Positions 1 to 64,000 of a DNA stretch of 64,000 nt are shown piece after piece. The notes below the pieces were generated by a model. That model did no database searches, was not told where the DNA came from, and saw only the letters and a list, made by a program, of their open reading frames with translations. A program made the position numbers and the translations under genes. This DNA comes from Pyrobaculum oguniense TE7 (GTDB lineage: Archaea > Thermoproteota > Thermoprotei > Thermoproteales > Thermoproteaceae): assembly GCA_000247545.1 (NCBI GenBank), contig CP003316.1, forward strand, positions 124,001-188,000. Direction: 5' to 3'. Every line of letters starts with the position of its first letter. The first letter of the stretch is position 1.

Positions 1-426
1 GACAGTCTCTTCCACACCCCTCGCTTGTTTAACCACGACGCGGTATACGGAGACGACAGGCCTTTTCGTCTGAATCGCCGCTACCGCCGCCTCGTCGCTG
101 GGGCCGTCAGAGACGAAGTATATCACATCTGCGTCGTATTGTGTAAGAACTTGTTCCAACTCTCTCAAGACGGCGATGTCTGCCAGGGCTGGGTCGGGGG
201 ATCCGCTTACCACAGCAACGTTGACATTGTCACTTCCGTGTTCAGCCACTAGTCTGTCATGGATTTTCACCGCTGCGAAAATGGCATTGGCATCCGAGTC
301 GTCAGGGTTGGCCAAGATGTACCTAATTGCTAATCTGAGAACCTCGTCTCTTCCTAGGACAGGAGTGTCAAATCCCTGCGCCTTTATGTCGCCGTCTCTG
401 TCGACATAAAGAACTAAAACACGCAC
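1..426 (-). CDS. DUF373 family protein, C-terminus cut by window edge
   Basis: Reading the minus strand from GTG at 426 gives 142 open codons running off the left edge. The opening (RVLVLYVDRDGDIKAQ, then TPVLGRDEVLRLA, PDDSDANAIFAA and VVSGSPD) matches the N-terminal soluble part of archaeal DUF373 proteins, which normally continue into several membrane helices; that part lies outside the window. The GTG overlaps the TAG of the upstream coiled-coil gene by one base, with GAGGAG just before it as a ribosome-binding site, so the two are translationally coupled. The molecular function of DUF373 is unknown to me. Confidence 0.85.
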   Translation of the reverse strand, partial: MRVLVLYVDRDGDIKAQGFDTPVLGRDEVLRLAIRYILANPDDSDANAIFAAVKIHDRLVAEHGSDNVNVAVVSGSPDPALADIAVLRELEQVLTQYDADVIYFVSDGPSDEAAVAAIQTKRPVVSVYRVVVKQARGVEETV

Positions 427-1415
427 TACTCCTCGGGCAAGTAGCCGGCCTCTACGAGGATTTTAATCTCCTCGTGAGTTAGCCTCTCGCCGCTCATTAG
501 CTTGTTAAACAGAATCTCGGCCCTCTCTTTCAACGACTCGGCACGGGCGGCTTGGGCGGCAGACCGCGCCTTGTTCTTCTCTGCAAGCTCGACAGCCTTA
601 AGCAAGACTGTGTATTTGTCCAGCTCGTCCTGTACGGCCCGCCTCTTTTCTCTAAGCTCCTTGCGTTTCAGCGCGAGTTGCAGGATCTCAGACTTAATCT
701 CCTCTCGCCGTTTTTTCAATTCCTCCCTACGCGATTTCAGCTCGGCAAGCTGTTTGTAAATCTCCTGCCTACTCGCCTTGAGCTGGCTCAGCTCCTGCTT
801 CACCGTGTTGAGGTCTTGTATAAGTCTGGCTATTTCATTTCTAATCGCCTCTCTCTTGTTCTTAAACTCGTCCATCTGGTTTTTCAACTCCGCTATGTGG
901 GCCTTTACTTTCTCCATGGAATCTGCAAGGTTTAGCTCCTTCTCTATTTGGCTTATGTACTTGATGAACTGCCTCTCCCACTCGGGGTTAGTTGGCGAAG
1001 TCTCAAAAAAGTACTCAAGCTGTTCGATTATTCTTTTTAGTTTGTCTTTTTCAATAGGTTTTCCTCCTACGTAGTCGTTAAATGTTGATAGCAAATTTCT
1101 ATATATAGTTAATTTTTCTCTATATTTTTGAAGCAGTATATTAGTTTGTAATAATTCATTTCTTAGATTTCTAACATTGTTTATTATCTGGCTTTTTCTC
1201 TCAACCAGAGACCCTATCAGCTCTCTAGTTTTCTGCAATTGCTGCCGCTTGCCCTCTATCAACGATCTCACCTCGGCAAGTTGCTTGCGAACTTCCTCAA
1301 GCAACGTCCTTCGGGCGTTGATCTCATTCGTTATGTTATCAATCTGTTTCTGAATTTCATCGAGCTGAGAATTAACCTCTCGAATCTTCGCAAGCAACTC
1401 CTCCTTGCTTAGCAC
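426..1415 (-). CDS. archaeal coiled-coil protein (COG1340-like)
   Basis: A 329-residue protein that is almost wholly alpha-helical and coiled-coil: long runs rich in E, K, R, Q and L from about residue 5 to 290 with a break near residues 110-150, then an Ala/Arg-rich stretch and a short tail ending EAGYLPEE. No enzyme motif is visible. Length and composition fit the archaeal coiled-coil family COG1340; some members carry a doubtful phosphoserine phosphatase label, which nothing here supports. The GTG start at 1415 follows a TATA-like ATTTAAAT by about 22 bp. It is the first gene of an operon with the DUF373 gene. A structural or scaffolding role is inference. Confidence 0.75.
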   Translation of the reverse strand: MLSKEELLAKIREVNSQLDEIQKQIDNITNEINARRTLLEEVRKQLAEVRSLIEGKRQQLQKTRELIGSLVERKSQIINNVRNLRNELLQTNILLQKYREKLTIYRNLLSTFNDYVGGKPIEKDKLKRIIEQLEYFFETSPTNPEWERQFIKYISQIEKELNLADSMEKVKAHIAELKNQMDEFKNKREAIRNEIARLIQDLNTVKQELSQLKASRQEIYKQLAELKSRREELKKRREEIKSEILQLALKRKELREKRRAVQDELDKYTVLLKAVELAEKNKARSAAQAARAESLKERAEILFNKLMSGERLTHEEIKILVEAGYLPEE

Positions 1416-1521
1416 AGCTTAAGAAATGCCCCAATTTAAATCTTATACACCCCCACGAGGCATACGCCCAAGGCGTTTAGCCAAAAAGTAAAAATAAAAA
1501 ATACTATATTCAACTACTAGT

Positions 1522-2235
1522 GTGAGGTACCAACACGTTGCAGTATACATAGCCGGGGACATAATAGTGTCCGAGAACCCCGGCGAGGCGATAAAGAAGT
1601 GGCGCATGATATTTGGGCTAACGCAGACTGCCATTGCCGCTCGACTAAACACCTCACCAAGCGTGATAAGTGATTACGAATCGGGTAGGAGGAAATTCCC
1701 AGGCTCAAGATTTGTTAAAAAATTTGTACAAGCACTAATCGAGGCCGACTTAGAGCGAGGTGGCATTGTCATAAGTCTACTAGAGCGCCAGCTCTTAAGA
1801 GAGCGGTTCTGGACCGCCGTATTGGATATGAGAGAGTTCGCAGAGCCAGTGCCAGCTTCTGCGTTTTTAAAAGCAATTGATGCCGAGGTTGTGGTCAACC
1901 CACCCCCCAGCCTGGACGTTCATGGCTACACTGTCGTGGATAGTATAAAGCTGGTCCTTGACGTCCCAGCAGCTGAGTATGTTAGGTTGTACGGTAGCAC
2001 CTCGCAACGTGCCGCTATTTTTACAAAAGTGTCTACAGGCAGGTCGCCGATGATAGCTATAAAGTCCATGTCGTCTGTGCTTAGCGTAAAACCATCGCTA
2101 GTCGTATTTCACGGATTGAGAACAGATGCCGTAGATCCCCTAGCAGTCGAGATCGCCAAAAGAAGCATGATACCGCTGGCGGTTACAAATATTCCTATTG
2201 AAAAACTACTCGCGACGCTAAGACAATTTAAGTAG
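1522..2235 (+). CDS. HTH (XRE-type) transcriptional regulator, COG1709-like
   Basis: A 237-residue protein with a Cro/C1-type helix-turn-helix at about residues 23-60 (WRMIFGLTQTAIAARLNTSP, then SVISDYESGRR), followed by a C-terminal domain of about 150 residues without a motif I recognise. This matches the archaeal predicted regulators of COG1709. The GTG start at 1522 lies about 20 bp after an A/T-rich TATA-like run, consistent with a leaderless message. It stands alone between divergent and convergent neighbours and ends base-to-base against the eL13 stop. Target genes cannot be inferred from the sequence. Confidence 0.8.
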   Translation: MRYQHVAVYIAGDIIVSENPGEAIKKWRMIFGLTQTAIAARLNTSPSVISDYESGRRKFPGSRFVKKFVQALIEADLERGGIVISLLERQLLRERFWTAVLDMREFAEPVPASAFLKAIDAEVVVNPPPSLDVHGYTVVDSIKLVLDVPAAEYVRLYGSTSQRAAIFTKVSTGRSPMIAIKSMSSVLSVKPSLVVFHGLRTDAVDPLAVEIAKRSMIPLAVTNIPIEKLLATLRQFK

Positions 2236-2712
2236 CTACTTACGGCTGTTTACTATCTTAGAAATTCTCAGCAGATTTCCGAGACCCTTTGTCGCCTCGT
2301 GTCTCTTCCTCTGCTCCCTCTCCTTGGCCTTCTTCTTGTACTTGTAGTTGTGGGTTTCTCTTAGCTTCACAGAGAGCAACCCGCGTGATCTCCTCCCGGC
2401 GGCTGTGAGCCCTCTAAACGCCCTCCCGCGCTTCTGCTTTATCTTCACAACCTTGGGAAGCGCTGGTGCTGGTGGTTGGACCTTGCCCTCTAATACCTCT
2501 GTAACCCACTTCTTCAAGGCCTCTACGTTGTGAGGCCACGTGCTCTTCCTCCTCTCGTCTATCGGTATCCCTAAGAGCCTGGCTTGCTCTGCATTTAGCC
2601 CCACGGCGTTGAGCTCTCCCAGTGAGAATCCCTTACCAGTTTTCCACCTAGACACTCCTCCGCCGCTAATTCTGTGAGGTATCTTAACAAGCGGCTTCGG
2701 CGGCGTGCTCAT
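2236..2712 (-). CDS. rpl13e: 50S ribosomal protein eL13 (L13e)
   Basis: A 158-residue basic protein. The N-terminal third (KTGKGFSLGELNAVGLNAEQ and ARLLGIPIDERRKSTWPHN) is the typical crenarchaeal L13e domain, in which the EL..AGL...AR.LGI..D.RR pattern is diagnostic. The C-terminus carries a strongly basic extension (RGRAFRGLTAAGRRSRG and KKAKEREQRKRH) expected to contact rRNA. The ATG start at 2712 has TTTATAAA about 24 bp upstream (2733-2740), so it is transcribed alone as a leaderless message. It is a large-subunit ribosomal protein shared with eukaryotes and found in Crenarchaeota. Confidence 0.93.
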   Translation of the reverse strand: MSTPPKPLVKIPHRISGGGVSRWKTGKGFSLGELNAVGLNAEQARLLGIPIDERRKSTWPHNVEALKKWVTEVLEGKVQPPAPALPKVVKIKQKRGRAFRGLTAAGRRSRGLLSVKLRETHNYKYKKKAKEREQRKRHEATKGLGNLLRISKIVNSRK

Positions 2713-2786
2713 TGGGCCGTCTAATACACCTCTTTATAAATCTTCGCCCGCGGTAAGCTTATTTACCGGCGGTATCCATAAGCTAG

Positions 2787-3098
2787 ATGTATCGGGCATT
2801 GGCAACTGTTGCCCTCTTCAAGCTTTTTATCGCTCTTGTAATATTTTTCACAAGCTCAACGCTCGACCCCGTGCTTCTTGTAAGTAGTTTGCTAGTTGCC
2901 ATCTCTGCGCTAATAATACGCATAGTAGAAGAAGGCGAGGTGGCCTTTGTGCTCGTCGGCCTTATACTCTTCATAGATGTAATAGGCCTTCTCCTCTCTC
3001 TGGCGTCCTACATTCTCAAGACCAGCGTTGCCTACGCGTTTTTAGTCGTTTGGGATGTACAGACGCTCCTCTTGTTTAGAAGAGTGTTGCAGATGTAA
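2787..3098 (+). CDS. small integral membrane protein, unknown
   Basis: A 103-residue hydrophobic protein with about three predicted transmembrane segments (residues roughly 5-25, 28-48 and 52-80) and almost no polar extra-membrane part; the C-terminus ends in basic FRRVLQM. A TATA-like GCTTATTTAC lies about 25 bp before the ATG, so it has its own promoter, divergent from eL13. No family was recognised. Its stop abuts the end of the convergent gene at 3099. Confidence 0.65.
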   Translation: MYRALATVALFKLFIALVIFFTSSTLDPVLLVSSLLVAISALIIRIVEEGEVAFVLVGLILFIDVIGLLLSLASYILKTSVAYAFLVVWDVQTLLLFRRVLQM

Positions 3099-3437
3099 CT
3101 ACTCAACAACCTTGATAACTCTCTGAATTCTGTAACGATCTAAGTACCCCCACGCCTCGAATACTATTTCTATCTCGCCAGGCCCTGACAGGACTTTTAT
3201 TACATTTCCCTCCACGGCAACGCTTGCCGACCCCTTCGCGTTTACGCTGTACTTAAAATTTTGTACAAAAATATATAGCTTATCAATATCAATAATTCCT
3301 CCGTTCTTGACTGTAGTTGGTAGAGGATAATTTTTAAAAATCGTAACAAGCTTGTAGTCGTACTGTATTTTCTGCATGAGATATATTCCAAGCACAGAGA
3401 TCATAAACAACGATATAGCCTCAAGTGTGAGGTTCAC
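3099..3437 (-). CDS. membrane-anchored protein of unknown function
   Basis: A 112-residue protein with one N-terminal transmembrane segment (about residues 5-22, LEAISLFMISVLGIYLM) followed by about 90 polar, beta-rich residues. The tail resembles a small extracellular sandwich (SASVAVEGNVIKVLSGPGEI), but no family was recognised. The start overlaps the stop of the HIT-like gene by four bases (ATGA), so it is the last gene of a TFB, HIT-like, membrane protein operon. The function is unknown. Confidence 0.6.
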   Translation of the reverse strand: MNLTLEAISLFMISVLGIYLMQKIQYDYKLVTIFKNYPLPTTVKNGGIIDIDKLYIFVQNFKYSVNAKGSASVAVEGNVIKVLSGPGEIEIVFEAWGYLDRYRIQRVIKVVE

Positions 3438-3745
3438 AGCCTCACCTCCTTAACCACCTGCTCCTTTACATCTTCCCTAGAAAGAGGAACAATTTTCATA
3501 CCGCCGAAAAAGGCTACGTTTACGTCGCCACACCACCTCGGAATTACGTGCACTTCTTTCTCTAAAATGAGGATATTAAAGCCTTCGGGTGAGAATTTCT
3601 TGGACTCAACCGCGATCACGGAGTCTAGAACTCTTTTTAACTCGACCAGCTCTTCACGGCTCATAGAAAAAATAGACTTTGCCAATTTCAGCACTACATG
3701 GCCACCATTAAAAGGCTCCGACGCTACATCTAGTTCTAGATTCAT
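3434..3745 (-). CDS. degenerate HIT-family protein lacking the HxHxH motif
   Basis: A 103-residue protein that aligns by eye with the core of HIT hydrolases: an EPFNGGHVVLKLAKSIFSMS block corresponding to the P(Y/F)N.GH..V..K strand-helix, then FSPEGFNI, then HVIPRWCGDVN and a KIVPLS tail. In active HIT proteins about 15 residues lie between the FNI strand and HVIPRW and carry HxHxH; here they are collapsed to LILEKEV and only the last His remains. The N-terminal strands are also missing, since normal length is about 140-160 residues. The frame is intact, so this looks like a catalytically dead derivative rather than a fresh frameshift. It lies 19 bp after TFB. Confidence 0.6.
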   Translation of the reverse strand: MNLELDVASEPFNGGHVVLKLAKSIFSMSREELVELKRVLDSVIAVESKKFSPEGFNILILEKEVHVIPRWCGDVNVAFFGGMKIVPLSREDVKEQVVKEVRL

Positions 3746-3764
3746 CTTGAAAAGAGGGGGTTGT

Positions 3765-4766
3765 TTACTTTACAGGGACCTTTATATTAAGCGCCTTTGC
3801 CAGCTCCTTGTACCTATTTCTCACAGTAACCTCCGTCACGCCGGCCGCCACAGCGAAGTCTTTCTGAGTCCTGTTATCGCCATGCATCAGCGAGGCTATA
3901 TAAACCGCGGCAGCGGCTAAACCAGCTGGGTCCTTCCCCGCCGTGATGCCGGCCTTTTTAGCCCTCTGCAGAATGTCAATCGCCGCCTTTACAACTTCGC
4001 CGCTGAGCTTCAGTTGCTCCGCTATTCTGGAAATGTAGAGTACAGGGTCGCTTATAGGTACCTTTACGTTCAGCTCTCTTAGCAACAGCCTGTAACACCT
4101 CGCCACTTCTCTTCTAGATGCCTTTGTGTACCTCACGAGCTCGTCCAGTGGTCTCGGCATCCTCATCATGCGGCACGCCATGTATAGCGCCGCCGCGGCC
4201 ATCGCCTCGACAGATCTGCCCCTCACCAGCTCTTTTTCAAGTGCCTGCCTGTATATCTCGAGGGCTTGCTCGACGCACGGCCTTGGCACGCCCATGGAGC
4301 TCTTCAGCCTCTCCAGCTCCTGCGCCGCTTGTATAAAGTTCCTCTCGTATGAGGTCTGCACACGGGCCCTGGTCTGCCACTTCCTCAGCCTTATTACCTC
4401 CAACTTCCTCTTTATGTCCAGCTCCTTACCGGAGACGTCCTTGTCTCGCCAATCGATAACTGTGGTCAACGCCTCAGAGATGAGCCTAGTAAGCGGCGCG
4501 CCAGTGCGCGCCCTCTGGCCCTTCTCCTCTGATGTGAAAGCCCTCCACTCTGGGCCGAGGTCAAGTAGCTGTTCCTGCACAACTGCACCGCACACTATAC
4601 AGACAACTTCACCCCTCTCGTAGTTGTAGACAAATCTGTCATTGCCGCATATGGGACAGCGGTAGATCTCACCCGACTCGGTAACAAGACTTAAATACCC
4701 CTCACTATCTCGATTTATGCGGAGCTTTAGGGGCTTGCCGGAAGAAGATGGGCCTGTGCTTGACAT
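3765..4766 (-). CDS. tfb: transcription initiation factor IIB (TFB)
   Basis: A 333-residue TFB. It carries an N-terminal zinc ribbon (CPICGNDR ... CIVCGAVV), the B-reader/linker region with the DLGPEWRAF block, and two cyclin folds (about residues 125-215 and 220-310) ending in a recognition helix (GVTEVTVRNRYKELAK). It recruits RNA polymerase to TBP-bound promoters and reads BRE. The frame stays open upstream, but the ATG at 4766 is chosen because a strong TATA (4791-4800) lies about 29 bp before it and the longer version would start inside that element. It is the first gene of an operon with the HIT-like and membrane genes. Confidence 0.95.
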   Translation of the reverse strand: MSSTGPSSSGKPLKLRINRDSEGYLSLVTESGEIYRCPICGNDRFVYNYERGEVVCIVCGAVVQEQLLDLGPEWRAFTSEEKGQRARTGAPLTRLISEALTTVIDWRDKDVSGKELDIKRKLEVIRLRKWQTRARVQTSYERNFIQAAQELERLKSSMGVPRPCVEQALEIYRQALEKELVRGRSVEAMAAAALYMACRMMRMPRPLDELVRYTKASRREVARCYRLLLRELNVKVPISDPVLYISRIAEQLKLSGEVVKAAIDILQRAKKAGITAGKDPAGLAAAAVYIASLMHGDNRTQKDFAVAAGVTEVTVRNRYKELAKALNIKVPVK

Positions 4767-4785
4767 AGCGAGTTTATAAGCTTTT

Positions 4786-4806
4786 CTAGGGTATAAAAAC
4801 TTTTCG
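4786..4806 (-). promoter_or_regulatory. BRE/TATA promoter of tfb
   Basis: On the minus strand the bases CGAAAAGTTTTTATACC read as a purine-rich BRE followed by TATA (4791-4800). The TATA centre is about 29 bp upstream of the ATG at 4766, which fixes the leaderless start. A second TATA-like AGTTTATAAG at 4771-4780 is too close to that ATG to drive it. Confidence 0.6.
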
Positions 4807-4811
4807 TTCAT

Positions 4812-5085
4812 AAACTAGAGCTTATGCTACCGTAATAACAATAAGCCATCAAGCAGGGGCACACGAATGGGGCGGTGAGCCGGGCAACGTTTTGCAATAA
4901 TAGCGCTAACAAGATAGTGGAGAACCAGTGATGCGGCTGTGATATATCTAGGTGTTGCAACTGCTGAGGCCCAGCTAGCTCATACTCAAGAGTGCTGTAG
5001 GCGTGTAGATAGCTAGGAGTGGCGAGTGTGTGCACTCTTATGGATGTTCGGCTTATGAGCGGCAGAAGTGGCTGGAGTCCCGAAG
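4812..5085. other. intergenic stretch without a supported gene
   Basis: About 270 bp upstream of tfb with no convincing coding frame. It holds an 8-nt inverted repeat, AAGAGTGC (about 4987-4994) with GCACTCTT (about 5031-5038), and a small internal GAGTG/CACTC hairpin. I see no promoter-plus-box arrangement like that of the neighbouring guide-RNA candidate. Confidence 0.4.
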
Positions 5086-5097
5086 TATCTATGCTGA

Positions 5098-5152
5098 TTG
5101 ATCAGCCTGGTTTAGGATACTTCACATGTCAGAAGCCGTCTCTCATCACGTA
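5098..5152 (-). ncRNA. C/D-box guide sRNA candidate
   Basis: On the minus strand the boxes fall in the right order and spacing: C box GTGATGA (5143-5149, perfect consensus), 10-nt guide, D' box CTGA (5129-5132), 3-nt spacer, C' GTGAAGT (5119-5125), 13-nt guide, D box CTGA (5102-5105). A TATA-like element (minus-strand ATTTTTAAAC, 5171-5180) lies about 26 bp before the C box, as expected for its own promoter. Archaeal C/D sRNAs guide 2'-O-methylation by fibrillarin, Nop5 and L7Ae. The guides read GAGACGGCTT and ATCCTAAACCAGG; I could not assign targets. Terminal stem pairing is weak. Confidence 0.7.
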
Positions 5153-5160
5153 CAAATTAA

Positions 5161-5262
5161 AATAGTAGTAGTTTAAAAATTTATTTAACATCAATTTTTG
5201 TAATACAAAAAGTTTTATTTGAAAAATTTGTTATTATTAATAAATTTTTAATAGCATATGTG
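5161..5262. repeat. AT-rich tract with two inverted repeats
   Basis: A run of about 100 bp that is more than 80% A+T, unusual here. It contains TTTTTGTA (5195-5202) and TACAAAAA (5204-5211) separated by one base, and AAAAATTT (5222-5229) and AAATTTTT (5242-5249) separated by 12 bases. It lies between the C/D-box RNA promoter and the bifunctional nuclease gene. It could be a regulator site or a DNA-unwinding element; no initiator gene (Cdc6/Orc1) is near, so a replication origin is not supported. Confidence 0.5.
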
Positions 5263-5301
5263 TTCCACAAAGAAATTTAAAGACGTCCATATAAGATGAT
5301 A

Positions 5302-5763
5302 ATGGCTAAGTATCTGAAAGCTGAGCTGGTTAGCGTAATAGAGGCTATTGATAGCCAAGGCCAAGTGATTGGCATTATGCTCATCAGCGCGGAGGATTGG
5401 GGAGATAAGGCGGTGCCCATCATAATTGGAGCGGCCGAGACGCTGTCTATTAAAAAGGGACTTGGAGAAGTAGAATTCCCACGTCCGCTTAGCCACGACT
5501 TGTTTGTCGAAATTATAGAAGCGCTTGGAGCCTCTGTGGAGAAAATCACCATCGATGCGCTTGTTTCTAGCACCTACACTGCGACGGTGTATGTAAAAGA
5601 CAAGGATGGGCGTATCCACAGCTTCGACGCGAGACCCAGCGATGCTGTGGCGTTGGCGGTTAGGGTAAACGCCCCCATCTACATTTCGGAGAATCTTGAG
5701 AAATACGCCGAGGATCTTCGTAAATATCTCCCGCCGCCTAGCGGGAAGATTGCCGAAGAATAA
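5302..5763 (+). CDS. bifunctional nuclease family protein (DUF151)
   Basis: A 153-residue protein matching DUF151/COG1259 over most of its length: VPIIIGAAETLSI, PRPLSHDLFVEIIEALGASV, FDARPSDAVALAVRVNAPIY. Plant and bacterial relatives have been described as bifunctional nucleases with RNase and DNase activity; the archaeal role is not established. Two ATGs are in frame (5296 and 5302). The second is preferred because TATA-like AATTTAAAG lies 25 bp before it. It is monocistronic and ends overlapping the convergent Pcc1 gene by 26 bp. Confidence 0.85.
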   Translation: MAKYLKAELVSVIEAIDSQGQVIGIMLISAEDWGDKAVPIIIGAAETLSIKKGLGEVEFPRPLSHDLFVEIIEALGASVEKITIDALVSSTYTATVYVKDKDGRIHSFDARPSDAVALAVRVNAPIYISENLEKYAEDLRKYLPPPSGKIAEE

Positions 5764-5989
5764 CCTTTTCTATTACCTGGAGAGATCTAACTATTTCGTC
5801 TAGGGTATTTCTCAGCGTGAGTATGTCCTTCGGCGTGTCGACGACGTAGGTAATGGAGATACGCCACTTGTTGTCAAGACACTCGTGGCGTATCTCCATG
5901 CCGTCTGGCAAATCTACGTCGTCAGGCTTTACGGCATTTGAAAAACTACAATCTATAGACGTGTTCAGTGTAATTCTAACTCTCTTCAT
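5738..5989 (-). CDS. pcc1: KEOPS complex subunit Pcc1
   Basis: An 83-residue Pcc1/CTAG-like protein: a first strand (RITLNTSI), a VKPDDVDLPDGMEI block corresponding to the KPD......G...... motif of Pcc1, a second strand pair, and the dimerisation helix (LRNTLDEIVRSLQVIEKV). KEOPS (Kae1, Bud32, Cgi121, Pcc1) makes the t6A modification at tRNA position 37; Pcc1 dimerises Kae1. It overlaps the RecJ/Cdc45-like gene by 14 bp in a uS15, RecJ-like, Pcc1 operon, a gene order common in archaea. A second Pcc1-like gene lies at 31345. Confidence 0.82.
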   Translation of the reverse strand: MKRVRITLNTSIDCSFSNAVKPDDVDLPDGMEIRHECLDNKWRISITYVVDTPKDILTLRNTLDEIVRSLQVIEKVILRQSSR

Positions 5990-7031
5990 TTAGACGTTCA
6001 AAGCCTCTAACAAAGTCCGCGTATCTTCCAACTTCGATATACACTATTACGTGTGTCGGGAACTCCAAGACCTGGCCTATTTCCGACAACTCCTCAGCTA
6101 TTTTCCTCAGCCTGGCATTCTGGCCGTGCGGCGGAACCAATGCCGCGATGTAGCCTCTGGTGGTCTCATACCTAAGCGCCACCCAGTTGGATAGTTTTAG
6201 GTAATAGGACAGATATGGGGGGAGTTTATACACGTAGAAGGGGTTAGGTAGCGGAACCACGCCGTCTTTTACCCTCTTAACTACGTTGTAAAAACTTTCC
6301 GCAAGACTCGCCACGTAAGTTTCCAACTCCCTATTCACGAAACCTGCCAAATCTGCCTCGAGTTTCTCCGCAAGGGTCGCCGCCCTTATCGCAGGGCTGT
6401 GGTGTCTGATTGCCTTGTCAAGAATAGCTGTGTGAAACCCCTCGCTGGCGACGACGCCCAGCGCCCAATCGAGCACCGCAAGGAAGTCGGCAGGCAGAGA
6501 AGCTAAGTCGAACTCTCGCCCAGTGACGCCGGGGATTAACGGCAGGGTGGATAGTGAAAGAGCCTTACCCAGGGGGTACTCCTCCACAAGGGGGAAAACC
6601 ACCGCAAACTGCTCGTCGCCTCTCGCCAGTTCAGGGGGGAGGGGGCACTTATAATCACAGTAGTCTACACTCCAAGAGTAGTGGCCTATGTACAGCGCCT
6701 TGTGGACGCCTTCATCCAGCGGAGATATAGATGTTATAATACTTGCCACTAAGCTACTAATAGACGTGAATCCCGAGGCGTGGAATTTGTCGTCTATGCC
6801 CACGCCACGCTCTGTTATGTACAAGCCGTCACATTTGAAGCCTATGCAGATCCCCGCACGAGGCGGCCAATCCGCCACCGCCACTTGGGCTGTTTCGCCC
6901 ATAGAGGCGACTAGGGCGTAGGCAGCCAAGTAGGCGTCTACAGATCTCCTTGTATAGACGTAGAGGGGGTTCTGTTTCAAATATTCAAGAAGCCGGACAA
7001 TGTTCTCTATTATAAAGTTCCTAACATCCAC
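5976..7031 (-). CDS. RecJ-type DHH family protein, probably catalytically inactive Cdc45-like
   Basis: A 351-residue protein in the position that archaeal RecJ/Cdc45 relatives occupy between rps15 and pcc1. The N-terminus (YTRRSVDAYLAAYALVAS) corresponds to the first DHH motif, in which active enzymes have D.D..A; here one acidic residue remains. A DHH triplet is not visible. Later segments (VGIDDKFHASGFTSISSLVA, DLAGFVNRELETYVASLAE) fit the rest of the fold. Crenarchaeal RecJ homologues that lost the metal site are thought to act as Cdc45 with MCM and GINS. Start GTG at 7031, 30 bp after the uS15 stop. Confidence 0.6.
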   Translation of the reverse strand: MDVRNFIIENIVRLLEYLKQNPLYVYTRRSVDAYLAAYALVASMGETAQVAVADWPPRAGICIGFKCDGLYITERGVGIDDKFHASGFTSISSLVASIITSISPLDEGVHKALYIGHYSWSVDYCDYKCPLPPELARGDEQFAVVFPLVEEYPLGKALSLSTLPLIPGVTGREFDLASLPADFLAVLDWALGVVASEGFHTAILDKAIRHHSPAIRAATLAEKLEADLAGFVNRELETYVASLAESFYNVVKRVKDGVVPLPNPFYVYKLPPYLSYYLKLSNWVALRYETTRGYIAALVPPHGQNARLRKIAEELSEIGQVLEFPTHVIVYIEVGRYADFVRGFERLNEES

Positions 7032-7061
7032 GTAGGCAAACTAGGCAATATTTTAAAAAAG

Positions 7062-7517
7062 CTAGGTCGCCAAATGGGACAAGGCTTGTGGGTTATATAC
7101 GAAGTCCCTCGGTAGCCTGCCTACCCGCTTGTAGTACTTAATAAGGCGGTGGATCTTCGACTCCACCAGCTGAAGCCCCCTCCGCGACGACATGTCTTTG
7201 GGGTGCTCCTCTAAGTGTTTCCTAATTCTAAGAGCTCTTCGGATGAGGTTAAGCAGATCCTCCGGAATCTCGTACTTTATTCCATGCTCTTCAAGAACTT
7301 TGACAAGCTTCTTCCCAGTAATCGACTTCACAAGTGGGATTCCGTATTGGTCTCTGAGCACAATCCCAATCTGTGAAGGCTGAAAGCCGCGCCTCGCCAG
7401 CTCTACTGCGAGTTGCTCAACCTCCTCGGGCGTATACTGTATCCATGTAGGCACTGTTGGGTGAGCTGGGCGCACCGATCCAGATCTACCCTTCTTATGG
7501 CGCGATCGGTGTGGCAC
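7062..7517 (-). CDS. rps15: 30S ribosomal protein uS15
   Basis: A 151-residue uS15 with the archaeal N-terminal extension ([20 protein letters not shown], the W..Y...E zone, and [14 protein letters not shown]) followed by the S15 core ([20 protein letters not shown] ... HRLIKYYKR). It binds the 16S central domain. The frame also allows GTG at 7526, but GTG at 7517 is preferred because TATA (7540-7550, minus-strand CTTTTAAAAT) then lies about 26 bp upstream. It is the first gene of the uS15, RecJ-like, Pcc1 operon. Confidence 0.95.
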
Positions 7518-7633
7518 GGGGGCCACTATTTAACATTTTAAAAGCTTTTTCCACTTGTGACGTGGGCGAGCCTCCGCCTTGGCTTTGGGATCTCCCGTTG
7601 ATAAATTTATATAACTCAGACGTAGCCGGCTTT

Positions 7634-8293
7634 ATGTACGACGTACCTTTCGTCGCAACGCCCGAGGTGGTGGTCCGACGTATGCTTCAACTTGCCCGGG
7701 TCCAGAAGGGAGAGGTGCTCTACGACCTCGGCTCGGGCGACGGCAGAATTGTCATAATGGCCGCGAAGGAATTCGGCGCCAGGGCGTTCGGCGTGGAGAT
7801 CCGGAAGGATCTGTATGAACAGTCCATGGCCCGTATCAAGGATCTTGGACTTGCACACACGGCTACTATAATTAACGCCAGCTTCTACGACGTACCTCTT
7901 ACAGAGGCCGACGTAGTCACCATGTACCTCCTCACCAGCGTAAACGAGCGGCTTAGGCCAAAGCTTGAGAAAGAGCTTAGGCCTGCAACACGTGTGGTGA
8001 CCCACGACTTTGAAGTACCAGGGTGGAGACCGGTGGTTGTCGAAGAGATATACGAGGACTGGCGCAGCCACAAGCTGTTCTTATACAAAATCCCGGGGAG
8101 AGAGGTCCCCGTGCCAGGGAAGTCCATCCAGCTTGAGGACCGGTGGCTACGCCAAGTGGCTGAGCTGGTAGACGGAGTCAGATCTGTGGAGGAGATTGCG
8201 GGGAAGCTAGGCGTGACTATCAGAAAGGTAAGGGAGGCCCTAGAGGAGTTGAGAAAACTGGGAGTTGTCGACGATGTGAGGATCATTAAATGA
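7634..8293 (+). CDS. aKMT4-like protein-lysine methyltransferase with C-terminal winged helix
   Basis: The first 160 or so residues match the crenarchaeal broad-specificity lysine methyltransferase aKMT4: YDVPFVATPEVVVRRML, SAM-binding VLYDLGSGDGRIVI, FGVEI, a VVTMYLLTSVNERLRPKLEK block and TRVVTHDFEVPGW. After about residue 170 comes an extra winged-helix-like domain (SVEEIAGKLGVTIRKVREAL) that I do not recall in the Sulfolobus enzyme. The frame is open back to 7457 inside the antisense uS15 gene, but ATG at 7634 lies 24-30 bp after TATA (AATTTATATAAC, about 7603-7614). It overlaps the deoxyhypusine synthase gene by four bases (ATGA). Confidence 0.82.
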   Translation: MYDVPFVATPEVVVRRMLQLARVQKGEVLYDLGSGDGRIVIMAAKEFGARAFGVEIRKDLYEQSMARIKDLGLAHTATIINASFYDVPLTEADVVTMYLLTSVNERLRPKLEKELRPATRVVTHDFEVPGWRPVVVEEIYEDWRSHKLFLYKIPGREVPVPGKSIQLEDRWLRQVAELVDGVRSVEEIAGKLGVTIRKVREALEELRKLGVVDDVRIIK

Positions 8294-9168
8294 GAGACAT
8301 AATAGAGATCTACCGCAAAATAGGCGGTTTTCAAGCTCTCCACGTCGCCGAGGCATATGACGTGCTGAAAGAGGCCGTAGAGAGGGCGGATCTCCGTTTC
8401 TTATCCTTCACAGGCAACCTCGTGGCCACCGGGGTGAGGGAGATAATCGCCGATGCCATACGGAGGAGATTGTTCAACGTGGTAATAACCACGGCCGGAG
8501 CGCTAGACCACGACATCGCCAAGAGCATGGGCGCCCGTTATGTTCCAGGCTCTTTTGACCTAGACGATGCCGATCTAGCATCAAGGGGGTTACACAGGCT
8601 GGGAAACGTGGTAATTAGACACGAGGAGTACGGTCCCCTCGTCGAGAAATTTGTACTAGGACACTGCGAAGGGCTCTGGGGGCGGGTTCTGGCAACGTAC
8701 GAGTTGGCGGAGATATTCGGCAAATCCCTCCCAGAGGACTCTATTCTTGGCGCGGCGGCGCGGGCCGGAGTTAAGGTCTTCGTACCAGGGATAGTGGACG
8801 GCGCTGTGGGGACGGCGCTTCTGACATGCAACGATTTAGCCAGGACGAGGAGAGAGGCTACTAAACTACTGGTCGACGTCTTAAAAGACGAGGAGGAGCT
8901 AAGAGAGTTGGTCTACAACAGTGATAAACTTGCGGCGCTTATTGTGGGGGGTGGCATAAGCAAACACCACGTGATCTGGTGGGCTCAGTTCAGGGGAGGG
9001 CTCGACTATGTGGTATACATCTCGACGGCTGTTGAATACGACGGCTCCCTCAGCGGGGCTAGGCCGAGAGAGGCGGTAAGCTGGGGTAAAGTCAAGCCAA
9101 CAGCTAGATCTGTCTACATCTTTGCAGACGCTACTCTTGTACTGCCTGTGTTATTAAAGGCTTTGTGA
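8290..9168 (+). CDS. dys: deoxyhypusine synthase
   Basis: A 292-residue enzyme that transfers the aminobutyl group of spermidine to a lysine of aIF5A, the first step of hypusine formation. Recognised by FTGNLVATGVREIIAD, TTAGALDHDI, VPGIVDGAVGTAL, VGGGISKHHVIWWAQ and the C-terminal EYDGSLSGARPREAVSWGKV, whose SWGK lysine (about residue 265) forms the covalent intermediate. All these motifs are intact, so it should be active. The start overlaps the aKMT4-like stop, so the two protein-modifying enzymes share an operon. Confidence 0.95.
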   Translation: MRDIIEIYRKIGGFQALHVAEAYDVLKEAVERADLRFLSFTGNLVATGVREIIADAIRRRLFNVVITTAGALDHDIAKSMGARYVPGSFDLDDADLASRGLHRLGNVVIRHEEYGPLVEKFVLGHCEGLWGRVLATYELAEIFGKSLPEDSILGAAARAGVKVFVPGIVDGAVGTALLTCNDLARTRREATKLLVDVLKDEEELRELVYNSDKLAALIVGGGISKHHVIWWAQFRGGLDYVVYISTAVEYDGSLSGARPREAVSWGKVKPTARSVYIFADATLVLPVLLKAL

Positions 9169-9169
9169 T

Positions 9170-10129
9170 ATGTTCGCCGAAATCGTGTCTGCCGTTGCCG
9201 CTTTTATAGCCGGCGTTGTTTTTGGCTTGTGGTGGGTAGGCGAGCAGAGAAGGCGCAACATCACATCACGTGATATATACAAGAACATTAGTGGAGTGCC
9301 TAGAGCCGGGGGGCTAATAGCAATGGTGGCTGCAACTGTGGGGTATAGCCTCTTGTCAACAATTACGGATAAGTCGTTGCTAGTTCTGGTGATATCGATG
9401 ATTATGGGGATCTTGGGGCTGGTTGACGACTTGAAAGGGCTTAGCGAATACGTAAGGGTGTTAGTCCCGGTGGTCTTAGCATTTGCGCTAGCCCGGACAA
9501 GTATGATAACGCTTACTGTGCCGATGGTAGGTCTTTTCTATGGGGCAACTGGTTGGCTCTCTGTCTTGGCAATTCCCGTATTGACAAATGCCTTTAACAT
9601 GCTTGACCCAGTAAACGGCTTTCTTCCCATGGCAAACACCATAGTTGGCCTCTCCCTAGCCGCGGTAGCCGCTATTAGGGGACAGTGGGACGCCGTCTAT
9701 TTGTTGGCGGTGCATGCGGCGGCTTCCCTTTCGCTGTATGTGTACAACAGATACCCCGCCAAGACCTTCAACGGTAATGTCGGTAGCTACTTCTTGGGAG
9801 CTAGCATCTCTACAATAGCAGTGCTCTACGACTTAGTCCCTTATCTGATACTAGCTGGTCTTCCCTTTGTTGTAAACGGGACGTTGATAATATTCTCCTC
9901 AGGCGGGATTAAGGGACGGGAAAAAATTGAGAGGCCTACCTATTTAGAAAACGGCCTCGTGTACCAACAATGCAACTCACCTATTATCTCCCTGGTTAGG
10001 TTAACTGTAGCCAACGGGCCTATGAACGAGTATGGAATTTTCAAGGCGCTGACGGCGCTGACAGCGGCGACCTCGGCATTAACAGTAGCAACCACAGCAG
10101 TCATACACATCTTTTCTTTACCCATATGA
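9170..10129 (+). CDS. UDP-GlcNAc:polyprenyl-phosphate GlcNAc-1-P transferase-like (MraY/DPAGT1 family)
   Basis: A 319-residue polytopic membrane enzyme with about 9-10 transmembrane segments. Family motifs in order: GVPRAGGLIA near residue 42, GILGLVDDLKGLSE (the Asp-Asp loop) near 85, NAFNMLDPVNGF near 145, and YPAKTFNGNVGSYFLG near 203, close to the N..D..NG and F.GD.GS motifs. In this family such enzymes start lipid-linked oligosaccharides for N-glycosylation (Alg7/AglH type); the exact sugar substrate is inferred. It starts two bases after the deoxyhypusine synthase stop and overlaps the next gene by four bases. Confidence 0.85.
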   Translation: MFAEIVSAVAAFIAGVVFGLWWVGEQRRRNITSRDIYKNISGVPRAGGLIAMVAATVGYSLLSTITDKSLLVLVISMIMGILGLVDDLKGLSEYVRVLVPVVLAFALARTSMITLTVPMVGLFYGATGWLSVLAIPVLTNAFNMLDPVNGFLPMANTIVGLSLAAVAAIRGQWDAVYLLAVHAAASLSLYVYNRYPAKTFNGNVGSYFLGASISTIAVLYDLVPYLILAGLPFVVNGTLIIFSSGGIKGREKIERPTYLENGLVYQQCNSPIISLVRLTVANGPMNEYGIFKALTALTAATSALTVATTAVIHIFSLPI

Positions 10130-10449
10130 AAAAGGCGTTGATCGTCGTATTGTCAGCATATGCGTTGATGCTTTTACTATTTGCGCTGGCTTCTTGGCTG
10201 TTACCTGTGTTGCGCTATAGATTGTTGTACGGGCTTACAATTGGCGATATTGTGCTCTTAGTCATTGTAGTACTTTATGGATTATTCATTTATAATATGG
10301 GAGTCCGAGTTGTGCGTGGCAGTTGCAGAGGCAGATATAGAGACGATAAGGTGCATAATGGACAACTCGAGGTGGGAGATGTGCATAAGGTTGAAAAAGG
10401 CGAGAGAGGCGTTGACAGAGCTCGAATTAAGGGTGCTACGTCTAATTGA
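10126..10449 (+). CDS. small membrane protein with a doubtful C-terminal tail
   Basis: A 107-residue reading frame. Residues 1-60 form two to three hydrophobic helices (LIVVLSAYALMLLLFALASW, IGDIVLLVIVVLYGLFI) and are convincing. The remaining 47 residues are highly charged, Gly/Arg-rich, with poorer third-position GC than the overlapping +1 frame (10277-10462). Either the protein really ends in this tail, or the true product passes into the other frame around 10300. It is coupled to the preceding transferase by a four-base ATGA overlap. Confidence 0.55.
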   Translation: MKKALIVVLSAYALMLLLFALASWLLPVLRYRLLYGLTIGDIVLLVIVVLYGLFIYNMGVRVVRGSCRGRYRDDKVHNGQLEVGDVHKVEKGERGVDRARIKGATSN

Positions 10450-10462
10450 GGCATTGCCGTGA
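10277..10462 (+). CDS. overlapping small alpha-helical protein or frameshifted C-terminus
   Basis: A 61-codon frame overlapping the small membrane protein in +1. It has better codon third-position GC than the overlapping tail, and reads as an amphipathic helix (MCIRLKKAREALTELELRVL) ending four bases into the GTPase gene (GTGA overlap). The start is uncertain: ATG at 10277, or TTG/GTG codons downstream. It may be a separate small subunit, or the real end of the membrane protein reached by frameshift. No family was recognised. Confidence 0.45.
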   Translation: MDYSFIIWESELCVAVAEADIETIRCIMDNSRWEMCIRLKKAREALTELELRVLRLIEALP

Positions 10463-10944
10463 GGCGGGTATCAGTGGCGGTCCTAGGCGTGGGGGGAGTA
10501 GGAAAGACCACGTATGTATTTAGACTTCTTGGCTTGTCTCTGAGACCAAGAACTACCCTACGCCCGGGAATTTATCGTATGTACTTAAAAGAGAAGGAAG
10601 TAGATTTTATAGATGTTCCTGGTCAGTTGGCGTCTGAAGTTGCTAAAAACTTTGCAAAGACTTGGACGTTCTACGTTGACCTAATGATCTACATGTACGA
10701 TTTGACAGATCAGTCATCCCTCTACGCGATAGCGGAGTTGCACAGCGCGTTGCTTGATAGGGGGATTAACCCATACAAAAAGGTAGTCCTAATTGGGAAT
10801 AAGCGTGATTTGGCAGAGGAGCTCGGCATATTTATAGAGGGGGACGAAATAGCTACTGCGGTTGGGGCTTCCAAGATATACTACATATCTGCCCTAAAAG
10901 ATAACTTAGATGTTTTATATCTCCCACTAGAGGAAAATATATGA
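10459..10944 (+). CDS. small Ras-like GTPase
   Basis: A 161-residue P-loop GTPase with all G motifs visible: G1 GVGGVGKTT (residues 10-18), G3 DVPGQ (about 53), G4 NKRD (about 114) and G5 SAL (about 148). It has the size and order of Ras/Arf/MglA-type GTPases and no extra domain. Gln after DVPG occupies the position of the Ras catalytic glutamine. It is GTG-initiated, overlapping the preceding frame, and overlaps the following gene by four bases. Operon partners suggest a membrane-associated role, which is inference. Confidence 0.85.
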   Translation: MRRVSVAVLGVGGVGKTTYVFRLLGLSLRPRTTLRPGIYRMYLKEKEVDFIDVPGQLASEVAKNFAKTWTFYVDLMIYMYDLTDQSSLYAIAELHSALLDRGINPYKKVVLIGNKRDLAEELGIFIEGDEIATAVGASKIYYISALKDNLDVLYLPLEENI

Positions 10945-11786
10945 TCCCTCGTGAGGATATAGTAGCAGGTATTTTATCAACACCGATTGTCACCCTCCTG
11001 TTAGAGGTGGAAGAGGTGAAGCCGTCGCCTAGATCTAGGACCTTGTTCGAGCTCCTAGCCGAGGTGGGGGCGTTTCAGCGTAAAGGCGATAAATATAGAA
11101 GAGGTCGTTCTCCGCCAGAGGTAACGGAACTTTCGCCAATATCGGACGCGGTGGCCGAAATATTCCAGCACATAGTATTCCCCTACCTAGTGTCGGGGAG
11201 AAAGGCTACGAGGCTCAGCCCGGAGCTGATAAGAGCATTGTACGTCTATACGTCTGCATACCAGATAATGAGGATAGAGGTGACTCAGGAGTTGTTGAAG
11301 TACGGCGGGCTCACATTGGTGGCGGGCTGGTTCCCATGCGGCTTCTCGTCAGAGCTCATGTCGATATCAGGACGCGACGTAGTGATTGTGGAGGAGCGCG
11401 AAGACATACTGACGATGGAAATGGATAGGTTGTCGCTGATCCCACTTGCCCCCTCGCCCACAGGCCAAGAGCTAGCCGCCGCCAGTTTCTACTCCTTCGA
11501 GACGACTAGTCTAAGCGGATTGGACGAGCTGATCAATAAATACGGTAAATTTGACACAGCCATTGTGTGTAGCAGAGGTGTAGACATGGAGAAGATAGAT
11601 AAAATCGCTGATGAGGTGTATTTCATTGCGATAAGAGACCGCCCAATAGATCTTTTCAACCAAGCCCTTATAAAAGGGCTGGGCCTCACGCCGCCTGTCA
11701 CCGATGAGAAGTTTTTGAAAAAAGCAGAGAAAAAGGAGCTAGGCCCTCTCGCTATCTACGTCATCAGGAGTGCATCCACCGCCTGA
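10941..11786 (+). CDS. protein of unknown function, possible degenerate methyltransferase fold
   Basis: A 281-residue protein coupled to the GTPase (ATGA overlap). The first 60 residues look like a winged helix (TLFELLAEVGAFQRKGDKYR). The middle has a Rossmann-like pattern (GGLTLVAGWFPCGFSSEL, then DVVIVEERED) in which the glycine-rich SAM loop is not conserved, and a later strand FDTAIVCSRGVD followed by EVYFIAIRD. This is the order found in dimeric O-methyltransferases, but SAM binding is doubtful. It may be a partner or effector of the GTPase; that is only context. The last 48 bp overlap the convergent phosphatase gene. Confidence 0.6.
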   Translation: MIPREDIVAGILSTPIVTLLLEVEEVKPSPRSRTLFELLAEVGAFQRKGDKYRRGRSPPEVTELSPISDAVAEIFQHIVFPYLVSGRKATRLSPELIRALYVYTSAYQIMRIEVTQELLKYGGLTLVAGWFPCGFSSELMSISGRDVVIVEEREDILTMEMDRLSLIPLAPSPTGQELAAASFYSFETTSLSGLDELINKYGKFDTAIVCSRGVDMEKIDKIADEVYFIAIRDRPIDLFNQALIKGLGLTPPVTDEKFLKKAEKKELGPLAIYVIRSASTA

Positions 11787-12449
11787 GAGAATTATATCTA
11801 CAGCCTCCTTGAAGCCGATCCCGCTAGGTCCTTCCACAACCATCTTCGCCGCTGATTTGGCGGCTGGCGTAGCGTTGCCGACAGCGATTCCCCAGCTAAC
11901 TTTCAACATGCCCACATCCACGTCGCTGTCGCCAACAGAGGCTATCTGAAAACAAGGCACTCCCAGCTTCTCGCAGAGCCATAACACGGCAGTACCTTTA
12001 TCAACGCCGGCAGGTCTCACATGAATCGCGTAACCGCTTGAGTCCACAACAAAGGAGGGACCTACCGCTTCTCTTATTCTCTCCACGGCATCTTCTGCCA
12101 GGGGGATATAAGCAAGGTCGTACTTCCTGCACTTGTTCTGCGGGCTTGGGCTAACAGCCCCCGTAGAGAGAACAATTTGATCCACGGCAGACATGTCAGC
12201 CGAGCACAGCTCGTAGGTCGTTCCATCTAGGTACACCAAGCAACCATTCTCAGCGACGACATCTCTAATCCCGAGATACCTAGCAATTGTCAAGGCAAAA
12301 TCTAGACCGTTAGCCGTGGCGAGAACCACTCTGAGACCCGCATCCCTGGCTTTCCGCAATGCCAGCAGAGCCTCCGTAGATAACTCGTATGTGTGCCTAC
12401 TCAGCGTTAGAGTGCCGTCTAAGTCAACCACAAGTATCCTACACCGCAC
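11739..12449 (-). CDS. archaeal-type phosphoglycolate phosphatase (HAD superfamily)
   Basis: A 236-residue HAD-IIB-type phosphatase: motif I VVDLDGTLT (residues 6-14), motif II ATANG, a Lys in the DKGTAV segment (motif III) and motif IV VGDSDVDVGML. This is the Thermoplasma TA0175-type phosphoglycolate phosphatase family, though other sugar phosphates are possible substrates. The GTG start at 12449 follows TATA (minus-strand TTTTTATAAAG, about 12464-12474). It is convergent with the previous gene and overlaps it by 48 bp. Confidence 0.85.
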   Translation of the reverse strand: MRCRILVVDLDGTLTLSRHTYELSTEALLALRKARDAGLRVVLATANGLDFALTIARYLGIRDVVAENGCLVYLDGTTYELCSADMSAVDQIVLSTGAVSPSPQNKCRKYDLAYIPLAEDAVERIREAVGPSFVVDSSGYAIHVRPAGVDKGTAVLWLCEKLGVPCFQIASVGDSDVDVGMLKVSWGIAVGNATPAAKSAAKMVVEGPSGIGFKEAVDIILSGGGCTPDDVDSERA

Positions 12450-12533
12450 GGCAGGTGTTTAGTGCCTTTATAAAAACTAGTCCGCCAAAGGGCATAGCTC
12501 CTAACTGTTTTAAACACCCCGGTGGCTGGATGT

Positions 12534-13076
12534 ATGGCAGTTGAGGTCGGCGGCATAAAGGTGAGGTTCATCACGTGGGCTGAAGGGGTAGCGCTCAGCG
12601 AGGCCCTGGCTAGGAAAGTTGAGGAGAGCGGCTACGCCCCCGACGTTGTGGTGGCCATATCGCGCGGCGGGCTGGTTCCGGCCCGTATTATCAGCGACGT
12701 GCTTGGCGTAGACGACGTGATAAGCATCGGGGTAAAGTACTGGGGCTTAGCCCACCGCCGGGCCGAGAAGCCGGTGCTCTACCACAGCATAGAGCCCGGC
12801 GTGATACGAGATAGAAAGACTCTGGTCGTAGACGAAGTCGCCGATACGGGCCACACCCTTATGCTTGCCAAAAACCTACTAGACCTCATGGGGGCTAGAG
12901 AGGTGAAAACCGCAGTCCTACACTTAAAAACCACCAGCAGATTCATCCCCGACTACTACGCAGAGAAAATAGAAGAGTGGATCTGGCTTTCATACCCGTG
13001 GAGCAGACATGAGGATTACAGAGAGTTCAAGAAAAAAGGTCACGACATCTCCATGTACATAAACAGAATCTGTTAA
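12534..13076 (+). CDS. purine-type phosphoribosyltransferase
   Basis: A 180-residue PRTase with the PRPP-binding motif TLVVDEVADTGHTL (V.D(E/D)...TG.T) and an upstream VVVAISRGGLVPARII loop, close to COG2236 (hypoxanthine/xanthine/guanine-like PRTases of archaea). It salvages a base onto PRPP; which base cannot be read from sequence. GTG at 12522 is in frame, but ATG at 12534 is preferred because GTTTTAAAC lies about 24 bp before it. It is divergent from the HAD phosphatase with separate TATA elements. Confidence 0.87.
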   Translation: MAVEVGGIKVRFITWAEGVALSEALARKVEESGYAPDVVVAISRGGLVPARIISDVLGVDDVISIGVKYWGLAHRRAEKPVLYHSIEPGVIRDRKTLVVDEVADTGHTLMLAKNLLDLMGAREVKTAVLHLKTTSRFIPDYYAEKIEEWIWLSYPWSRHEDYREFKKKGHDISMYINRIC

Positions 13077-13357
13077 GCCCAGACGTAGAGCCCTAAAAAC
13101 CGCAACAGAACTCCGCCCATGTGATGTAAGCCGTAGTGCTCCATAATGAGAAGATAAATAGACTGCGTTTCCTCCTCTTAGCAAGAACATCGACTGTTAT
13201 TGACCTAGGCATCGACGACGTGGGTTTAATGTGGGCAAATTCGACGCTTTCTCTCACAGACTTCTGCCACCAAGATCTAAGAAGTTGCCTTGGATAGTGT
13301 GGATGTGTCGCTACACATTAATCCTATGTTACGTTTATTAACTGGTTCCTAGTAGTT
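13077..13357. other. intergenic region without a supported gene
   Basis: About 280 bp between the PRTase and the guide-RNA candidate. One plus-strand frame stays open for about 45 codons around 13150-13300 but has no start, promoter or recognised family, so it may be a remnant of a lost gene. No tRNA or repeat array is visible. Confidence 0.4.
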
Positions 13358-13412
13358 GGCCGTGACGATGCTTCACCTCGCGGATTTGTGAAGAGTCCTT
13401 TAAGAACTGACT
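13358..13412 (+). ncRNA. C/D-box guide sRNA candidate with possible 16S rRNA target
   Basis: Box order with regular spacing: C GTGACGA (13362-13368, one mismatch to RTGATGA), 12-nt guide, D' CGGA (13381-13384), 3-nt spacer, C' GTGAAGA (13388-13394), 12-nt guide, D CTGA (13407-13410). TATA-like GTTTATTAAC (13333-13342) lies 25 bp upstream of the C box. In the D guide, TCCTTTAAG is perfectly complementary to CTTAAAGGA, part of the universal archaeal 16S segment around E. coli position 912. The D-plus-five rule would place methylation at the second U. The 3' end touches the convergent recombinase stop codon. Confidence 0.6.
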
Positions 13413-14166
13413 AGCCCTCTCTAGTCTCCTCGTAGCCACAGTTGTGGCAATATAATCTCTCCACTACGACATATCGTCCTCCTACAATTTTTGCTGTTCT
13501 CTCCACAGTTTTCATACGTGAGAAACAACGGGGACATGTATGAGGACTAGGCCTATAGACGCCGGCTTGTGACAGAAGTCTCCTCACCTCGTAAGTAGAG
13601 AGACCGAAGGTTCTAGCCACTTCTCCTAGCGATGCGCCAGATTTGTACATTGAGACAACAGCCTCTAGGAGCTCCGGGTGTCTCTCCGCGACGTTCCAAA
13701 TCTTTCCCTCGGTGCGGGCTCTCTCAAGCGCCGTCTTGGTTCGTTGCCTTATAAACTCCCTCTCCATCGTAGCGACAAAGGCGAGCACTGCCCTGAGGAA
13801 TTGGCGGTAGACACCGTCTAGGCTCTGCAGGGCTTGCTCCCTCTCGCTCGCCGACACCACTACGAGGCCGAGCTTGTTCTCCACAACGTCAAGGAGGGCG
13901 AATAGTTCTTGGAAGTTGCGTACAAGCCTCGAGATTTCGTAGACCAAGAGAACTCTAGGCCGTGGCTCCATGACATCAGCCTCTTTAGCCATCTCCCTAA
14001 AGGCGGGCCTCTCCCACGGCTGGGTAGCGCCAGACACCCCTACGTCAATATAGTGCTTTACTATGTAGATCCCCCTCTCAGCCGCCCACCTCTCCAAATA
14101 CTGCCGCTGGTTTTCCGGGTCTTGCTCCTCCGTCGAGACGCGGATGTAGGTAACTGCGGGTATCAC
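13411..14166 (-). CDS. serine recombinase (resolvase/invertase type) with C-terminal zinc ribbon
   Basis: A 251-residue protein. The N-terminal catalytic domain has the nucleophile context YIRVSTEEQDPENQ (Ser at about residue 11), later LLVYEISRLVRN and EFIRQRTKTALERA, the resolvase E-helix region. A helix-turn-helix follows (ASLGEVARTFGLSTYEVRRL), then a four-Cys zinc ribbon (CPRCFSRM ... CHNCGYEE). The first three are typical of small serine recombinases; the ribbon is an addition. The active-site residues I can see are present. It stands alone with GTG start at 14166, and no partner transposase is adjacent. It may be a domesticated or integrated-element gene. Confidence 0.88.
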   Translation of the reverse strand: MIPAVTYIRVSTEEQDPENQRQYLERWAAERGIYIVKHYIDVGVSGATQPWERPAFREMAKEADVMEPRPRVLLVYEISRLVRNFQELFALLDVVENKLGLVVVSASEREQALQSLDGVYRQFLRAVLAFVATMEREFIRQRTKTALERARTEGKIWNVAERHPELLEAVVSMYKSGASLGEVARTFGLSTYEVRRLLSQAGVYRPSPHTCPRCFSRMKTVERTAKIVGGRYVVVERLYCHNCGYEETREG

Positions 14167-14213
14167 CTCATACTATTCCCCAAAGGTTTTAACAGTAAGG
14201 TTATACTCTTCGT

Positions 14214-14747
14214 CTACTCTCCCTCTTTTCTGCCAGCTCTTCCTCCCCTCTTCTCGCCAAACCTCCTCATCTTGGGAGGCTTAACCTCTTGTGGGGGCTG
14301 GAGAGGCGACACGAAGTAGCCTAGGGGCCAGCCGTATACTCTGTCCCTCTGCTCTGTGGACGTCGTGTGGACGTCGATATACAACATGTTTCTAAAAATC
14401 AATGGCTCTTCTATCCACACACCCACTCTTTCCGGGTAGTACGCTATCGGCTCCACAAACCACTCGTAGACGCGGCCGTCTTGGATGAAACGGACGAAGT
14501 CAAAGTACTCGTCCGCGTTGTAGAAGCCCCACACCACGAGAACCGCACCTGGCGGCAAGTTTACAGTTATCCGACCAATTTGCAACGTATAGCCAAACTG
14601 ATCGGCAGATTCTCCGTAGATATGCTTCGGCTGAATTGTCTCAATTCTTCCTCCAATCTTCCTAGCGTGTTCAACTGCAATCGAATAAGCCTTCTTAATA
14701 GCCTCCACAGACTCGCCCCTAGCAAGCGACAGGAACCACACAGGCAT
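14214..14747 (-). CDS. protein of unknown function
   Basis: A 177-residue soluble protein. An N-terminal helical segment (ESVEAIKKAYSIAVEHARK) is followed by a beta-rich centre with many aromatic residues (PPGAVLVVWGFYNADEYFDF, VYEWFVEPIAYYPERVGVW), and a strongly basic Gly/Arg tail (RRFGEKRGGRAGRKEGE). It has its own TATA (minus-strand GTTTAAATAC about 20 bp upstream). No family was recognised; it may be lineage-specific to Thermoproteales. Confidence 0.6.
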   Translation of the reverse strand: MPVWFLSLARGESVEAIKKAYSIAVEHARKIGGRIETIQPKHIYGESADQFGYTLQIGRITVNLPPGAVLVVWGFYNADEYFDFVRFIQDGRVYEWFVEPIAYYPERVGVWIEEPLIFRNMLYIDVHTTSTEQRDRVYGWPLGYFVSPLQPPQEVKPPKMRRFGEKRGGRAGRKEGE

Positions 14748-14884
14748 ATCGATAAAAACAGTATTTAAACAATTTCACAAAGTAAGCGTCGCCTAAACCT
14801 ACGGTGAGGTGACGGCGGTTACTTCATATATTGCCAGTCAATATAATAACCGCTAGGAATAAAACCGCCGAGGTCGACACGCCT

Positions 14885-15184
14885 ATGATTGGGCTTATTG
14901 CCTTGACTATAATCGCCGTCCTTACTGGGTTGGCGCTTAGGCGAGTCAGAGATAGGGTCCTCACAGCGCTTGCCGTTGCGGGACTGGTACTTCTAGCAGT
15001 GCCGGCTCTACTGGTAAACGGCGACGTTGTGGAGAGGCTTATTGCTACGGTGTACATGTATGCGCCTTACTGGGAGTATTTAGTACCCGCCGCCTTCTTC
15101 ACGGCGGCCCTGCTCCCGAGGGGCAAGACCAGGAAGAGGAGGAAAAAGGGCGTGGTTCAGAGCCGGGATATCGTCACCGTCTAG
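14885..15184 (+). CDS. small membrane protein, unknown
   Basis: A 99-residue protein with three hydrophobic segments (about residues 2-18, 28-45 and 64-82) and a very basic C-terminus (RGKTRKRRKKG), suggesting a cytoplasmic tail. ATG at 14885 is preferred over the longer frame from 14831 because TATA-like AATAAAACC lies about 23 bp before it and the extension is not hydrophobic. It overlaps the convergent Lon-like protease by 11 bp. No family was recognised. Confidence 0.55.
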   Translation: MIGLIALTIIAVLTGLALRRVRDRVLTALAVAGLVLLAVPALLVNGDVVERLIATVYMYAPYWEYLVPAAFFTAALLPRGKTRKRRKKGVVQSRDIVTV

Positions 15185-16847
15185 AGGCGTAGATAAGCGC
15201 TACTGCAGCCAGCAACGCCAGCACGAGCGGCAATATCACTGTTTTTTCCTCTCCACCCATACTAGGCGCCGTCCTAGTGGCGGCCTGCTCATTGGTGGAG
15301 GACGGCGGGGTATAGACAGGAGATAAGCTAGGCCTCGGCATCACGGCGCCACTCTTTGCGGCTGTGCACGCCACGTCACCCATCGCCGTGGAGTATATCG
15401 AGGCCATTATGTAATACCCAAGAGCGAGCGGTGCACCGTCTTGCCGAGTGCGGTAGTAGTCTCCAAACTGCAGATAGCTAAGCGGCAACGTGTTAGTATA
15501 CCCACAAGTAGCCGCCCTCGCCATGTTTGTCAACGCCCTCTCCTTTGCCACGGAGACGTACTTGTCGGAAGCTTGAGACATCAGCGTAGCCGCAGCCTCC
15601 GCAATGACCTCAATGGAGTTAGCCATAGACGCCAAGTAGTGGCCCCGGCGGTATAAATCTTCGGCGAGCTGAACAACTGAAGAGAGATCGCTATTGACCA
15701 GCACGCCGTATGTGGTCTCAAGATAGGCGTACATACTCTTGGCGTAGTCTAGATACAGCAAAGCGATCTCTGCAAGGCCGGTGTCGTTAAGGGCAGGCCC
15801 ATATGCCATCTGCCTAGCTTCGTCTATCCAGGATCTAAGCGTCACCGCCCTGGCGTACATGGCCCCAGCATCGGGGTTCGACGAGTTTGCCATGAAGTAG
15901 ACCTCGTATATCCTCGTGTAGCTCGCCACGACTAAGTCAAGGTTGTTGATCGTAACGGGGATTTTTGAGAGCTCCGACTCAGCCGCCTTGGCCATCTGAA
16001 GCGCCTTGTCGTATAGATCGCGGTATGTCCTCCTAGAAGAGGCCGCTTGGTCGCGGTAGTAGTTCACAATCCCTTGATATATCAAAGAGGCGGCGGCGTA
16101 ATAGTAGCCCTGCGCCTTCAGTCTGTTTATCAAGCCAACGTCGACATAGCCGCGGCCAATCGTGCTGTTGTAATAGCTGTATATGTCGTTGAACAGCTTT
16201 TTCGATATATTCTTAAAAACGGCATCGTCTACGCTACTAGGCGGAGGAGTATCTATCCTTTCTCCCGTTAGGTAGTAAATCGCCTCCTCAACTGTTCCTA
16301 TTTCAATAACTCTAACTCCCCGCACTCCCGACGGAGCCTCTCCTATTGGCACTAACACTGTTTTTATGCCCTTCTCAGCCGCTGCGCCCACCTTCTGCGA
16401 CACGCCTCCCACTGGCCCTATTAGGCCATCGGGCAGTATGGTGCCCGTCATAGCGGTGTCGTTTTTAAGGTTCATCTCCTTCATGAGCGCGTAGAGCGCA
16501 ACTGTTATGTAACCGCTGGCCGACGGCCCGCCAACCTGGGCATCCGCGGACAACACCCTAAGGAGGGCTGTGTAGTTTGTGTACGGGACGCCGGCTAGGC
16601 GAGACGCCGTGTAAAGCGCAATCTGGGCCGAGGGGCCAAACCCCTGGCCTGCCTCAGGCACTCCTACGACATATGCCCTGCCGTCCCCCGGGGTTATGAG
16701 AGTGATCTGAATTGGCAAGACAGCACCGCCGGTGGGGCCCACAGCCAGTGCGTTGATCTCCACAGACGAAACCTTCACAGTGTAGGACTGCCAAGTAGTT
16801 GCGACTAGGAACGCCGCCAGCACGGCGATTAATACCAGTTTTCTCAT
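15174..16847 (-). CDS. secreted, membrane-anchored Lon-like protease (S16 domain without ATPase)
   Basis: A 557-residue protein. An N-terminal signal segment (MRKLVLIAVLAAFLVATTW) is followed by an S16 Lon protease domain (about residues 25-200) with the catalytic Ser in GGPSASGYITVAL and the Lys in GPVGGVSQKVGAAAEKG. A long helical region rich in Tyr/Ala follows (about 230-500), then a C-terminal hydrophobic anchor (VILPLVLALLAAVALIYA) ending in RR. No AAA+ domain is present. ATG at 16847 is chosen because TATA (minus-strand TTTTTTATAG) lies 24 bp before it and it begins the signal segment. The active site would face outside. Confidence 0.85.
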   Translation of the reverse strand: MRKLVLIAVLAAFLVATTWQSYTVKVSSVEINALAVGPTGGAVLPIQITLITPGDGRAYVVGVPEAGQGFGPSAQIALYTASRLAGVPYTNYTALLRVLSADAQVGGPSASGYITVALYALMKEMNLKNDTAMTGTILPDGLIGPVGGVSQKVGAAAEKGIKTVLVPIGEAPSGVRGVRVIEIGTVEEAIYYLTGERIDTPPPSSVDDAVFKNISKKLFNDIYSYYNSTIGRGYVDVGLINRLKAQGYYYAAASLIYQGIVNYYRDQAASSRRTYRDLYDKALQMAKAAESELSKIPVTINNLDLVVASYTRIYEVYFMANSSNPDAGAMYARAVTLRSWIDEARQMAYGPALNDTGLAEIALLYLDYAKSMYAYLETTYGVLVNSDLSSVVQLAEDLYRRGHYLASMANSIEVIAEAAATLMSQASDKYVSVAKERALTNMARAATCGYTNTLPLSYLQFGDYYRTRQDGAPLALGYYIMASIYSTAMGDVACTAAKSGAVMPRPSLSPVYTPPSSTNEQAATRTAPSMGGEEKTVILPLVLALLAAVALIYASRR

Positions 16848-16961
16848 GGCGCCATCCCCGACTCTTTCTATAAAAAAGTTACTCATCTCAGAGGAGGTCG
16901 TGTAGCGTCACGGATCGGGACAGCCTGGGTCATCATTAAATAGACTTACACATAGCTATTT

Positions 16962-17708
16962 ATGGATGTCGCCGATGTGCTAGCGGCATCGAAGCACTGC
17001 ATTGTGTTCACCGGCGCTGGGATCTCCGCCGAGAGCGGCGTACCGACTTTTAGGGGGCCCGGAGGGCTTTGGGAGCGCTATCGGCCGGAGGAGTTGGCGA
17101 CGCCGGAGGCCTTTGCCAGAGACCCAGAGCTGGTATGGCGGTGGTACAAGTGGCGCCAGGAGGTGGTGTACAATGCCAGGCCCAACCCCGGCCACATGGC
17201 AATTGCGGAGTTGGAGGCTCTTGGCGTGGTGAAAGCCGTCGTGACGCAGAACGTCGACGGCCTCCACCAGAGGGCGGGAAGTAGGAGGGTGGTGGAGCTA
17301 CATGGCTCGCTGTGGCGTACTAGGTGTGCTAAATGCGGCGCCGTCTATAAGCTAGAGAGGCCGGTGGATGAGGTGCCCCCGAGGTGCGGCAAATGCGGCG
17401 GCCTTCTTCGGCCAGATGTGGTGTGGTTTGGCGAGCCCCTGCCCCGAGGCGCTTGGAATGAGGCAGTAGAACTAGCCAGGATCTCAGATGTGGTGCTAGT
17501 CGTAGGCACGTCGGGGGTTGTCTACCCCGCCGCCTATATACCGCACATAGCTAAGGAAGGCGGCGCCGTGGTAATAGAAATAAACGTAGAGCCCTCGGCG
17601 CTTACGCCTATGGCGGACTACTTCGTAAGAGGGAGGGCAGGAGAGGTTTTGCCACAGATAGCAGAAGGGGTTAAGAAAAGGCTCAGAACCCGCCAATCCC
17701 CGTCATGA
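16962..17708 (+). CDS. cobB: NAD-dependent protein deacylase, Sir2 family
   Basis: A 248-residue sirtuin: [16 protein letters not shown] (NAD site), [12 protein letters not shown], catalytic His in VELHGSL, a four-Cys zinc module (CAKC ... CGKC), [20 protein letters not shown] and INVEP. All catalytic residues are present. In Sulfolobus, Sir2 deacetylates Alba, and an alba gene is present in this window at 47281. ATG at 16962 follows ATTAAATAG by about 25 bp. It is monocistronic. Confidence 0.95.
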
Positions 17709-17753
17709 CTCCGGCCAGCCATCGGCTCTTCATCGCACAGCCATACTGTATAC

Positions 17754-18101
17754 ATGTATAAAAGCTATGTCGTCTTCTTCCAGTGTCCCCGCCACCGCGC
17801 GGGCCGTTTCGAAATTGAGGAGGGTGTATACGCCTACGTTGGCTCGTGCGGCCGCTCCTGTATTAAACGGGTGACGAGACACTTAACACGCCCAGCTAGG
17901 AAGAGGTGGCACGTCGATTTTCTGCAGTGCACGCCGCTGTACGCAGTTGTCACCCCGCTCCCAGAGGCGGAGTTTGCGAGGCGGCTCTCTTCTGCGTACC
18001 CCTACGTCGCGGGCTTCGGCTCTACAGACGACCGTGAGAGCCCTAGCCACCTCTTCCGTTGCGGAGCCGAGGCGCTTCTTCACGCCGGCTTTACAATATA
18101 G
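17754..18101 (+). CDS. DUF123 (GIY-YIG-related) protein
   Basis: A 115-residue protein of the DUF123/COG1833 family, a GIY-YIG-like fold: GVYAYVGSCGRSCIKRVTRH (the Y-V-G-S and R residues of the GIY-YIG core), WHVDFLQ, and a C-terminal DRESPSHLFRC segment. Some bacterial endonuclease III proteins carry this domain as a fusion. Nuclease activity is not established. It overlaps the convergent MBL hydrolase by 22 bp. Confidence 0.8.
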   Translation: MYKSYVVFFQCPRHRAGRFEIEEGVYAYVGSCGRSCIKRVTRHLTRPARKRWHVDFLQCTPLYAVVTPLPEAEFARRLSSAYPYVAGFGSTDDRESPSHLFRCGAEALLHAGFTI

Positions 18102-18808
18102 GGCGAGGAGTTCGTTATTTTTACATAGCCGTTGTCAGCTAGGTATTTAACAAAGGCTATGCCCTCCTCCGATAGTCTCAGCACGTCGCCCCCGCCCCTC
18201 GCGCACAGGGCTATTCTATACGGCGTCTTCTCTCCTAGGCACTGCACGTATCTGTCCACAAGCTTCCTAAACTCTGCCTCAAGTCTCTTGACGTACTCCT
18301 CCACCGGCACCTTTTCCCCCTCTCCCGTATACGCAATATAGCCCCTAAGCCCTTTGAGCGAGGACACCACATTTAGGAAGGTGCCCACGCTCACGATCCA
18401 GCCTCCCAGATCTCCGGTAAATATGGCGTTCTCCACCCCATAGCAAGTGTGGCCCCAGGTATGCGAGCCGCATGGTATTACCCTGACCGATACGTCCCCC
18501 AAGTCAACCCACCCGGCTGTGAATCTGTACACCGCTCCGCGGAACGGCGCTACGGAGAGAGCTGGCCTCACCTCCTTCGGGGCGCCGGCCCTCCTCAGCA
18601 CCACGTCCGCGTACCGCGTTAGTTTTTCAAAATCGGTGGCGAAGCTGTACTCAATGGGGTTGATAACGACCTTGGAGGCCAGCCTAGCCCCCGCCACGTG
18701 TCTCCAGTGGTGGTGTGTTACTAGGACAACCCCGACCTCTACCTCCTCCGGGGTGTCAACGCCGAAGACGCCTTCCAACACCCAGCCCACCCCGGCCCTA
18801 GAAAACAC
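18080..18808 (-). CDS. metallo-beta-lactamase fold hydrolase
   Basis: A 242-residue MBL-fold protein. THHHWRHVAGA is the HxHxDH-like motif (with WRH replacing the usual D-H), followed by IPCGSHTWGH (second His site) and AIFTGDLGG (metal-binding Asp). The substitution within the first motif makes a two-metal site uncertain. The frame extends to 18937, but that part lies antisense to the divergent gene; GTG at 18808 lies 22 bp from the centre of the shared TATA. Substrate unknown. Confidence 0.72.
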   Translation of the reverse strand: MFSRAGVGWVLEGVFGVDTPEEVEVGVVLVTHHHWRHVAGARLASKVVINPIEYSFATDFEKLTRYADVVLRRAGAPKEVRPALSVAPFRGAVYRFTAGWVDLGDVSVRVIPCGSHTWGHTCYGVENAIFTGDLGGWIVSVGTFLNVVSSLKGLRGYIAYTGEGEKVPVEEYVKRLEAEFRKLVDRYVQCLGEKTPYRIALCARGGGDVLRLSEEGIAFVKYLADNGYVKITNSSPYIVKPA

Positions 18809-18825
18809 CGTTTTAACACACAACC

Positions 18826-18835
18826 TTATATATAA
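18826..18835. promoter_or_regulatory. palindromic TATA shared by two divergent leaderless genes
   Basis: TTATATATAA is an exact palindrome centred at 18830.5. The plus-strand GTG (18852) lies 21.5 bp to the right and the minus-strand GTG (18808) 22.5 bp to the left. No second TATA is visible in the 43 bp between the starts. Confidence 0.6.
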
Positions 18836-18851
18836 ACGTGTGCTAAACTTC

Positions 18852-19256
18852 GTGAGCTGGGTCGAGAAATTCCTCGACGATGCCGAGAAATTATTCCAGA
18901 TACCTAGAACAGAGCTACAGAAATTTGTACAATACATGCTGTCTGAGCCGGAAAAAGTGCAGGAGTGGGCAGAGAAGTTGCAGATATCGGACTCCGACTT
19001 CTTGATGCTTACAACAATATATACACTTTACAAAACAGAAGAAAAAGTAATGGAGCTCCTATCTGACATAGAACTCAAAGTCGACGAAGCCATCGGCTTC
19101 ATCTCTACGGCAACGGCCAACTTACTCAATGCCCTGCCCCCCGAAGACAGAAAACCCGTCCTGGCGCAACTCCTACTAGCCGTGGCCCTACAGACAGAGG
19201 ACTCTTCCGTAAGAAACTCCCTAGCAGAATACGCTAGGATAGTACTGGCAGAATAA
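18852..19256 (+). CDS. helical protein of unknown function
   Basis: A 134-residue acidic, all-helical protein with several amphipathic helices (WVEKFLDDAEKLFQIP, EKVMELLSDIELKVDEAIGF, LLNALPPEDRKPVLAQLLLA). The frame remains open far upstream through the antisense MBL gene, but the composition becomes natural only from here, and GTG at 18852 fits the shared TATA. No family was recognised; tentatively soluble and oligomeric. Confidence 0.6.
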   Translation: MSWVEKFLDDAEKLFQIPRTELQKFVQYMLSEPEKVQEWAEKLQISDSDFLMLTTIYTLYKTEEKVMELLSDIELKVDEAIGFISTATANLLNALPPEDRKPVLAQLLLAVALQTEDSSVRNSLAEYARIVLAE

Positions 19257-19605
19257 CCCCCTCATTTAGCCGCTTTAAGATATCCGGACGTCCTCACATA
19301 GGCGGTGACACATTCTGTCGAGAGCGAACAAACACCAGTGGCAACTTCGTCTCGCGAGGTTGTAGCTTCGCCATGATCAAAATGCCGCAACTCATCTCGA
19401 GCCTCTCTGACAACGCTCCTCTAGGTCAAAAACACTGCGGAAGCGGCCTGACGTGATGCAAAAATAGCCATGGGCACTGCAAGATTTGCGCATCAGCGCT
19501 ATGACGCTCTGTCTTTGCACATACACACCTCTCACTTGGCGTCGTCAACTACGGTAGTTCTACACTACAGGTAGGGCCGCTTAAATAGCAATCGCAAAAG
19601 CAAGG
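19257..19605. other. intergenic region without a supported gene
   Basis: About 350 bp downstream of the helical protein and beyond the 3' end of the minus-strand tRNA. Frames are interrupted and no family, repeat array or convincing guide-RNA box order was found. A TTAAATAG TATA-like sequence occurs near 19580. Confidence 0.4.
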
Positions 19606-19680
19606 CGCCGCCGCCGGGATTTGAACCCGGGACCTACGGGTTAACAGCCCGCCGCTCTGACCGGGCTGAGCTACGGCGGC
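19606..19680 (-). tRNA. tRNA-Asn (GUU)
   Basis: On the minus strand a full cloverleaf can be drawn: acceptor stem GCCGCCG/CGGCGGC, D stem GCTC/GAGC, anticodon stem GCGGG/CCCGT with loop CTGTTAA (anticodon GTT), T arm CCGGG TTCAAAT CCCGG, discriminator G. There is no intron and CCA is not encoded (CCT follows). A TATA (minus-strand TTTATAAACG, about 19708-19717) lies about 30 bp before the 5' end. Confidence 0.95.
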
Positions 19681-19774
19681 TACAGACCGCCTTTTATTCA
19701 TAACGCGTTTATAAACATTTCGAATGATGCCCAGGGACGGGCGACCACAGCCCAGGACTTAGAAGCACGGCGCC

Positions 19775-19871
19775 GCGACCACAAGTGCCATGTCGGCGCC
19801 TCTGGCGCAACCTTGACAGCAACGACCCTTGCAGAAGGCGTGTGGTTGCAACGCGTTGTTCGCCACTTGTG
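19775..19871. other. nested inverted repeats, possible structured RNA or site
   Basis: CACAAGTG (about 19779) pairs with CACTTGTG (about 19864), an exact 8-nt inverted repeat. Between them GCAACC pairs with GGTTGC, and CAACGCGTTG is a 10-nt palindrome. The nesting is compatible with a folded RNA of about 95 nt or a transposon-end-like structure. No promoter orientation is clear and no RNA family was recognised. Confidence 0.35.
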
Positions 19872-19894
19872 CTTCGTCTAAAAACATCAGCGCC

Positions 19895-19948
19895 CGCCAG
19901 ATGGGCAGGCTCTCGCCACAACTCAGCGTGGGTTCAACTCTTCATTCG
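19895..19948 (-). ncRNA. C/D-box guide sRNA candidate, D' guide resembles a tRNA T-arm antisense
   Basis: Minus-strand box order with exact 12/3/12 spacing: C ATGAAGA (19939-19945, one mismatch), guide, D' CTGA (19923-19926), spacer GTT, C' GTGGCGA (19913-19919), guide, D CTGG (19897-19900, one mismatch). TATA (minus-strand GTATAAAAAC) lies about 26 bp before the C box. The D' guide GTTGAACCCACG is complementary to GTGGGTTCAAC, the sequence of a tRNA T stem and loop. The imperfect C, C' and D boxes lower confidence; promoter spacing and target support it. Confidence 0.5.
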
Positions 19949-20023
19949 TCTTAGTTGGCCCTCTAGTTTTTATACATTTTGAACCGGAGAGGAGTCAGGA
20001 ATATCGCTCTGTGTAAGTGAGCC

Positions 20024-20102
20024 ACAATTTATAAGTACCTAGGGTGCGTCTATATGTGCAACGGCGTATTACCTCGTTGTGATGCGGCGGTGGTTTTATA
20101 AA
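20024..20102 (+). promoter_or_regulatory. tandem TATA elements upstream of pyrG
   Basis: TTTATAAATT at 20093-20102 lies 24 bp before the pyrG GTG and is its likely promoter (leaderless). A second TATA-like AATTTATAAG at 20026-20035 lies 90 bp upstream and could start a longer leader or a separate transcript; nothing else between them was recognised. Confidence 0.5.
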
Positions 20103-20118
20103 TTGGTGATATACGTAG

Positions 20119-21714
<1,596 letters not shown>

Positions 21715-21742
21715 CCAAACCGGCGACAAGCCGCAAGGCCTC

Positions 21743-22108
21743 CTACGGGCTGACCCTCCAGAGCTCTATTCTCTTGGCGTAGCGGTACCCATATACTGAG
21801 ACTGCTACTGCGACGGCGCCTCCGACCAGCGCGCTGACTATGGTCAACGCCAAATCGTTGAAAGCCATGTAGACGGCTATGGGTATAGCCACGGCTGGTT
21901 CAAGAGTGACTAGCATGAGGAGGTAACCTAGGTACTGCATTGCCAGAGGCGCCTTTGCTGGCCCTATCTCTGGGTTGCCTGCTTCGTATCGCATAAGCTT
22001 GTAGGGGGTGGGCCTGCGAGGGGCTATGAGCATTACCAGGTAGACCGTGCCTACCATTAAGATAAATAAAATCGAGAAGACCAAAACGACCACTGTTGCG
22101 TCGTCCAT
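21743..22108 (-). CDS. nuoA: NADH-quinone oxidoreductase subunit A (NuoA-like)
   Basis: A 121-residue membrane protein with three transmembrane helices and the conserved loop RYEAGNPEIGPAKAPLAMQY, equivalent to the YECG..P.......F....Y loop of complex I subunit A/ND3 (Cys replaced by Ala). It is an accessory membrane subunit at the proton-module interface. No other complex I gene is adjacent, which is unusual since nuo genes normally cluster. ATG at 22108 lies about 22 bp from a shared divergent TATA. Confidence 0.82.
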   Translation of the reverse strand: MDDATVVVLVFSILFILMVGTVYLVMLIAPRRPTPYKLMRYEAGNPEIGPAKAPLAMQYLGYLLMLVTLEPAVAIPIAVYMAFNDLALTIVSALVGGAVAVAVSVYGYRYAKRIELWRVSP

Positions 22109-22125
22109 ATGAGAGAGATAGCTGA

Positions 22126-22134
22126 AATATATAA
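22126..22134. promoter_or_regulatory. TATA element shared by divergent nuoA-like and transporter genes
   Basis: AAATATATA sits midway between the minus-strand ATG (22108) and the plus-strand GTG (22149), about 19-22 bp from each; TATATA (22128-22133) is palindromic. The 40 bp between the starts shows no second TATA. Confidence 0.5.
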
Positions 22135-22148
22135 CAGTATCATGCGCC

Positions 22149-22919
22149 GTGCTTCACATTGTGCTGTCTACATTATCAGCGGTGGCATACGGCGTAGCGC
22201 CGCTAATTTATAGGCCTGCTCTACACTGCACTTCTCAATTTAGGGCTATGTCTATATTTTCCTTGTACTCAATCTTCCTAGGCCTTCTGCTTCCATGGAA
22301 GGAGATAAACCCGGTTGGGGTTGTGGAGGTGGTAGCGGCTGCCTTGCTCGGGGGCGTGGCGGGGTCGTGGTTGTACGTCACGTCTATTAAAGTGGGGGGC
22401 GCCTCAGTTGGCAATATAAGTAGCTCTCTCTATATAGCTTTGCTCCCAGTAGTGGCAGGGAAGTACAATCTCCTGCCGGGCGCTCTGCTGGTGTTGATGG
22501 GGTTAGCCTTGGCCTCCACCCGCGATTCCGGCTCTAAACGCGGCGCCTTGTACGGTGTCCTCGCGGCGTTTGTCTGGACGGCGTCTATAAACTTCTACGC
22601 GGCGGGCGTCGGCGTGCTAGGCCCCGGCGGATCTCTCTTCGTGAGGGGGCTCACCGTGTTTTTAGTCACTTATCTGCTGGGCCTAGGGAGGGGGATATGC
22701 CGCATAGGACGTTTGGCCGCGGGGGGCTTTGTTGACACCTTTCTTGGATTCGGCGCGTATACCTTGGCCATCTCTTACGGTGATTACGTCGTCGCTACAT
22801 TGATAATGTCAACGTATCCGCTTGTCACCGCTCTTTTGGAAAAGCCCTTTAAGTGGAGAAGGGCGGCCGGCGCCGCTGTGTCCACAACTGGGCTTGTACT
22901 AGTCGCACTTAGTGAATAA
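22149..22919 (+). CDS. EamA/DMT-type transporter-like membrane protein
   Basis: A 256-residue protein with about ten hydrophobic helices arranged as two similar halves, typical of drug/metabolite exporters (EamA): an N-terminal AVAYGVAPLIYR, a GVAGSWLYVTSIKVGGASV helix, and a C-terminal half ending YPLVTALLEKPFKWRRAAGA followed by AVSTTGLVLVAL. Substrate is unknown. GTG at 22149 fits the shared TATA. Monocistronic; SurE follows 23 bp downstream. Confidence 0.75.
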   Translation: MLHIVLSTLSAVAYGVAPLIYRPALHCTSQFRAMSIFSLYSIFLGLLLPWKEINPVGVVEVVAAALLGGVAGSWLYVTSIKVGGASVGNISSSLYIALLPVVAGKYNLLPGALLVLMGLALASTRDSGSKRGALYGVLAAFVWTASINFYAAGVGVLGPGGSLFVRGLTVFLVTYLLGLGRGICRIGRLAAGGFVDTFLGFGAYTLAISYGDYVVATLIMSTYPLVTALLEKPFKWRRAAGAAVSTTGLVLVALSE

Positions 22920-22942
22920 AACCTTGGCATTTCTAAGGCAAC

Positions 22943-23692
22943 GTGAAAGTCGTGGTAACAAATGACGATGGTCCCGATACGCCTTTTTTAAGGCCATTTG
23001 TGGAGGCGGTGAAGTCGCTGGGCTACGACGTAGTGGTTGTGATACCTGAGAGGCCCAGATCAGCCGCGGGGCTGGCGAGAACTTATCACAAGCCGCTGAG
23101 GGTGCGGAGGCAGGGTGATTACTACCTGGTCAACGGCTATCCCGCAGACGCCGTATTTATGGCATTAAAGCTAATTGCGCCAGATGCCGGGCTTGTCATA
23201 TCGGGAGTCAACGTTGGGGAGAACATAGGGCTTGAAGCGACGTATGGAAGCGGGACTGTTGGCGCCGCTCTGCAGGCCGGCATTCTGGGAGTCCCCGCCG
23301 TCGCGATGTCCATGGAGGTCGGCGGCGATGTTGGGCTGATGAGAAGAGTCGTTGAGGCGCTTTTGAGGTCGCTAAACGGGGCGCTACAAGGCGTTCTGGC
23401 AGTTAGTATAAATATCCCAAGGGACTGGGGCGGCGGGGTTTACTGCGCCAGGAAGTTGGCGAGAGGTGTGTACAACGAGAGGCTTTACGATGGTGTCGAT
23501 CCGCGGGGGGAGAAGTTCTACTGGAGGTGGGGGCCTAGGAGGGAGGTCTTCGAAGAGGGGACAGATGCGTACTACTTCTACGGGCTAAGAGGTATCACGG
23601 TGCTGGGGATAGGGGAGTCGGGCATTGTGTCTGCGGGGAAGCTAGGACGGAGTCTTGGTGCGCTGATAGGGGCAAAGATAATAAGTTGCTAG
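22943..23692 (+). CDS. surE: 5'/3'-nucleotidase SurE
   Basis: A 249-residue SurE: VVTNDDGPDTP (metal-binding Asp pair), VVIPERPRSAAG, and ISGVNVGENIGLEATYGSGTVGAA. The metal-dependent phosphatase hydrolyses nucleoside monophosphates and has a housekeeping or stress role. The catalytic N-terminal half is intact. GTG start. The next gene follows 13 bp later, suggesting an operon. Confidence 0.93.
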   Translation: MKVVVTNDDGPDTPFLRPFVEAVKSLGYDVVVVIPERPRSAAGLARTYHKPLRVRRQGDYYLVNGYPADAVFMALKLIAPDAGLVISGVNVGENIGLEATYGSGTVGAALQAGILGVPAVAMSMEVGGDVGLMRRVVEALLRSLNGALQGVLAVSINIPRDWGGGVYCARKLARGVYNERLYDGVDPRGEKFYWRWGPRREVFEEGTDAYYFYGLRGITVLGIGESGIVSAGKLGRSLGALIGAKIISC

Positions 23693-23705
23693 TATCCGTA
23701 CTGAC

Positions 23706-24044
23706 ATGGACGTGGTCAAGACGTTAAGGTACCGATTCGTGCGGTACTGCGTCAACAAGGCATATGCGGAGCTCGATCTGACCGGGGTTCCCGCTGAGGT
23801 GGTTAATGTTCTCGACGATGTGGTGTGGCAGATAAGAGATCTTGAGAAATATATAACGTCCATAGAGTCTATGACAAGGCTGTTGCGAGTAGATCTTCCC
23901 GAGAAGTTAAAAGTTCTAAGAGAGAGAGATCCGGCGCTGGCTACTACCTTCGTCAAGAAACTGGTTCAGTACTGCCTCGAGCTTGACGAGGTTGCCAACT
24001 CTAGGTTGAGGAAAGAGTTTGAAGAGTTGCTACGTAGCTTATAA
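23706..24044 (+). CDS. helical protein of unknown function
   Basis: A 112-residue all-helical protein (LRYRFVRYCVNKAYAELDLT, VVNVLDDVVWQIRDLEKYI, LRKEFEELLRSL) with a mid-region coiled-coil tendency. It sits between surE and the XPD-like helicase with gaps of 13 and 14 bp, so probably in one operon. No family was recognised. Confidence 0.6.
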   Translation: MDVVKTLRYRFVRYCVNKAYAELDLTGVPAEVVNVLDDVVWQIRDLEKYITSIESMTRLLRVDLPEKLKVLRERDPALATTFVKKLVQYCLELDEVANSRLRKEFEELLRSL

Positions 24045-24058
24045 CTCGCGACATCTTA

Positions 24059-25255
24059 GTGAGACTTGTACTCAATGCGCCGCCTGGATTCGGAAAGTCG
24101 AGGCTTATAGCAAGACTGGCCGCGGCGGGCAGGTCGCTTATTTTCGTAAGGAGTCACTTGGAGGGGTTGCAGATGGCGAAATACGTGGCGGAGCACGGCG
24201 CCTCGGCCGGCCTCCTTTTTGGCAGAAAAGCCCTCTGCCCCTTCGGCGCAGAGAGCGGCGCCAAGTGCCTAGAGCTGAGGGAGCTTGGCGTCTGTAAGGC
24301 TAGGTCTAAGAATGTTTGGCCTCTTGTGTTCGACATAGGCGAGATATACAAGAGGGGGGCGTGCCCATACGAAGCGCTTCATGCCAGTGGGCGGGAAAAA
24401 GACGTTGTGGTTTTGCCCCTCGCCTATTTATCCAAGGTGTCTAACATATCGGCGGTGGCGGATCTCTTCGAAGACTTAGACTTCGTAGCGCTGGACGAAG
24501 CCCACAACTTATTATCCACAGTGGAGGTTCAAGACGGAGAGCTTTACTCCAGGAAGTACTGCATCGAGGGGGGTGGGGTTCTTATATGTCTTATTTTACC
24601 ACTAGTAGGCGAAGTTGTGTCGAGGGTTAGGTCGCTGATTGCGGCAAGTGCCTCCATTACTAGACCTTTTTCCGACATCTTCTCCAGCTTTTTAGATGCA
24701 CAATACGTAGAAGTGAACCGCCTTCCCTGGGGCGAGAACTTGGATATCGACTTTATTCCTCTGCAGGTGCGCTACCACACTCGGCTGAGAGGCGAATATG
24801 TGAGCAGAATCGTAGAAAGGGTGCGGACAGTGTACAACTATTACAGGAAAGTCATTGTCTTCATGCCAAACAGGGAACTAGCCGAATACTACTCGGCAAA
24901 GATCCAAGATCTGCCGGTGTCGGATAAGCCACTTGGCGATATAGATCACGTGATTATCACCTACTACGGTAGTCCCATCTCCGAGGGGATAAACCTAAAC
25001 GTTAGAGCAGGCGTGTTGGTGGGGTTTCCCATTCCCAACATAAAGAGCAGAGACTTGTGGCTAAAGGTGAAAATCTTAAAGAGACTTGGCTACGGCGGCT
25101 ACAAATACGCTGTGCTATTCACAGCTTTAAGTCACGTTATACAGGCCGTGGGACGCGTATTAAGAGGCCTAAAAACAGAGCGGAAATACATACTACTCAT
25201 AGACGACAGGTTCGCCGTATACAGACACCTCCTCCCTCCATACCTCGCGTTGTAG
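24059..25255 (+). CDS. shortened XPD/DinG-like helicase with iron-sulfur cysteines
   Basis: A 398-residue superfamily 2 helicase-like protein. Walker A is APPGFGKSR (residues 8-16) and DEAH occurs at about 145. Four cysteines at residues 60, 70, 79 and 102 (CPF... , C, C, CPY) match the position of the [4Fe-4S] domain of XPD, Rad3 and DinG. C-terminal motifs include IVFMPNRELAEYY, SPISEGINL and HVIQAVGRVLRG (motif VI). At 398 residues it is far shorter than XPD (about 550-650), with a reduced Arch region. Probably a 5'-3' DNA helicase; GTG start. Confidence 0.78.
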   Translation: MRLVLNAPPGFGKSRLIARLAAAGRSLIFVRSHLEGLQMAKYVAEHGASAGLLFGRKALCPFGAESGAKCLELRELGVCKARSKNVWPLVFDIGEIYKRGACPYEALHASGREKDVVVLPLAYLSKVSNISAVADLFEDLDFVALDEAHNLLSTVEVQDGELYSRKYCIEGGGVLICLILPLVGEVVSRVRSLIAASASITRPFSDIFSSFLDAQYVEVNRLPWGENLDIDFIPLQVRYHTRLRGEYVSRIVERVRTVYNYYRKVIVFMPNRELAEYYSAKIQDLPVSDKPLGDIDHVIITYYGSPISEGINLNVRAGVLVGFPIPNIKSRDLWLKVKILKRLGYGGYKYAVLFTALSHVIQAVGRVLRGLKTERKYILLIDDRFAVYRHLLPPYLAL

Positions 25256-25416
25256 AGGCCATCAACAAAACCAACAGCCTGTCCTAGGCGTCTATTACAA
25301 AGGGGCTATTGGGACTAATTAAGGACACCACAGCGGCGTCCAAAAGCGAGAAAGAGTGTGCCAGTGACGTGGTGGGAAGCCCAATTTGCGCAACATAGAC
25401 AAACTAGTAGGCTATT
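25256..25416. other. intergenic region without a recognised gene
   Basis: About 160 bp between the XPD-like gene and the TnpB remnant. No open frame, promoter or repeat was recognised. It probably holds decayed 5' parts of the transposon gene that can no longer be aligned by eye. Confidence 0.35.
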
Positions 25417-25682
25417 GCACTTTTGGGCTATGCGAGGTTGCGCTGGTAGATTGACTCACGTGCCAAGAAACACGACGTCTCCGTGGTAACACTAGACCTT
25501 GAAAGGTACGGTCCACCACTTGCCCAAGGCGCGGCTTGCAGAGGAAGGAGGTAAGGCACCGCTATATGCATTGCCAGAAGTGCGGCTTCGAGGGGGACAG
25601 ACACCTAGTCGCCGAACTGAACCTTAGGGCAAAAGCCCTCCAGATGAGTGGACTTTTGACCGACCGACTACCCCTCAAATAG
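25417..25682 (+). pseudogene. TnpB (IS605/IS607 OrfB) C-terminal remnant
   Basis: One frame reads GYARLRW-stop-IDSRAKKHDVSVVTLDLERY, similar to the TnpB RuvC-II region (LVELAKK.G..VV.EDL). After a frameshift near 25510, TTCPRRGL ... RYMHCQKCGFEGDRHLVAEL and NLRAKALQ follow, which is the C-terminal zinc ribbon and RuvC-III (D in GDRH) of TnpB. The first CxxC has lost its second Cys (CPRR). An in-frame stop and a frameshift show it is dead. No TnpA is nearby. It ends with TAG at 25680. Confidence 0.72.
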
Positions 25683-25689
25683 TCAATGA

Positions 25690-25733
25690 CGCCCCGAGCC
25701 AATTGGGGACCGACCCCGCGGCGGGGAGGTCGT
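25690..25733. mobile_element. GC-rich hairpins downstream of the TnpB remnant, likely IS right end
   Basis: Two adjacent hairpins: CCCC GAGCCAATT GGGG (25692-25708) and CCCCGCGGCGGGG (25714-25726, flanked by GACC/GGTC). Such hairpins just after tnpB are typical of IS200/IS605-family right ends, which overlap the 3' end of the associated guide (omega) RNA. The left end was not found. Confidence 0.45.
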
Positions 25734-25818
25734 TAACCACTAAACCCCACCATTATTTGACGCGTAGAAGTATGGCTAGAATGGAAAAATTAATATTCTA
25801 AATTCTTTAGACAAGGCC

Positions 25819-26250
25819 ATGGTGACTACCTTGGCCGAAGCTAGTAAGCGTTTCGTGGCTGAGCTTAACAATCTGCTCGGTAGGGAAGTCAGAGTGGTAT
25901 TGCACAACGGTGAGATTTACAGAGGGGTTCTACACGCTGTTGACAACCAGCTTAACATTGTGCTGGCAAACGCTACAAACAACGCCGGTGAGAAGTATCA
26001 GAGAGTTTTTATAATGTATAGGTACATAGTTCACATTGACAGCGCAGAGAAGAGGGTTGACCTAAGGGAATTCGCCAAGCATGCTGAGAAAATTTTCCCA
26101 GGCATGGTCAAGTACGTAGAAGAGACCAACACAGTGCTAATAGGGGACAAAGTTAGAGTAAGCGAAATAGGCGTAGAGGGCGTTGGCCCAGTGGCGGAGA
26201 GGGCTAAGAGGTTACTGGAAGAGTGGCTGAAGGCGCAGGGCCTCGCCTAG
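25819..26250 (+). CDS. Sm-like archaeal protein SmAP3
   Basis: A 143-residue protein close to the P. aerophilum SmAP3, whose structure shows an Sm fold plus a second C-terminal domain and 14-mer assembly. The Sm1 motif is VRVVLHNGEIYRGVLHAVDN; the Sm2 region is RVFIMYRYIVHI. The extra domain covers about residues 80-143 (KIFPGMVKYVEETNTVLIGD ... VEGVGPVAERAKRLLEEW). It probably binds RNA. ATG at 25819 is preceded by TATA-like TTAATATTC; it overlaps the convergent Bud32 gene by 4 bp. Confidence 0.93.
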   Translation: MVTTLAEASKRFVAELNNLLGREVRVVLHNGEIYRGVLHAVDNQLNIVLANATNNAGEKYQRVFIMYRYIVHIDSAEKRVDLREFAKHAEKIFPGMVKYVEETNTVLIGDKVRVSEIGVEGVGPVAERAKRLLEEWLKAQGLA

Positions 26251-26876
26251 AGCCGCTCCGCGTAGCGCCCCGAGGCCCTTATCCTAGCCACCTCCCGCTC
26301 CACTACGGCGGCCTTTTCCGACATTTCTTCTCTATAGCCCTCCCAGAAAAGCGACTTTAAGAAATCGGCCCTTTCTCCGTATAAGTCGAGGTTTCGCAAC
26401 AACACGTTAATATCCCTGGCGTAGAGCACGGCCACTTTTTTGCCCCAGCCCTTTCTCTGCTCGCCGAGACCGAAGTCGATGAAGCACAGCTCGCCCCCGG
26501 CTAGTATTATGTTAGTGGGGGCGAGGTCGCCGTGTATAAGCCCCGCCTTATGCATTCTGCCCACCAAGACACCCACTGCTCGGAGGTAGTGGTATCTGCC
26601 GGCGTTGAGGAGATCACGCAGGTTTTTCCCCTCTACGTATTCCATCAAGATCACCGCCCTTTCAGGGTCGAAGAAGTAGACGGCGGGAACCCTCACGCCC
26701 AGGGTATGAGCCATATGCATGTTCCTCACTTCATTAATGGTCCTCCTCCTCCTGATCTGGTAGTCAAGAGTGGGGTCCCTGTACGCTTTTGGCTTTCTCC
26801 ACTTCAAAACCGCCTGCAACCCAAACCAATCTACAACGTATATCTCCGCCTCTGCGCCTTTTGCCAAGAGCCGCAC
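26247..26876 (-). CDS. bud32: KEOPS kinase Bud32
   Basis: A 209-residue Bud32/PRPK kinase: AKGAEAEIYVVDWFGLQAVLKWR (nucleotide loop and Lys), a charged RDPTLDYQIRRRRTINE segment typical of Bud32, catalytic HGDLAPTNIIL, and metal-binding IDFGLG. The C-terminal basic helix ends in RASGRYAERL. In KEOPS it regulates Kae1 in t6A synthesis. The genes of Pcc1 (5738) and a Pcc1-like protein (31345) are in the same window, but Kae1 is not. GTG at 26876. Confidence 0.93.
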   Translation of the reverse strand: MRLLAKGAEAEIYVVDWFGLQAVLKWRKPKAYRDPTLDYQIRRRRTINEVRNMHMAHTLGVRVPAVYFFDPERAVILMEYVEGKNLRDLLNAGRYHYLRAVGVLVGRMHKAGLIHGDLAPTNIILAGGELCFIDFGLGEQRKGWGKKVAVLYARDINVLLRNLDLYGERADFLKSLFWEGYREEMSEKAAVVEREVARIRASGRYAERL

Positions 26877-26894
26877 GAGGCATAGTAGGCAAAG

Positions 26895-26906
26895 GCTTTA
26901 AATAAG
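26895..26906. promoter_or_regulatory. TATA element shared by divergent bud32 and radical SAM genes
   Basis: GCTTTAAATAAG with palindromic TTTAAA centred at 26899.5. The minus-strand GTG (26876) is 23.5 bp left and the plus-strand GTG (26921) is 21.5 bp right. No other TATA is in the 44 bp between the starts. Confidence 0.55.
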
Positions 26907-26920
26907 CACATACTACATAC

Positions 26921-28039
26921 GTGTGGGCCTTGTATAGGCCAGACGCCTTGGCCGTGTGGCAGGATCCCGTGGTAAGGGGGCGGTTGAAGTGGTATTACTT
27001 AGTCATGCGCGATGAGGCGCCGGCCAAGTTCCACATAGCCGCAAGGATTGAGGCTCCGGCTGACTATAAATTACTGGGGGATAGCGAATTGTGGAAGTTG
27101 CACGACAAGCTGGGAAAAGCGTTTGACGAAGAGTGGAGCCGCCAGAAGGAGAGGCCTGACCCGTCTCTGGCGAAAAAGGAGCTACCGCAAGCGTCTTTTC
27201 TCGACGTCAAGATAGAGCTGGCGAGGAGGCAATTAAAGCGCTGTATGTTGTGCGAGCGGCGTTGCGGCGTGGACAGGACCTCCCGGCGGGGCGCGTGCCT
27301 CCTCGACGCCAAGCCCCGCGTGGCGAGCTTCTTCCACCACCTAGGGGAGGAGGCCCCTCTAGTCCCGTCTGGAACCATCTTCTTTGCGGGTTGTAACTTC
27401 AGGTGCGTCTACTGCCAGAACTGGGATATCTCACAAGATCCCGAGGCCGGCGCAGAGGCCCCGCCGGAGGCCCTAGCCGCAATACAGGTTAGGCTCAGGG
27501 AGGAGGGGGCGCGCAACATAAACTGGGTGGGCGGCGAGCCGACGCCGAATATACCATTTATCCTTGAGTCGTTGAGAATATTGGCAAGACGCGGAGTAAA
27601 TGTCCCCCAGCTGTGGAACTCCAACATGTATCTAACGCCGGAGGGTTTGGCCCTGATACTCCACGTTATGGACATATGGCTCCCCGACTTTAAGTACGGC
27701 AACGACGCATGCACCTTGAGGTACTCGGTGGCCCCCCGCTACTGGGAGGTGACGACGAGGAATTTTTCCGTTATATGCAGTAGGGGAGAGGATATCATAG
27801 TCCGCCACTTGGTGCTCCCGGGGCACGTCGATTGTTGCACAAAGCCAGTGCTGAGGTGGCTTGCAGAGAACTGTAAACACGCCTTAGTTAATATCATGGA
27901 TCAGTATAGGCCCGAGCACCTCGTGGTTAAGCTAGATCGCTATAGGGAGATTAGGCGTAGGGTTTCCCAAAAGGAGATGGACGAGGCATATATGTACGCG
28001 GACTCTCTTGGCTTGGCGTGGCGCGAGGTTAGCCGGTAG
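26921..28039 (+). CDS. radical SAM protein, PflA-like (COG1313)
   Basis: A 372-residue radical SAM enzyme of the COG1313 type: FAGCNFRCVYCQNWDISQ carries the CxxxCxxC [4Fe-4S] site (about residue 158), then NWVGGEPTPNIPFILES, LWNSNMYLTPEGL and IWLPDFKYG. A Cys-rich motif before it (CMLCERRCGVDR ... GACLL, about residues 110-130) may hold a second cluster, as in other members. The first 85 residues are an extra N-terminal part. Substrate unknown. The 3' end overlaps the convergent PLD-like gene. Confidence 0.85.
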   Translation: MWALYRPDALAVWQDPVVRGRLKWYYLVMRDEAPAKFHIAARIEAPADYKLLGDSELWKLHDKLGKAFDEEWSRQKERPDPSLAKKELPQASFLDVKIELARRQLKRCMLCERRCGVDRTSRRGACLLDAKPRVASFFHHLGEEAPLVPSGTIFFAGCNFRCVYCQNWDISQDPEAGAEAPPEALAAIQVRLREEGARNINWVGGEPTPNIPFILESLRILARRGVNVPQLWNSNMYLTPEGLALILHVMDIWLPDFKYGNDACTLRYSVAPRYWEVTTRNFSVICSRGEDIIVRHLVLPGHVDCCTKPVLRWLAENCKHALVNIMDQYRPEHLVVKLDRYREIRRRVSQKEMDEAYMYADSLGLAWREVSR

Positions 28040-29006
28040 ATCTCAGCTTGTATATCCTTGTCGACACCTCGTACTCTACATCGACTTTTCCTGTGAGGAG
28101 GAGGAGCGCCGGTATGTAGGGGCTTTCTTCTATGCGTCTGCGGCTTTGCGGATCTCTCAACGCAGACGACCACGTCTCGTGTATCTTAGACGAGGGAGCC
28201 GCCTTTAACGCCCTTTCTAAAAGCTTCGTCGTAGTCTTTATACACTTTCCCTCAGCACAGTCCTGCCCAAGAGCTACTGCCTTGACAGCGTAATAGATCA
28301 TCGGTATAGAAATTCCGAGACCCACATGGGGGTCTTTAAACACAACAGCCGATCTCGCCCGCCATTTGGACACCAAGCGCCACATCATCTGCGACACGAC
28401 GTCTAAGTCGTCAACGCCTATGGCCCCGCTTCTGATTATTTTATCGGCAACCTCCTCCTCGTCGTCGCCTTTCACCTGCAGAGACCGCAACTGAGTCACA
28501 ATATCGAAGTCGCGCCCGTCTCTTCCCCCTCCCAACACTCTAGAATTTACGCTCTCTATGGGTTTACCCATAGAGAATATCTTGTCTATGCCCTCCGCTT
28601 TAGTACATGCGTACAGCGACAGCGAGGTGGAGGACCCATCCACCGCAGATTTGGTAAGGGGAGGACCTGCGACCCAACACTCTCTCTCGCCTATCATTTT
28701 GTAAACAGCGGCGTGCAACCTGGGAGCATACCTCACTTCCGCCCCGTAGTTATCGATTGCCTCGAGCACGGCTATTTTGTTAAAAACCGGCCCAGACGTC
28801 ACTGCTACGAGTTTGTACCGCTGAGCTAGTTGAAGTACTCCAAGACCCCCAAGCGGCGACGACGCGGCGTATATCTGCTTGGGCGCAATCATTTCAATAC
28901 ACTCCTGCAACGACGCGCAAATCATAGGTCTAGAGGAAGGGGGAGTTATATGCATATCCCCCACAATGTCGGCGCTGACATCTATGCCTACCTCGCGCAA
29001 TGACAA
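28029..29006 (-). CDS. phospholipase D-like fold protein, unknown
   Basis: A 325-residue protein. The first half resembles a degenerate PLD-like lobe (KQIYAASSPLGGLGVLQLA, KLVAVTSGPVFNKIA, YAPRLHAAVYKM, CWVAGPPLTKSAVDG); the HxK motif is reduced to H-A-A, so catalysis is unlikely. The second half is helical (VVSQMMWRLVSKWRARSAVV). TTG at 29006 is the chosen start; ATG at 28955 is an alternative. It lies 40 bp downstream of the new 53-residue Cys4 gene on the same strand, probably an operon. Function unknown. Confidence 0.5.
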   Translation of the reverse strand: MSLREVGIDVSADIVGDMHITPPSSRPMICASLQECIEMIAPKQIYAASSPLGGLGVLQLAQRYKLVAVTSGPVFNKIAVLEAIDNYGAEVRYAPRLHAAVYKMIGERECWVAGPPLTKSAVDGSSTSLSLYACTKAEGIDKIFSMGKPIESVNSRVLGGGRDGRDFDIVTQLRSLQVKGDDEEEVADKIIRSGAIGVDDLDVVSQMMWRLVSKWRARSAVVFKDPHVGLGISIPMIYYAVKAVALGQDCAEGKCIKTTTKLLERALKAAPSSKIHETWSSALRDPQSRRRIEESPYIPALLLLTGKVDVEYEVSTRIYKLRSTG

Positions 29007-29046
29007 CCGCCGGCTAACGTACGAGGGCCGTTGCTAGCCTCTGCGG

Positions 29047-29208
29047 TTATGACCTTCGCTTTGTCAAGTACTGTCCGTAGACGGGGCAACCGTTGCCGCC
29101 GTTGTCGCAGTGTCTCTGTAGCTGTTGCCTCCTCAGACGCCACTCCTCAACAGGCATGAGCACGCATCTGAGACCGTCTGCCGTTGACCGGAACATTGGA
29201 CACTTCAC
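29047..29208 (-). CDS. 53-residue four-cysteine metal-binding protein
   Basis: A short minus-strand gene, GTG at 29208 to TAA at 29047. The protein contains Cys at residues 3, 15, 34 and 41 in the arrangement CPMF...C...C......CPVYG, resembling small archaeal metal-binding modules of the CP...C...C...CPxY type (zinc or iron-sulfur). A basic helix (WRLRRQQLQRH) lies between. It is read from the shared TATA at 29229-29238, 24-26 bp upstream. It is followed by the PLD-like gene. No known name. Confidence 0.65.
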   Translation of the reverse strand: MKCPMFRSTADGLRCVLMPVEEWRLRRQQLQRHCDNGGNGCPVYGQYLTKRRS

Positions 29209-29227
29209 GGCCTCTGCGTTGTGAAGC

Positions 29228-29238
29228 GTTTTTATATC
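29228..29238. promoter_or_regulatory. TATA element shared by divergent small-Cys4 and zinc-ribbon genes
   Basis: GTTTTTATATC sits between minus GTG 29208 and plus GTG 29256, 48 bp apart; on the minus strand it reads GATATAAAAAC. Its centre is about 24-26 bp from each start. No second TATA is seen between the starts. Confidence 0.55.
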
Positions 29239-29255
29239 TTGGTCTTCGCCAAAAC

Positions 29256-29798
29256 GTGGAATGCAATGCCGTGGTGGAGTACTTGGGAGAGAGGGGGGTC
29301 AAGGCCGAAAGGAAGAGCATTGAGATGGTTGTGGCTACTGTCGGTGCGTTGAAAATAGGCTTCTGGTGTCCACGGGAAGAGTTCCCACATTTCGATGACG
29401 TGGAAGAAGTGAGGAGAAGCCTCGGAGTAGACACCCTTGATGTGTTGATAGTGGTGTCCTTTAGGCCGTACGTCCTGGTGGACTACCTCTATTCGCTTTT
29501 TGAGCGTGCACAGAGGTGGTACGGCATGAAAATCGATGTGAGACTTCTCGGGGTGAGCTCCGTGGAGCTTGAAACGGGGTTGGAGGACGCCTTGGCCCGC
29601 GCCTTTGTTGAGAAGCCGCAGAAACTTGGCAACGGAGTCGCGAGCGAATACCTCTGTCCACAGTGCGGGGCTGGACCTCTTTACCTTTTCAGAGAGGAGA
29701 AGTTTTTTTCGAGGAAGTACAGGGGGCGCGTCATCGAGAGTATTTACGGATGCAACTCGTGTAGCTTTAGAGTGAGGAGAGTAGATCTCTTAGACTAG
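29256..29798 (+). CDS. zinc-ribbon protein of unknown function
   Basis: A 180-residue protein. The N-terminal 135 residues form an alpha/beta domain without recognised family (VEYLGERGVKAERKSIEMVV, DVLIVVSFRPYVLVDYLYSL). The C-terminus has a four-Cys zinc ribbon (CPQCGAGPLY ... CNSCSFRV). The frame is open back to 29184, but GTG at 29256 fits the shared TATA by 24 bp and the upstream part overlaps the divergent gene. It overlaps the convergent DHH gene by 9 bp. Confidence 0.65.
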   Translation: MECNAVVEYLGERGVKAERKSIEMVVATVGALKIGFWCPREEFPHFDDVEEVRRSLGVDTLDVLIVVSFRPYVLVDYLYSLFERAQRWYGMKIDVRLLGVSSVELETGLEDALARAFVEKPQKLGNGVASEYLCPQCGAGPLYLFREEKFFSRKYRGRVIESIYGCNSCSFRVRRVDLLD

Positions 29799-30680
29799 GG
29801 GGGTTGCGTTTTGGAACAGCCTCTTGACGAGACTTCTTAGGAAGTCGGGTAACTGGCTTTTGGGAAGTCTCTCACTTATTACGGACACCGCCGCCTCCCG
29901 GTGCCCTCCTCCGGCGCCTATTGATTTCGCCAATGTAGCCACGTCTACCCCCCTTGATCTAAAGACTATGTGTATGCCGTCATCCTTCCTCGATGCCACT
30001 ATTGCGATGCGGCAACCTGCCGACACTAGCAACGTGGCAAGATCCGCCTCGTAGGCACTTACATGGGATGTACATATTAAGCCTATTTGCGATTTGTAAA
30101 ACTCAACTCTCTGCATTCCTTTTAACAGGGCTAAGACCGCGGGCTCCTCTCTTACTCCCTCCTCGGAGCCTAATAAGTCCCCCAACACGCCGCCTGTTTT
30201 TTCTAGAAGTTGCGCCAGCAATCTGAAAGTCTTGGCGTCTGCACGCCTCAGCCTCCCCGTATCTGTATAAATACCAAGCACCGCAAGCTTCGCAACGTCG
30301 GGCGGGATCTCCACACCTACCTCCTCGGCTAGCTCCAGCGCCACCTCTGTACAGCTGGGCCTCTCCGCCACAATGCCAGGAAGATCGTCCCCAGCAACGT
30401 GGTGGTCTACCCTAATACATCTACCGCATATGGGGGGTATCTGGCTCATGGACGCCACGTCTGCTAACACGTACAGATCTACGCCAAGCGGCACTTCCTC
30501 GTCGCAACCCCTTATTGGAGAGCCTTCGGGACAGAACACCCCGGCGACCTCAAGCCCAAGCCGTGTCAGAACAAGCTCTAGCACCTTGGCGCAGGCAAGC
30601 GCATCGGCATCCGCCCTCTTGTGGGTTACTATTGCCACCCTCTTGGCGCCTTGAACCAGCTCCCTCAGCTTTTCCAGCAT
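29790..30680 (-). CDS. DHH/DHHA1 phosphoesterase (nanoRNase-like)
   Basis: A 296-residue phosphoesterase with THKRADADALACAKVL (motif I), VLADVAS (motif II), RVDHHVAGD (the DHH triplet), and a C-terminal DHHA1 domain ending GAGGGHREAAVSV (nucleotide-binding GGGH). The metal motifs are intact, in contrast to the Cdc45-like protein at 5976. Likely degrades oligoribonucleotides or pAp. Last gene of the eL43-Brix-Pcc1-prefoldin-DUF3194 operon, overlapping DUF3194 by 16 bp. Confidence 0.87.
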   Translation of the reverse strand: MLEKLRELVQGAKRVAIVTHKRADADALACAKVLELVLTRLGLEVAGVFCPEGSPIRGCDEEVPLGVDLYVLADVASMSQIPPICGRCIRVDHHVAGDDLPGIVAERPSCTEVALELAEEVGVEIPPDVAKLAVLGIYTDTGRLRRADAKTFRLLAQLLEKTGGVLGDLLGSEEGVREEPAVLALLKGMQRVEFYKSQIGLICTSHVSAYEADLATLLVSAGCRIAIVASRKDDGIHIVFRSRGVDVATLAKSIGAGGGHREAAVSVISERLPKSQLPDFLRSLVKRLFQNATPLV

Positions 30681-30937
30681 ACCTCAGAGTCGTTCTCTGC
30701 CAGAGGCCAGCCCTTCTCCTTTATCAAATCGGCGAGGCACACCCCCAACTCGGCAGCTTCGTCCACAACTTTTTGCAAATACGCATCGTCTACCAAGACG
30801 CTGGCATCTACATCTACCTCCACCTCCACCCCATCTTCAGTATACGTAACGGTTACCAATATGTGCTTAGCTGTCTCCCCCAGCTTTTTCTCTAAGTACT
30901 TAACAACTTGAGAAGAAATATACTCTGCTTCGTCCAA
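30665..30937 (-). CDS. DUF3194 family protein
   Basis: A 90-residue protein: helix DEAEYISSQVVKYLEKKL, then strands (HILVTVTYTEDGVEVEVDVD), then helix LQKVVDEAAELGVCLADLI. It sits between prefoldin beta and the DHH protein, the usual place of DUF3194 in archaea. Start TTG at 30937, one base after the prefoldin TAG with a purine-rich GGGAGGGGG just before; longer upstream codons belong to the prefoldin gene. Function unknown. Confidence 0.75.
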   Translation of the reverse strand: MDEAEYISSQVVKYLEKKLGETAKHILVTVTYTEDGVEVEVDVDASVLVDDAYLQKVVDEAAELGVCLADLIKEKGWPLAENDSEVCWKS

Positions 30938-30938
30938 G

Positions 30939-31313
30939 CTATCCCCCTCCCTTAGCCGCCTCCCCTCCCTTAAGCCGTGCAAGCTCCTTGTTAATCTCAT
31001 CGCGGAGCTTGTCTAGCTGTTCCCTCAGCATCGTTTCTTGCCTGCTCAGAGTCTTGACGTGTAGCTCCAGCAACTCCTTCCTCTCTTTTAGCTCTTGGAG
31101 AGCTGCATCGCGCGTTTGGGGAACTAAGAAGTTGCCAACGTTTTTGAATATCTTGGCGTCGGGCGATAATTTTTCGATCTCGCTAATGGCCTTGTCCACT
31201 TCCTTAAGTTCAGCCTCGTACTGCTGTTTGCGCAGAAGCACGCTCTGTAACTGGGCCTGCGCCTGGTTGAATCTGTTGACCATATCTTGGAGAGATGGCG
31301 GTATCTGCGCCAT
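30939..31313 (-). CDS. pfdB: prefoldin beta subunit
   Basis: A 124-residue prefoldin beta: two long coiled-coil helices (PPSLQDMVNRFNQAQAQLQ ... and LLELHVKTLSRQETMLREQL) joined by a beta hairpin with DAKIFKNVGNFLVPQTR (the K.YK..G.....), ending in a flexible Gly/Ala tail. It forms the jellyfish-like chaperone hexamer with the alpha subunit and delivers proteins to the thermosome. Member of a conserved operon. Confidence 0.93.
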   Translation of the reverse strand: MAQIPPSLQDMVNRFNQAQAQLQSVLLRKQQYEAELKEVDKAISEIEKLSPDAKIFKNVGNFLVPQTRDAALQELKERKELLELHVKTLSRQETMLREQLDKLRDEINKELARLKGGEAAKGGG

Positions 31314-31344
31314 TATTGTCGCATAGCCCCGGTTTTATAAATTT

Positions 31345-31554
31345 TCACATCCTCTCAAGGTGCTCAATGATATACAGCGTCCGCATAACTGTGTGAAGCA
31401 ACGACCTGAGACTAGAGGCGTCTGCGGCCTCCGCAACTATCTTGTTGCCCTCCACATAGAGACGGCCTCGGGAAAAGCGCACCTCCTTCTCTAGTATCTT
31501 AAAAATTCGCAGAGCTAACGCGTCTTCGTCGACTTCTACCACAAGCTTATACAT
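31345..31554 (-). CDS. second Pcc1-family protein (Pcc1/Pcc2-like KEOPS component)
   Basis: A 69-residue protein with the compact Pcc1 pattern: strand YKLVVEVDED, helix ALRIFKILEKEV, strand pair LYVEGNKIVAEAADA, then dimerisation helix LRSLLHTVMRTLYIIEHLE. It lacks the KPD....G block of the canonical Pcc1 at 5738. A Pcc1 paralogue forming heterodimers in archaeal KEOPS has been reported; this gene fits that role by inference. It overlaps the Brix gene by 8 bp and precedes prefoldin beta. Confidence 0.72.
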   Translation of the reverse strand: MYKLVVEVDEDALALRIFKILEKEVRFSRGRLYVEGNKIVAEAADASSLRSLLHTVMRTLYIIEHLERM

Positions 31555-32098
31555 GCCTATATATCACCTTTGCGATTTTTATGACTGTAGCTCTCGGGCC
31601 CAGGTCTCTGCCGAGCACCTCAACGACGTAGCGATCACCTGGCCTAACCAGTATAACGGTGTCAAATAGGCCCCTCACGGCGTCTAAGTCGTATACAAGA
31701 GGGTATCGGAAAATCTCAGCAAATATATCCCCAAGCTCCCCTCCGGCCAAATCAACCACGACGGCGCTTTTTGCAGGCGGCCTCCGAGCGGTGAAGACAG
31801 GTAGCTCTCTCCTCGTCTTGATGCCAGAGATCTTAAGCATGTAGGGCTTCCACATCTTGTTAACCACGTCGTAGAACAACAGCGCTGACGGCATACCGCG
31901 CCTATCCCAGATAAAGGCGATGTACCGCGCACCTCGAATAACAGCCTCTTCGAGGAGAGAGATGAAGGGTTTCTTCCCCCTAACTACTTTCTCTACACCT
32001 GGCAGAGAGTTGACAAGGTCGTTTATCAGCTCCAGCGTTTTCTTTGAGGGAAGTCTCGACGTAGTTATTACGACTTCACAACTATCTGCCCTCTTCAC
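31547..32098 (-). CDS. Brix domain protein (Imp4-like)
   Basis: A 183-residue Brix-domain protein: CEVVITTSRLPSKKTLELIN, GKKPFISLLEEAVIRGARY, and a C-terminal half with RYPLVYDLDAVRGLFDTVIL. Brix proteins (Imp4, Rpf1) act in ribosomal RNA processing; archaea have one or two single-domain members. GTG start at 32098, 47 bp after eL43. In many archaea rpoP lies between eL43 and Brix; I find no such frame here. Confidence 0.82.
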   Translation of the reverse strand: MKRADSCEVVITTSRLPSKKTLELINDLVNSLPGVEKVVRGKKPFISLLEEAVIRGARYIAFIWDRRGMPSALLFYDVVNKMWKPYMLKISGIKTRRELPVFTARRPPAKSAVVVDLAGGELGDIFAEIFRYPLVYDLDAVRGLFDTVILVRPGDRYVVEVLGRDLGPRATVIKIAKVIYRHV

Positions 32099-32145
32099 AG
32101 CGGTGTTGCCATCACGCCTACACCGATGTTGGCGAACCTACTGCC

Positions 32146-32451
32146 TCACTTAGCGGCTTCTTTCCACCTTGCTTTCTGTGTCTCAACAGCTTTCAGCTCC
32201 TCGGGCGCAAGCGTCTTGCCCATTATCGTCTGCGGAACCCAAGCTCCTCCAGCAAATGTGAAGCCGCATTTTGGACATCTCCAAATGCCAAAGGCAAGCC
32301 TCTCAAGCCTCACAACAGATCTACAACTAGGACATCTGTGCTTCCCTCTCTGTTTAACCTCTATTGTAGTTATCTTCCGCCTAATACCCATTCCGTACCT
32401 CGCGCCATACCTCCCGGCGGGGCCCACAATCTTTGTGTGGCTAAATGGCAT
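32146..32451 (-). CDS. rpl37ae: 50S ribosomal protein eL43 (L37Ae)
   Basis: A 101-residue zinc-ribbon ribosomal protein: HTKIVGPAGRYGARYGMGI, then CPSCRSVVRLERLAFG and WRCPKCGFTFAGGAW (the four Cys). ATG at 32451 is preferred over the longer reading from 32472 because TATA (minus-strand AATTTATAAAT) lies 25 bp upstream. First gene of a six-gene operon through to DHH. Confidence 0.95.
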   Translation of the reverse strand: MPFSHTKIVGPAGRYGARYGMGIRRKITTIEVKQRGKHRCPSCRSVVRLERLAFGIWRCPKCGFTFAGGAWVPQTIMGKTLAPEELKAVETQKARWKEAAK

Positions 32452-32472
32452 AAGCGCCGCCACTATCCACAT

Positions 32473-32792
32473 TTATAAATTTTAAGCATTAACGAAGTTT
32501 TGGTTTACGTCGTAGGTGTTGCACGCATATTTGCCGTTTAAATATTAGCTCTTGCTTTGACTCCGCTGGAAAGGGATTAAGACCGCTTCGTCAAGAATGA
32601 GGCTTGTCTTGAAATGAGTCGCTAAGAGGGGGTGTCGCCGGTTCGCAGCACTATAACACAAATCTCACCAAAGTCGTCACCTAGAGAGTAATGCCAGCAG
32701 TAAAGGCCGAGGCGTGAGTAGCCAATAACAATAGTGACAGCTTGCGAAAATGTCGCGTTGTCTTATGGCATTTCAACGCGTATTTGAGTATG
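32473..32792. other. intergenic region without a supported gene
   Basis: About 320 bp between the eL43 promoter and the 3' end of rrp42. All six frames are interrupted, no CTGA boxes in guide-RNA spacing and no direct repeats of CRISPR type were found. It may contain a decayed element. Confidence 0.4.
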
Positions 32793-33623
32793 TTACGAGC
32801 TTCCTAAGATGCTCTTTAGAGCTTCGAGGTATCTGTCTCTTCCTTTTATCGCCAAGTCTAGGGCCGCCTCTAGCTCTGGCTGTGTGAAGTAGCCAAGCGT
32901 CTTCTGCGCCGCTACTATCCTGTCCTCGGAAATAGTGAATGTGACACGGCCGTCAAGACTTAGCTCCTCCTCGAAGTTGGGATCTAGGAATAACACATTG
33001 GCGATTTTTCCCACAGAGACAGCGACCGGCACTTTGCTTGTCTCGAGCGGCAAAGGCGACTTATTATTGCGGTCAAGCTTCACGGCCCCGCTTTCGTCCT
33101 TTACTACGGCGGGTAGCTGAGTGTTTTTTAAGGCGGCCACGGAGGCCAAGTTAGCGGCGTCTACCAAGTTGCCATCGTCGTTTATAATGTACAGGTCAAC
33201 CCAAAGGACGTAGGCCTTGCCTCCCTCCACCGCCAGCTTCTTGAAATCGACGTAGCCGCAGTGCCTAATGCCGCGGTCCACAACCCTAGCCAGCTCTATT
33301 GCCGACTCGTCGGGCGGCCCCACCTCGGTGTAGGGCGAGGCGTGGGGCAAAACCTCTGCGCTTACTACCAACACCCCCTCATCGGGCGCGTCTGGGAACG
33401 GCTGGCCTAGGCCCACCTTAACGCCGGCAATCACATGGGTCTTCCCCAGCTTCACCTCGGCCGAGCCATCCGCAGTTTTGACAACCCCAGTCTTTATCTC
33501 AATTTCTCTTGTCTGGTCGAGGGCCCTCCCATCTACTCTGTTTTTCGAAGCGGCGAGGCGCTTGATCTGCTCTCGCCTTAGGTAAGAGATGAAACGCCTT
33601 GCGTAAGGCGAGACAGACGCCAT
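32793..33623 (-). CDS. rrp42: exosome core subunit Rrp42
   Basis: A 276-residue RNase PH-fold protein: the start RRFISYLRREQIKRLAASKN, RVDGRALDQTREIEIKTGV, a VEVGPPDESAIELARVVDRG block and YVDLYIINDDGNLVDAA region mark the inactive Rrp42 partner. It pairs with Rrp41 to form the hexameric ring. It starts immediately after rrp41 in the same operon. Confidence 0.95.
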   Translation of the reverse strand: MASVSPYARRFISYLRREQIKRLAASKNRVDGRALDQTREIEIKTGVVKTADGSAEVKLGKTHVIAGVKVGLGQPFPDAPDEGVLVVSAEVLPHASPYTEVGPPDESAIELARVVDRGIRHCGYVDFKKLAVEGGKAYVLWVDLYIINDDGNLVDAANLASVAALKNTQLPAVVKDESGAVKLDRNNKSPLPLETSKVPVAVSVGKIANVLFLDPNFEEELSLDGRVTFTISEDRIVAAQKTLGYFTQPELEAALDLAIKGRDRYLEALKSILGSS

Positions 33624-33624
33624 A

Positions 33625-34365
33625 CTACCTCCCGTATATCTCCTCAGCTATGGACATATACTTGTTTTTCAACGCGTCTCTTGCAATTTGGTAGACGTAC
33701 TCTGCGCCTTTGACCGCCAGGTTAAGCGCTTGTAAGAAGACCTCGCGCTTCCACGCCCCGTCTAGCTGTAGGAGCACGAAGCGTTTTAAGTTAGGCATAT
33801 ACCCAACAGGAAGGTCGCCCTCGCCGTAGTTATCCTCGAGGCCGTTCAGATCAAGCACCACCACGCCGTCGACTAGACCTACTGATACTCCTACTACTAG
33901 GTCTCTCATGTAGATCCCGGCGTCGGCTAAGGCTAGCGATGCCGCCGTCAGTGATGCCACCCTCGTTGAGCCATCTGCCTGGATTATCTCTATGAAGACG
34001 TCTATACGCGAGCGGGGGTACTGCTCCAGCAGTACGGCTGGCTCTAAAGCCTCTCTCAGAACCTTAGATATCTCTATCTCTCTTCTACTAGGCGTAGGAC
34101 TCTTCCGTTCATCTTTCGTGGAGAAGGGGGCCATGTGGTAACGCACACGCATAACACCGCGGTCAGGAAGCGATAAATGTCTAGGGTGCATCTCCCTGGG
34201 CCCATAGACGGCGGCCACCGCCGTAGTGGCGCCGTAGGACACCATTGCCGATCCGTCGGCGTTGCTGACTACGCCTACCGAAATTTTAACCTCCCTCATC
34301 TGGTCAGGCAATCTCCCATCAGCCCTAACGCCGTTCTGAAGCAAAGGTACAGGCGGCTTTTTCAT
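33625..34365 (-). CDS. rrp41: exosome catalytic subunit Rrp41
   Basis: A 246-residue RNase PH-fold protein: NGVRADGRLPDQMREVKISV, KSPTPSRREIEISKVLREAL, FIEIIQADGSTRVASLTAAS, and DLNGLEDNYGEGDLPV with the catalytic acidic residues, the active exosome subunit. It degrades RNA 3'-5' with phosphate. ATG at 34365 is preferred over 34383 because minus-strand TATA AAATATAAACG lies about 25 bp upstream. Its own promoter sits in the gap after rrp4. Confidence 0.95.
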   Translation of the reverse strand: MKKPPVPLLQNGVRADGRLPDQMREVKISVGVVSNADGSAMVSYGATTAVAAVYGPREMHPRHLSLPDRGVMRVRYHMAPFSTKDERKSPTPSRREIEISKVLREALEPAVLLEQYPRSRIDVFIEIIQADGSTRVASLTAASLALADAGIYMRDLVVGVSVGLVDGVVVLDLNGLEDNYGEGDLPVGYMPNLKRFVLLQLDGAWKREVFLQALNLAVKGAEYVYQIARDALKNKYMSIAEEIYGR

Positions 34366-34383
34366 TGAAGGGCTCACGTGCAT

Positions 34384-34400
34384 ACGTTTATATTTTTGAC
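34384..34400 (-). promoter_or_regulatory. internal promoter of rrp41
   Basis: Minus-strand AAATATAAACG (34385-34395) about 25 bp before the ATG at 34365. It separates rrp41-rrp42 from the upstream SBDS-rrp4 pair, although read-through is possible. Confidence 0.5.
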
Positions 34401-34561
34401 CCCTCGATGTTTAGTACAGCTGAGCCCAGAGGTTTTTGAGCTTTGTTACGAAAAACGCCTCAGGGCTTTGGCGCTCTACAAATTCGATAGAGATAATCCA
34501 CACCCACCGTCCTGGGCCTAGCTGATAAGGAGCGGCACAGAAATCTGAGGCGGCGTCGCCG

Positions 34562-35260
34562 TTACTTCTGTTTGCTTTCCTTGTACTTCTCTATTTCTGA
34601 CTTTACCCTGTCGGTTAGGCCCATGACGTGACTCTCCAGCTCGATTTTTCTTATGAGAGAGGCTAGGAAAACTTCGTCTCGGGGGTCGCCGCACTTGATC
34701 CAAATACGACCATTTTGCCCCACTACGATGTCGCATCCTAGTTCCAGTAGCGTGTTTAGCATGGTGCCCTTCTTACCTATGACTCGCGGTATTTTTACAG
34801 GTGCTATATCGACAACGGTGCCGCTCTCCACCTTGCCGACTTTCTCTTCGCGGAGGGTCAACACAATTGGGTACTCGTCGGTTAGGTCTACGTCCTTTAC
34901 CTTTGCCACGATTACATCCCCCACATTGAGGAACGTGGTAAGAGGAGTAGTCTCCAAATCCACGTGCTTGTGGAGAGCCTCGCTCACGGGGAGGTACGCC
35001 GGCATGAAGGACCTCACATCTACTTCCCAGCCTGTGGCCAAGACGTCGGTAACGTAGCCCACCACCACATCGCCTTTCTTCGGCCGGTAAGTGCCCTCAA
35101 GAGGGACTATCACCACGGAGTCCTCTCTAAACTCCACAAGCCCCACAACTAGACTTCTGTACCGGCCGTTGTCTAGATACACGGGACCCTCCACTTTCTT
35201 GTCCGCCGTCGCAATTACGTCTCCCGGAAATATCAGTTGTCTGGGAGTTACGAAGTACAT
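34562..35260 (-). CDS. rrp4: exosome RNA-binding subunit Rrp4
   Basis: A 232-residue Rrp4 with an N-terminal domain (QLIFPGDVIA ... EGPVYLDNGRYRSLVVGLVE), an S1 domain (YRPKKGDVVVGYVTDVLATG ... LNVGDVIVAKVKDVDL) and a KH domain (VKIPRVIGKKGTMLNTLLEL). It forms the cap of the exosome and recruits RNA. It follows SBDS by 2 bp. Confidence 0.95.
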   Translation of the reverse strand: MYFVTPRQLIFPGDVIATADKKVEGPVYLDNGRYRSLVVGLVEFREDSVVIVPLEGTYRPKKGDVVVGYVTDVLATGWEVDVRSFMPAYLPVSEALHKHVDLETTPLTTFLNVGDVIVAKVKDVDLTDEYPIVLTLREEKVGKVESGTVVDIAPVKIPRVIGKKGTMLNTLLELGCDIVVGQNGRIWIKCGDPRDEVFLASLIRKIELESHVMGLTDRVKSEIEKYKESKQK

Positions 35261-35262
35261 GG

Positions 35263-35961
35263 CTAGAAGACGATTTCTACTATGCGTATGTCGGCATCGC
35301 CATGTGTTACGTCGTTTACTTTAGAAATGAGGACGTCTTGGAGCCCCGCCGGTAGCTCTAGCACGGCTTCCCAGGATCCGTCTGATTTGTACCTCTCATT
35401 TACTATCTTAGCCATTTTGGCAACAATGCCCTTAACCTTCTGGGCGTGAGTAGATGAGACAGACAGCGCGATTCGGGCAGTCGCCACCTTAATCGGTAAG
35501 ACGCGTTGTATTTCTTTCAGGATTTCCTGGACTTGTTCTTCTGGCGGCTTAAACGGGTCTATGGAAACTCTGACTTGATCTAGGGCGTTCTCAACGCGTT
35601 GTGGCGGTACTGGTGTCTTGGTGCGCACATCGATACAATTCCGCGATATCCACTCCACGATCTGCCTCTTCTTGTCCTCTATTAACCTCCTCCTCTGCTC
35701 GGCTGTAAGGGGTATCTCTCCCTCCTTTATTATAATTTCGGCTATTTTCCTCACATCGGTCGTGCCGAAGATACGCTTCAGCGCCTGCTCGGAGGCGCGG
35801 AGGCCTTTTTTCGCATCTTTGAAAATCTCCTCGTGGATTAGGATTTTGTCTATCCCCATGGGCTTCCCCATTTTGAATTCCAACGCCGCGTCGGGATCTA
35901 TTAGTATCTCAAAATGCTCACCACCCTTATCCAGCTTGGCCACTGCCGCCTTTTTTGTCAT
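35263..35961 (-). CDS. sbds: ribosome maturation protein SBDS (SDO1)
   Basis: A 232-residue three-domain SBDS homologue: N-terminal VAKLDKGGEHFEILIDPDAA, GIDKILIHEEIFKDAKKGLR, middle EIPLTAEQRRRLIEDKKRQI (typical of SBDS) and a C-terminal RRM-like domain ending VTHGDADIRIVEIVF. It helps release aIF6 and mature the 50S subunit. First in the SBDS-Rrp4-Rrp41-Rrp42 operon. In many archaea psmA lies directly upstream; here it is 2.9 kb away. Confidence 0.95.
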   Translation of the reverse strand: MTKKAAVAKLDKGGEHFEILIDPDAALEFKMGKPMGIDKILIHEEIFKDAKKGLRASEQALKRIFGTTDVRKIAEIIIKEGEIPLTAEQRRRLIEDKKRQIVEWISRNCIDVRTKTPVPPQRVENALDQVRVSIDPFKPPEEQVQEILKEIQRVLPIKVATARIALSVSSTHAQKVKGIVAKMAKIVNERYKSDGSWEAVLELPAGLQDVLISKVNDVTHGDADIRIVEIVF

Positions 35962-36015
35962 CGCCCAGTGTTCTAGTACCTGTTTTATAACTTTGAGGTG
36001 CCTTCCACAGGCCCT

Positions 36016-36885
36016 CTATAGACACCTCGAAATTTCCAATATCTTAGATGCCACATCGACTGCGTCGACTCCAAATACATATGCGTTGGGCTCTATCCCG
36101 CTACCGCCTCTGTCGTATACAACGTCGTAGACGCCGTCTCTGAACACAGAAACCACGTTTTTGATAATCTCCTCTTCGCTGTTGCTAGGCCCCACCTCTG
36201 CTACAGACATCTTGTCCTTGACACAGTCTCTAGCCAGGTAGGCTATATTGGCAACCGCCTTGATCTCGGGATGTATTTTGTTCACCTCAGCCACGAGGTT
36301 TGTCAAGAAGCGGGAGGCCCCTGTCCTTGGCTTTTCCCTGGCGGCTAATTGGGTACCCTCTACGTATATCCTCCCGGGATACCCCACGCCGCCCCCGGGT
36401 CCCAGCTCTACTATATTCATCAAAACTTTGGGCACCAACTTGTAGCAATTCTCGCATCTCCTAAGTATCTCAAAGGCCCTTTCCACGCTTCTCTCAGTTT
36501 CTGCGTAAACATGAAGGTCTTTACAAATATCGCAGTTTTTAAGTTCCGGATACGCGGCTCTGTGAAGAGGGCACAGCCGTAGAGATGCCAGAAGCGCTAC
36601 GGCGTAGTTGTTAACATAGCGTAAAAACTCCTCTACGCCGGCGTACTCCGCCAATGCGACTAACGACCTAGTCAACCTATGCAATTCCTGCCTGTCCATA
36701 AACTTCAGCAACCTCTCCTCGTATTGGCTCTTGGGGTTTCTCAGATACGAGCTGACGGCGGGTTGAGAAATGCCAAGTAGCTGGCCCACCCTGCTCTGCG
36801 AGTAGCCCCTCTCCACAAGCTCGTGCGCCACAAGCCCCTTGAGAGGCGTGAGCACGGCCTCTACCACGAACTCTACTGGGATCAC
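36016..36885 (-). CDS. HTH-ThiN transcriptional regulator (ThiR-like)
   Basis: A 289-residue regulator. The N-terminal HTH (about residues 20-60, YSQSRVGQLLGISQPAVSSY) is followed by a Cys-containing linker (CPLHRAAYPELKNCDICKDL ... CENC), then a C-terminal ThiN-like domain (MNIVELGPGGGVGYPGRIYV, IKAVANIAYLARD, VYDVVYDRGGSGIEPNAYVF). ThiN-HTH proteins act as archaeal repressors of thiamine genes (ThiR), sensing thiamine phosphates. The target genes are not in this window. GTG start at 36885. Confidence 0.75.
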   Translation of the reverse strand: MIPVEFVVEAVLTPLKGLVAHELVERGYSQSRVGQLLGISQPAVSSYLRNPKSQYEERLLKFMDRQELHRLTRSLVALAEYAGVEEFLRYVNNYAVALLASLRLCPLHRAAYPELKNCDICKDLHVYAETERSVERAFEILRRCENCYKLVPKVLMNIVELGPGGGVGYPGRIYVEGTQLAAREKPRTGASRFLTNLVAEVNKIHPEIKAVANIAYLARDCVKDKMSVAEVGPSNSEEEIIKNVVSVFRDGVYDVVYDRGGSGIEPNAYVFGVDAVDVASKILEISRCL

Positions 36886-36892
36886 GGTACCA

Positions 36893-36915
36893 TTTTTATT
36901 AAGATAATTTTTAGA
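36893..36915. promoter_or_regulatory. overlapping divergent promoters of the ThiR-like and ATPase-like genes
   Basis: A 23-bp A/T block holds two TATA-like elements: plus TTTTTATTAAG (36893-36903), about 27 bp before ATG 36925, and minus AAAAATTATC (36905-36914), about 25 bp before GTG 36885. The two starts are 40 bp apart. Unlike the shared-TATA pairs, separate elements are visible. Confidence 0.45.
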
Positions 36916-36924
36916 TTTGCGCCG

Positions 36925-37848
36925 ATGGTGGAGTATCTGGAGGTCAGCATAGGCGGGCGAAAGGCGTCTGCGCGCCTCGCCGCGGTTACGTTTGTAACCG
37001 GTAGGGGAAAGTCGTCCTTCCTAGAAGTTCTGTATAAAGTACTTTCCAATGTGGGCAAAAAGATCCCGCGCATCGGCGGTGAGTGGGAACTCTACGTACA
37101 GAGCAACGACGTTGCCTACTCCATCGCGGCAAGCAAAAACCGCATACGGCAGACGGTGTCAATTCGCGGAGAGGAAGTTGTGTTTGAGCATATGCCCTCT
37201 AGAGGAGTACACAGGGTGGTGAAGCCTATAAACATAGCCGTGTCGAGCGCCGACGTCGTTGTCCCCGAGATAAGGACTGAGGAGCACGTATCTCTAGTAG
37301 CCGAGGAGGATATCGAAAGGTTAAACTCTCTGCTGGCCGAGGCAAGAAGAGCGCTGAGCGTTAATGCACTATTCCTAGGACCTTACATTGCGCCTAGGTC
37401 ACTAGTAGACGCCTCAACAACACACGTTGCCAAGCTTGACAGCCACGGCAGAAACTTGGCGGCGGTGCTTGCCAATCTAGCACTCTACAAGCCGTCTACA
37501 TACGACTCCATAAGAGCAGCTTTCAGGAAGTTGGGCTTCTCAATATCCGTAGGCTTGGCAAAGCCAGGCAAACTCGGCGTGATTGTGACAACTAAGAAAA
37601 GGAAAATGCCCCTTGCTAAGGCGCCGTGCTCAATAAGAAGCCTCTTGACAATTCTGACAGCGCTTCACCTCGAGCCAGATATCCTATTAGTCGACAACCT
37701 AGACTACTGCCTCACTCCTGAAACCACCGGCGTGCTCGTCTCCGCAATTAAACAAAAACCCGTTAAGCTGATAGCAGAGATCCATAACAGCGACATAGCA
37801 AAGTGGTTTGATACTGTAGATAAGTCGATAATTAAAGTAGAGCTGTAA
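36925..37848 (+). CDS. P-loop ATPase-like protein with degenerate motifs
   Basis: A 307-residue protein with an ABC/RecF-like layout: Walker A-like TGRGKSSFLEVL (residues about 25-36, lacking the usual first Gly and spacing), and near the C-terminus LEPDILLVDNLDYCLTPETT, a Walker B in which the usual Glu is Asn, followed by a PVKLIAEIHNSDI switch-like strand. It resembles AAA15-type ATPases in order. Both deviations suggest weak or no hydrolysis. ATG at 36925; the frame upstream to 36823 overlaps the divergent gene. Confidence 0.55.
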   Translation: MVEYLEVSIGGRKASARLAAVTFVTGRGKSSFLEVLYKVLSNVGKKIPRIGGEWELYVQSNDVAYSIAASKNRIRQTVSIRGEEVVFEHMPSRGVHRVVKPINIAVSSADVVVPEIRTEEHVSLVAEEDIERLNSLLAEARRALSVNALFLGPYIAPRSLVDASTTHVAKLDSHGRNLAAVLANLALYKPSTYDSIRAAFRKLGFSISVGLAKPGKLGVIVTTKKRKMPLAKAPCSIRSLLTILTALHLEPDILLVDNLDYCLTPETTGVLVSAIKQKPVKLIAEIHNSDIAKWFDTVDKSIIKVEL

Positions 37849-37863
37849 ACGTATACTACACGT

Positions 37864-38088
37864 CTACGCCACGAGGCTTTTCAACTCCTCTACAAGCTCC
37901 AGCACCTTCTTCAACTCCTCTACCTCCTGTCTAGCCATCTGCTCAGCCTCGGCCAACACCTCTCTAGAAGGTCCACCCACCTCCAACTCGTATAAGACAT
38001 AATTTACAATGGCTCTAGCACCAGCCCCCTCAAGAGTTTTAGAGAACTCTCTTATCTTCCTGAGGACATCCTCAGGTAGCTTCTCCAT
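37864..38088 (-). CDS. small helical protein, unknown
   Basis: A 74-residue protein of three helices (EDVLRKIREFSKTLEGAGAR, IVNYVLYELEVG, EVEELKKVLELVEELKSLV) with a C-terminal coiled-coil. It lies 14 bp after the COG1325 gene on the same strand, so is co-transcribed. No family was recognised. Confidence 0.6.
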   Translation of the reverse strand: MEKLPEDVLRKIREFSKTLEGAGARAIVNYVLYELEVGGPSREVLAEAEQMARQEVEELKKVLELVEELKSLVA

Positions 38089-38102
38089 GGCTGCGGGCTC
38101 TG

Positions 38103-38519
38103 CTAGGTTTTTAACGCTTCTCTCAGAGAGACCAAGAACTCCCTCACGTCTCTCACAACAAGAGACCTTGTTCGGACTTCTAAGTATACTACGTCGTCGC
38201 CATGGGCCACCCTCAACACTCCTAGAAATGCTTGCTGTTTATCAAACTTGACATATAGCCTCCCCTCCTCGATTCCTGAGAGCATTAGAGTAAATTCGAC
38301 GTCGTCTAGCCTAGATATGACAGATTTAAGCGCCTCTAAAGCCTCACAGTCCTCCAGCCTCGCCTCAATAATGATAATGACGTTCCCATGGTGCCCCCGT
38401 GCAGTAGTCGTCGTGAAACGCGCCTCCACCACGTTTCTCACAGCCATTACCACCTTCTCGACGTCTTCAGTGGCATGGGCGTAGGCCCTCGCATACAGAA
38501 AGGAAGTGGGGCAAGACAC
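38103..38519 (-). CDS. COG1325 predicted RNA-binding (exosome-associated) protein
   Basis: A 138-residue protein: ARAYAHATEDVEKVVMAVRN, GHHGNVIIIIEARLEDCEAL, and FDKQQAFLGVLRVA match the archaeal COG1325 family, described as a predicted exosome subunit or RNA-binding protein. GTG start at 38519, 25 bp from the shared palindromic TATA. It is followed by the 74-residue protein. Confidence 0.8.
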   Translation of the reverse strand: MSCPTSFLYARAYAHATEDVEKVVMAVRNVVEARFTTTTARGHHGNVIIIIEARLEDCEALEALKSVISRLDDVEFTLMLSGIEEGRLYVKFDKQQAFLGVLRVAHGDDVVYLEVRTRSLVVRDVREFLVSLREALKT

Positions 38520-38540
38520 GGGTAAACTCTTGTGGAATAT

Positions 38541-38548
38541 TTTTAAAA
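38541..38548. promoter_or_regulatory. palindromic TATA shared by two divergent leaderless genes
   Basis: TTTTAAAA is an exact palindrome centred at 38544.5; the plus GTG (38567) is 22.5 bp and the minus GTG (38519) 25.5 bp away. No second TATA exists between the two starts. Confidence 0.6.
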
Positions 38549-38566
38549 CACCGCGGGCACACCCCT

Positions 38567-38821
38567 GTGAGCCTCTACGTGCTGGAGGATAAGGGGCTGT
38601 ACATCGAGTGCGACATGGAGTACGGCCCGAAGAAGGACATTTCCTGTACTGTAAAAGGGGTGACGCAGCAATGCGTCGAGGAGGCTGTCAGGAAAACGGG
38701 CTACTCCGCCTATATGAAGATAGAGGGAAATAGGCTACTGCTCTCCACCTCGGTATTTAAAGCGGGGAAGACCCCTGGCGAGTTGATAAAGGAAATCTTC
38801 TTCTACCTAAGGCTTTGTTAG
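38567..38821 (+). CDS. small protein of unknown function
   Basis: An 84-residue soluble protein with strand-helix-strand pattern (SLYVLEDKGLYIECDMEYG, DISCTVKGVTQQCVEEAVRK, NRLLLSTSVFKAGKTPGELI). It is a leaderless GTG gene divergent from COG1325 and overlaps the psmA 3' end by 4 bp. No family was recognised. Confidence 0.65.
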   Translation: MSLYVLEDKGLYIECDMEYGPKKDISCTVKGVTQQCVEEAVRKTGYSAYMKIEGNRLLLSTSVFKAGKTPGELIKEIFFYLRLC

Positions 38822-39549
38822 CTCTTCTTAAGCAGACCCAGCTTTGCCAATAAGGCAGATACCTCGTCTGCCGACATCTTCTTTATCTTCTTCTCTTCTA
38901 AAGTGGCGTAGGCCACCTCTACGCTGGAGCTGTCAGTCACCTCCACGGCCGAGGCAAGGGCCTTAACGGCCAGCTCTACACACTCTCCCATATCGATGTC
39001 AAATTTGTAGTTCTTCTCGAGAAACTCGGTAATGGTCCCCGACTCTGCGCCGATGGCCGTAGCGAAGTAGCCTATGTATACGCCGGAGGGATCGGTCTGG
39101 TACAGCCGAGCCCCGTGTCGATCTATGCCGGCTATGAGCAGGGCCACGCCGAAGGGCCTAGCGCCGCCAAACTGTGTATACTGTTGTTTCAAGTTGCAGA
39201 CGGCCTTTGTGAGGAACTCCACGTCGATCGGCTCGTCGTAGAGGAACCGATGGCTGAGCGCGATGTCGCGTGCGTAGTCTATGAGAATTCTGGCATCTGC
39301 CAGCAAGCCGGAGGGCGACGCGGCGACGTGATCGTCTATAATATATATCTTTTCTAGAGAAGACGAGTCAAACAGCGCCGAGATCTTCCTCTTCTCGGCC
39401 GCTAGGGCTACGCCAGATCTGCACTTAACGCCCACTGTGGGCCACCCCCTCTTAACGGCCTCGCCTGCGTATTCTACCTGATAGATCTTGCCCTCGGGCG
39501 AGAATATGGTTATCGCCCTGTCATAACCTGCCATCGCTGGAGGGAACAT
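38818..39549 (-). CDS. psmA: proteasome alpha subunit
   Basis: A 243-residue alpha subunit of the 20S proteasome: GYDRAITIFSPEGKIYQVEY near the N-terminus, then KRGWPTVGVKCRSGVALAAE, and RPFGVALLIAGIDRHGARLY. The N-terminal residues form the gate; alpha rings cap the catalytic beta rings. ATG at 39549, with an alternative at 39534. It is not adjacent to SBDS as in other archaea. Confidence 0.96.
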   Translation of the reverse strand: MFPPAMAGYDRAITIFSPEGKIYQVEYAGEAVKRGWPTVGVKCRSGVALAAEKRKISALFDSSSLEKIYIIDDHVAASPSGLLADARILIDYARDIALSHRFLYDEPIDVEFLTKAVCNLKQQYTQFGGARPFGVALLIAGIDRHGARLYQTDPSGVYIGYFATAIGAESGTITEFLEKNYKFDIDMGECVELAVKALASAVEVTDSSSVEVAYATLEEKKIKKMSADEVSALLAKLGLLKKS

Positions 39550-39643
39550 GCCCTAATCCAAGTTGTGGCTATTAAAATATTAGTCCACCACCCCGCTGTG
39601 CGGGGCCGGAGTCAAATTTTAATAACTCGCGGTAAGCCACGAC

Positions 39644-41239
39644 GTGACCTCAATGTACTCCTACGAGGCCCTTCCTGTAGCTGAATGGTTTAGAAGGAAC
39701 AGAGAACTGGCGGGCTTCCACAATTCTACTAGGGCGCTGTACCAGACGATTAGGGAACTTGTGGAGAACTCGCTTGACGCCACGGAGACCTACGGCATAC
39801 TTCCCACAATATTCCTAAGAGTGGCTGTTGAGGATGAGCAGAAGAGCTGGGTGTCCGTCTACGCTGAGGACAACGGCATAGGGATTCCGGGCAACGAGAT
39901 ACCGAACGTCTTCGGCAGGGTGTTTTACAGTAGTAAGTACAGGATAAAACAGCACAGGGGAGTCTTTGGCCTCGGCTTGAAGATGGTCGTACTCTATGCC
40001 CAGAGCACCACGAACAAGCCCGTTTTGGTTAGGTCCGCCACTCTGAAGTCCGACAAGATATATGAGTACCAGATAATGATTGATACGAACGCCAATAGTC
40101 CCATTATTCTGGACAGGAGGGAGTACCCGAATAAGTACAGGTGGCACGGCACCGCGGTTAAGGTAGTGCTTGAGGGAAATTGGCTGGGAGCCAAGAAGCG
40201 TATCGAGGACTACCTCAGAAGAACTGCGATAATCGCCCCGTACGCCGAGATTGTATTCAAGGGGCCCGATATGGATCTGTGGCTGAAGAGGAGGACCACC
40301 AAACTCCCACCGGCCCCCAAAGAGGGGTTGCCCCACCCTAAGAGCGTTGATGTGGATACTATAAAGCAGATGTTGTTGGACAGCAGGGGGATGACCCTCC
40401 TCGAGTTCCTAACGGAGAACTTCGACGCGGTCGGCGAGGGCACCGCTAAGGCCTTCCTTGAGTGGGCTGGCTTTAACCCCAACGCGAAGGCGACTGCACT
40501 GACGCCGGAGGAGCTGGTGAGGCTTGTGGAGAAGATGAAGCAGTACGAGGGATGGAGGAGGCCCCGAGCTGACTGGCTCTCCCCCGTGGGGGGCGAGTTG
40601 TTGGAGATAGGTGCCAAGGCCATCCTCGGCGCCGAGGCGGTGTTCGCGGTGACTAGAAAGCCGGAGTCCTACGGGGGTCACCCCTTCATAGTAGAGGCAG
40701 CTGTGGCGTGGGGAGGTCAGATACCTCCCTCGGATAAGCCTTTGTTGTTGAGATACGCCAACAAGATCCCGCTTCTCTACGACGAGGGTGCCGATGTGGC
40801 GAGGAAGGTTGTTGACGAGTTCCACTGGGACAACTACAAGGTTAAATTCCCGGCTCCCCTCGCAGTGATTATCCATGTCTGCTCCACCAAGATCCCCTAC
40901 GCGTCTGCGGGTAAGGAGGCCATTGCCGAAGTTGCCGAGATAGAGAAGGAGATGAGACTGGCCCTCAGAGACGCCGCGAAGAAGCTGAGGCTGTACCTAT
41001 CGCGGAAGGAGAAGGAGATGGAGCTGTTTAACAAATACATAACCTTTGCTAAATACGTCGACGAGATCGCTCACAACCTCTCCGTGATTACTCGACTAGA
41101 GAAGAGCATAATTGCTCAGAACCTGCACAAGCTTATCGAGAAGAAGCTGGGGACTACCGTGGACGAGCTAGTGAAGCACACGCTTTCACTCACATCTGCT
41201 TCCCAGCAGGAGGAGGTTACCGAGGCCATGGCCCAGTAG
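39644..41239 (+). CDS. top6B: DNA topoisomerase VI subunit B
   Basis: A 531-residue GHKL ATPase: N-box RELVENSLDAT, G1 YAEDNGIGIPGNEIPNVFGR, and the ATP lid FYSSKYRIKQHRGVFGLGLK; a transducer domain follows. With subunit A it relaxes positive and negative supercoils by type IIB strand passage. GTG at 39644 lies 23 bp after TTTAATAAC (ATG 39653 is an alternative). Confidence 0.97.
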   Translation: MTSMYSYEALPVAEWFRRNRELAGFHNSTRALYQTIRELVENSLDATETYGILPTIFLRVAVEDEQKSWVSVYAEDNGIGIPGNEIPNVFGRVFYSSKYRIKQHRGVFGLGLKMVVLYAQSTTNKPVLVRSATLKSDKIYEYQIMIDTNANSPIILDRREYPNKYRWHGTAVKVVLEGNWLGAKKRIEDYLRRTAIIAPYAEIVFKGPDMDLWLKRRTTKLPPAPKEGLPHPKSVDVDTIKQMLLDSRGMTLLEFLTENFDAVGEGTAKAFLEWAGFNPNAKATALTPEELVRLVEKMKQYEGWRRPRADWLSPVGGELLEIGAKAILGAEAVFAVTRKPESYGGHPFIVEAAVAWGGQIPPSDKPLLLRYANKIPLLYDEGADVARKVVDEFHWDNYKVKFPAPLAVIIHVCSTKIPYASAGKEAIAEVAEIEKEMRLALRDAAKKLRLYLSRKEKEMELFNKYITFAKYVDEIAHNLSVITRLEKSIIAQNLHKLIEKKLGTTVDELVKHTLSLTSASQQEEVTEAMAQ

Positions 41240-41331
41240 CACCGGCATAGACGAGGCTGGGCTCAACACTGACACGTCTCCGCCGCTCGGCTGGGGAAGA
41301 AAAAATTTATCCTCGGCCTCCACGCGGCACT

Positions 41332-42435
41332 GTGAGTAGCAGGTCTGAATTTCTGGAGAGGCTGGAGAAGTGGGGCTACAACTTGACGAAGGCTGTGCTG
41401 GAGCTGGAGGAGCCCGTAATGGAAATCCCAGCACGCACTCTGAGTAACACGATCTGGGATGAGAAGGCGAAGATGCTTAAGCTCGGCCCCGAGAAGATGC
41501 ACAGGAGGTTCCTCGACATGAAAGAGGCACGGCGGTTTATGCAGACGGTCCTCATGCTCCGCCTGATAGTAGAGGCGATTAGGGAGGACGTGTATCCCAC
41601 GATAAGAGATCTGTACTACAACGGGAAGCACACCATAGTCTTTAAGGATCCCCTGGGTAGGGCGCACCGGGAGAACACCTGGGACGAGCAGGACGAGTCC
41701 AACGCGGTGATTGAGGACATAGAAGTGGCTACTAATGTGCTTAGGGAGGAGATGGGAGTGTCTGCCGACGTTAAGGGTAAGATCGTGGGGCCTATTGTCG
41801 TGAGGTCCCAGGGCTACGAGCTAGACGCGAGCAAGTTCGGCGAAACTGCGCTTAGCCTTCCTGTGAACGTAGACGCTTTGGAGATAGTGAAGGTGGAGGC
41901 GGCCTACGTCCTCGTTGTTGAGAAAGACGCAATTTTCCAGCGCCTCGTACGCGAGAAGTTCTGGAGCCAGGAAAACGCCATTCTCGTCACGGCGAAGGGC
42001 ATGCCGGATAGGGCAACGAGGCGTTTTATAAGGAGGCTCAACGAGGAGTACAAACTGCCGGTGTACGTCCTCACAGACGGCGACCCGTACGGGTGGTACA
42101 TATACAGCGTCTACAAAAGCGGCTCTATTAAGCTGAGCTACGAGTCGGAGCGGCTGGCGACGCCCGAGGCCAAGTTCCTAGGGCTGACCGCGACAGATAT
42201 CGACGCGTACAAGATCTCAGACAACTACGTAATAGCCGCGACGGACCGCGACGTCAAGAGGGCTCAAGAGCTCCTCCGCTACCCCTGGTTCCAGAAGTCT
42301 GAGTGGACCAAAGAAATTAACCTATTCCTCAAGAAGAAGAAAAAGGTTGAAATAGAGGCGCTGTCTACACACGGTCTGAAATTCCTACACGACTACCTCC
42401 GCGATAAAATTAGAAACAAGAAGTTCATAGACTAG
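41332..42435 (+). CDS. top6A: DNA topoisomerase VI subunit A
   Basis: A 367-residue Spo11-like protein. The catalytic Tyr lies in YPTIRDLYYNGKHT (about residue 95), and the Toprim domain carries PVYVLTDGDPYGWYIYSVYK. It cleaves DNA with a covalent phosphotyrosine link. GTG at 41332 has its own TATA (AAAAAATTTATCC, about 25 bp upstream), so although it follows top6B by 92 bp it can be transcribed independently. Confidence 0.97.
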   Translation: MSSRSEFLERLEKWGYNLTKAVLELEEPVMEIPARTLSNTIWDEKAKMLKLGPEKMHRRFLDMKEARRFMQTVLMLRLIVEAIREDVYPTIRDLYYNGKHTIVFKDPLGRAHRENTWDEQDESNAVIEDIEVATNVLREEMGVSADVKGKIVGPIVVRSQGYELDASKFGETALSLPVNVDALEIVKVEAAYVLVVEKDAIFQRLVREKFWSQENAILVTAKGMPDRATRRFIRRLNEEYKLPVYVLTDGDPYGWYIYSVYKSGSIKLSYESERLATPEAKFLGLTATDIDAYKISDNYVIAATDRDVKRAQELLRYPWFQKSEWTKEINLFLKKKKKVEIEALSTHGLKFLHDYLRDKIRNKKFID

Positions 42436-42607
42436 TAACCGGTTTTAAAGACGAGGCGTAGCCGCTTGTAGTTGTGGCTATGGCAAATAGACAAACCATC
42501 TTCGTACATAGACCATGTAAATCTCCCCTCATCGTCTCAGGCGGTTAAAAGCTTCATGATCTCAACTCCTCAGCTATGTAGATCGCATTAGTCCTCTTTT
42601 GAAGTAA

Positions 42608-42628
42608 CACGTTATATATTTATATATG
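42608..42628. promoter_or_regulatory. A/T-only promoter element upstream of the AbrB-PhoU gene
   Basis: ATATATTTATATATG (about 42613-42627) lies about 24 bp before GTG 42644 and reads similarly on both strands. On the minus strand no credible gene follows, so it is assigned to the downstream gene only. The 208-bp gap before it holds no other supported feature. Confidence 0.5.
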
Positions 42629-42643
42629 TTCTCTATTTAGAAT

Positions 42644-43636
42644 GTGCGAGGGGATATACGGAAGGTCCAGCTGACGGGGGGTGCGACGCTTATCGTATCC
42701 TTGCCAAAGGAGTGGGCTAAGCGTATCTCGCTAGCTCCCGGCGACGAAGTTCTGGTGGTGACTCAGCCTGACGATACTCTTATTCTCATACCTAAGAAGC
42801 TGGGGAAGAGGGCGGGTGTTGTGTCGGAGATGACTATAAACCAGCCGGTGGATGTGTCGGAGGTCGAGCGCCTATTTCTAACACTCTATATTGGAGGTGC
42901 CGAGACTATTATTGTGAGATTCTCTCATTCTGCCACAACTCTCCGGAGGCAGATCAAGGAGTTCATAAGGCGCCGTATTGTGGATATGGAGATAGTGGAG
43001 GAGGCGAGTGATAGGCTTATTGTGCAGTCTATGATCTCGGCTACAGAACTGGCCGTGGTGGATATAACTGCTAAGATGTTGAGACTAGTGGCTAATATGC
43101 TAAACGACCTGACTATTGGGCTCGAGAAAGACGACGTAGCGATGTTGAGGGATGTAATTGAGCGCGACGACGAGGTGGATAGGCTGTACTGGCTGATGGA
43201 GAGGCAGCTCAAGAGGGCTGCAATGTCCCGGTATGTAATGCTCGAGCTCAAGATAGACGACCCCCGCGACCTTGTGGAGTATGTAATAATAGCTAAGTCC
43301 ATAGAGAGGATGGCAGATCATATCTGCCGCATTGCATACGTGAACCAAGAGGAGAAGATAGATATGCGGATCGTGGGGCCTATTTTGGCGAAGGTGGGCG
43401 AGTTTTTAAAACAAGCTGAGGATCTGATAACAAGTGAGGCCACGCCGCAGAAGATAGCCGAGCTACAAGGCGAGATCGTAGCGTGGAGCCAGAAGACGAG
43501 GCGGGAGGAGGTTTTGTCAGACCCCGCCACTTCCATCGCCAAGGAAAGCGCAGTGAGGATTGGTGAGTATATTGGCGACATCGTCGAGTCTCTGGGCAGG
43601 ATCAGGCTGAAGGACAAGGCGATAGTTATAGGCTAG
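42644..43636 (+). CDS. AbrB/SpoVT-PhoU domain regulator
   Basis: A 330-residue protein. The first 55 residues are an AbrB-like DNA-binding domain (RKVQLTGGATLIVSLPKEWA, SLAPGDEVLVV), followed by two PhoU-like helical repeats (about residues 115-215 and 220-325; VDITAKMLRLVANMLNDLT, EYVIIAKSIERMADHICRIA). Archaeal proteins of this type are thought to regulate phosphate or related transport. It overlaps the convergent methyltransferase gene by 11 bp. Confidence 0.87.
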   Translation: MRGDIRKVQLTGGATLIVSLPKEWAKRISLAPGDEVLVVTQPDDTLILIPKKLGKRAGVVSEMTINQPVDVSEVERLFLTLYIGGAETIIVRFSHSATTLRRQIKEFIRRRIVDMEIVEEASDRLIVQSMISATELAVVDITAKMLRLVANMLNDLTIGLEKDDVAMLRDVIERDDEVDRLYWLMERQLKRAAMSRYVMLELKIDDPRDLVEYVIIAKSIERMADHICRIAYVNQEEKIDMRIVGPILAKVGEFLKQAEDLITSEATPQKIAELQGEIVAWSQKTRREEVLSDPATSIAKESAVRIGEYIGDIVESLGRIRLKDKAIVIG

Positions 43637-44123
43637 GTCCACACAAGGCCGTAACGGTGTAGATTGACTCGAAGAACAAATGGAGCCTAGCCGTTCGTAT
43701 TACTGTGCACATCGTTCTCAACACATCCATTACGAAGTCGGCTCTACCTAATGAGCTGAACGTTAGCACAACTACGCGTGGCCTGGTGGCGGATATCCAA
43801 CGCAGAAACTTCGGCACAACGCCAACGTCGTGGATGGAGACATCAAGCGGATCCTCGGGCGGGAGATATGGCAAGTTGAACACCGCGATGTCAGCTCTTC
43901 TAATCCCCCATGCCGCATCGCCGCAGAGAACGTCTACTTCTGGAATACATGACTTGCAAGCCCTCAAGTCAACGTCGACCGCGACGACCCTTCTACATTT
44001 GTATCTTAGAGCTTTTGCCAATATACATGACCCGGTGCCAACATCTAAGCAGACGTCGGCCCCCTCCAAGGCGTCTACGGCCTCCTGGGTCAAGTAGCTA
44101 TCCTCGGCGGGTTGGTAGGGCAT
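43626..44123 (-). CDS. HemK2-like (N6AMT1-type) methyltransferase
   Basis: A 165-residue class I methyltransferase: YQPAEDSYLTQEAVDALEGA (the EPAEDTYLL start of eRF1 methyltransferases), VCLDVGTGSCILAKAL, and NLPYLPPEDP replacing the usual NPPY motif (first Pro to Leu). By family it may methylate Gln in aRF1; the altered motif I-IV leaves substrate open. It is shorter than HemK2 (about 200). It abuts the next minus gene. Confidence 0.75.
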   Translation of the reverse strand: MPYQPAEDSYLTQEAVDALEGADVCLDVGTGSCILAKALRYKCRRVVAVDVDLRACKSCIPEVDVLCGDAAWGIRRADIAVFNLPYLPPEDPLDVSIHDVGVVPKFLRWISATRPRVVVLTFSSLGRADFVMDVLRTMCTVIRTARLHLFFESIYTVTALCGPSL

Positions 44124-44929
44124 CAGCGGAGAGGAGCCAGGTAAAGCAGGGCGGGCACGACGAAAAACGCCAAGAGGGAACGGATTAGAGATGTTTCGTA
44201 GGTCGCCCCCATCTCTATGGAGTACACAGTGGCGAAGACAGTCGCCGTCAGTAGGAGCGAGACGAAGAGGAGTACTTGTGAAATTGCGACAAGGTAGGAG
44301 AGCTCAAAAGCCTGCGCCAGCCACACGAGGGCCAGGTGTACAGTAGGGTAGATGGCAAGGGGGAAAAGCCCAGCCACTATTTTGGACAGCCCCAGCCTCC
44401 TCCTAGAGGCTGTGTAAATGCCAAGTAGTAACCCAGCTACTGAGGTTAGCGAAACTATTAACGAAAGCGGCGGCGACAAGCTAAGAATAGACGGGAGGTA
44501 ATGCCCTACGTACATCACATAAATCATGGAGAGGGGCGGTGATAGAAAACTGCCCACCGCCAGCGCCGTGACCCAGCCTGCGAGTAGCGTTGCGGCCGCT
44601 AATGGAAGTAGAGGCGACAGGAGGAGCCACACTACCAACGGCCTTAGCCCCGCGAGTGAGAGGAAGCTTAGAGTTTTTAGAGGCTCTACGGTGGAGATGA
44701 TAGACGCCACTCTCTCTCCCAGTTCTGTGAGGAACACGAGAGACCCCTCTCTCTTCACAACGCCTAATTTTTCCAATGCCGAAAGTTCAAAGAGTAGGGT
44801 CGAAGCCGACATCTTCAACGCGTCCCGTAATTTCGCAAGCGGCATAGGCCCCTCTGTATGTAGTAGGAGGATTATGTCGCGTCTCCTGCCCGTTGCAGCG
44901 CCGTAGATTACTCGCTCCACGCAAAACAT
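44123..44929 (-). CDS. winged-helix membrane protein, unknown
   Basis: A 268-residue protein. The N-terminal winged-helix domain (residues about 15-75: GRRRDIILLLHTEGPMPLAK, LKMSASTLLFELSALEKLGV) is followed by about six transmembrane helices, so it could be a membrane-bound transcription regulator. It shares the gene end point (44123) with the HemK2-like gene start, one base overlap. Signal and target unknown. Confidence 0.7.
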   Translation of the reverse strand: MFCVERVIYGAATGRRRDIILLLHTEGPMPLAKLRDALKMSASTLLFELSALEKLGVVKREGSLVFLTELGERVASIISTVEPLKTLSFLSLAGLRPLVVWLLLSPLLPLAAATLLAGWVTALAVGSFLSPPLSMIYVMYVGHYLPSILSLSPPLSLIVSLTSVAGLLLGIYTASRRRLGLSKIVAGLFPLAIYPTVHLALVWLAQAFELSYLVAISQVLLFVSLLLTATVFATVYSIEMGATYETSLIRSLLAFFVVPALLYLAPLR

Positions 44930-44993
44930 AAGGCATTAATATTTCAAACCACCTCACTTCCTAGCTTTTAATTCCCTAGCCTAGTGACAACAC

Positions 44994-47216
44994 ATGAGGG
45001 CGCTGCTTTTGCTTATACTCATAGCCACCTGGGCGTACTCCGGCATTGTGACCTACTGGCAAGGCGTTTTCTAGAGCTTGGGGAGGCGTCGATAGATGGG
45101 CGAGGCGGCGCAGGAATCGAGTTGCCAAACGCTGTAGAGCTCTGGGAGAGGCAACTGGTTTTCTACATAAACGCCACGAGGGCAGCTCAGGCGTATTACA
45201 ATATGTTCACCGGCGTGTTGCTGTATGTCAGCTCGCCTACGGTACATATCTACATTTACTGTAAGACTTGGAACAGCCCCCGTTGTGGCTAGCTGGAAGG
45301 AGCAGGGCTACGACGTTTTCTCCACTGGAGGCCTAGAGCGGGTAACGAAGAGATACACGGCTGAGCCCGGGCTGTCTAGGGTGTACCTAGTTCAAAATTA
45401 AAATCTACGCAGGAGCCAGAGCATGAAAGTATACAATGATACGAAAAAAACACGAGGAGCTGTGCCCTGTGAAGAACAAGCCCCTGTGCAACGGAGTACG
45501 TCTGTGGAGGTGGTTGTGTACGACATTTCTCCTAGTATGATAGGCAAAGAGACTACGCCAGTGAACGTTGGCGTCGTGGTGCACCGTGAGGTCATTTACA
45601 GGAGCTACTTCGCGTCGAGATACCCCGACTACGTCGTGGCGAGGACTTATCCCAACGGCACGTTGAGAATTACCCTGGTCAATGCTTATGTGTGTAGAGA
45701 CGGGGTTGGCGAGTTGGCAAATGTAACTCGCAGTGTCGATATTGGTGGAGATCCATGGATATGGATAAGCCCTAAGTACCCCCACAGTTGCCTACATTGC
45801 CGCCGTTAGCGCCTACTTTGATCAAATTATTATCAAAATGCCCTGGGATGTTCCATCCCATTATTTACCTCACGTCCGATGTCATTTTCGGTGAGAAAAA
45901 CCTGATTCTTTACAACTGCGAAAATTACGGCAATGTTTGCGGCGTTGGCGCGATGGGAGAGGCTCGCGGGGGCGCCCACACCGCCGCCCCTGGGAGTTTT
46001 GTTGAGGCGTATAAACAACTCAGTTACAGCAGAGAGGGGTGCGCATACGGCCGGCCCGCAGAACCTCTGTGGGATCTGAGGGGCAAAAACTCGACAATAT
46101 GTATTGACGGCAACTGCATTAAGGCGCCCGCTGGGCTGTTATTCGCGGCGTCGCCTAGCTACGTTGTTAAAGGCGAGTTTTTACCAACGCCTTTTGGCTA
46201 CGCAGTTGTCAGTAAGGTTGATGTGCGTAGGCTTTACTCTGTGTCCGTCGTGCTCCCCAACGGAACGTTGACGTTTAGAGTTCCTTGGGGGGAGACGTTT
46301 GTGTATACGCCTCCGCGGGTAATAGATCTCAGCAACAGGACGAGGTACGTGGGGTCTGCAGATGTGAAAATAACGGTAATGCGAGACCTAATCTTGTTTG
46401 TAAACTACACTAGATTATACAGCGTAACAGTAATAACACCGTTTGGTATAAACGAGACTTGGGTTCCTGAAGGCGCCGTTGTCGAGATACCCGAAGTCTC
46501 TTGGGATTTAGGCAATGGTACAACGATTTTTCAAAAGCCTGTGAGCATAACTGCGGATCGGCCATATAACATAAAACCGAATTACCAAAGTATATTACCT
46601 CATTGATGCGTATATGCCAAATGGAACTGTTAGCTACTGGGTTAAAAGGGGAGAGGTGGTTATCTACAACCCGCCGCCAGTTATAGACTTTGGCGACAAC
46701 ACAAGGCTTCTGGGGGCAGAGCCATGTGAGCTAAGGGCAGACAGGCCAACTAACTGTACTGCTAGATGTACCAAATGTCAGTTCTATGTAGTTGTCTACA
46801 TGTTAAACAAAACTTGGGAGGACTGGTCGATGAGGGTGCCCTAGTAGAAGACTTAAATGTGGACACTGGAGTGGTTAACGCCGGTTTGGGGAGAAAGGCA
46901 TATTACAAGGCCGTATACGTGGCAGAGCCGCTTGTAGTAAAAACGGCGGGGGGAAACAAAAGCTCAGATACCGCGTGGAGGGCTGGGTTTCCGTGGGCGA
47001 TGTACTCGGTGTGCCTATACCCATGGCTGAGGTGAAGCTGTGCAATAGCATTGTGAAAACTGACTAGAGCGGTGTGGTCAATATCACCGCCGTTTCTGAG
47101 TCGCTGTGCCGTCCAGAGGTGCGCGCCCCGCCGTTTTCTCCATTGTAGTCATAGCCTTTGTTGCGTCCGCCGTAGCTTATGTGGCGTACTCTTACAAGAG
47201 GCGGAGAGGGGAATAG
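44994..47216 (+). pseudogene. decayed secreted, membrane-anchored repeat protein
   Basis: A TATA-like AGCTTTTAATTCC 26 bp before ATG 44994 starts a signal-peptide-like segment (MRALLLLILIATWAYSG) cut by a stop at 45072. Frames then change repeatedly: 45423-45809, 45788-46606, 46614-46844, about 46830-47035, an internal TAG near 47066, and finally AVFSIVVIAFVASAVAYVAY with basic end (KRRRGE) to TAG at 47214. The middle shows at least two copies of a repeat (PNGT...W...G..V...PP..D..N.T......ADRP), for example near 46255 and 46616. At least five disruptions in about 2.2 kb. A former S-layer-like or surface protein. Confidence 0.75.
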
Positions 47217-47280
47217 TAGTGATGTAGGGCAAATGTGGAGAGGCGAAATTGTTAAAAACCCCAACTGTTCTGCCAGTCCT

Positions 47281-47559
47281 ATGGCGACAGAACAGACAAT
47301 ACTAGTGGGCAAAAAACCCGCGACGAACTACGTAATTGCAACGGTGATGGCGTTCAACGCAGGCGTTAAGAAAGTGGTACTTAAAGCAAGAGGGGCAGCC
47401 ATATCGAAGGCGGTGTCGACAGCGGTAATGGTACGCGATCGCTTTTTGCCCGGCAAGGTGCAGATCAAAGACGTCAAGTTGCTAAGCGACAAGGTACAGG
47501 GCCAAGGAGGTAGGGAGAGGACGGTAGCTGCTGTTGAGATAGTCCTCGAAATGGCCTAA
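47281..47559 (+). CDS. alba: chromatin protein Alba
   Basis: A 92-residue Alba: EQTILVGKKPATNYVIATVM (the KKP motif with the acetylatable lysine region), GVKKVVLKARGAAISKAVST, and ending RERTVAAVEIVLEMA. It coats DNA and RNA as dimers. ATG at 47281 follows TTGTTAAAAACC by about 25 bp; the frame upstream to 47179 overlaps the pseudogene. Sir2 (16962) deacetylates Alba in Sulfolobus. Confidence 0.96.
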   Translation: MATEQTILVGKKPATNYVIATVMAFNAGVKKVVLKARGAAISKAVSTAVMVRDRFLPGKVQIKDVKLLSDKVQGQGGRERTVAAVEIVLEMA

Positions 47560-47590
47560 GCGGTTTTTTGCTTAGCCGCTTTTTTTGTTT
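47558..47590 (+). terminator. hairpin and poly-T terminator after alba
   Basis: AAGCGG and CCGCTT form a stem with a T-rich loop, followed by TTTTTTTGTTTG. Such stem-loop plus T tract just after the stop is a typical archaeal transcription stop. It also lies just before the start of the next gene. Confidence 0.7.
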
Positions 47591-47591
47591 G

Positions 47592-48869
47592 ATGTCTCTC
47601 TCAAACGCCGTCGCTAGTCTTTCTGAAATAAGGTTCTACGATCCTCCATACGGAGAATTCGGCATAGCCAGAGTTCTGAAGGAGTCTGAGGGGAGGTGGA
47701 CTCCCCTATTCCGGGGAGTTGGGAAGGGGTTCTCCGGAGTGGGTAATGTTATTGACACTAGGCCTAAGCTATATCGCTTCTTAGGCGCAAGTAGCGACGA
47801 GGAGGCTTATTCAAAGCTCCTTTCGGCTCTGGAGAGCCCCACGTCTCTGGACTTCGTCTCCACGTGGCAGGATCTATATCGGGAAGTGGATTCTCTTTAC
47901 GATTTGCCAATGGTGCGCTACTACGAGCGGGAGGCACGTCCTTACATAACCTCCGGCGTGGTGGTTGGGGCAGGCCCCGGCGGCGTGTACAATGCATCTA
48001 TTCATCGTTTTTCTCCTATCGGCGCCAGGAAGGCTGTAATTAGGCTTGTGCCGCGCCACCTATATCACATGTACAAGATGAGCATAAAGCAGGGACGGGA
48101 GGTCCCCATAGCAGTGGCGTGGGGGGTACACCCCCTGGTTCTCCTCGCCGCGGCCTCTTCGCCGCCATATGGCGTATTTGAGCTGGGGGTAGCAGCCCGT
48201 CTTCTGGGAGGGCTCAAGGCAGTCTCTCTGGAGAATGGCGCGGTGGCGCCTTTTCCAGCTTCGGTGATTATAGAGGGGTTCATCACTGCCGAGCAAGCGG
48301 AGGAGGGGCCCTTCGTGGATATTGTGGGGGTTTATGACCGGGTGAGGCTCCAGCCCGTGGTGAGAGTAGAGCGGATTTACGTGCTCCGTTCCGAGGCTTT
48401 ACTCCACTATTTGCTCCCGGCGGGGTTGGAACACCAACTCCTTATGGGGTTTGAGCGTGAGGCACGGATTTGGAAAGCCGTGCGCTCGGTAGTGCCTGGG
48501 GTTAAAAAAGTGCGTCTCACCAGAGGTGGCTTTGGGTGGATGGTGGCTGTTATCTCATTAGAAAAGGCTGCGGAGGGAGACGCGAAAAACGCGTTATTAG
48601 CCGCCTTTGCGGCACATCCCAGTCTCAAGATCGCAATCGCAGTTGACGGCGATGTGGATCCCGACGACCCAGTGGCGGTGGAGTGGGCCCTGGCGACACG
48701 GCTGAGGGCCGACAGGGGGCTTTTCGTAATCCCCTACGTGAGGGGGTCCACCCTTGATCCCGTGGCGCTTAACGAGGAGGGGCTCACGCACAAGATAGGG
48801 ATAGACGCCACTAGGCCTCTTGATGCGGATCCTGTCCTTTTTGAGCGGGCGCGGATCCCAGAAACTTAG
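47592..48869 (+). CDS. UbiD-family decarboxylase, probable anhydromevalonate phosphate decarboxylase
   Basis: A 425-residue UbiD-like protein: YYEREARPYITSGVVVG, the IHRFSPIGARKAVIRLVPRH segment, IAVAWGVHPLVLLAAA, and C-terminal YVRGSTLDPVALNEEGLTHK. UbiD enzymes use prenylated FMN made by UbiX (not in the window). The two genes that follow encode aconitase X-like phosphomevalonate dehydratase, so the enzyme most likely decarboxylates trans-anhydromevalonate 5-phosphate in the archaeal mevalonate route. ATG 47592 is preferred over 47568. Confidence 0.78.
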   Translation: MSLSNAVASLSEIRFYDPPYGEFGIARVLKESEGRWTPLFRGVGKGFSGVGNVIDTRPKLYRFLGASSDEEAYSKLLSALESPTSLDFVSTWQDLYREVDSLYDLPMVRYYEREARPYITSGVVVGAGPGGVYNASIHRFSPIGARKAVIRLVPRHLYHMYKMSIKQGREVPIAVAWGVHPLVLLAAASSPPYGVFELGVAARLLGGLKAVSLENGAVAPFPASVIIEGFITAEQAEEGPFVDIVGVYDRVRLQPVVRVERIYVLRSEALLHYLLPAGLEHQLLMGFEREARIWKAVRSVVPGVKKVRLTRGGFGWMVAVISLEKAAEGDAKNALLAAFAAHPSLKIAIAVDGDVDPDDPVAVEWALATRLRADRGLFVIPYVRGSTLDPVALNEEGLTHKIGIDATRPLDADPVLFERARIPET

Positions 48870-48952
48870 GGGATATCCAGCGCCTTCGTAGCGACTGCAA
48901 CTACGGCAGGTGCCGCAGAGTTATGCATATTTAGCTCTGTCTGTGTTCTGGC

Positions 48953-50074
48953 GTGTCTAGAGAATACGCCCGCGAGGTTGTGTTGAAAATCGCGGACGCT
49001 GTGTCTAGCGGCGAGGTTGTGCCTGTGGAGACAGCTCATGTGTCAGGAGTGTCGTTCCTCACGGTGGGAGAATATGGAGTGGAATTTCTCGAACACCTAG
49101 CCGCCTCGGGCGCGCGGGTTTCTGTATTTACGACCTCTAACCCAGCCGCCGTTGATTTAGCCGGCGTGTTGGGAGTGGACGAGGTGGTGGCGAAGGGGCA
49201 GGAGAGGATTACCAAGGCGCTGAGGGCCATGGGGGTGAATACTTTTTTCTCATGCACGCCTTATGAATTTGTCATTACACGTCAACGTACTTTCCACGCC
49301 TGGGCTGAGTCCAACGCCATTACTTACATCAACACGTTTAGAGACGCGTGGTCTGACAAAAACCCAGGCCCCCTCGCCCTGTTAGGAGCAATAGCCGGCT
49401 TCGTGCCGAAAACTCCTCTGTACACCCTCGAGGGCAGACGGCCTACGGTGCTTGTGGAGGTGGAGGCCGGCCCACTAGGCCCTCTAGAGGCCGGAGCCGT
49501 GGGGGCTTTAATGGGGGAGCAAATAGGCTCAGGCGTGCCATACGTGAGGGGGCTTTCTTTAACCGGCGAGGGGGCTAGACGAGAGTTCGCGGCGGCCCTC
49601 TCCACGTACTCCGCCATGGTCTTCGCAGTGGTGGAGGGCGTCACTCCTAACTGGAAGGAGTACCTAGAAATTGCCGATTTTAGGGAAAAGATAAGGATAT
49701 CCCAAGGCGACGTTGCTAAGTTTTTGAGGAACGACGAGACCCCTGATGTTGTCTACTTCGGTTGCCCCTTTGCCGACGTCGACTCTGTATTGTGGGTTTT
49801 GGCAGAAGTCAAGAAGAGGGGAGTCCCCAAAAGACCTATCTACATTTCCACGTCTCCTGGCGTTTACGGGATTTTGGGGAGGCTGGTGGAAGAGGCCAAG
49901 AGGTATAATGTGTATATATTTACGGGCTCTTGTCTAGTGGTTTCTCCTCACACCCGCAAGTTCAGGACAATCGCCACTGACTCCCTAAAGGCTGTCTACT
50001 ACATCCCGAGACTCCATGGCGTTGGGGTAGTGCCGTGTAGAAGGGAGAGATGTCTCGACTTGGCATATGCTTAA
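48953..50074 (+). CDS. phosphomevalonate dehydratase large subunit (aconitase X catalytic domain)
   Basis: A 373-residue protein of the AcnX/PMDh-L family: PVETAHVSGVSFLTVGEYGV, FFSCTPYEFVITRQRTFHAW ESNAITYINT, and GPLALLGAIAGFVPKTPLY, with Cys residues suited to a [4Fe-4S] cluster (CTPYE, GCPFAD, TGSCLV). It dehydrates (R)-5-phosphomevalonate. GTG at 48953 lies 26 bp after TGCATATTTAGC. The small subunit gene overlaps the stop by 8 bp. Confidence 0.85.
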   Translation: MSREYAREVVLKIADAVSSGEVVPVETAHVSGVSFLTVGEYGVEFLEHLAASGARVSVFTTSNPAAVDLAGVLGVDEVVAKGQERITKALRAMGVNTFFSCTPYEFVITRQRTFHAWAESNAITYINTFRDAWSDKNPGPLALLGAIAGFVPKTPLYTLEGRRPTVLVEVEAGPLGPLEAGAVGALMGEQIGSGVPYVRGLSLTGEGARREFAAALSTYSAMVFAVVEGVTPNWKEYLEIADFREKIRISQGDVAKFLRNDETPDVVYFGCPFADVDSVLWVLAEVKKRGVPKRPIYISTSPGVYGILGRLVEEAKRYNVYIFTGSCLVVSPHTRKFRTIATDSLKAVYYIPRLHGVGVVPCRRERCLDLAYA

Positions 50075-50417
50075 GCCAGTAGTCAAGGGTAGGGGGCGAG
50101 TCAGGGCAGATGTTGTGAGGTTGGACTCGCCAGTTTCTCTCTTGGGGGACTTAAACCCGGAGACTGGCAGACTCGCCGGGGTGGACGTGGCAGGCAAAGT
50201 GGTGTCGCTCCCATACGTGCGGGGCTCCACTGTGGGGCCCTACGTCCTCTGGGGGGCGGCAAGGAGAGGGAAAGCGCCGTTAGCCATCGTAGCCGAGAAG
50301 CTCGACCTAATGCTGGTGTCTGCATGTGTGCTGGCCAGCGTGCCGTTGTTCCAGGGCCGCCTCGAAAGCGGGTGTGTATATATTGACCTAGAGACAGGGG
50401 CGTATGACAAGTGTTAA
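50067..50417 (+). CDS. phosphomevalonate dehydratase small subunit (aconitase X swivel domain)
   Basis: A 116-residue swivel-domain protein of the DUF126 type: VVKGRGRVRADVVRLDSPVS, LGDLNPETGRLAG, and VVSLPYVRGSTVGPYVLWGA, the loop of PMDh-S. It forms the active site with the large subunit. It overlaps the large subunit gene and the next frame by a few bases, suggesting translational coupling. Confidence 0.87.
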   Translation: MLKPVVKGRGRVRADVVRLDSPVSLLGDLNPETGRLAGVDVAGKVVSLPYVRGSTVGPYVLWGAARRGKAPLAIVAEKLDLMLVSACVLASVPLFQGRLESGCVYIDLETGAYDKC

Positions 50418-50697
50418 TAAAGATGCAGCGGCGAGGCTCGCCTTGCTTATGCTGGAGGAGCTAGCGCTGAGAAGAGGGGGACGGGCTAAGCTTAAGTACT
50501 GGAAGACGTACAGGATGGCCGTGTTTTGGCTTGGGAAAGAGGTTGCCGAAAATATTGTGAAAAGGCTTGTCGATGGGGGCTATATAAGAGTGGAAGGAGA
50601 CTACGTGGTTTTAACACGTCGCTTTGCGCACAGTAAATCGCTCAGCGCCGTGTTGAGAGATGCCTACACTCTTCTCGCCAGCGGAAGAGGTCGATGA
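50404..50697 (+). CDS. winged-helix-like protein, unknown
   Basis: A 97-residue protein with a compact wHTH-like region (WLGKEVAENIVKRLVDGGYI and RVEGDYVVLTRR) and a preceding helix. It starts within the last codons of the PMDh small subunit gene, so it is the fourth gene of the operon; it might regulate it. Its 3' end overlaps the convergent AGOG gene by 56 bp. Confidence 0.6.
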   Translation: MTSVNKDAAARLALLMLEELALRRGGRAKLKYWKTYRMAVFWLGKEVAENIVKRLVDGGYIRVEGDYVVLTRRFAHSKSLSAVLRDAYTLLASGRGR

Positions 50698-51418
50698 TGT
50701 GCTGAGGCACGTCGTGGATATTTTCGCCGTAGAGCACGGCCCTTCCCGCCAGCCACAGCACAGTGTCTATGTGCAACGGCGGTATGCCCGACTTCCTCGC
50801 CACCACGTCCCAGACTCTCTGCACCTCTCTGTAACTCCTCATGGCTTCTTCCGGACGTAGTTCCAGAAGCCCGGCGCACCACGTCAAGTGGGCGACTCTA
50901 TAATCCACGGGGATGGGTATATCAAAGGGAAGCAATCTGTCTACTCCTCTGCTACACATGTAGGCGTAGTTCAGCATCTTAATTGCGAACACCAAAGTCT
51001 TCTGCTCCGGATCGGCGCTGAGTAGCTGAGATAGCTGCCTCAACGTCGCGGAGAGGTCTTCCAGATCTGGGACGTATCGGCAGACTTTTAGAATTCTCTT
51101 CTTCCGGGTCTCCCTCCCGACTTTGAGATAGGGGCTTGTGTCGATGTATTCGAGAAAATCCCAGCAGAAGTCCCGTATATCTCTCTCAGCGAAGTATTGT
51201 CCAAAATACAGCCAGTGCTCCTCCCCCTTTCCTGAAAGCCTGTAGCTCACCAAGGCGTTCATGAGGGCAAGCCTCGCGCCCGCGAGCTCCCCATGTGTTT
51301 TCACAACGTCGCAGACGGCGCGGTATTGGGGATCACGTTTCTCCATCTGCAACACCGCCACTATGCCGAGGTGCCGGAGCGTCTCAGCTACTTTTTCTAG
51401 CCGCGACTCTGCGCCCAT
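50642..51418 (-). CDS. archaeal 8-oxoguanine DNA glycosylase/lyase AGOG
   Basis: A 258-residue protein that aligns throughout with AGOG of P. aerophilum: MEKRDPQYRAVCDVVKTHGE, ALMNALVSYRLSGKGEEHWL, AIKMLNYAYMCSRGVDRLLP with EQKTLVF carrying the Schiff-base Lys just before, and FDIPIPVDYRVA with the catalytic Asp. It removes 8-oxoguanine and cuts the strand. The start overlaps the PriL gene by 35 bp in the same direction, so repair and primase are coupled. Confidence 0.95.
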   Translation of the reverse strand: MGAESRLEKVAETLRHLGIVAVLQMEKRDPQYRAVCDVVKTHGELAGARLALMNALVSYRLSGKGEEHWLYFGQYFAERDIRDFCWDFLEYIDTSPYLKVGRETRKKRILKVCRYVPDLEDLSATLRQLSQLLSADPEQKTLVFAIKMLNYAYMCSRGVDRLLPFDIPIPVDYRVAHLTWCAGLLELRPEEAMRSYREVQRVWDVVARKSGIPPLHIDTVLWLAGRAVLYGENIHDVPQHIIDLFRWREECRHLSTRR

Positions 51419-52433
51419 ATACTACTGGGTTCCTTATGCCACATCCGAGATTTGTGGGGCATAGGCCCCAAGAGTTCATGGTCTCACAGCTGGGCACCGA
51501 GTATTGTTTCCTGCCCCCTGCCTGCCCGGCGATGTGCTGTACCTGGTACCTCGTGATCTTTTCGTTGAAGTCGGGCGCGTTTCTGAAGAGGTCAACTATC
51601 TGCTCCACATCCCACCCCCTATGTAGCAAATATGTAGTTATGGCAAACCTCCCTGTGTGGGGGAGGTTCTCGCCGGCCTTTAACGCGTCGATCAACGCCC
51701 GCATGCAGGGCGGGTCAGGGCCCGGCATTGCCCTAGCCTCCACCCGCACTGGCCTCTGGCCGTACTGCTTCACAAGCTCGTCCAACAGCGCGGGGTCAAG
51801 CGAAGCGGCCACTCTGCCCACCGCAAGCTCGTTCTCAGAAACAGTCCTAACTATCCGCTCCTCGTACGCCTCCTCGAGCAACCTCTCGAAATCCTCAATT
51901 GGCAGTATTACCCACCCCTTCACGACGGGCCGGTTTATCATAGCCCAGTACGGATCTTGGGGGGCGTAGCGAACATATGCAGTCCACCTCACGGCCATTG
52001 GCATCTTGTAGGCCACTGACAATAGGCCTGGCGCCACTTCTTGGGCTTGCCTCGTAACAATACCTAGGTCCCTTGCTATTTCAAGCTTACATTCTGGACT
52101 TTGTATCCCAGGCGTTTTTTCTAGGATATCCTTGAAATTTTTACTTTCGCTGTCTGCAAACCTGCGGAGCACGTGGGTATTTCTAGTAGCTGCGGCGATG
52201 TACAGGGCCAGCCTCGCCGCGGCTGCCGCCTCCTCGGGGCTGTCTATACATGGACGGAGAGCTATCCGCTCGTGGGCAAGGGCCCTCTTCAGCCTCTCAA
52301 CTGCCTTTTCCAAGAGTTTTTTATCGCTAAGCGCCACGTCAAGTAGGTAGCCCCTTTTCTGTAGGTATGAGGCGGACTTATTGAGGAAGGGGAAGTAGCA
52401 GGCGAATTCTCTAAGCGAAATATCACATGTCAC
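51384..52433 (-). CDS. priL: DNA primase large subunit PriL
   Basis: A 349-residue PriL. N-terminal helical domain; C-terminal iron-sulfur domain with Cys in PPCMRALIDALKAG, SCETMNSWGLCPTNLGCG, the four ligands of the [4Fe-4S] cluster, and HTGRFAITTYLLHRGWDVEQ. It pairs with PriS to start DNA strands. The small subunit gene is not in the window. ATG-type start at 52433, read with AGOG in an operon. Confidence 0.93.
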   Translation of the reverse strand: MTCDISLREFACYFPFLNKSASYLQKRGYLLDVALSDKKLLEKAVERLKRALAHERIALRPCIDSPEEAAAAARLALYIAAATRNTHVLRRFADSESKNFKDILEKTPGIQSPECKLEIARDLGIVTRQAQEVAPGLLSVAYKMPMAVRWTAYVRYAPQDPYWAMINRPVVKGWVILPIEDFERLLEEAYEERIVRTVSENELAVGRVAASLDPALLDELVKQYGQRPVRVEARAMPGPDPPCMRALIDALKAGENLPHTGRFAITTYLLHRGWDVEQIVDLFRNAPDFNEKITRYQVQHIAGQAGGRKQYSVPSCETMNSWGLCPTNLGCGIRNPVVYGRRVAARKSS

Positions 52434-52463
52434 GTATCTTATATGCCTACGAATATAAGTAAC

Positions 52464-53537
52464 TTAAGTATGTAGACTTAACAGATCTAGAGTGGGGTTC
52501 AGCTCTCTGTATTTACCGCCGGTTATTTTGGCGATTTGCTTTAAAAGACGGCTCCTCTCTGCCGCGACTGTGTGAATTCTTCTAAACTTCTTGGCAAGCT
52601 GGAGAACCTTTTCTGGGTCGTTTGTTCTGCCGTCTGATATAATTACAACGTGGCTCCGCGCCGCGTCGGCATGAAGAAGCTCCAGGGCGGAGGCTATCTC
52701 GGTACCTCCCATTGAGTAGACGTATCTCAAAATTTCCAACATCTCTTTCAAATATCTGTGGGCGGGGTGGGGAGTCCACATATAGTCGGCGTCGGCGTTG
52801 AAAAGCGTAAGCGACACATTGCCGCGTAGCTCCGCCATTTGTTTGATATACCTCGCAATCGCGTCCTTGGCTATCTTCAGCTTAGTGGCTCCCCCCATGT
52901 ACTCCTTCATAGAGCCCGAAACGTCCAAGGCGACGTACACAGGCTTGTCAACTACATGTGCGTATTCACGTATGTAGATATCGGAGTCGGAGATGGGCTG
53001 TCCGGAGGCCCTCCTCCTCGAAAAAGCCAGCGCCGTCCTTACCAGATCTACGTCAACAGTAGAGGCGCCTGGGTAGTACGTCCTTATGGTAGTAACCGCG
53101 GTTTTTACATGTAACTCCCCTTCTCCTCGTGCCGAGATCTTATGCTTATATTCGCCCAGCGCGTCGGTGGGCAGATTCAGCCTCTTTATTACCTCCAACT
53201 TCGCCCGGGGCGGCGCGTCTATGGGGACATGTCTGTTAACGAGATGCGCCAGAGTCGGCGCCTTCTCCGCCCCCACGGAGGCCGTAGTCAACGTCGGCGC
53301 CGCCGCCTCAGCCGGTTTTGGACCGCACGCCTCTGTTATAAGTTTCTTGGCGCCGCTTGGCGTGGTGCCTAAAACGCCGGCGAGGTTCTGTGCAATAATT
53401 TCCAGAATTTTCTCTTCGTCTATTTCGCCAAGGTATGACCTCGCGTAGATATCAGCAACTGCATATATCAGGCTACGAGTGGAGAGACCACCGAGGCACT
53501 CACTAATTTTTAATACCAAATCCGCTGGGCTACTCAT
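52464..53537 (-). CDS. VWA-domain (CoxE-like) protein
   Basis: A 357-residue protein whose C-terminal half is a VWA domain: VYVALDVSGSMKEYMGG (MIDAS DxSxS at about residue 200), MGGTEIASALELL and VVIISDGRTND. The N-terminal half is helical. It overlaps the MoxR ATPase gene by 8 bp, the common MoxR-VWA pair that works as a chaperone in cofactor or metal insertion. The client is unknown. Confidence 0.87.
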   Translation of the reverse strand: MSSPADLVLKISECLGGLSTRSLIYAVADIYARSYLGEIDEEKILEIIAQNLAGVLGTTPSGAKKLITEACGPKPAEAAAPTLTTASVGAEKAPTLAHLVNRHVPIDAPPRAKLEVIKRLNLPTDALGEYKHKISARGEGELHVKTAVTTIRTYYPGASTVDVDLVRTALAFSRRRASGQPISDSDIYIREYAHVVDKPVYVALDVSGSMKEYMGGATKLKIAKDAIARYIKQMAELRGNVSLTLFNADADYMWTPHPAHRYLKEMLEILRYVYSMGGTEIASALELLHADAARSHVVIISDGRTNDPEKVLQLAKKFRRIHTVAAERSRLLKQIAKITGGKYRELNPTLDLLSLHT

Positions 53538-54444
53538 TTAAGCTCTTCTCGAATATATTAAGTAAGGCGCTCCTCGTCTCGGGGTCGTTTGTAAGGTTCA
53601 ACGCAAGCGCCTTTTTCAAGTCTGTTATCCCCACATCCCTCCGCTGGAACCAAGCGTTAGTTACGGCGTCTGCCAGGGCGTAGCTAAGAGATCGAATAGA
53701 CTGGGGGTAGCCGGCCTTTTCCGCCTCGTGGGCGAACTTAGCCAACAAATCAGCAAGGCGGCTTGGAATCTCCACTTCTAGATCGCCTAGGGTCTCCCTC
53801 GCCTTCCAAAGGAGTATAGATCTTAGCACCTCTCTGTCGGGGACTTTCACCTCGACGAATTTCAGCCTGTCGGCCAGCGCCTCCGAGAGCTCGTACACGC
53901 CCTCGTATTCCCCCGGGTTGGCCGTGCCTATCAAAGCAAAGTCTGTCCTAATCCGGTACCCTCTGACGTAGACGTAGTGCTCTTGTATTGCTTGCAACAA
54001 GGCTGCCTGGGCATATGGGTTTAGCCGGTTTATCTCGTCCATTACAAGCACAGAGCCGTGCGCCATGACGAGGGGGCCAGGAATGTAGGAGAGGGGATGG
54101 TCAAACCCCGCTTGCAGAACCACTGCGATATCGATATCCCCAGTGAGATCAACCGCGGTGAGGTGGGAGTGGCAAGCAACCTCGACGTAGGGAGGGTCGT
54201 TTAGGGCAAGCACCTCTGCTATGGTCTCCGCCAGGGTTGTCTTGCCGAGTCCCACAGTGCCCACCAAGACGACAGGCCTTCCTATCATCAGCCCGCTTAA
54301 TACGTCCAACACTACGTCGTCGAGACCTTTCAATACTCTGCCTATTTTCAGCTTTACCTCATCCACGCCTATTTGCCTTATCCTTGTCCTTATGGCTCCG
54401 GCCACATCTATTTGTCGGCGTTGTAGCAACTCAGAAAGACGCAC
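53530..54444 (-). CDS. MoxR-family AAA+ ATPase
   Basis: A 304-residue MoxR: Walker A VGTVGLGKTTLAET, Walker B VLVMDEINRL, sensor region TDFALIGTANPGEYEG, and C-terminal helical lid. With the VWA protein it forms a MoxR-VWA assembly factor pair. GTG start at 54444. Transcribed first, followed by the VWA gene. Divergent from the Clp1-like kinase with separate TATA elements. Confidence 0.93.
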   Translation of the reverse strand: MRLSELLQRRQIDVAGAIRTRIRQIGVDEVKLKIGRVLKGLDDVVLDVLSGLMIGRPVVLVGTVGLGKTTLAETIAEVLALNDPPYVEVACHSHLTAVDLTGDIDIAVVLQAGFDHPLSYIPGPLVMAHGSVLVMDEINRLNPYAQAALLQAIQEHYVYVRGYRIRTDFALIGTANPGEYEGVYELSEALADRLKFVEVKVPDREVLRSILLWKARETLGDLEVEIPSRLADLLAKFAHEAEKAGYPQSIRSLSYALADAVTNAWFQRRDVGITDLKKALALNLTNDPETRSALLNIFEKSLNE

Positions 54445-54530
54445 AACTCCTCTGACTTAGCAATAATAAATTTTCAACAAGAGGCACGGCGCCGACGCAC
54501 ATTTTAAAACCGGGTGGTTGGTATTTATGT

Positions 54531-55820
54531 ATGTCACTACGCGTCATGAAAGCTGGCGATATTTACAGAATTGAGGGCCCCGCCAAGGTGGTCGTTAAAC
54601 GTGGCCAAATATACGCAACAGGAGTGGTATATACCGAGGGGCAGAGCTTCACCGTGTTAAGAGCACGGCAACTTGCTGTGAAAGCTGTGGCTGACTCCGA
54701 GGTGGAGCTTGTTTTGGGCCCGGGGGCTCTTCTGGAAAGAGTAGCACCTGGCGAGGAGATTATTGACGAGTGGGAGAGAAGGATCTCCGGCGTGGATCCC
54801 AAGGGGGTTGTGGTTGTCGTTGGGATGATGGATGTGGGGAAATCTACAATGACTGCGATGCTTGGGAACAAGGCGCTGGCTAGGGGGTACAAAGTTGTGA
54901 TTATAGACGCCGATGTTGGGCAGAACGATTTAGGTCCCCCTACCACCATATCGTTGGCTAGGTTGACGAAGTATGTAACTCATTTAAGACAACTAGTCGC
55001 CGAGAAGAGCTTGTTTCTCCAGTCTACCAGTATGGAGAGGATATGGCCCAGGGCGGTGGCGCAAATAGCGAAGGCTGTGGAGTATGCCAAAAAGACGTGG
55101 CAACCGGATACTATCATTGTGAACACCGACGGTTGGGTCCTCGACGAGGAGGCGGCAACTTTTAAACGGAGGCTCATAGAGAGGCTAGTCCCCTCGCTAA
55201 TTGTGGCAATACAGGTGGAGAACGAGCTGGGGCCTATTCTCAACGGCTACAGCAACGTGTTAGTTCTCCCCCCGCCCCCGCACGTGAGGACGCGGAGCCG
55301 TGAGGATAGGAAAATACACAGAGAAATGGGCTACGGCAGGTACATCTTCCCGCCCGTGGAACTCGCCGTGTCTCTCGACAAAATTCCCCTCTGCAACTTG
55401 CCCCTCTTCCAAGGAATAGAGATGGGGGAAGAGCTCAAGAGGATGCTTACACGCGCAATAGGCGTCGGTGTGTTGAGAGCTTACCAGGTGGGGAGCAGAG
55501 TCTACGCAGTTGTGGAGGGAGGCGAGTGGGTGGTGAGACGGGTTGGCGGGTTTCAAGTCGTTGGACTTCCTATAGATTTCGAAAAAGGTCTCTTAGCCGG
55601 CCTCGAGGACTCAGAAGGTTTTTTGGTAGGACTCGGCGTAATAAAGAAGATTTACTACGACAGGAAGAGAGCTATTATCTATACGTCAAGCGAGGTTGAG
55701 AGAAGGATAGGCGAAGTAAAATGCATAAGGCTGGGCTTAGTGAGGCTAGACGACAACTTCAACGAGGTTGAAAAAGCCACAAACATACTCAAAGCAGAGG
55801 CTGAGCAGTCAACAACGTAG
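54531..55820 (+). CDS. polynucleotide 5'-kinase, Clp1/Grc3 family
   Basis: A 429-residue protein: N-terminal beta domain, then a P-loop GMMDVGKSTMTAML (about residue 107), VVIIDADVGQNDLGPPTTIS (the Clp1/Grc3 D.D.GQ motif), and DTIIVNTDGWVLDEEAATFK. A C-terminal domain follows. Archaeal Clp1 kinases phosphorylate 5'-OH RNA ends. ATG at 54531, 26 bp after TATA-like TTTTAAAACC. Confidence 0.9.
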   Translation: MSLRVMKAGDIYRIEGPAKVVVKRGQIYATGVVYTEGQSFTVLRARQLAVKAVADSEVELVLGPGALLERVAPGEEIIDEWERRISGVDPKGVVVVVGMMDVGKSTMTAMLGNKALARGYKVVIIDADVGQNDLGPPTTISLARLTKYVTHLRQLVAEKSLFLQSTSMERIWPRAVAQIAKAVEYAKKTWQPDTIIVNTDGWVLDEEAATFKRRLIERLVPSLIVAIQVENELGPILNGYSNVLVLPPPPHVRTRSREDRKIHREMGYGRYIFPPVELAVSLDKIPLCNLPLFQGIEMGEELKRMLTRAIGVGVLRAYQVGSRVYAVVEGGEWVVRRVGGFQVVGLPIDFEKGLLAGLEDSEGFLVGLGVIKKIYYDRKRAIIYTSSEVERRIGEVKCIRLGLVRLDDNFNEVEKATNILKAEAEQSTT

Positions 55821-55943
55821 ACTCGCCAGTAGAAGACTTCACAAACAAGTGATCGCCCTGAGATGGTCTCGTCACGTCTCGGGTGCTGCCCGCTCAGCTC
55901 ATCTAAGGAGTATTTGAGCTGATCTATAAATATCTACCCCGCG

Positions 55944-56726
55944 CTAGTGTTGCGTGTGTTGTGCTGCATTTATCACATCGGCAAGTGTGCCTATGAAGGT
56001 GAAGTCTGTTAAGTAAATCTCGACGTCCTCTGGCTTCAGTTCCACATATTTAAGAAAGGTGCGCCCCTCTGCTATCATCTGGGGTATTTCCCTTACGTCT
56101 ACCCCCGTTATAAGAGGGTGGCTTGCGGGCAACACGACGACTTTTAACTTTCCCCTCTTCTTGCACGGCTCTCCATAGAGAGCTCTGCACACCTTACTGC
56201 GTGAGGTGTTTATCTTGAGCACTGCGGGCTCCTTTACCGCGTAGCCTATGTCGTCTGTGATGATCACAGCCGGATGTGTGTGGCCCATGATCACCACCTC
56301 GGCCTTCTCTAGGTCCTCTTTTGCTGGCTTTACGTGTCCGTGAAACAGTAGATACTTACCCAGGAGGACTCCCCTGGCCGGTGCAATCTCAACGCCATCA
56401 ATCCCCGCCGCGATTTCTTGGAGGAGGGAGTCGTGGTTGCCAGGTGTTATGAGTACAGGCGCGCGCCTAGACAGCGCCTTAAGGAAATTTTTTACCTCCT
56501 CAGCGCTTTCGCGGGGTATTGGGAGCTCGTGTTTTACGTCTCCCAAAATCGCCACTGCGGTGGCGTCGTAGTTATCTACCAGCTCCAGGATTTTCTCAAC
56601 TAGTCTCCCCGTCTGGCTCATTGCGTGGACGCCTCTTTCTCTCCTAAGCTCCACCTCATATCCTACGTGAGTATCGGCTAGGAGGAGAATCCTCTCGCGC
56701 CGCACGCTCAGCAATAAGCCCCGCAC
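55944..56726 (-). CDS. metallophosphoesterase (COG1407)
   Basis: A 260-residue calcineurin-like phosphoesterase: ILLLADTHVGYEVELRRERG (D-x-H), ILGDVKHELP (GDxxH-like), ITPGNHDSLL (GNHD) and FHGHVKP ... MGHTHPAVI (GHTH). All metal motifs are intact. COG1407 members include proteins linked to DNA repair helicases; substrate unknown. A 123-bp gap before it contains no supported feature. Confidence 0.88.
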   Translation of the reverse strand: MRGLLLSVRRERILLLADTHVGYEVELRRERGVHAMSQTGRLVEKILELVDNYDATAVAILGDVKHELPIPRESAEEVKNFLKALSRRAPVLITPGNHDSLLQEIAAGIDGVEIAPARGVLLGKYLLFHGHVKPAKEDLEKAEVVIMGHTHPAVIITDDIGYAVKEPAVLKINTSRSKVCRALYGEPCKKRGKLKVVVLPASHPLITGVDVREIPQMIAEGRTFLKYVELKPEDVEIYLTDFTFIGTLADVINAAQHTQH

Positions 56727-56748
56727 TAGCTGACACGCGTAGTGTAGA

Positions 56749-57255
56749 TTATAATCTTTTCAAACGCGTCACCTCCTCGTACAGCCTTACTGCAGCCTTA
56801 GCCATGTCCAGAACTGCAACTGACCTGACTTTATAGGGCGCCATTCCTGTGGCTCTGTGAACAGCTAGTTTCTCATCAAAACGCGCAACGTGGACATGCC
56901 CCAGACGTCTATAGGCTTTTAAAAACTCCTTGCTAGGCTTGCCAATTACTTTATTAATTAAGACGCCTAAAACTTCTTTCTTCATGAGCACATGTATTTT
57001 CTCAATTGCCTCAAGCGTCTGTGGGTCTTCATCAACTACGTATACTAGATAATTGCAATTGATAAGCTCAGCCAAGTGGCGCCTATCTGTCAGCTGAAAG
57101 GCGGGGAAATCGACAACAGACACGCCTCCGCCTTTGTCAAAAGGGCGGATCGCCTCAGCTCGAAGGCCCAAGACCCTCCACACGTAAACTAGTATTCCAG
57201 AAAAGGTCGACTTCCCCGTACCTCCCTTAGACCCGCTTGTAATACATATCTTCAC
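56749..57255 (-). CDS. short ParA/MinD-type P-loop ATPase
   Basis: A 168-residue protein with a deviant Walker A, GSKGGTGKSTFSG (Lys at both ends of the motif, as in ParA/MinD), VSVVDFPAFQ as the Walker A'-like switch, NYLVYVVDED, and a KVRSVAVLDMAKAAVRLYEE end. It is shorter than ParA (about 260) and lacks the usual middle. A divergent 42-residue basic protein starts 43 bp away. Role in partition or regulation is inference. GTG start. Confidence 0.8.
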   Translation of the reverse strand: MKICITSGSKGGTGKSTFSGILVYVWRVLGLRAEAIRPFDKGGGVSVVDFPAFQLTDRRHLAELINCNYLVYVVDEDPQTLEAIEKIHVLMKKEVLGVLINKVIGKPSKEFLKAYRRLGHVHVARFDEKLAVHRATGMAPYKVRSVAVLDMAKAAVRLYEEVTRLKRL

Positions 57256-57297
57256 CGATTTACACTTAGTATTTAGCCAACGTAAGGTGGTTTAATT

Positions 57298-57426
57298 TTG
57301 AAGAGACGTAGTGTGGAGAAGGAGTACTTAGAGGGCGAACTCGCGCTGGAGGAGTACATCAAGATGTATTACCTGAAGAGGCGAAATCCCCTATTGTATT
57401 TTATCAAGCGGCTTCTCAACCCCTAA
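57298..57426 (+). CDS. 42-residue basic protein, possible partner of the ParA-like ATPase
   Basis: TTG at 57298 to TAA at 57424 encodes 42 residues: KRRSVEKEYLEGELALEEYI in the first half and YLKRRNPLLYFIKRLLN in the second, a Lys/Arg-rich amphipathic helix pair. A TTAGTATTTAG TATA-like element lies about 28 bp upstream and may also serve the divergent ATPase. Its last 36 bp overlap the convergent RimI gene. It could be a small ParB- or MinE-like activator; that is inference. Confidence 0.4.
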   Translation: MKRRSVEKEYLEGELALEEYIKMYYLKRRNPLLYFIKRLLNP

Positions 57427-57882
57427 GCAGAACTCCCTCGCCTTTTTCTTGTCTCTCAAGGAGAGGCGGTAGCCGTCCTCGCCGTCGCTGTAGTACGACC
57501 TGAGAACTTCGACCTGCTCAAACCCTGCAGATTTGTAAAGTGCCTGTGCAACTGTATTGGAAGCCCTAACCTCGAGGAAAACTTCAGAGACCTTCCCATC
57601 CGCTAGTAACTGCATTGCGGTGCATAACAACGCCTTGCCAATCCCCCGTCTTCTGTATTCTGGGTCAACGGCAATTGTAATCACGTGGGCTGCCCCCCCT
57701 TCTATGCAAGTGATAATGTAGCCGGCTAAGACGTTGCCGTTGATATAGACAAAGGAGTGTTCACCGCAGTAGGCGCATAGAAATCTGAGCAACTCTTCGC
57801 TGTAGATATCCTCGGGCTTAAAAGACTTTTTCTCCACTTCTAATATGTGGGGGATATCGGCCGCTTGACAACGCCTAAGCAC
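57391..57882 (-). CDS. rimI: GNAT N-acetyltransferase (RimI-like)
   Basis: A 163-residue GNAT: VITIAVDPEYRRRGIGKALL (acetyl-CoA site, (R/Q)xxGxG), VFLEVRASNTVAQALYKSAG, FEQVEVLRSYYSDGEDGYRL. It fits archaeal RimI/Ard1 N-terminal acetyltransferases. GTG at 57882 is preferred over TTG at 57897 because TATA-like CAAAATAATAATAG lies about 28-30 bp before it. Confidence 0.87.
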   Translation of the reverse strand: MLRRCQAADIPHILEVEKKSFKPEDIYSEELLRFLCAYCGEHSFVYINGNVLAGYIITCIEGGAAHVITIAVDPEYRRRGIGKALLCTAMQLLADGKVSEVFLEVRASNTVAQALYKSAGFEQVEVLRSYYSDGEDGYRLSLRDKKKAREFCLGVEKPLDKIQ

Positions 57883-57951
57883 ACCTCGCCTGAACAAGCT
57901 ACTATTATTATTTTGTCTACAGAAAATAAATCTCAGTACGCCATTTAGCTA

Positions 57952-60810
57952 GTGTACGCATTCGTGGACACACCGTTCTCTCCCTCAGGAGTTACTCATC
58001 TGACAAGGAGGCATAGGGCAGTTGGCTTTGAAAAAGAGTTGGAAGAACTTAAAGAGGCGTTGAAAGTGGCCAAGGAGGGCAATAACAACGTCCTAGCCGT
58101 AGTCGTGGCGCCGTATGGCTGGGGGAAAAGCGAATTATTAGACGAACTCGAGTCGCTGGCTGAGGGGGAGGGCTTTGACGTGTATAGGACAGCGCTGTCG
58201 CTTGAGGGGGAGTTCGCCATTGAGATCGCCGCCAAGAAACGGGATAAGCCAATGCTTGTCTTAATAGACGAGGCTGATGAGTTATCCCGCGCGGCGGCTG
58301 TGCACAAGCTTGGGGTACTGGGAGATGAGAAGTTTGTAAAAACTGTGCAAAAAGTCGCCACTTACATAAGGGCCCTCCTAGAGCCGAGATCTTATAAACA
58401 CCTCCTGGGTGACCCGGAGAGGTTTAACAAGATAGCCATAGTAGCGGCGCTGACCCCCCAGCTGTACTACACAATTCTGAAAAACATCGTGCCCGACGTC
58501 TTTGACCTCACCAGCGGGAGGGTCTACAAAGAGGTGGTCATAGACACGAGGTTTCCTTTTTGGCAATTTGTAGAGACGGTCAAACAGAGACTTTTGGCCT
58601 ACTCAGCAGGTGAAAGGATGAAGAAGATCGAGGCGGGGGCCCTCAACCCGTTGGACCCCTTTACTCTACAAGAACTAGCCGCAGTTTACCACTTGGCGAA
58701 GAAGAAAGGCGAGGTAGCGCCGAGGCCGCTTTTGAAGCTAATGGCGAGGCTCTTTCAGCTAAAGAAGGAGGGGCACCGCCTCGCCCACTTGCTGAGAGAG
58801 GAAGGGCTCAACCCAGATATAGACGACGAGGTTCTAGAACTAGCTTTTGCGGCAATCCCGGTAGATGTCAAAAAGCCATATTTGAAAGAGGTGTATGTCT
58901 ACAAGATACCTTATGACGACAAAGACGCGTTGAGCGCGGCGAGGGAGTACTTAATAGCCAGAGGGGCAGAGCTAGATCTCAAAGATCCTAAAAACACCTC
59001 CTTTGAGCCCTATCTGTACTACACACTGTTGGAGGGGGGAAAACTCTACGTCTACCTCGTATCTGAGGAGGAACTGGGCCTTGAGAGGTACCTAGTTGGC
59101 AAGCGTTACATAGCCGCGGAGGAAGTGGCCAAGCTGGTCGGCTGGGAAGAAGCCCAGACGATAGCTGCACTATCGCGGGAGTACGGACAGCGCCTTGAGA
59201 ACCCCAACGCTCTGCTAGAAGAGGTGGAGAAGGCGCTGGGGGTTGATGGGATTAAGCTGAGAGTCTGTTGCGGCTACGCCGTTTGGCAGAACAACATGGG
59301 CCTCCGCGAGGCGTATCTATTTCTCTACATAGACAGGGAGGAGGATCTTAGAAAAATTACAGAGGCGTTGTCTCACATAACAGCTCAAGGAGTCGTGAAC
59401 GGATATGTGGTAGACTACCTAAACATCTTCGTCGTAAGCAGGGTACTGCTCTCAGAAACTATACAACAAGCAATTTCCCCACTGATGTCAGCCTACTGGA
59501 AGCGCTTCTTCCCCAACCCAGTATCCAACTTCGCAACGCTCGAGATATACGGGGCCGATAAATACGAGAAGTTGAGACACGAGCTGATAAGACACGCAAT
59601 AGACAAGTTCCTTAAAAGAGAGGGGAAGCCCCCGAGCTTTGTCGACGCGGTGAGATTAGGCAGAGAGAAGTCGAGGGAGCAGATATTACGATATACGCTG
59701 GCCTTAAAGAGAGGTAGGGAGAAGAGATTTATAGCACTATTAAAGGCGGCCGAGGCGCTAGATGCTGGAGAGGAGGTCGAAGGCCTCGCGGCGTATCACG
59801 CAGTGGAAGAGATATTGCTGAGGACTTTTGATGACTCTATCCACGAGAAGGAGCTAAAATCAGTGGTGGCGACGCTTTTCCCCGTAAACTTGTGGAGAGA
59901 TCTGAGAGAAGACGACGTGGTGGAGTTAATGAAGTTGAGAGGCGTACTGGTGCCGATGGGCGAGAGGCTTTATAAGTATCGTGGAGACATTGTCAGAAGC
60001 TATGTAGCTGAGGTTTTGAAGCAGATAGAGGCCCTGCGGGTGGTGGAGGTAGAGGTGCGGACGCCCCTAGGCACGGTAAAGCTCGCCAAGAAAATTGACT
60101 TAGGAGAGATACACATATCGGTAGAGGATAGGAAGAGCTATGCGAAAACTCTCAGAGAGGCGCTGTTGAAGTTGCACGAAGCAAGAGAGAAGTACGAGAA
60201 AGTTAAGTCAGAGCTGGAGCGGGAGGCGGAGGAGAAGGCTAAGTTGTTAAGAAAGATCTCGGCAGTGTTGGACAAATTCCCGCAGAGGCGGAAGTTTATC
60301 GACTTAGCGAGGCTGAATGAGGAAGTGGTGAGGAGGGAGGAGCTAATAGCCCAGAAGGCGGAGGAGATTGCTAATATGTGGGCCTCCGCTAGACACATGG
60401 CAGAGGCAGTTGGGTCGGAGATAAATGTAGAGAGGGATTTATCTCTGTTGTTAGAGTTGCCGGAGCCGTGGCTTGACGAGTATGCGGCCCACCTGAGAAT
60501 ACGCATTTCTGAAATTGAGAAGAGGTACGCAGAACTGATCGAGCTAGAGAGGTCAAAAAAGGTAGCACTTGACTGGATTAGGTCAAAATTCGGCATAGAG
60601 ACAGAGGACTTAGAAAGTGCCACATCGGCAGTGGCCAGTAAACTCGGAGTTAAAAAGAGGTTGATCGAGGTCATCGCCAAAAGGGGAAAAGGCGCTGTGT
60701 TAGACGTAGACGAACTAGCCAAGGAGACGGGCCTCAACAGGGAGGAGGTGGAAAAAGAACTGGAAATACTCCACAAGGCCGGGGCGGTGGAAAAGAGGTA
60801 TGTCGCTTAG
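57952..60810 (+). CDS. large P-loop ATPase with coiled coils and C-terminal winged helix
   Basis: A 952-residue protein. N-terminal AAA/ORC-like module: Walker A APYGWGKSELLDEL (53-66), Walker B MLVLIDEADE (101-110), and a sensor-like IAIVAALTPQLYY around 165. The middle (about 260-700) is helical and unassigned. Coiled coils lie about 725-790 and 830-885 (LHEAREKYEKVKSELEREAE). The end has a winged helix (DVDELAKETGLNREEVEKEL). It is not a HerA by these motifs. It is translated with the 170-residue and NurA genes (overlap 11 bp, then abutting). GTG 57952, TATA 24 bp upstream. Confidence 0.8.
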   Translation: MYAFVDTPFSPSGVTHLTRRHRAVGFEKELEELKEALKVAKEGNNNVLAVVVAPYGWGKSELLDELESLAEGEGFDVYRTALSLEGEFAIEIAAKKRDKPMLVLIDEADELSRAAAVHKLGVLGDEKFVKTVQKVATYIRALLEPRSYKHLLGDPERFNKIAIVAALTPQLYYTILKNIVPDVFDLTSGRVYKEVVIDTRFPFWQFVETVKQRLLAYSAGERMKKIEAGALNPLDPFTLQELAAVYHLAKKKGEVAPRPLLKLMARLFQLKKEGHRLAHLLREEGLNPDIDDEVLELAFAAIPVDVKKPYLKEVYVYKIPYDDKDALSAAREYLIARGAELDLKDPKNTSFEPYLYYTLLEGGKLYVYLVSEEELGLERYLVGKRYIAAEEVAKLVGWEEAQTIAALSREYGQRLENPNALLEEVEKALGVDGIKLRVCCGYAVWQNNMGLREAYLFLYIDREEDLRKITEALSHITAQGVVNGYVVDYLNIFVVSRVLLSETIQQAISPLMSAYWKRFFPNPVSNFATLEIYGADKYEKLRHELIRHAIDKFLKREGKPPSFVDAVRLGREKSREQILRYTLALKRGREKRFIALLKAAEALDAGEEVEGLAAYHAVEEILLRTFDDSIHEKELKSVVATLFPVNLWRDLREDDVVELMKLRGVLVPMGERLYKYRGDIVRSYVAEVLKQIEALRVVEVEVRTPLGTVKLAKKIDLGEIHISVEDRKSYAKTLREALLKLHEAREKYEKVKSELEREAEEKAKLLRKISAVLDKFPQRRKFIDLARLNEEVVRREELIAQKAEEIANMWASARHMAEAVGSEINVERDLSLLLELPEPWLDEYAAHLRIRISEIEKRYAELIELERSKKVALDWIRSKFGIETEDLESATSAVASKLGVKKRLIEVIAKRGKGAVLDVDELAKETGLNREEVEKELEILHKAGAVEKRYVA

Positions 60811-61312
60811 AGTAGTCATTCTCAAAGAGGGCGAGGAGGTTCACGAAGGCGACGTCGTTATAGATGCAAGGGGGTCGCCGCAGTTCTACGACGTAATTAT
60901 CCTAAGCGGAAGAGAACTAAGGTCAATAATCGCAACGGGAGCTGTGGAGGGCGGAGTGCCAATAGGCATTGGCAAATATACGAAGAAGCCTGTGGCATCT
61001 GTAGTGGGGAGCAAGATCTACATCAAGGGCATACCACTATCTCTTTACATTGAGGCAGGCCTTTTAGAGAAGGAGTTACTTGAGGCTTTAAGAAAATCGG
61101 GACTAAACATAGACACCACATTGAGGCAACTCAAAGAAATAGTAGTAGCCGAGAGGCGGCGTTATAAAAAATCGCCCACTCTTGCAACGTTGAAAAAATA
61201 CCTAGACGGCGAGGAGAGCAGATTGCCGCCCCATCTCGAAGATTTGCTAAGCGGCGTAGATAGAGATACGTTGAAGAAGCTTTTTGAACGGCTCATAGAC
61301 GAGGTGTATTAA
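60800..61312 (+). CDS. protein of unknown function between ATPase and NurA
   Basis: A 170-residue protein. The first 90 residues are beta-rich (RVVILKEGEEVHEGDVVIDA, GVPIGIGKYTKKPVASVVGS), the rest helical (LKEIVVAERRRYKKSPTLAT). It starts 11 bp before the ATPase stop and ends next to the NurA ATG, so all three are one operon. It may be an adaptor. No family was recognised. Confidence 0.7.
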   Translation: MSLRVVILKEGEEVHEGDVVIDARGSPQFYDVIILSGRELRSIIATGAVEGGVPIGIGKYTKKPVASVVGSKIYIKGIPLSLYIEAGLLEKELLEALRKSGLNIDTTLRQLKEIVVAERRRYKKSPTLATLKKYLDGEESRLPPHLEDLLSGVDRDTLKKLFERLIDEVY

Positions 61313-62059
61313 ATGCGCCAGCTCCTATCAGAAATCCTTAGGCTTGCGGAGTTGGAGATCTCCGCGAAGAGGGCCGATATCCCAGATGAGCTTAAGAGTC
61401 TTGTGGTGTGGTGCAACGGAGATGAGCGTCCTGATTATTACGCCGTTGACTCGGGGTACGTGTTGAGGCGAATAGGCAATTCAGACGTCTTGGTACAGAT
61501 AATGGTAGCAGTAGGACGAGATATAAGGAAAAAATTCGTAGTAACAAAAGTTTCAGAAAACCCTCACCTGGTGGCTAGGATAAATGAAATAAACTTCGCA
61601 GAGTCTATAAAGTCGCAATTCGTGTTGGTTGATGGGCCACTAACTCCGTATGTCCACGACGCGGGGGTAATAGGCGTCTCGAAAGATCCGCGCCTAGTTA
61701 GATACGGACCAAGAATACGCGACGCTGAGCTTAGAGATGTTTTCGTACATCTGGTCAAGACGCTGGGGGAGAGAGATGTAGCCGCATTGCTTCTCCGCGA
61801 TGCGCCACCAGGCTCTTTCTTAGAGCCTGTGAAAATCGGCGGGCTTATGGGTACGTATTTCAAATCAGAATGGGTACTCTATGTAGAATTTCCAGAAAAT
61901 ATACCGGGGGATTTGCTATGTCCGTTGTTTAGGAAATATCCAATAAGACTTAGGACAGCCCACCACTTAGCAAGAGTAAACAGAGAATTCTTAAAAACTC
62001 TAAGAACTGTTGCATCAAGTATTTTAGGTACGCCGCCCCAGATCAGAGATCTCTTATGA
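61313..62059 (+). CDS. NurA-like nuclease
   Basis: A 248-residue NurA-domain protein: YYAVDSGYVLRR (metal Asp at about 46), SQFVLVDGPLTPYVHDAGVI (Asp about 107), GLMGTYFKSEWVL, and a C-terminal LRTAHHLARVNREF segment. NurA proteins are 5'-3' nucleases that work with HerA in end resection. HerA is not adjacent; the large ATPase two genes upstream is the likely motor partner. Start ATG directly follows the previous TAA. Confidence 0.75.
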   Translation: MRQLLSEILRLAELEISAKRADIPDELKSLVVWCNGDERPDYYAVDSGYVLRRIGNSDVLVQIMVAVGRDIRKKFVVTKVSENPHLVARINEINFAESIKSQFVLVDGPLTPYVHDAGVIGVSKDPRLVRYGPRIRDAELRDVFVHLVKTLGERDVAALLLRDAPPGSFLEPVKIGGLMGTYFKSEWVLYVEFPENIPGDLLCPLFRKYPIRLRTAHHLARVNREFLKTLRTVASSILGTPPQIRDLL

Positions 62060-62194
62060 GCCTTTATATATATAAATAAGCCTCGCCAAGGCCATATTTA
62101 TACAATCATCAAGAGTTTCAAAGTTATACCTCCTACACACATTATATATTTGTTTTAGTTCGTCTTCAGAGAGGGGAATGACAATCTGTTCCAT
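62054..62194 (-). CDS. 46-residue ribbon-helix-helix-like protein
   Basis: A short minus-strand gene: ATG 62194 to TAA 62054. The sequence (MEQIVIPLSEDELKQIYNVC, then RRYNFETLDDCINMALARL) reads as strand, helix, helix, the layout of an RHH DNA-binding domain (CopG/VapB type). TATA GATATATAAC with a GGGG purine-rich stretch before it lies 24-26 bp upstream. It overlaps the convergent NurA gene by 6 bp. Maybe a regulator of the ATPase-NurA operon or an orphan antitoxin. Confidence 0.6.
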   Translation of the reverse strand: MEQIVIPLSEDELKQIYNVCRRYNFETLDDCINMALARLIYIYKGS

Positions 62195-62204
62195 GTAGTG
62201 TTGC

Positions 62205-62260
62205 TAAGGCAGAGTTATATATCCCCTTTACAAAAAACGTACACGTAAACATATATATAG
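62205..62260. promoter_or_regulatory. divergent promoters of the RHH-like gene and the aminotransferase
   Basis: Minus-strand GATATATAAC (about 62214-62223) serves the RHH-like gene. Plus-strand ATATATATAGTAACC (about 62250-62264) lies about 22-26 bp before ATG 62280 and serves the aminotransferase. Two separate elements, 86 bp between starts. Confidence 0.5.
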
Positions 62261-62279
62261 TAACCTGCCCCCTAGCACG

Positions 62280-63458
62280 ATGAGAGGCCTATCTCCCAGG
62301 ATAGGGGCACTCCGAGAGTCTCCTACACGTAAAATAGACGAGCTTCGTGAAAGGCTCAGAAGAGAGAAAAGAGACGTAATACTTCTCTCGACCGGTCAGC
62401 CCTCGATACCCCCACCTCGTGAGGTAAGAGAGGCCATGGCGGAGTTGTTAAAGGTAGACTCAATGGAGCTGTACGGCTACACGCCCAGTCAGGGTATCTA
62501 CGAGACTAGAGAAGCCATATCTGAGGATTTGAAGAAACTAGGCGGTCTAGAGGTGTCCCCCGAGCAGATAGTGTTGACCGCCGGCGGCCAAGCCGCCATG
62601 TTTTCCACGCTTGCCGTGCTGATAGAGCCCGGCGATGAGGTAGTGGTGATGGATCCCACATACTTTGGGTATCGGCCGTTGTTGGAGTACTTCGGAGCTG
62701 TGGTTAAGACAGCGGGCACTCGGCTGGAGGAGGGGTTCCAACCTGAAGTGGAGGTGTTAAAATCTGTAGTGAGCAGGAGGACCAAGGCGATGATAATAGT
62801 GACTCCAGACAACCCCACTGGCCGTGTTCTTAGAGAGGACGTGGCTAGGGCAATAGCCGAATTGGCGAGAGATTTCGACTTCTGGATTGTCACAGATGAG
62901 GCGTACAAGACGCTCATATACGAGGGCAACCATGTCTACTTCTATAAGCTGGCTCCCGAGCGCACCATTTCGATAAACACCTTTTCAAAAGACCCCGCTA
63001 TACCTGGGTGGAGGCTCGGCTATGTCTACGGCCCAGCTGAGGTTATGCCCAAGATTAAGCTGGTCAATGAGGAGATGGTGTACTGCCCGCCCTCGTTTGC
63101 ACAGAGACTTGTGGCCCTCTACCTACTCTCCGAGGCCAGGATGCGCTACATAAGGGATGTCGTGGAGATCTACCGCCAGAAGAGAGACGTGGCGGTGTCG
63201 GCGTTGCGGAAGTACATCCCCGAGGCCAAGTTCGCAGTTCCCGCCGGCTCGATGTTTATCTTTGTGGACCTATCTAGGTACTTAAACGACAGTGAGAGCT
63301 TCGCCAGAGATCTACTGGAGAAACACGGCGTGGCCGTAGTGCCGGGGTCTTATTTCAGCGAGTACTACAAGGCGGCTGTGCGCATATCCTTTGTCACTGA
63401 GACGCCGCAGAGGATAGATGAAGGAATTCGCAGAATAGGCGAAGCCCTCAACGCGTGA
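62280..63458 (+). CDS. PLP-dependent aminotransferase class I (aspartate-type)
   Basis: A 392-residue fold-type I aminotransferase: ILLSTGQPSIPPPREV, VVMDPTYFGYRPLLEYFGAV, TPDNPTGRVL, TDEAYKTLIY, INTFSKDPAIPGWRLGY (PLP Lys) and VRISFVTE (the Arg). It probably transaminates aspartate or aromatic/branched amino acids. ATG at 62280. NUDIX gene overlaps the stop by 4 bp. Confidence 0.93.
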   Translation: MRGLSPRIGALRESPTRKIDELRERLRREKRDVILLSTGQPSIPPPREVREAMAELLKVDSMELYGYTPSQGIYETREAISEDLKKLGGLEVSPEQIVLTAGGQAAMFSTLAVLIEPGDEVVVMDPTYFGYRPLLEYFGAVVKTAGTRLEEGFQPEVEVLKSVVSRRTKAMIIVTPDNPTGRVLREDVARAIAELARDFDFWIVTDEAYKTLIYEGNHVYFYKLAPERTISINTFSKDPAIPGWRLGYVYGPAEVMPKIKLVNEEMVYCPPSFAQRLVALYLLSEARMRYIRDVVEIYRQKRDVAVSALRKYIPEAKFAVPAGSMFIFVDLSRYLNDSESFARDLLEKHGVAVVPGSYFSEYYKAAVRISFVTETPQRIDEGIRRIGEALNA

Positions 63459-63949
63459 TATACGTAGAGACGCTTCTGTATATCACAGCGGGCGACAAGG
63501 TATTGCTTATACTGAAAAAACGCGGCCTCGGCGCAGGTCGATACAACGGCGTTGGGGGAAAAGTGAAGCCGGGGGAGACCCCCGAAGAGGCAGTTGCGAG
63601 GGAGGCCGAGGAGGAAATAGGCGTGCGACCACTCGGCCTCAGGTGGCGTGGCTTGTTGGAATTCTGGAACTGGGAAGATGGCGCTGTGGAGTCGGCGCAT
63701 TTCGTCCACGTCTACACGACGTCGGAATACGTGGGGCAACCACGGGAAAGCGACGAGGCGACTCCCCTATGGTTCAGCGTAAGCGAGATCCCATATGAGA
63801 AGATGTGGGAAGACGACCGCTATTGGCTACCGCTGGTGTTGCAGGGTGAAAAGATTTACGGGAGGTTTGAGTTCCAGAAGTGGAAGCTGAAGAGTTGGTA
63901 CCTGTACTTACTTAAGGAGGCTGGCCAGCTTGTTCTTGATCTGGTTTAG
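63455..63949 (+). CDS. NUDIX hydrolase (MutT-like)
   Basis: A 164-residue NUDIX protein. Nudix box: GKVKPGETPEEAVAREAEEE IGV (the Gx5Ex7REUxEExGU pattern, written here in two parts). Preceded by ILKKRGLGAGRYNGVGG. It may clean oxidised dNTPs, but substrate is not shown by sequence. It overlaps the aminotransferase stop by 4 bp (operon) and the convergent coiled-coil gene by 42 bp. Confidence 0.92.
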   Translation: MIYVETLLYITAGDKVLLILKKRGLGAGRYNGVGGKVKPGETPEEAVAREAEEEIGVRPLGLRWRGLLEFWNWEDGAVESAHFVHVYTTSEYVGQPRESDEATPLWFSVSEIPYEKMWEDDRYWLPLVLQGEKIYGRFEFQKWKLKSWYLYLLKEAGQLVLDLV

Positions 63950-64000
63950 CTCGTCGCGTAGCTTCTCCACTTCTTGTCTCAGCCTTGCGTTCTCCTCTGC
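63908..64000 (-). CDS. C-terminal end of a coiled-coil protein, cut by window edge
   Basis: Minus strand: 30 codons and TAA at 63908, continuing beyond the right edge. The visible part (AEENARLRQEVEKLRDELNQ, then IKNKLASLLK) is a leucine-zipper-like coiled coil. The identity of the full gene cannot be told. It overlaps the NUDIX 3' end on the opposite strand. Confidence 0.6.
   Translation of the reverse strand, partial: AEENARLRQEVEKLRDELNQIKNKLASLLK

Follow-up and report, generated by a model that had tools for sequence, protein, structure and literature searches.

A conserved operon of Thermoproteales joins an Orc/Cdc6-like AAA+ ATPase to a short NurA-type nuclease, suggesting a lineage-specific DNA-processing system

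Three adjacent genes of Pyrobaculum oguniense TE7 form an operon that suggests a DNA-processing machine not described before, probably a housekeeping one rather than a defence system. We estimate at roughly 0.5 the probability that their products, an AAA+ ATPase, a 170-residue protein and a nuclease of the NurA type (designated NurA4), make up a chromosomal DNA-processing complex specific to Thermoproteales. NurA has been studied as a cutter fed by the HerA ring, and an operon combining it with an Orc/Cdc6-like partner would, if this reading is true, mean that a resection-type nuclease can have its motor swapped for another. Coordinates below refer to the window, i.e. the whole analysed stretch of 64,000 nucleotides, and residue numbers to the respective proteins.

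57952..60810, plus strand: gene 1, 952-residue AAA+ ATPase (GTG start, reading frame open)
60800..60810, plus strand: 11-nt overlap of genes 1 and 2, exact in the sequence
60800..61312, plus strand: gene 2, 170-residue protein (ATG start, reading frame open)
61313..62059, plus strand: gene 3, 248-residue NurA-type nuclease, NurA4 (ATG start, reading frame open)

The overlap of genes 1 and 2 likely results in translational coupling, and the TAA of gene 2 directly abuts the ATG of gene 3; three genes joined in just this manner had been described in an earlier note on this DNA, and every element of that layout proved exact. The overlap or gap between genes 1 and 2 did not exceed 11 nt in 20/20 relatives.

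Both the ATPase and NurA4 were present as single copies in all 25 good Thermoproteales genomes (25/25), while the ATPase was detected in 0 of >350 sampled genomes of the phylum outside this order. The three-gene order, conservation of which the earlier note had proposed to check, was kept in 31 other genomes from three families with one exception, and nine of the loci had only 0–1 other gene in common with the window; such a recurrence of gene content and order is more than chance. In the exceptional locus, from a metagenome-assembled genome, the ATPase gene was located 3.8 kb from the pair formed by gene 2 and NurA4 and in the opposite orientation, so adjacency of NurA to the ATPase is not absolute. 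The ATPase tree tracked genera, and also families save for one weakly supported placement, and no copy of the trio was found in phages or plasmids. Collectively, the trio looks like an ancestral system inherited vertically in Thermoproteales, and like a housekeeping function rather than a defence cassette. A diverged version was sought in other lineages of the class and rejected: ten NurA regions were read, none with an ATPase–gene 2–NurA arrangement, and in 9/10 of them NurA was adjoined by a HerA-like gene (as judged by a HAS-type N-terminal sequence).

This pattern of universal, single-copy and vertical inheritance within one order, together with the absence from phages and plasmids, disfavours the defence function which had earlier been offered as an option. 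A BREX-, Wadjet- or HerA-nuclease-like system, with the ATPase sensing or holding foreign DNA and NurA destroying it, is therefore very improbable, even though ATPase–nuclease pairs are common among defence systems and some of the ATPases gave weak matches to BrxC_BrxD (best 24 bits, P-loop region only). The ATPase resembles BrxC/BrxD of BREX (PF10923) in being a large AAA+ protein with weak similarity around the P-loop; however, the match spans ~70 of 414 profile positions with a score about at the cut-off, and neighbouring genes checked against Pfam included no BREX gene or any other defence gene. PADLOC matches were weak and none was convincing.

The product of gene 1 consists of an Orc/Cdc6/RuvB-like core, middle domains, a coiled-coil hairpin and a C-terminal winged helix, as deduced from an AlphaFold2 model (mean pLDDT 84.8), Foldseek searches and an alignment of 21 family members.

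58030..58851, plus strand: AAA+ core and lid, residues 27–300 (AlphaFold2 secondary structure, invariant motifs)
58108..58134, plus strand: Walker A, APYGWGKSE, residues 53–61 (G56, G58 and K59 invariant in 21 homologues)
58255..58281, plus strand: Walker B region, VLIDEADE, residues 102–110 (D106 and E107 invariant in 21 homologues)
58453..58455, plus strand: T168, candidate sensor 1 (invariant; role suggested by its place after strand 161–167)
58519..58521, plus strand: R190, candidate arginine finger (invariant; role suggested by its place before strand 191–196)
58723..58725, plus strand: R258 of the lid, candidate sensor 2 (PR invariant; putative role)
60130..60591, plus strand: helical hairpin/coiled coil, residues 727–880 (AlphaFold2)
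60655..60777, plus strand: C-terminal winged-helix region, residues 902–942 (AlphaFold2; weak TrmB/MarR/HTH_24 matches in homologues)

The closest PDB structure to the model was P. aerophilum Cdc6 (1fnn, E = 1.6e-5, probability 1.00), followed by RuvB and ORC, which places the best fold among the initiator/loader/RuvB-type AAA+ proteins; overall TM scores were low because the core alone aligns. The earlier description of the protein as an ORC-like AAA+ ATPase thus agrees with the model, while Pfam run on the single sequence returned a weak AAA_16 match under the cut-off (E = 8e-4). Every position listed for Walker A and B, sensor 1, arginine finger and sensor 2 was invariant in the 21 homologues, the roles beyond Walker A and B being assigned by position. 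NCBIfam, PADLOC and single-sequence Pfam gave nothing decisive for this gene, viral folds produced generic AAA+ matches only, and neither a DUF87 nor a HAS-barrel domain was found in it.

The likeness to Orc1/Cdc6 and RuvB extends to the core fold (1fnn, 8efv) and the layout of AAA+ motifs. However, identity is only 10–15%, and the trio ATPase has ~650 extra residues, a coiled coil and an operon shared with a nuclease; its recognisable winged helix (residues 902–942) lies ~600 residues past the lid, whereas that of the Orc1/Cdc6 initiator follows the lid directly. Presence of a winged helix, claimed previously, is borne out at the C-terminus by the model and by the weak winged-helix matches of homologues. 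The coiled coil was likewise confirmed (helices 727–775, 790–820 and 841–880), although calling it long was a little strong for a hairpin of ~50 residues. ATPase homologues from other families were longer, up to 1245 residues. A PDB profile search gave the ATPase a weak winged-helix match to an ESCRT-III domain (2xvc, E = 0.0025), which was set aside, winged helices being common; the search otherwise yielded largely coiled-coil noise.

Combination of an ATPase, a coiled coil and a winged helix in one modelled protein would also suit a factor organising or segregating chromosomes, perhaps in cell-cycle coupling, to which NurA4 would contribute only in a minor or structural way. The division genes of Thermoproteales form an unusual set (PMC10936438), and their canonical SSB has been replaced (PMC8998557), which is consistent with such a role. 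We nevertheless regard it as improbable, given the conservation of the nuclease active site described below.

Gene 3 encodes, judging by its sequence, a minimal nuclease (PF09376) of the NurA type that the earlier note had supposed. It scored 28.8 bits against this Pfam family (cut-off 21, E = 1.1e-6); 20 of 21 NurA4 family members matched it at E ≤ 0.1 (best 5e-20), and the family profile matched SsoNurA (2ygk, E = 1.8e-4).

61448..61450, plus strand: D46, aspartate of NurA motif I (invariant in 21)
61586..61588, plus strand: E92, acidic residue (invariant in 21)
61631..61633, plus strand: D107 of the DG motif (invariant in 21)
61682..61684, plus strand: K124, lysine (invariant in 21, also found in three HerA-paired NurAs)

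D46 aligned with the motif I aspartate of the three HerA-paired paralogues and is presumably the equivalent of D49 in T. kodakarensis (PMC12977600). Since the D/E/D/K set is invariant in all 21 sequences, selection appears to maintain the nuclease activity, which argues against a merely structural role of NurA4. The HerA-paired NurAs of this genome have 337–478 residues; NurA4, with 248, lacks part of the canonical protein. The HerA-contact residues of T. kodakarensis NurA could not be mapped onto NurA4, the sequences being too distant.

The earlier note had remarked that no HerA gene is adjacent, which is correct locally only: the genome contains four HerA-type ATPases, found in a NurA-HerA-Mre11-Rad50 operon, in two further NurA-HerA pairs and as a solitary gene (HerA4, C1:726026-727597). 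An operon of the first kind, combined with a lack of conserved trio order, had been named as grounds for abandoning the idea of a separate machine. The operon does exist, but the order is conserved across Thermoproteales, and the idea therefore survives. Compared with the HerA-NurA(-Mre11-Rad50) end-resection complex, which coexists in the same genome, the trio has in common the D/E/D/K NurA, an ATPase in the same operon and a location on an archaeal chromosome. It differs in having an Orc/Cdc6-like AAA+ protein in place of a HerA/FtsK-type ATPase with a HAS barrel, an additional 170-residue subunit and a much shorter NurA. The CRISPR-linked nurA-csm6-herA cluster of Pyrobaculum (PMC3396285) similarly groups a NurA paralogue with an ATPase gene, but that cluster carries HerA and APE2256/Csm6 genes beside a CRISPR array. 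Table A2 of the same paper has entries for three NurA-HerA pairs plus one solitary HerA, but none for NurA4.

HerA4 has the full HerA architecture of HAS barrel and DUF87 and matches solved HerA chains; no NurA adjoins it in its own genome. It was present in 25/25 good Thermoproteales genomes and had no match at E ≤ 1e-40 outside the order in a 300-genome sample of the phylum. Being solitary and distributed like the trio, HerA4 could still be used by NurA4 in trans, with the AAA+ protein and the 170-residue protein loading or regulating the resulting HerA-NurA ring; Cdc6/ORC proteins load MCM rings, and ring loaders are among the nearest folds of the ATPase. We consider this arrangement unlikely, though worth serious attention: a shared order-wide range amounts to a single evolutionary split and is weak evidence of partnership, none of the regions read had HerA4 inside the trio operon, and NurA4 is without segments which HerA-paired NurAs possess.

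Of the separate ATPase–NurA machine proposed earlier, the deeply conserved HerA-less operon and the invariant catalytic residues stand, while replacement of HerA by the ATPase is a hypothesis, since HerA4 could be the true motor. It is plausible that the ATPase serves as the motor of NurA4. Orc/Cdc6-type AAA+ proteins are loaders or switches more often than translocases; this usual role, the matching phyletic range of HerA4 and the split locus all count against the complex outlined next.

In the DNA-processing complex that we favour, the Orc/Cdc6-like protein would assemble on DNA as an oligomer, its winged helix and coiled coil binding DNA and partners, and would hydrolyse ATP using an arginine finger acting in trans. 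It may thereby position, feed or license DNA for NurA, the 170-residue protein would link the two, and NurA would cut DNA strands as in HerA-NurA. We infer the physical complex, its oligomeric form, its DNA substrate and the direction of coupling. The role is likely in DNA-end processing or in chromosome maintenance linked to repair or replication, and not in defence. More tentatively, at slightly less than even odds, an origin-recognition-type AAA+ protein and not a HerA/FtsK translocase would be the dedicated ATP-driven partner of this NurA, representing a second class of NurA machine, one that defines the order and belongs to core Thermoproteales chromosome biology. The trio would then be a further lineage-specific DNA system of these archaea, besides the replaced SSB and the unusual division genes, and it adds two protein families conserved across the order without assigned function.

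The gene 2 protein had no match in Pfam, NCBIfam or PADLOC and no significant fold in PDB; weak resemblances to FliN (E = 0.03) and, by fold, to glutamine amidotransferases (E = 0.045) were not accepted. Its AlphaFold2 model (pLDDT 82) comprised an N-terminal beta domain (residues 1–85) and a C-terminal helical domain, and in the family alignment the latter contained the invariant residues E118-R119 and Y170.

Three open reading frames in tandem, exactly as the earlier note had described them, make up the operon:
57952-60810, gene 1, ATPase of 952 aa with a GTG start
60800-61312, gene 2, middle protein of 170 aa
61313-62059, gene 3, NurA-like nuclease of 248 aa (NurA4, the fourth NurA of the genome)

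In the window sequence, genes 1 and 2 overlap by 11 nt and the TAA of gene 2 directly abuts the ATG of gene 3. The neighbours, as classified by Pfam, were unremarkable: CLP1_P polynucleotide-kinase-like, metallophosphoesterase, CbiA/ParA-like and GNAT genes on the left, aminotransferase and NUDIX genes on the right.

The ATPase-middle protein-NurA order was kept in 20/20 regions from other genomes and in 11 further loci. Nine of the 20 regions had just 0 or 1 other gene in common with the window, which indicates that the trio alone is held together. Its genes overlap or almost abut in all regions, with the exception of MAG Bin S10 (L066:4884-6171 and 10001-12862), where 3.8 kb separate the ATPase gene from the middle gene-NurA4 unit, which is itself intact but oppositely oriented; this reflects a genuine inversion or else a misassembly. 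The ATPase frame was in 3-4 pieces in four Vulcanisaeta drafts (L078, L079, L080 and L082); with gene order intact, these breaks are probably sequencing errors.

The ATPase was present in 39 of 398 genomes of the phylum, all belonging to the order Thermoproteales, and was absent from more than 350 phylum genomes outside the order, when the two best candidates per genome were scored, a procedure that very diverged copies could escape. All 25 genomes of the order with completeness of at least 90% carried one intact copy each of the ATPase and NurA4. A scan of public genomes identified the genera concerned as Pyrobaculum, Thermoproteus, Caldivirga, Vulcanisaeta and Thermocladium, all of the Thermoproteales, and phages and plasmids gave no match. 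The ATPase tree recovered genera and, largely, families. This is the distribution that a single gain of the gene set, followed by retention, would give. In addition to its intact operon copy, a Caldivirga draft (G057) has another NurA4-like sequence, a fragment close to the beginning of a contig (C3:691-1294).

The operon was described nowhere in the open-access full texts searched; an earlier notice is possible in subscription papers or arCOG tables. Thermoproteales are known for replacement of the OB-fold SSB by ThermoDBP (PMC8998557), for unusual division genes (PMC10936438) and for a domesticated DNA-import system, with HerA-NurA proposed as the maker of its ssDNA (PMC9905601).

The nuclease assignment of gene 3 was borne out: it scored 28.8 bits against Pfam NurA (curated cut-off 21), 20/21 family members matched that model, and a search with the family profile retrieved the S. 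solfataricus NurA structure (2ygk, E 1.8e-4). D46, E92, D107, K124, Y190 and Y209 were invariant in 21/21 homologues, and in a paralogue alignment D46, D107 and K124 recurred in all three HerA-paired NurAs. The motif-I aspartate probably corresponds to D49 of T. kodakarensis NurA, mutation of which inactivates that enzyme (PMC12977600). NurA4 is clearly shorter than its paralogues (337, 388 and 478 aa). Its C-terminal motif residue H217 (window 61961-61963) was His in 12/21 and Asp in 9/21 homologues; Asp at this position was also seen in the HerA-paired NurA2.

The ATPase showed weak P-loop similarity to Pfam AAA_16, below cut-off. An AlphaFold2 model based on an alignment of 15 sequences (mean pLDDT 84.8 but pTM 0.47, so that single domains are reliable and their mutual arrangement is not) best matched Cdc6 of Pyrobaculum aerophilum in the PDB (E 1.6e-5, prob 1.00), followed by RuvB and then ORC subunits; TM scores were low because only the AAA+ core aligns. 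The fold match bears out the ORC-like character proposed from sequence. The model also shows a helical hairpin (residues 727-880) and a winged helix (902-942). Invariant in 21/21 homologues were G56-x-G58-K59 (Walker A), D106-E107 (Walker B), T168, R190 and P257-R258; by position, T168, R190 and R258 are candidates for sensor 1, arginine finger and sensor 2, respectively. By analogy with the AAA+ family, a trans arginine finger implies that the ATPase would be oligomeric. BrxC_BrxD of Pfam was matched by few homologues, with scores about at cut-off over ~70 residues only. That such a protein serves chromosome organisation, with the nuclease role minor, appears unlikely, and we regard the operon being a defence system as more improbable still.

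The middle protein gave no family match and no significant fold match in Pfam, NCBIfam, PADLOC and PDB profile and fold searches. Its predicted structure comprises an N-terminal beta domain and a C-terminal helical domain, and E118-R119 and Y170 were invariant in 21 homologues. Its constant place between the ATPase and nuclease genes suggests an adaptor.

The P. oguniense genome (2,452,920 bases, two contigs) holds further NurA-HerA systems:
C1:1151176-1157711, canonical NurA-HerA-Mre11-Rad50 operon
C1:1318308-1320832, second NurA-HerA pair
C1:1002517-1006454, CRISPR-linked NurA-APE2256-HerA cluster

The earlier note would have abandoned a separate machine on finding such a canonical operon together with loss of the three-gene order in relatives; the former exists, and the order is conserved. 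In NurA regions from other lineages of the class, a HerA-like gene, judged by HAS-type N-terminal sequence, adjoined NurA in 9/10, and the trio occurred in 0/10. A separate, deeply conserved ATPase-NurA operon stands, while replacement of HerA by the ATPase is not established and has about even odds, since an unpaired HerA co-occurs. This HerA4 (C1:726026-727597; L110:9027-10598, minus strand; HAS barrel and DUF87) was present in 25/25 of the same near-complete genomes; in a sample of 300 genomes of the phylum, it had no match at E<=1e-40 outside the order. That HerA4 and NurA4 are both unpaired in one genome set suggests that they may act together in trans, in which case the Orc/Cdc6-like ATPase would load or regulate a HerA4-NurA4 ring; however, their common order-wide range amounts to a single evolutionary split, so co-distribution is a lead rather than proof, and we hold this reading to be possible but doubtful. 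Most likely (probability roughly 0.5), a DNA-bound AAA+ oligomer would control or feed NurA4, with the 170-aa protein as adaptor between them.

Three NurA-HerA pairs, the CRISPR-linked cluster included, and the solitary HerA Pogu_0853 had already been described (PMC3396285), in a table that does not list NurA4. The CRISPR-linked cluster (L007:7518-11455) encodes NurA, two APE2256/Csm6-type proteins and HerA, and is adjoined by an apparent CRISPR array with the repeat peptide FNPLFEI in frame.
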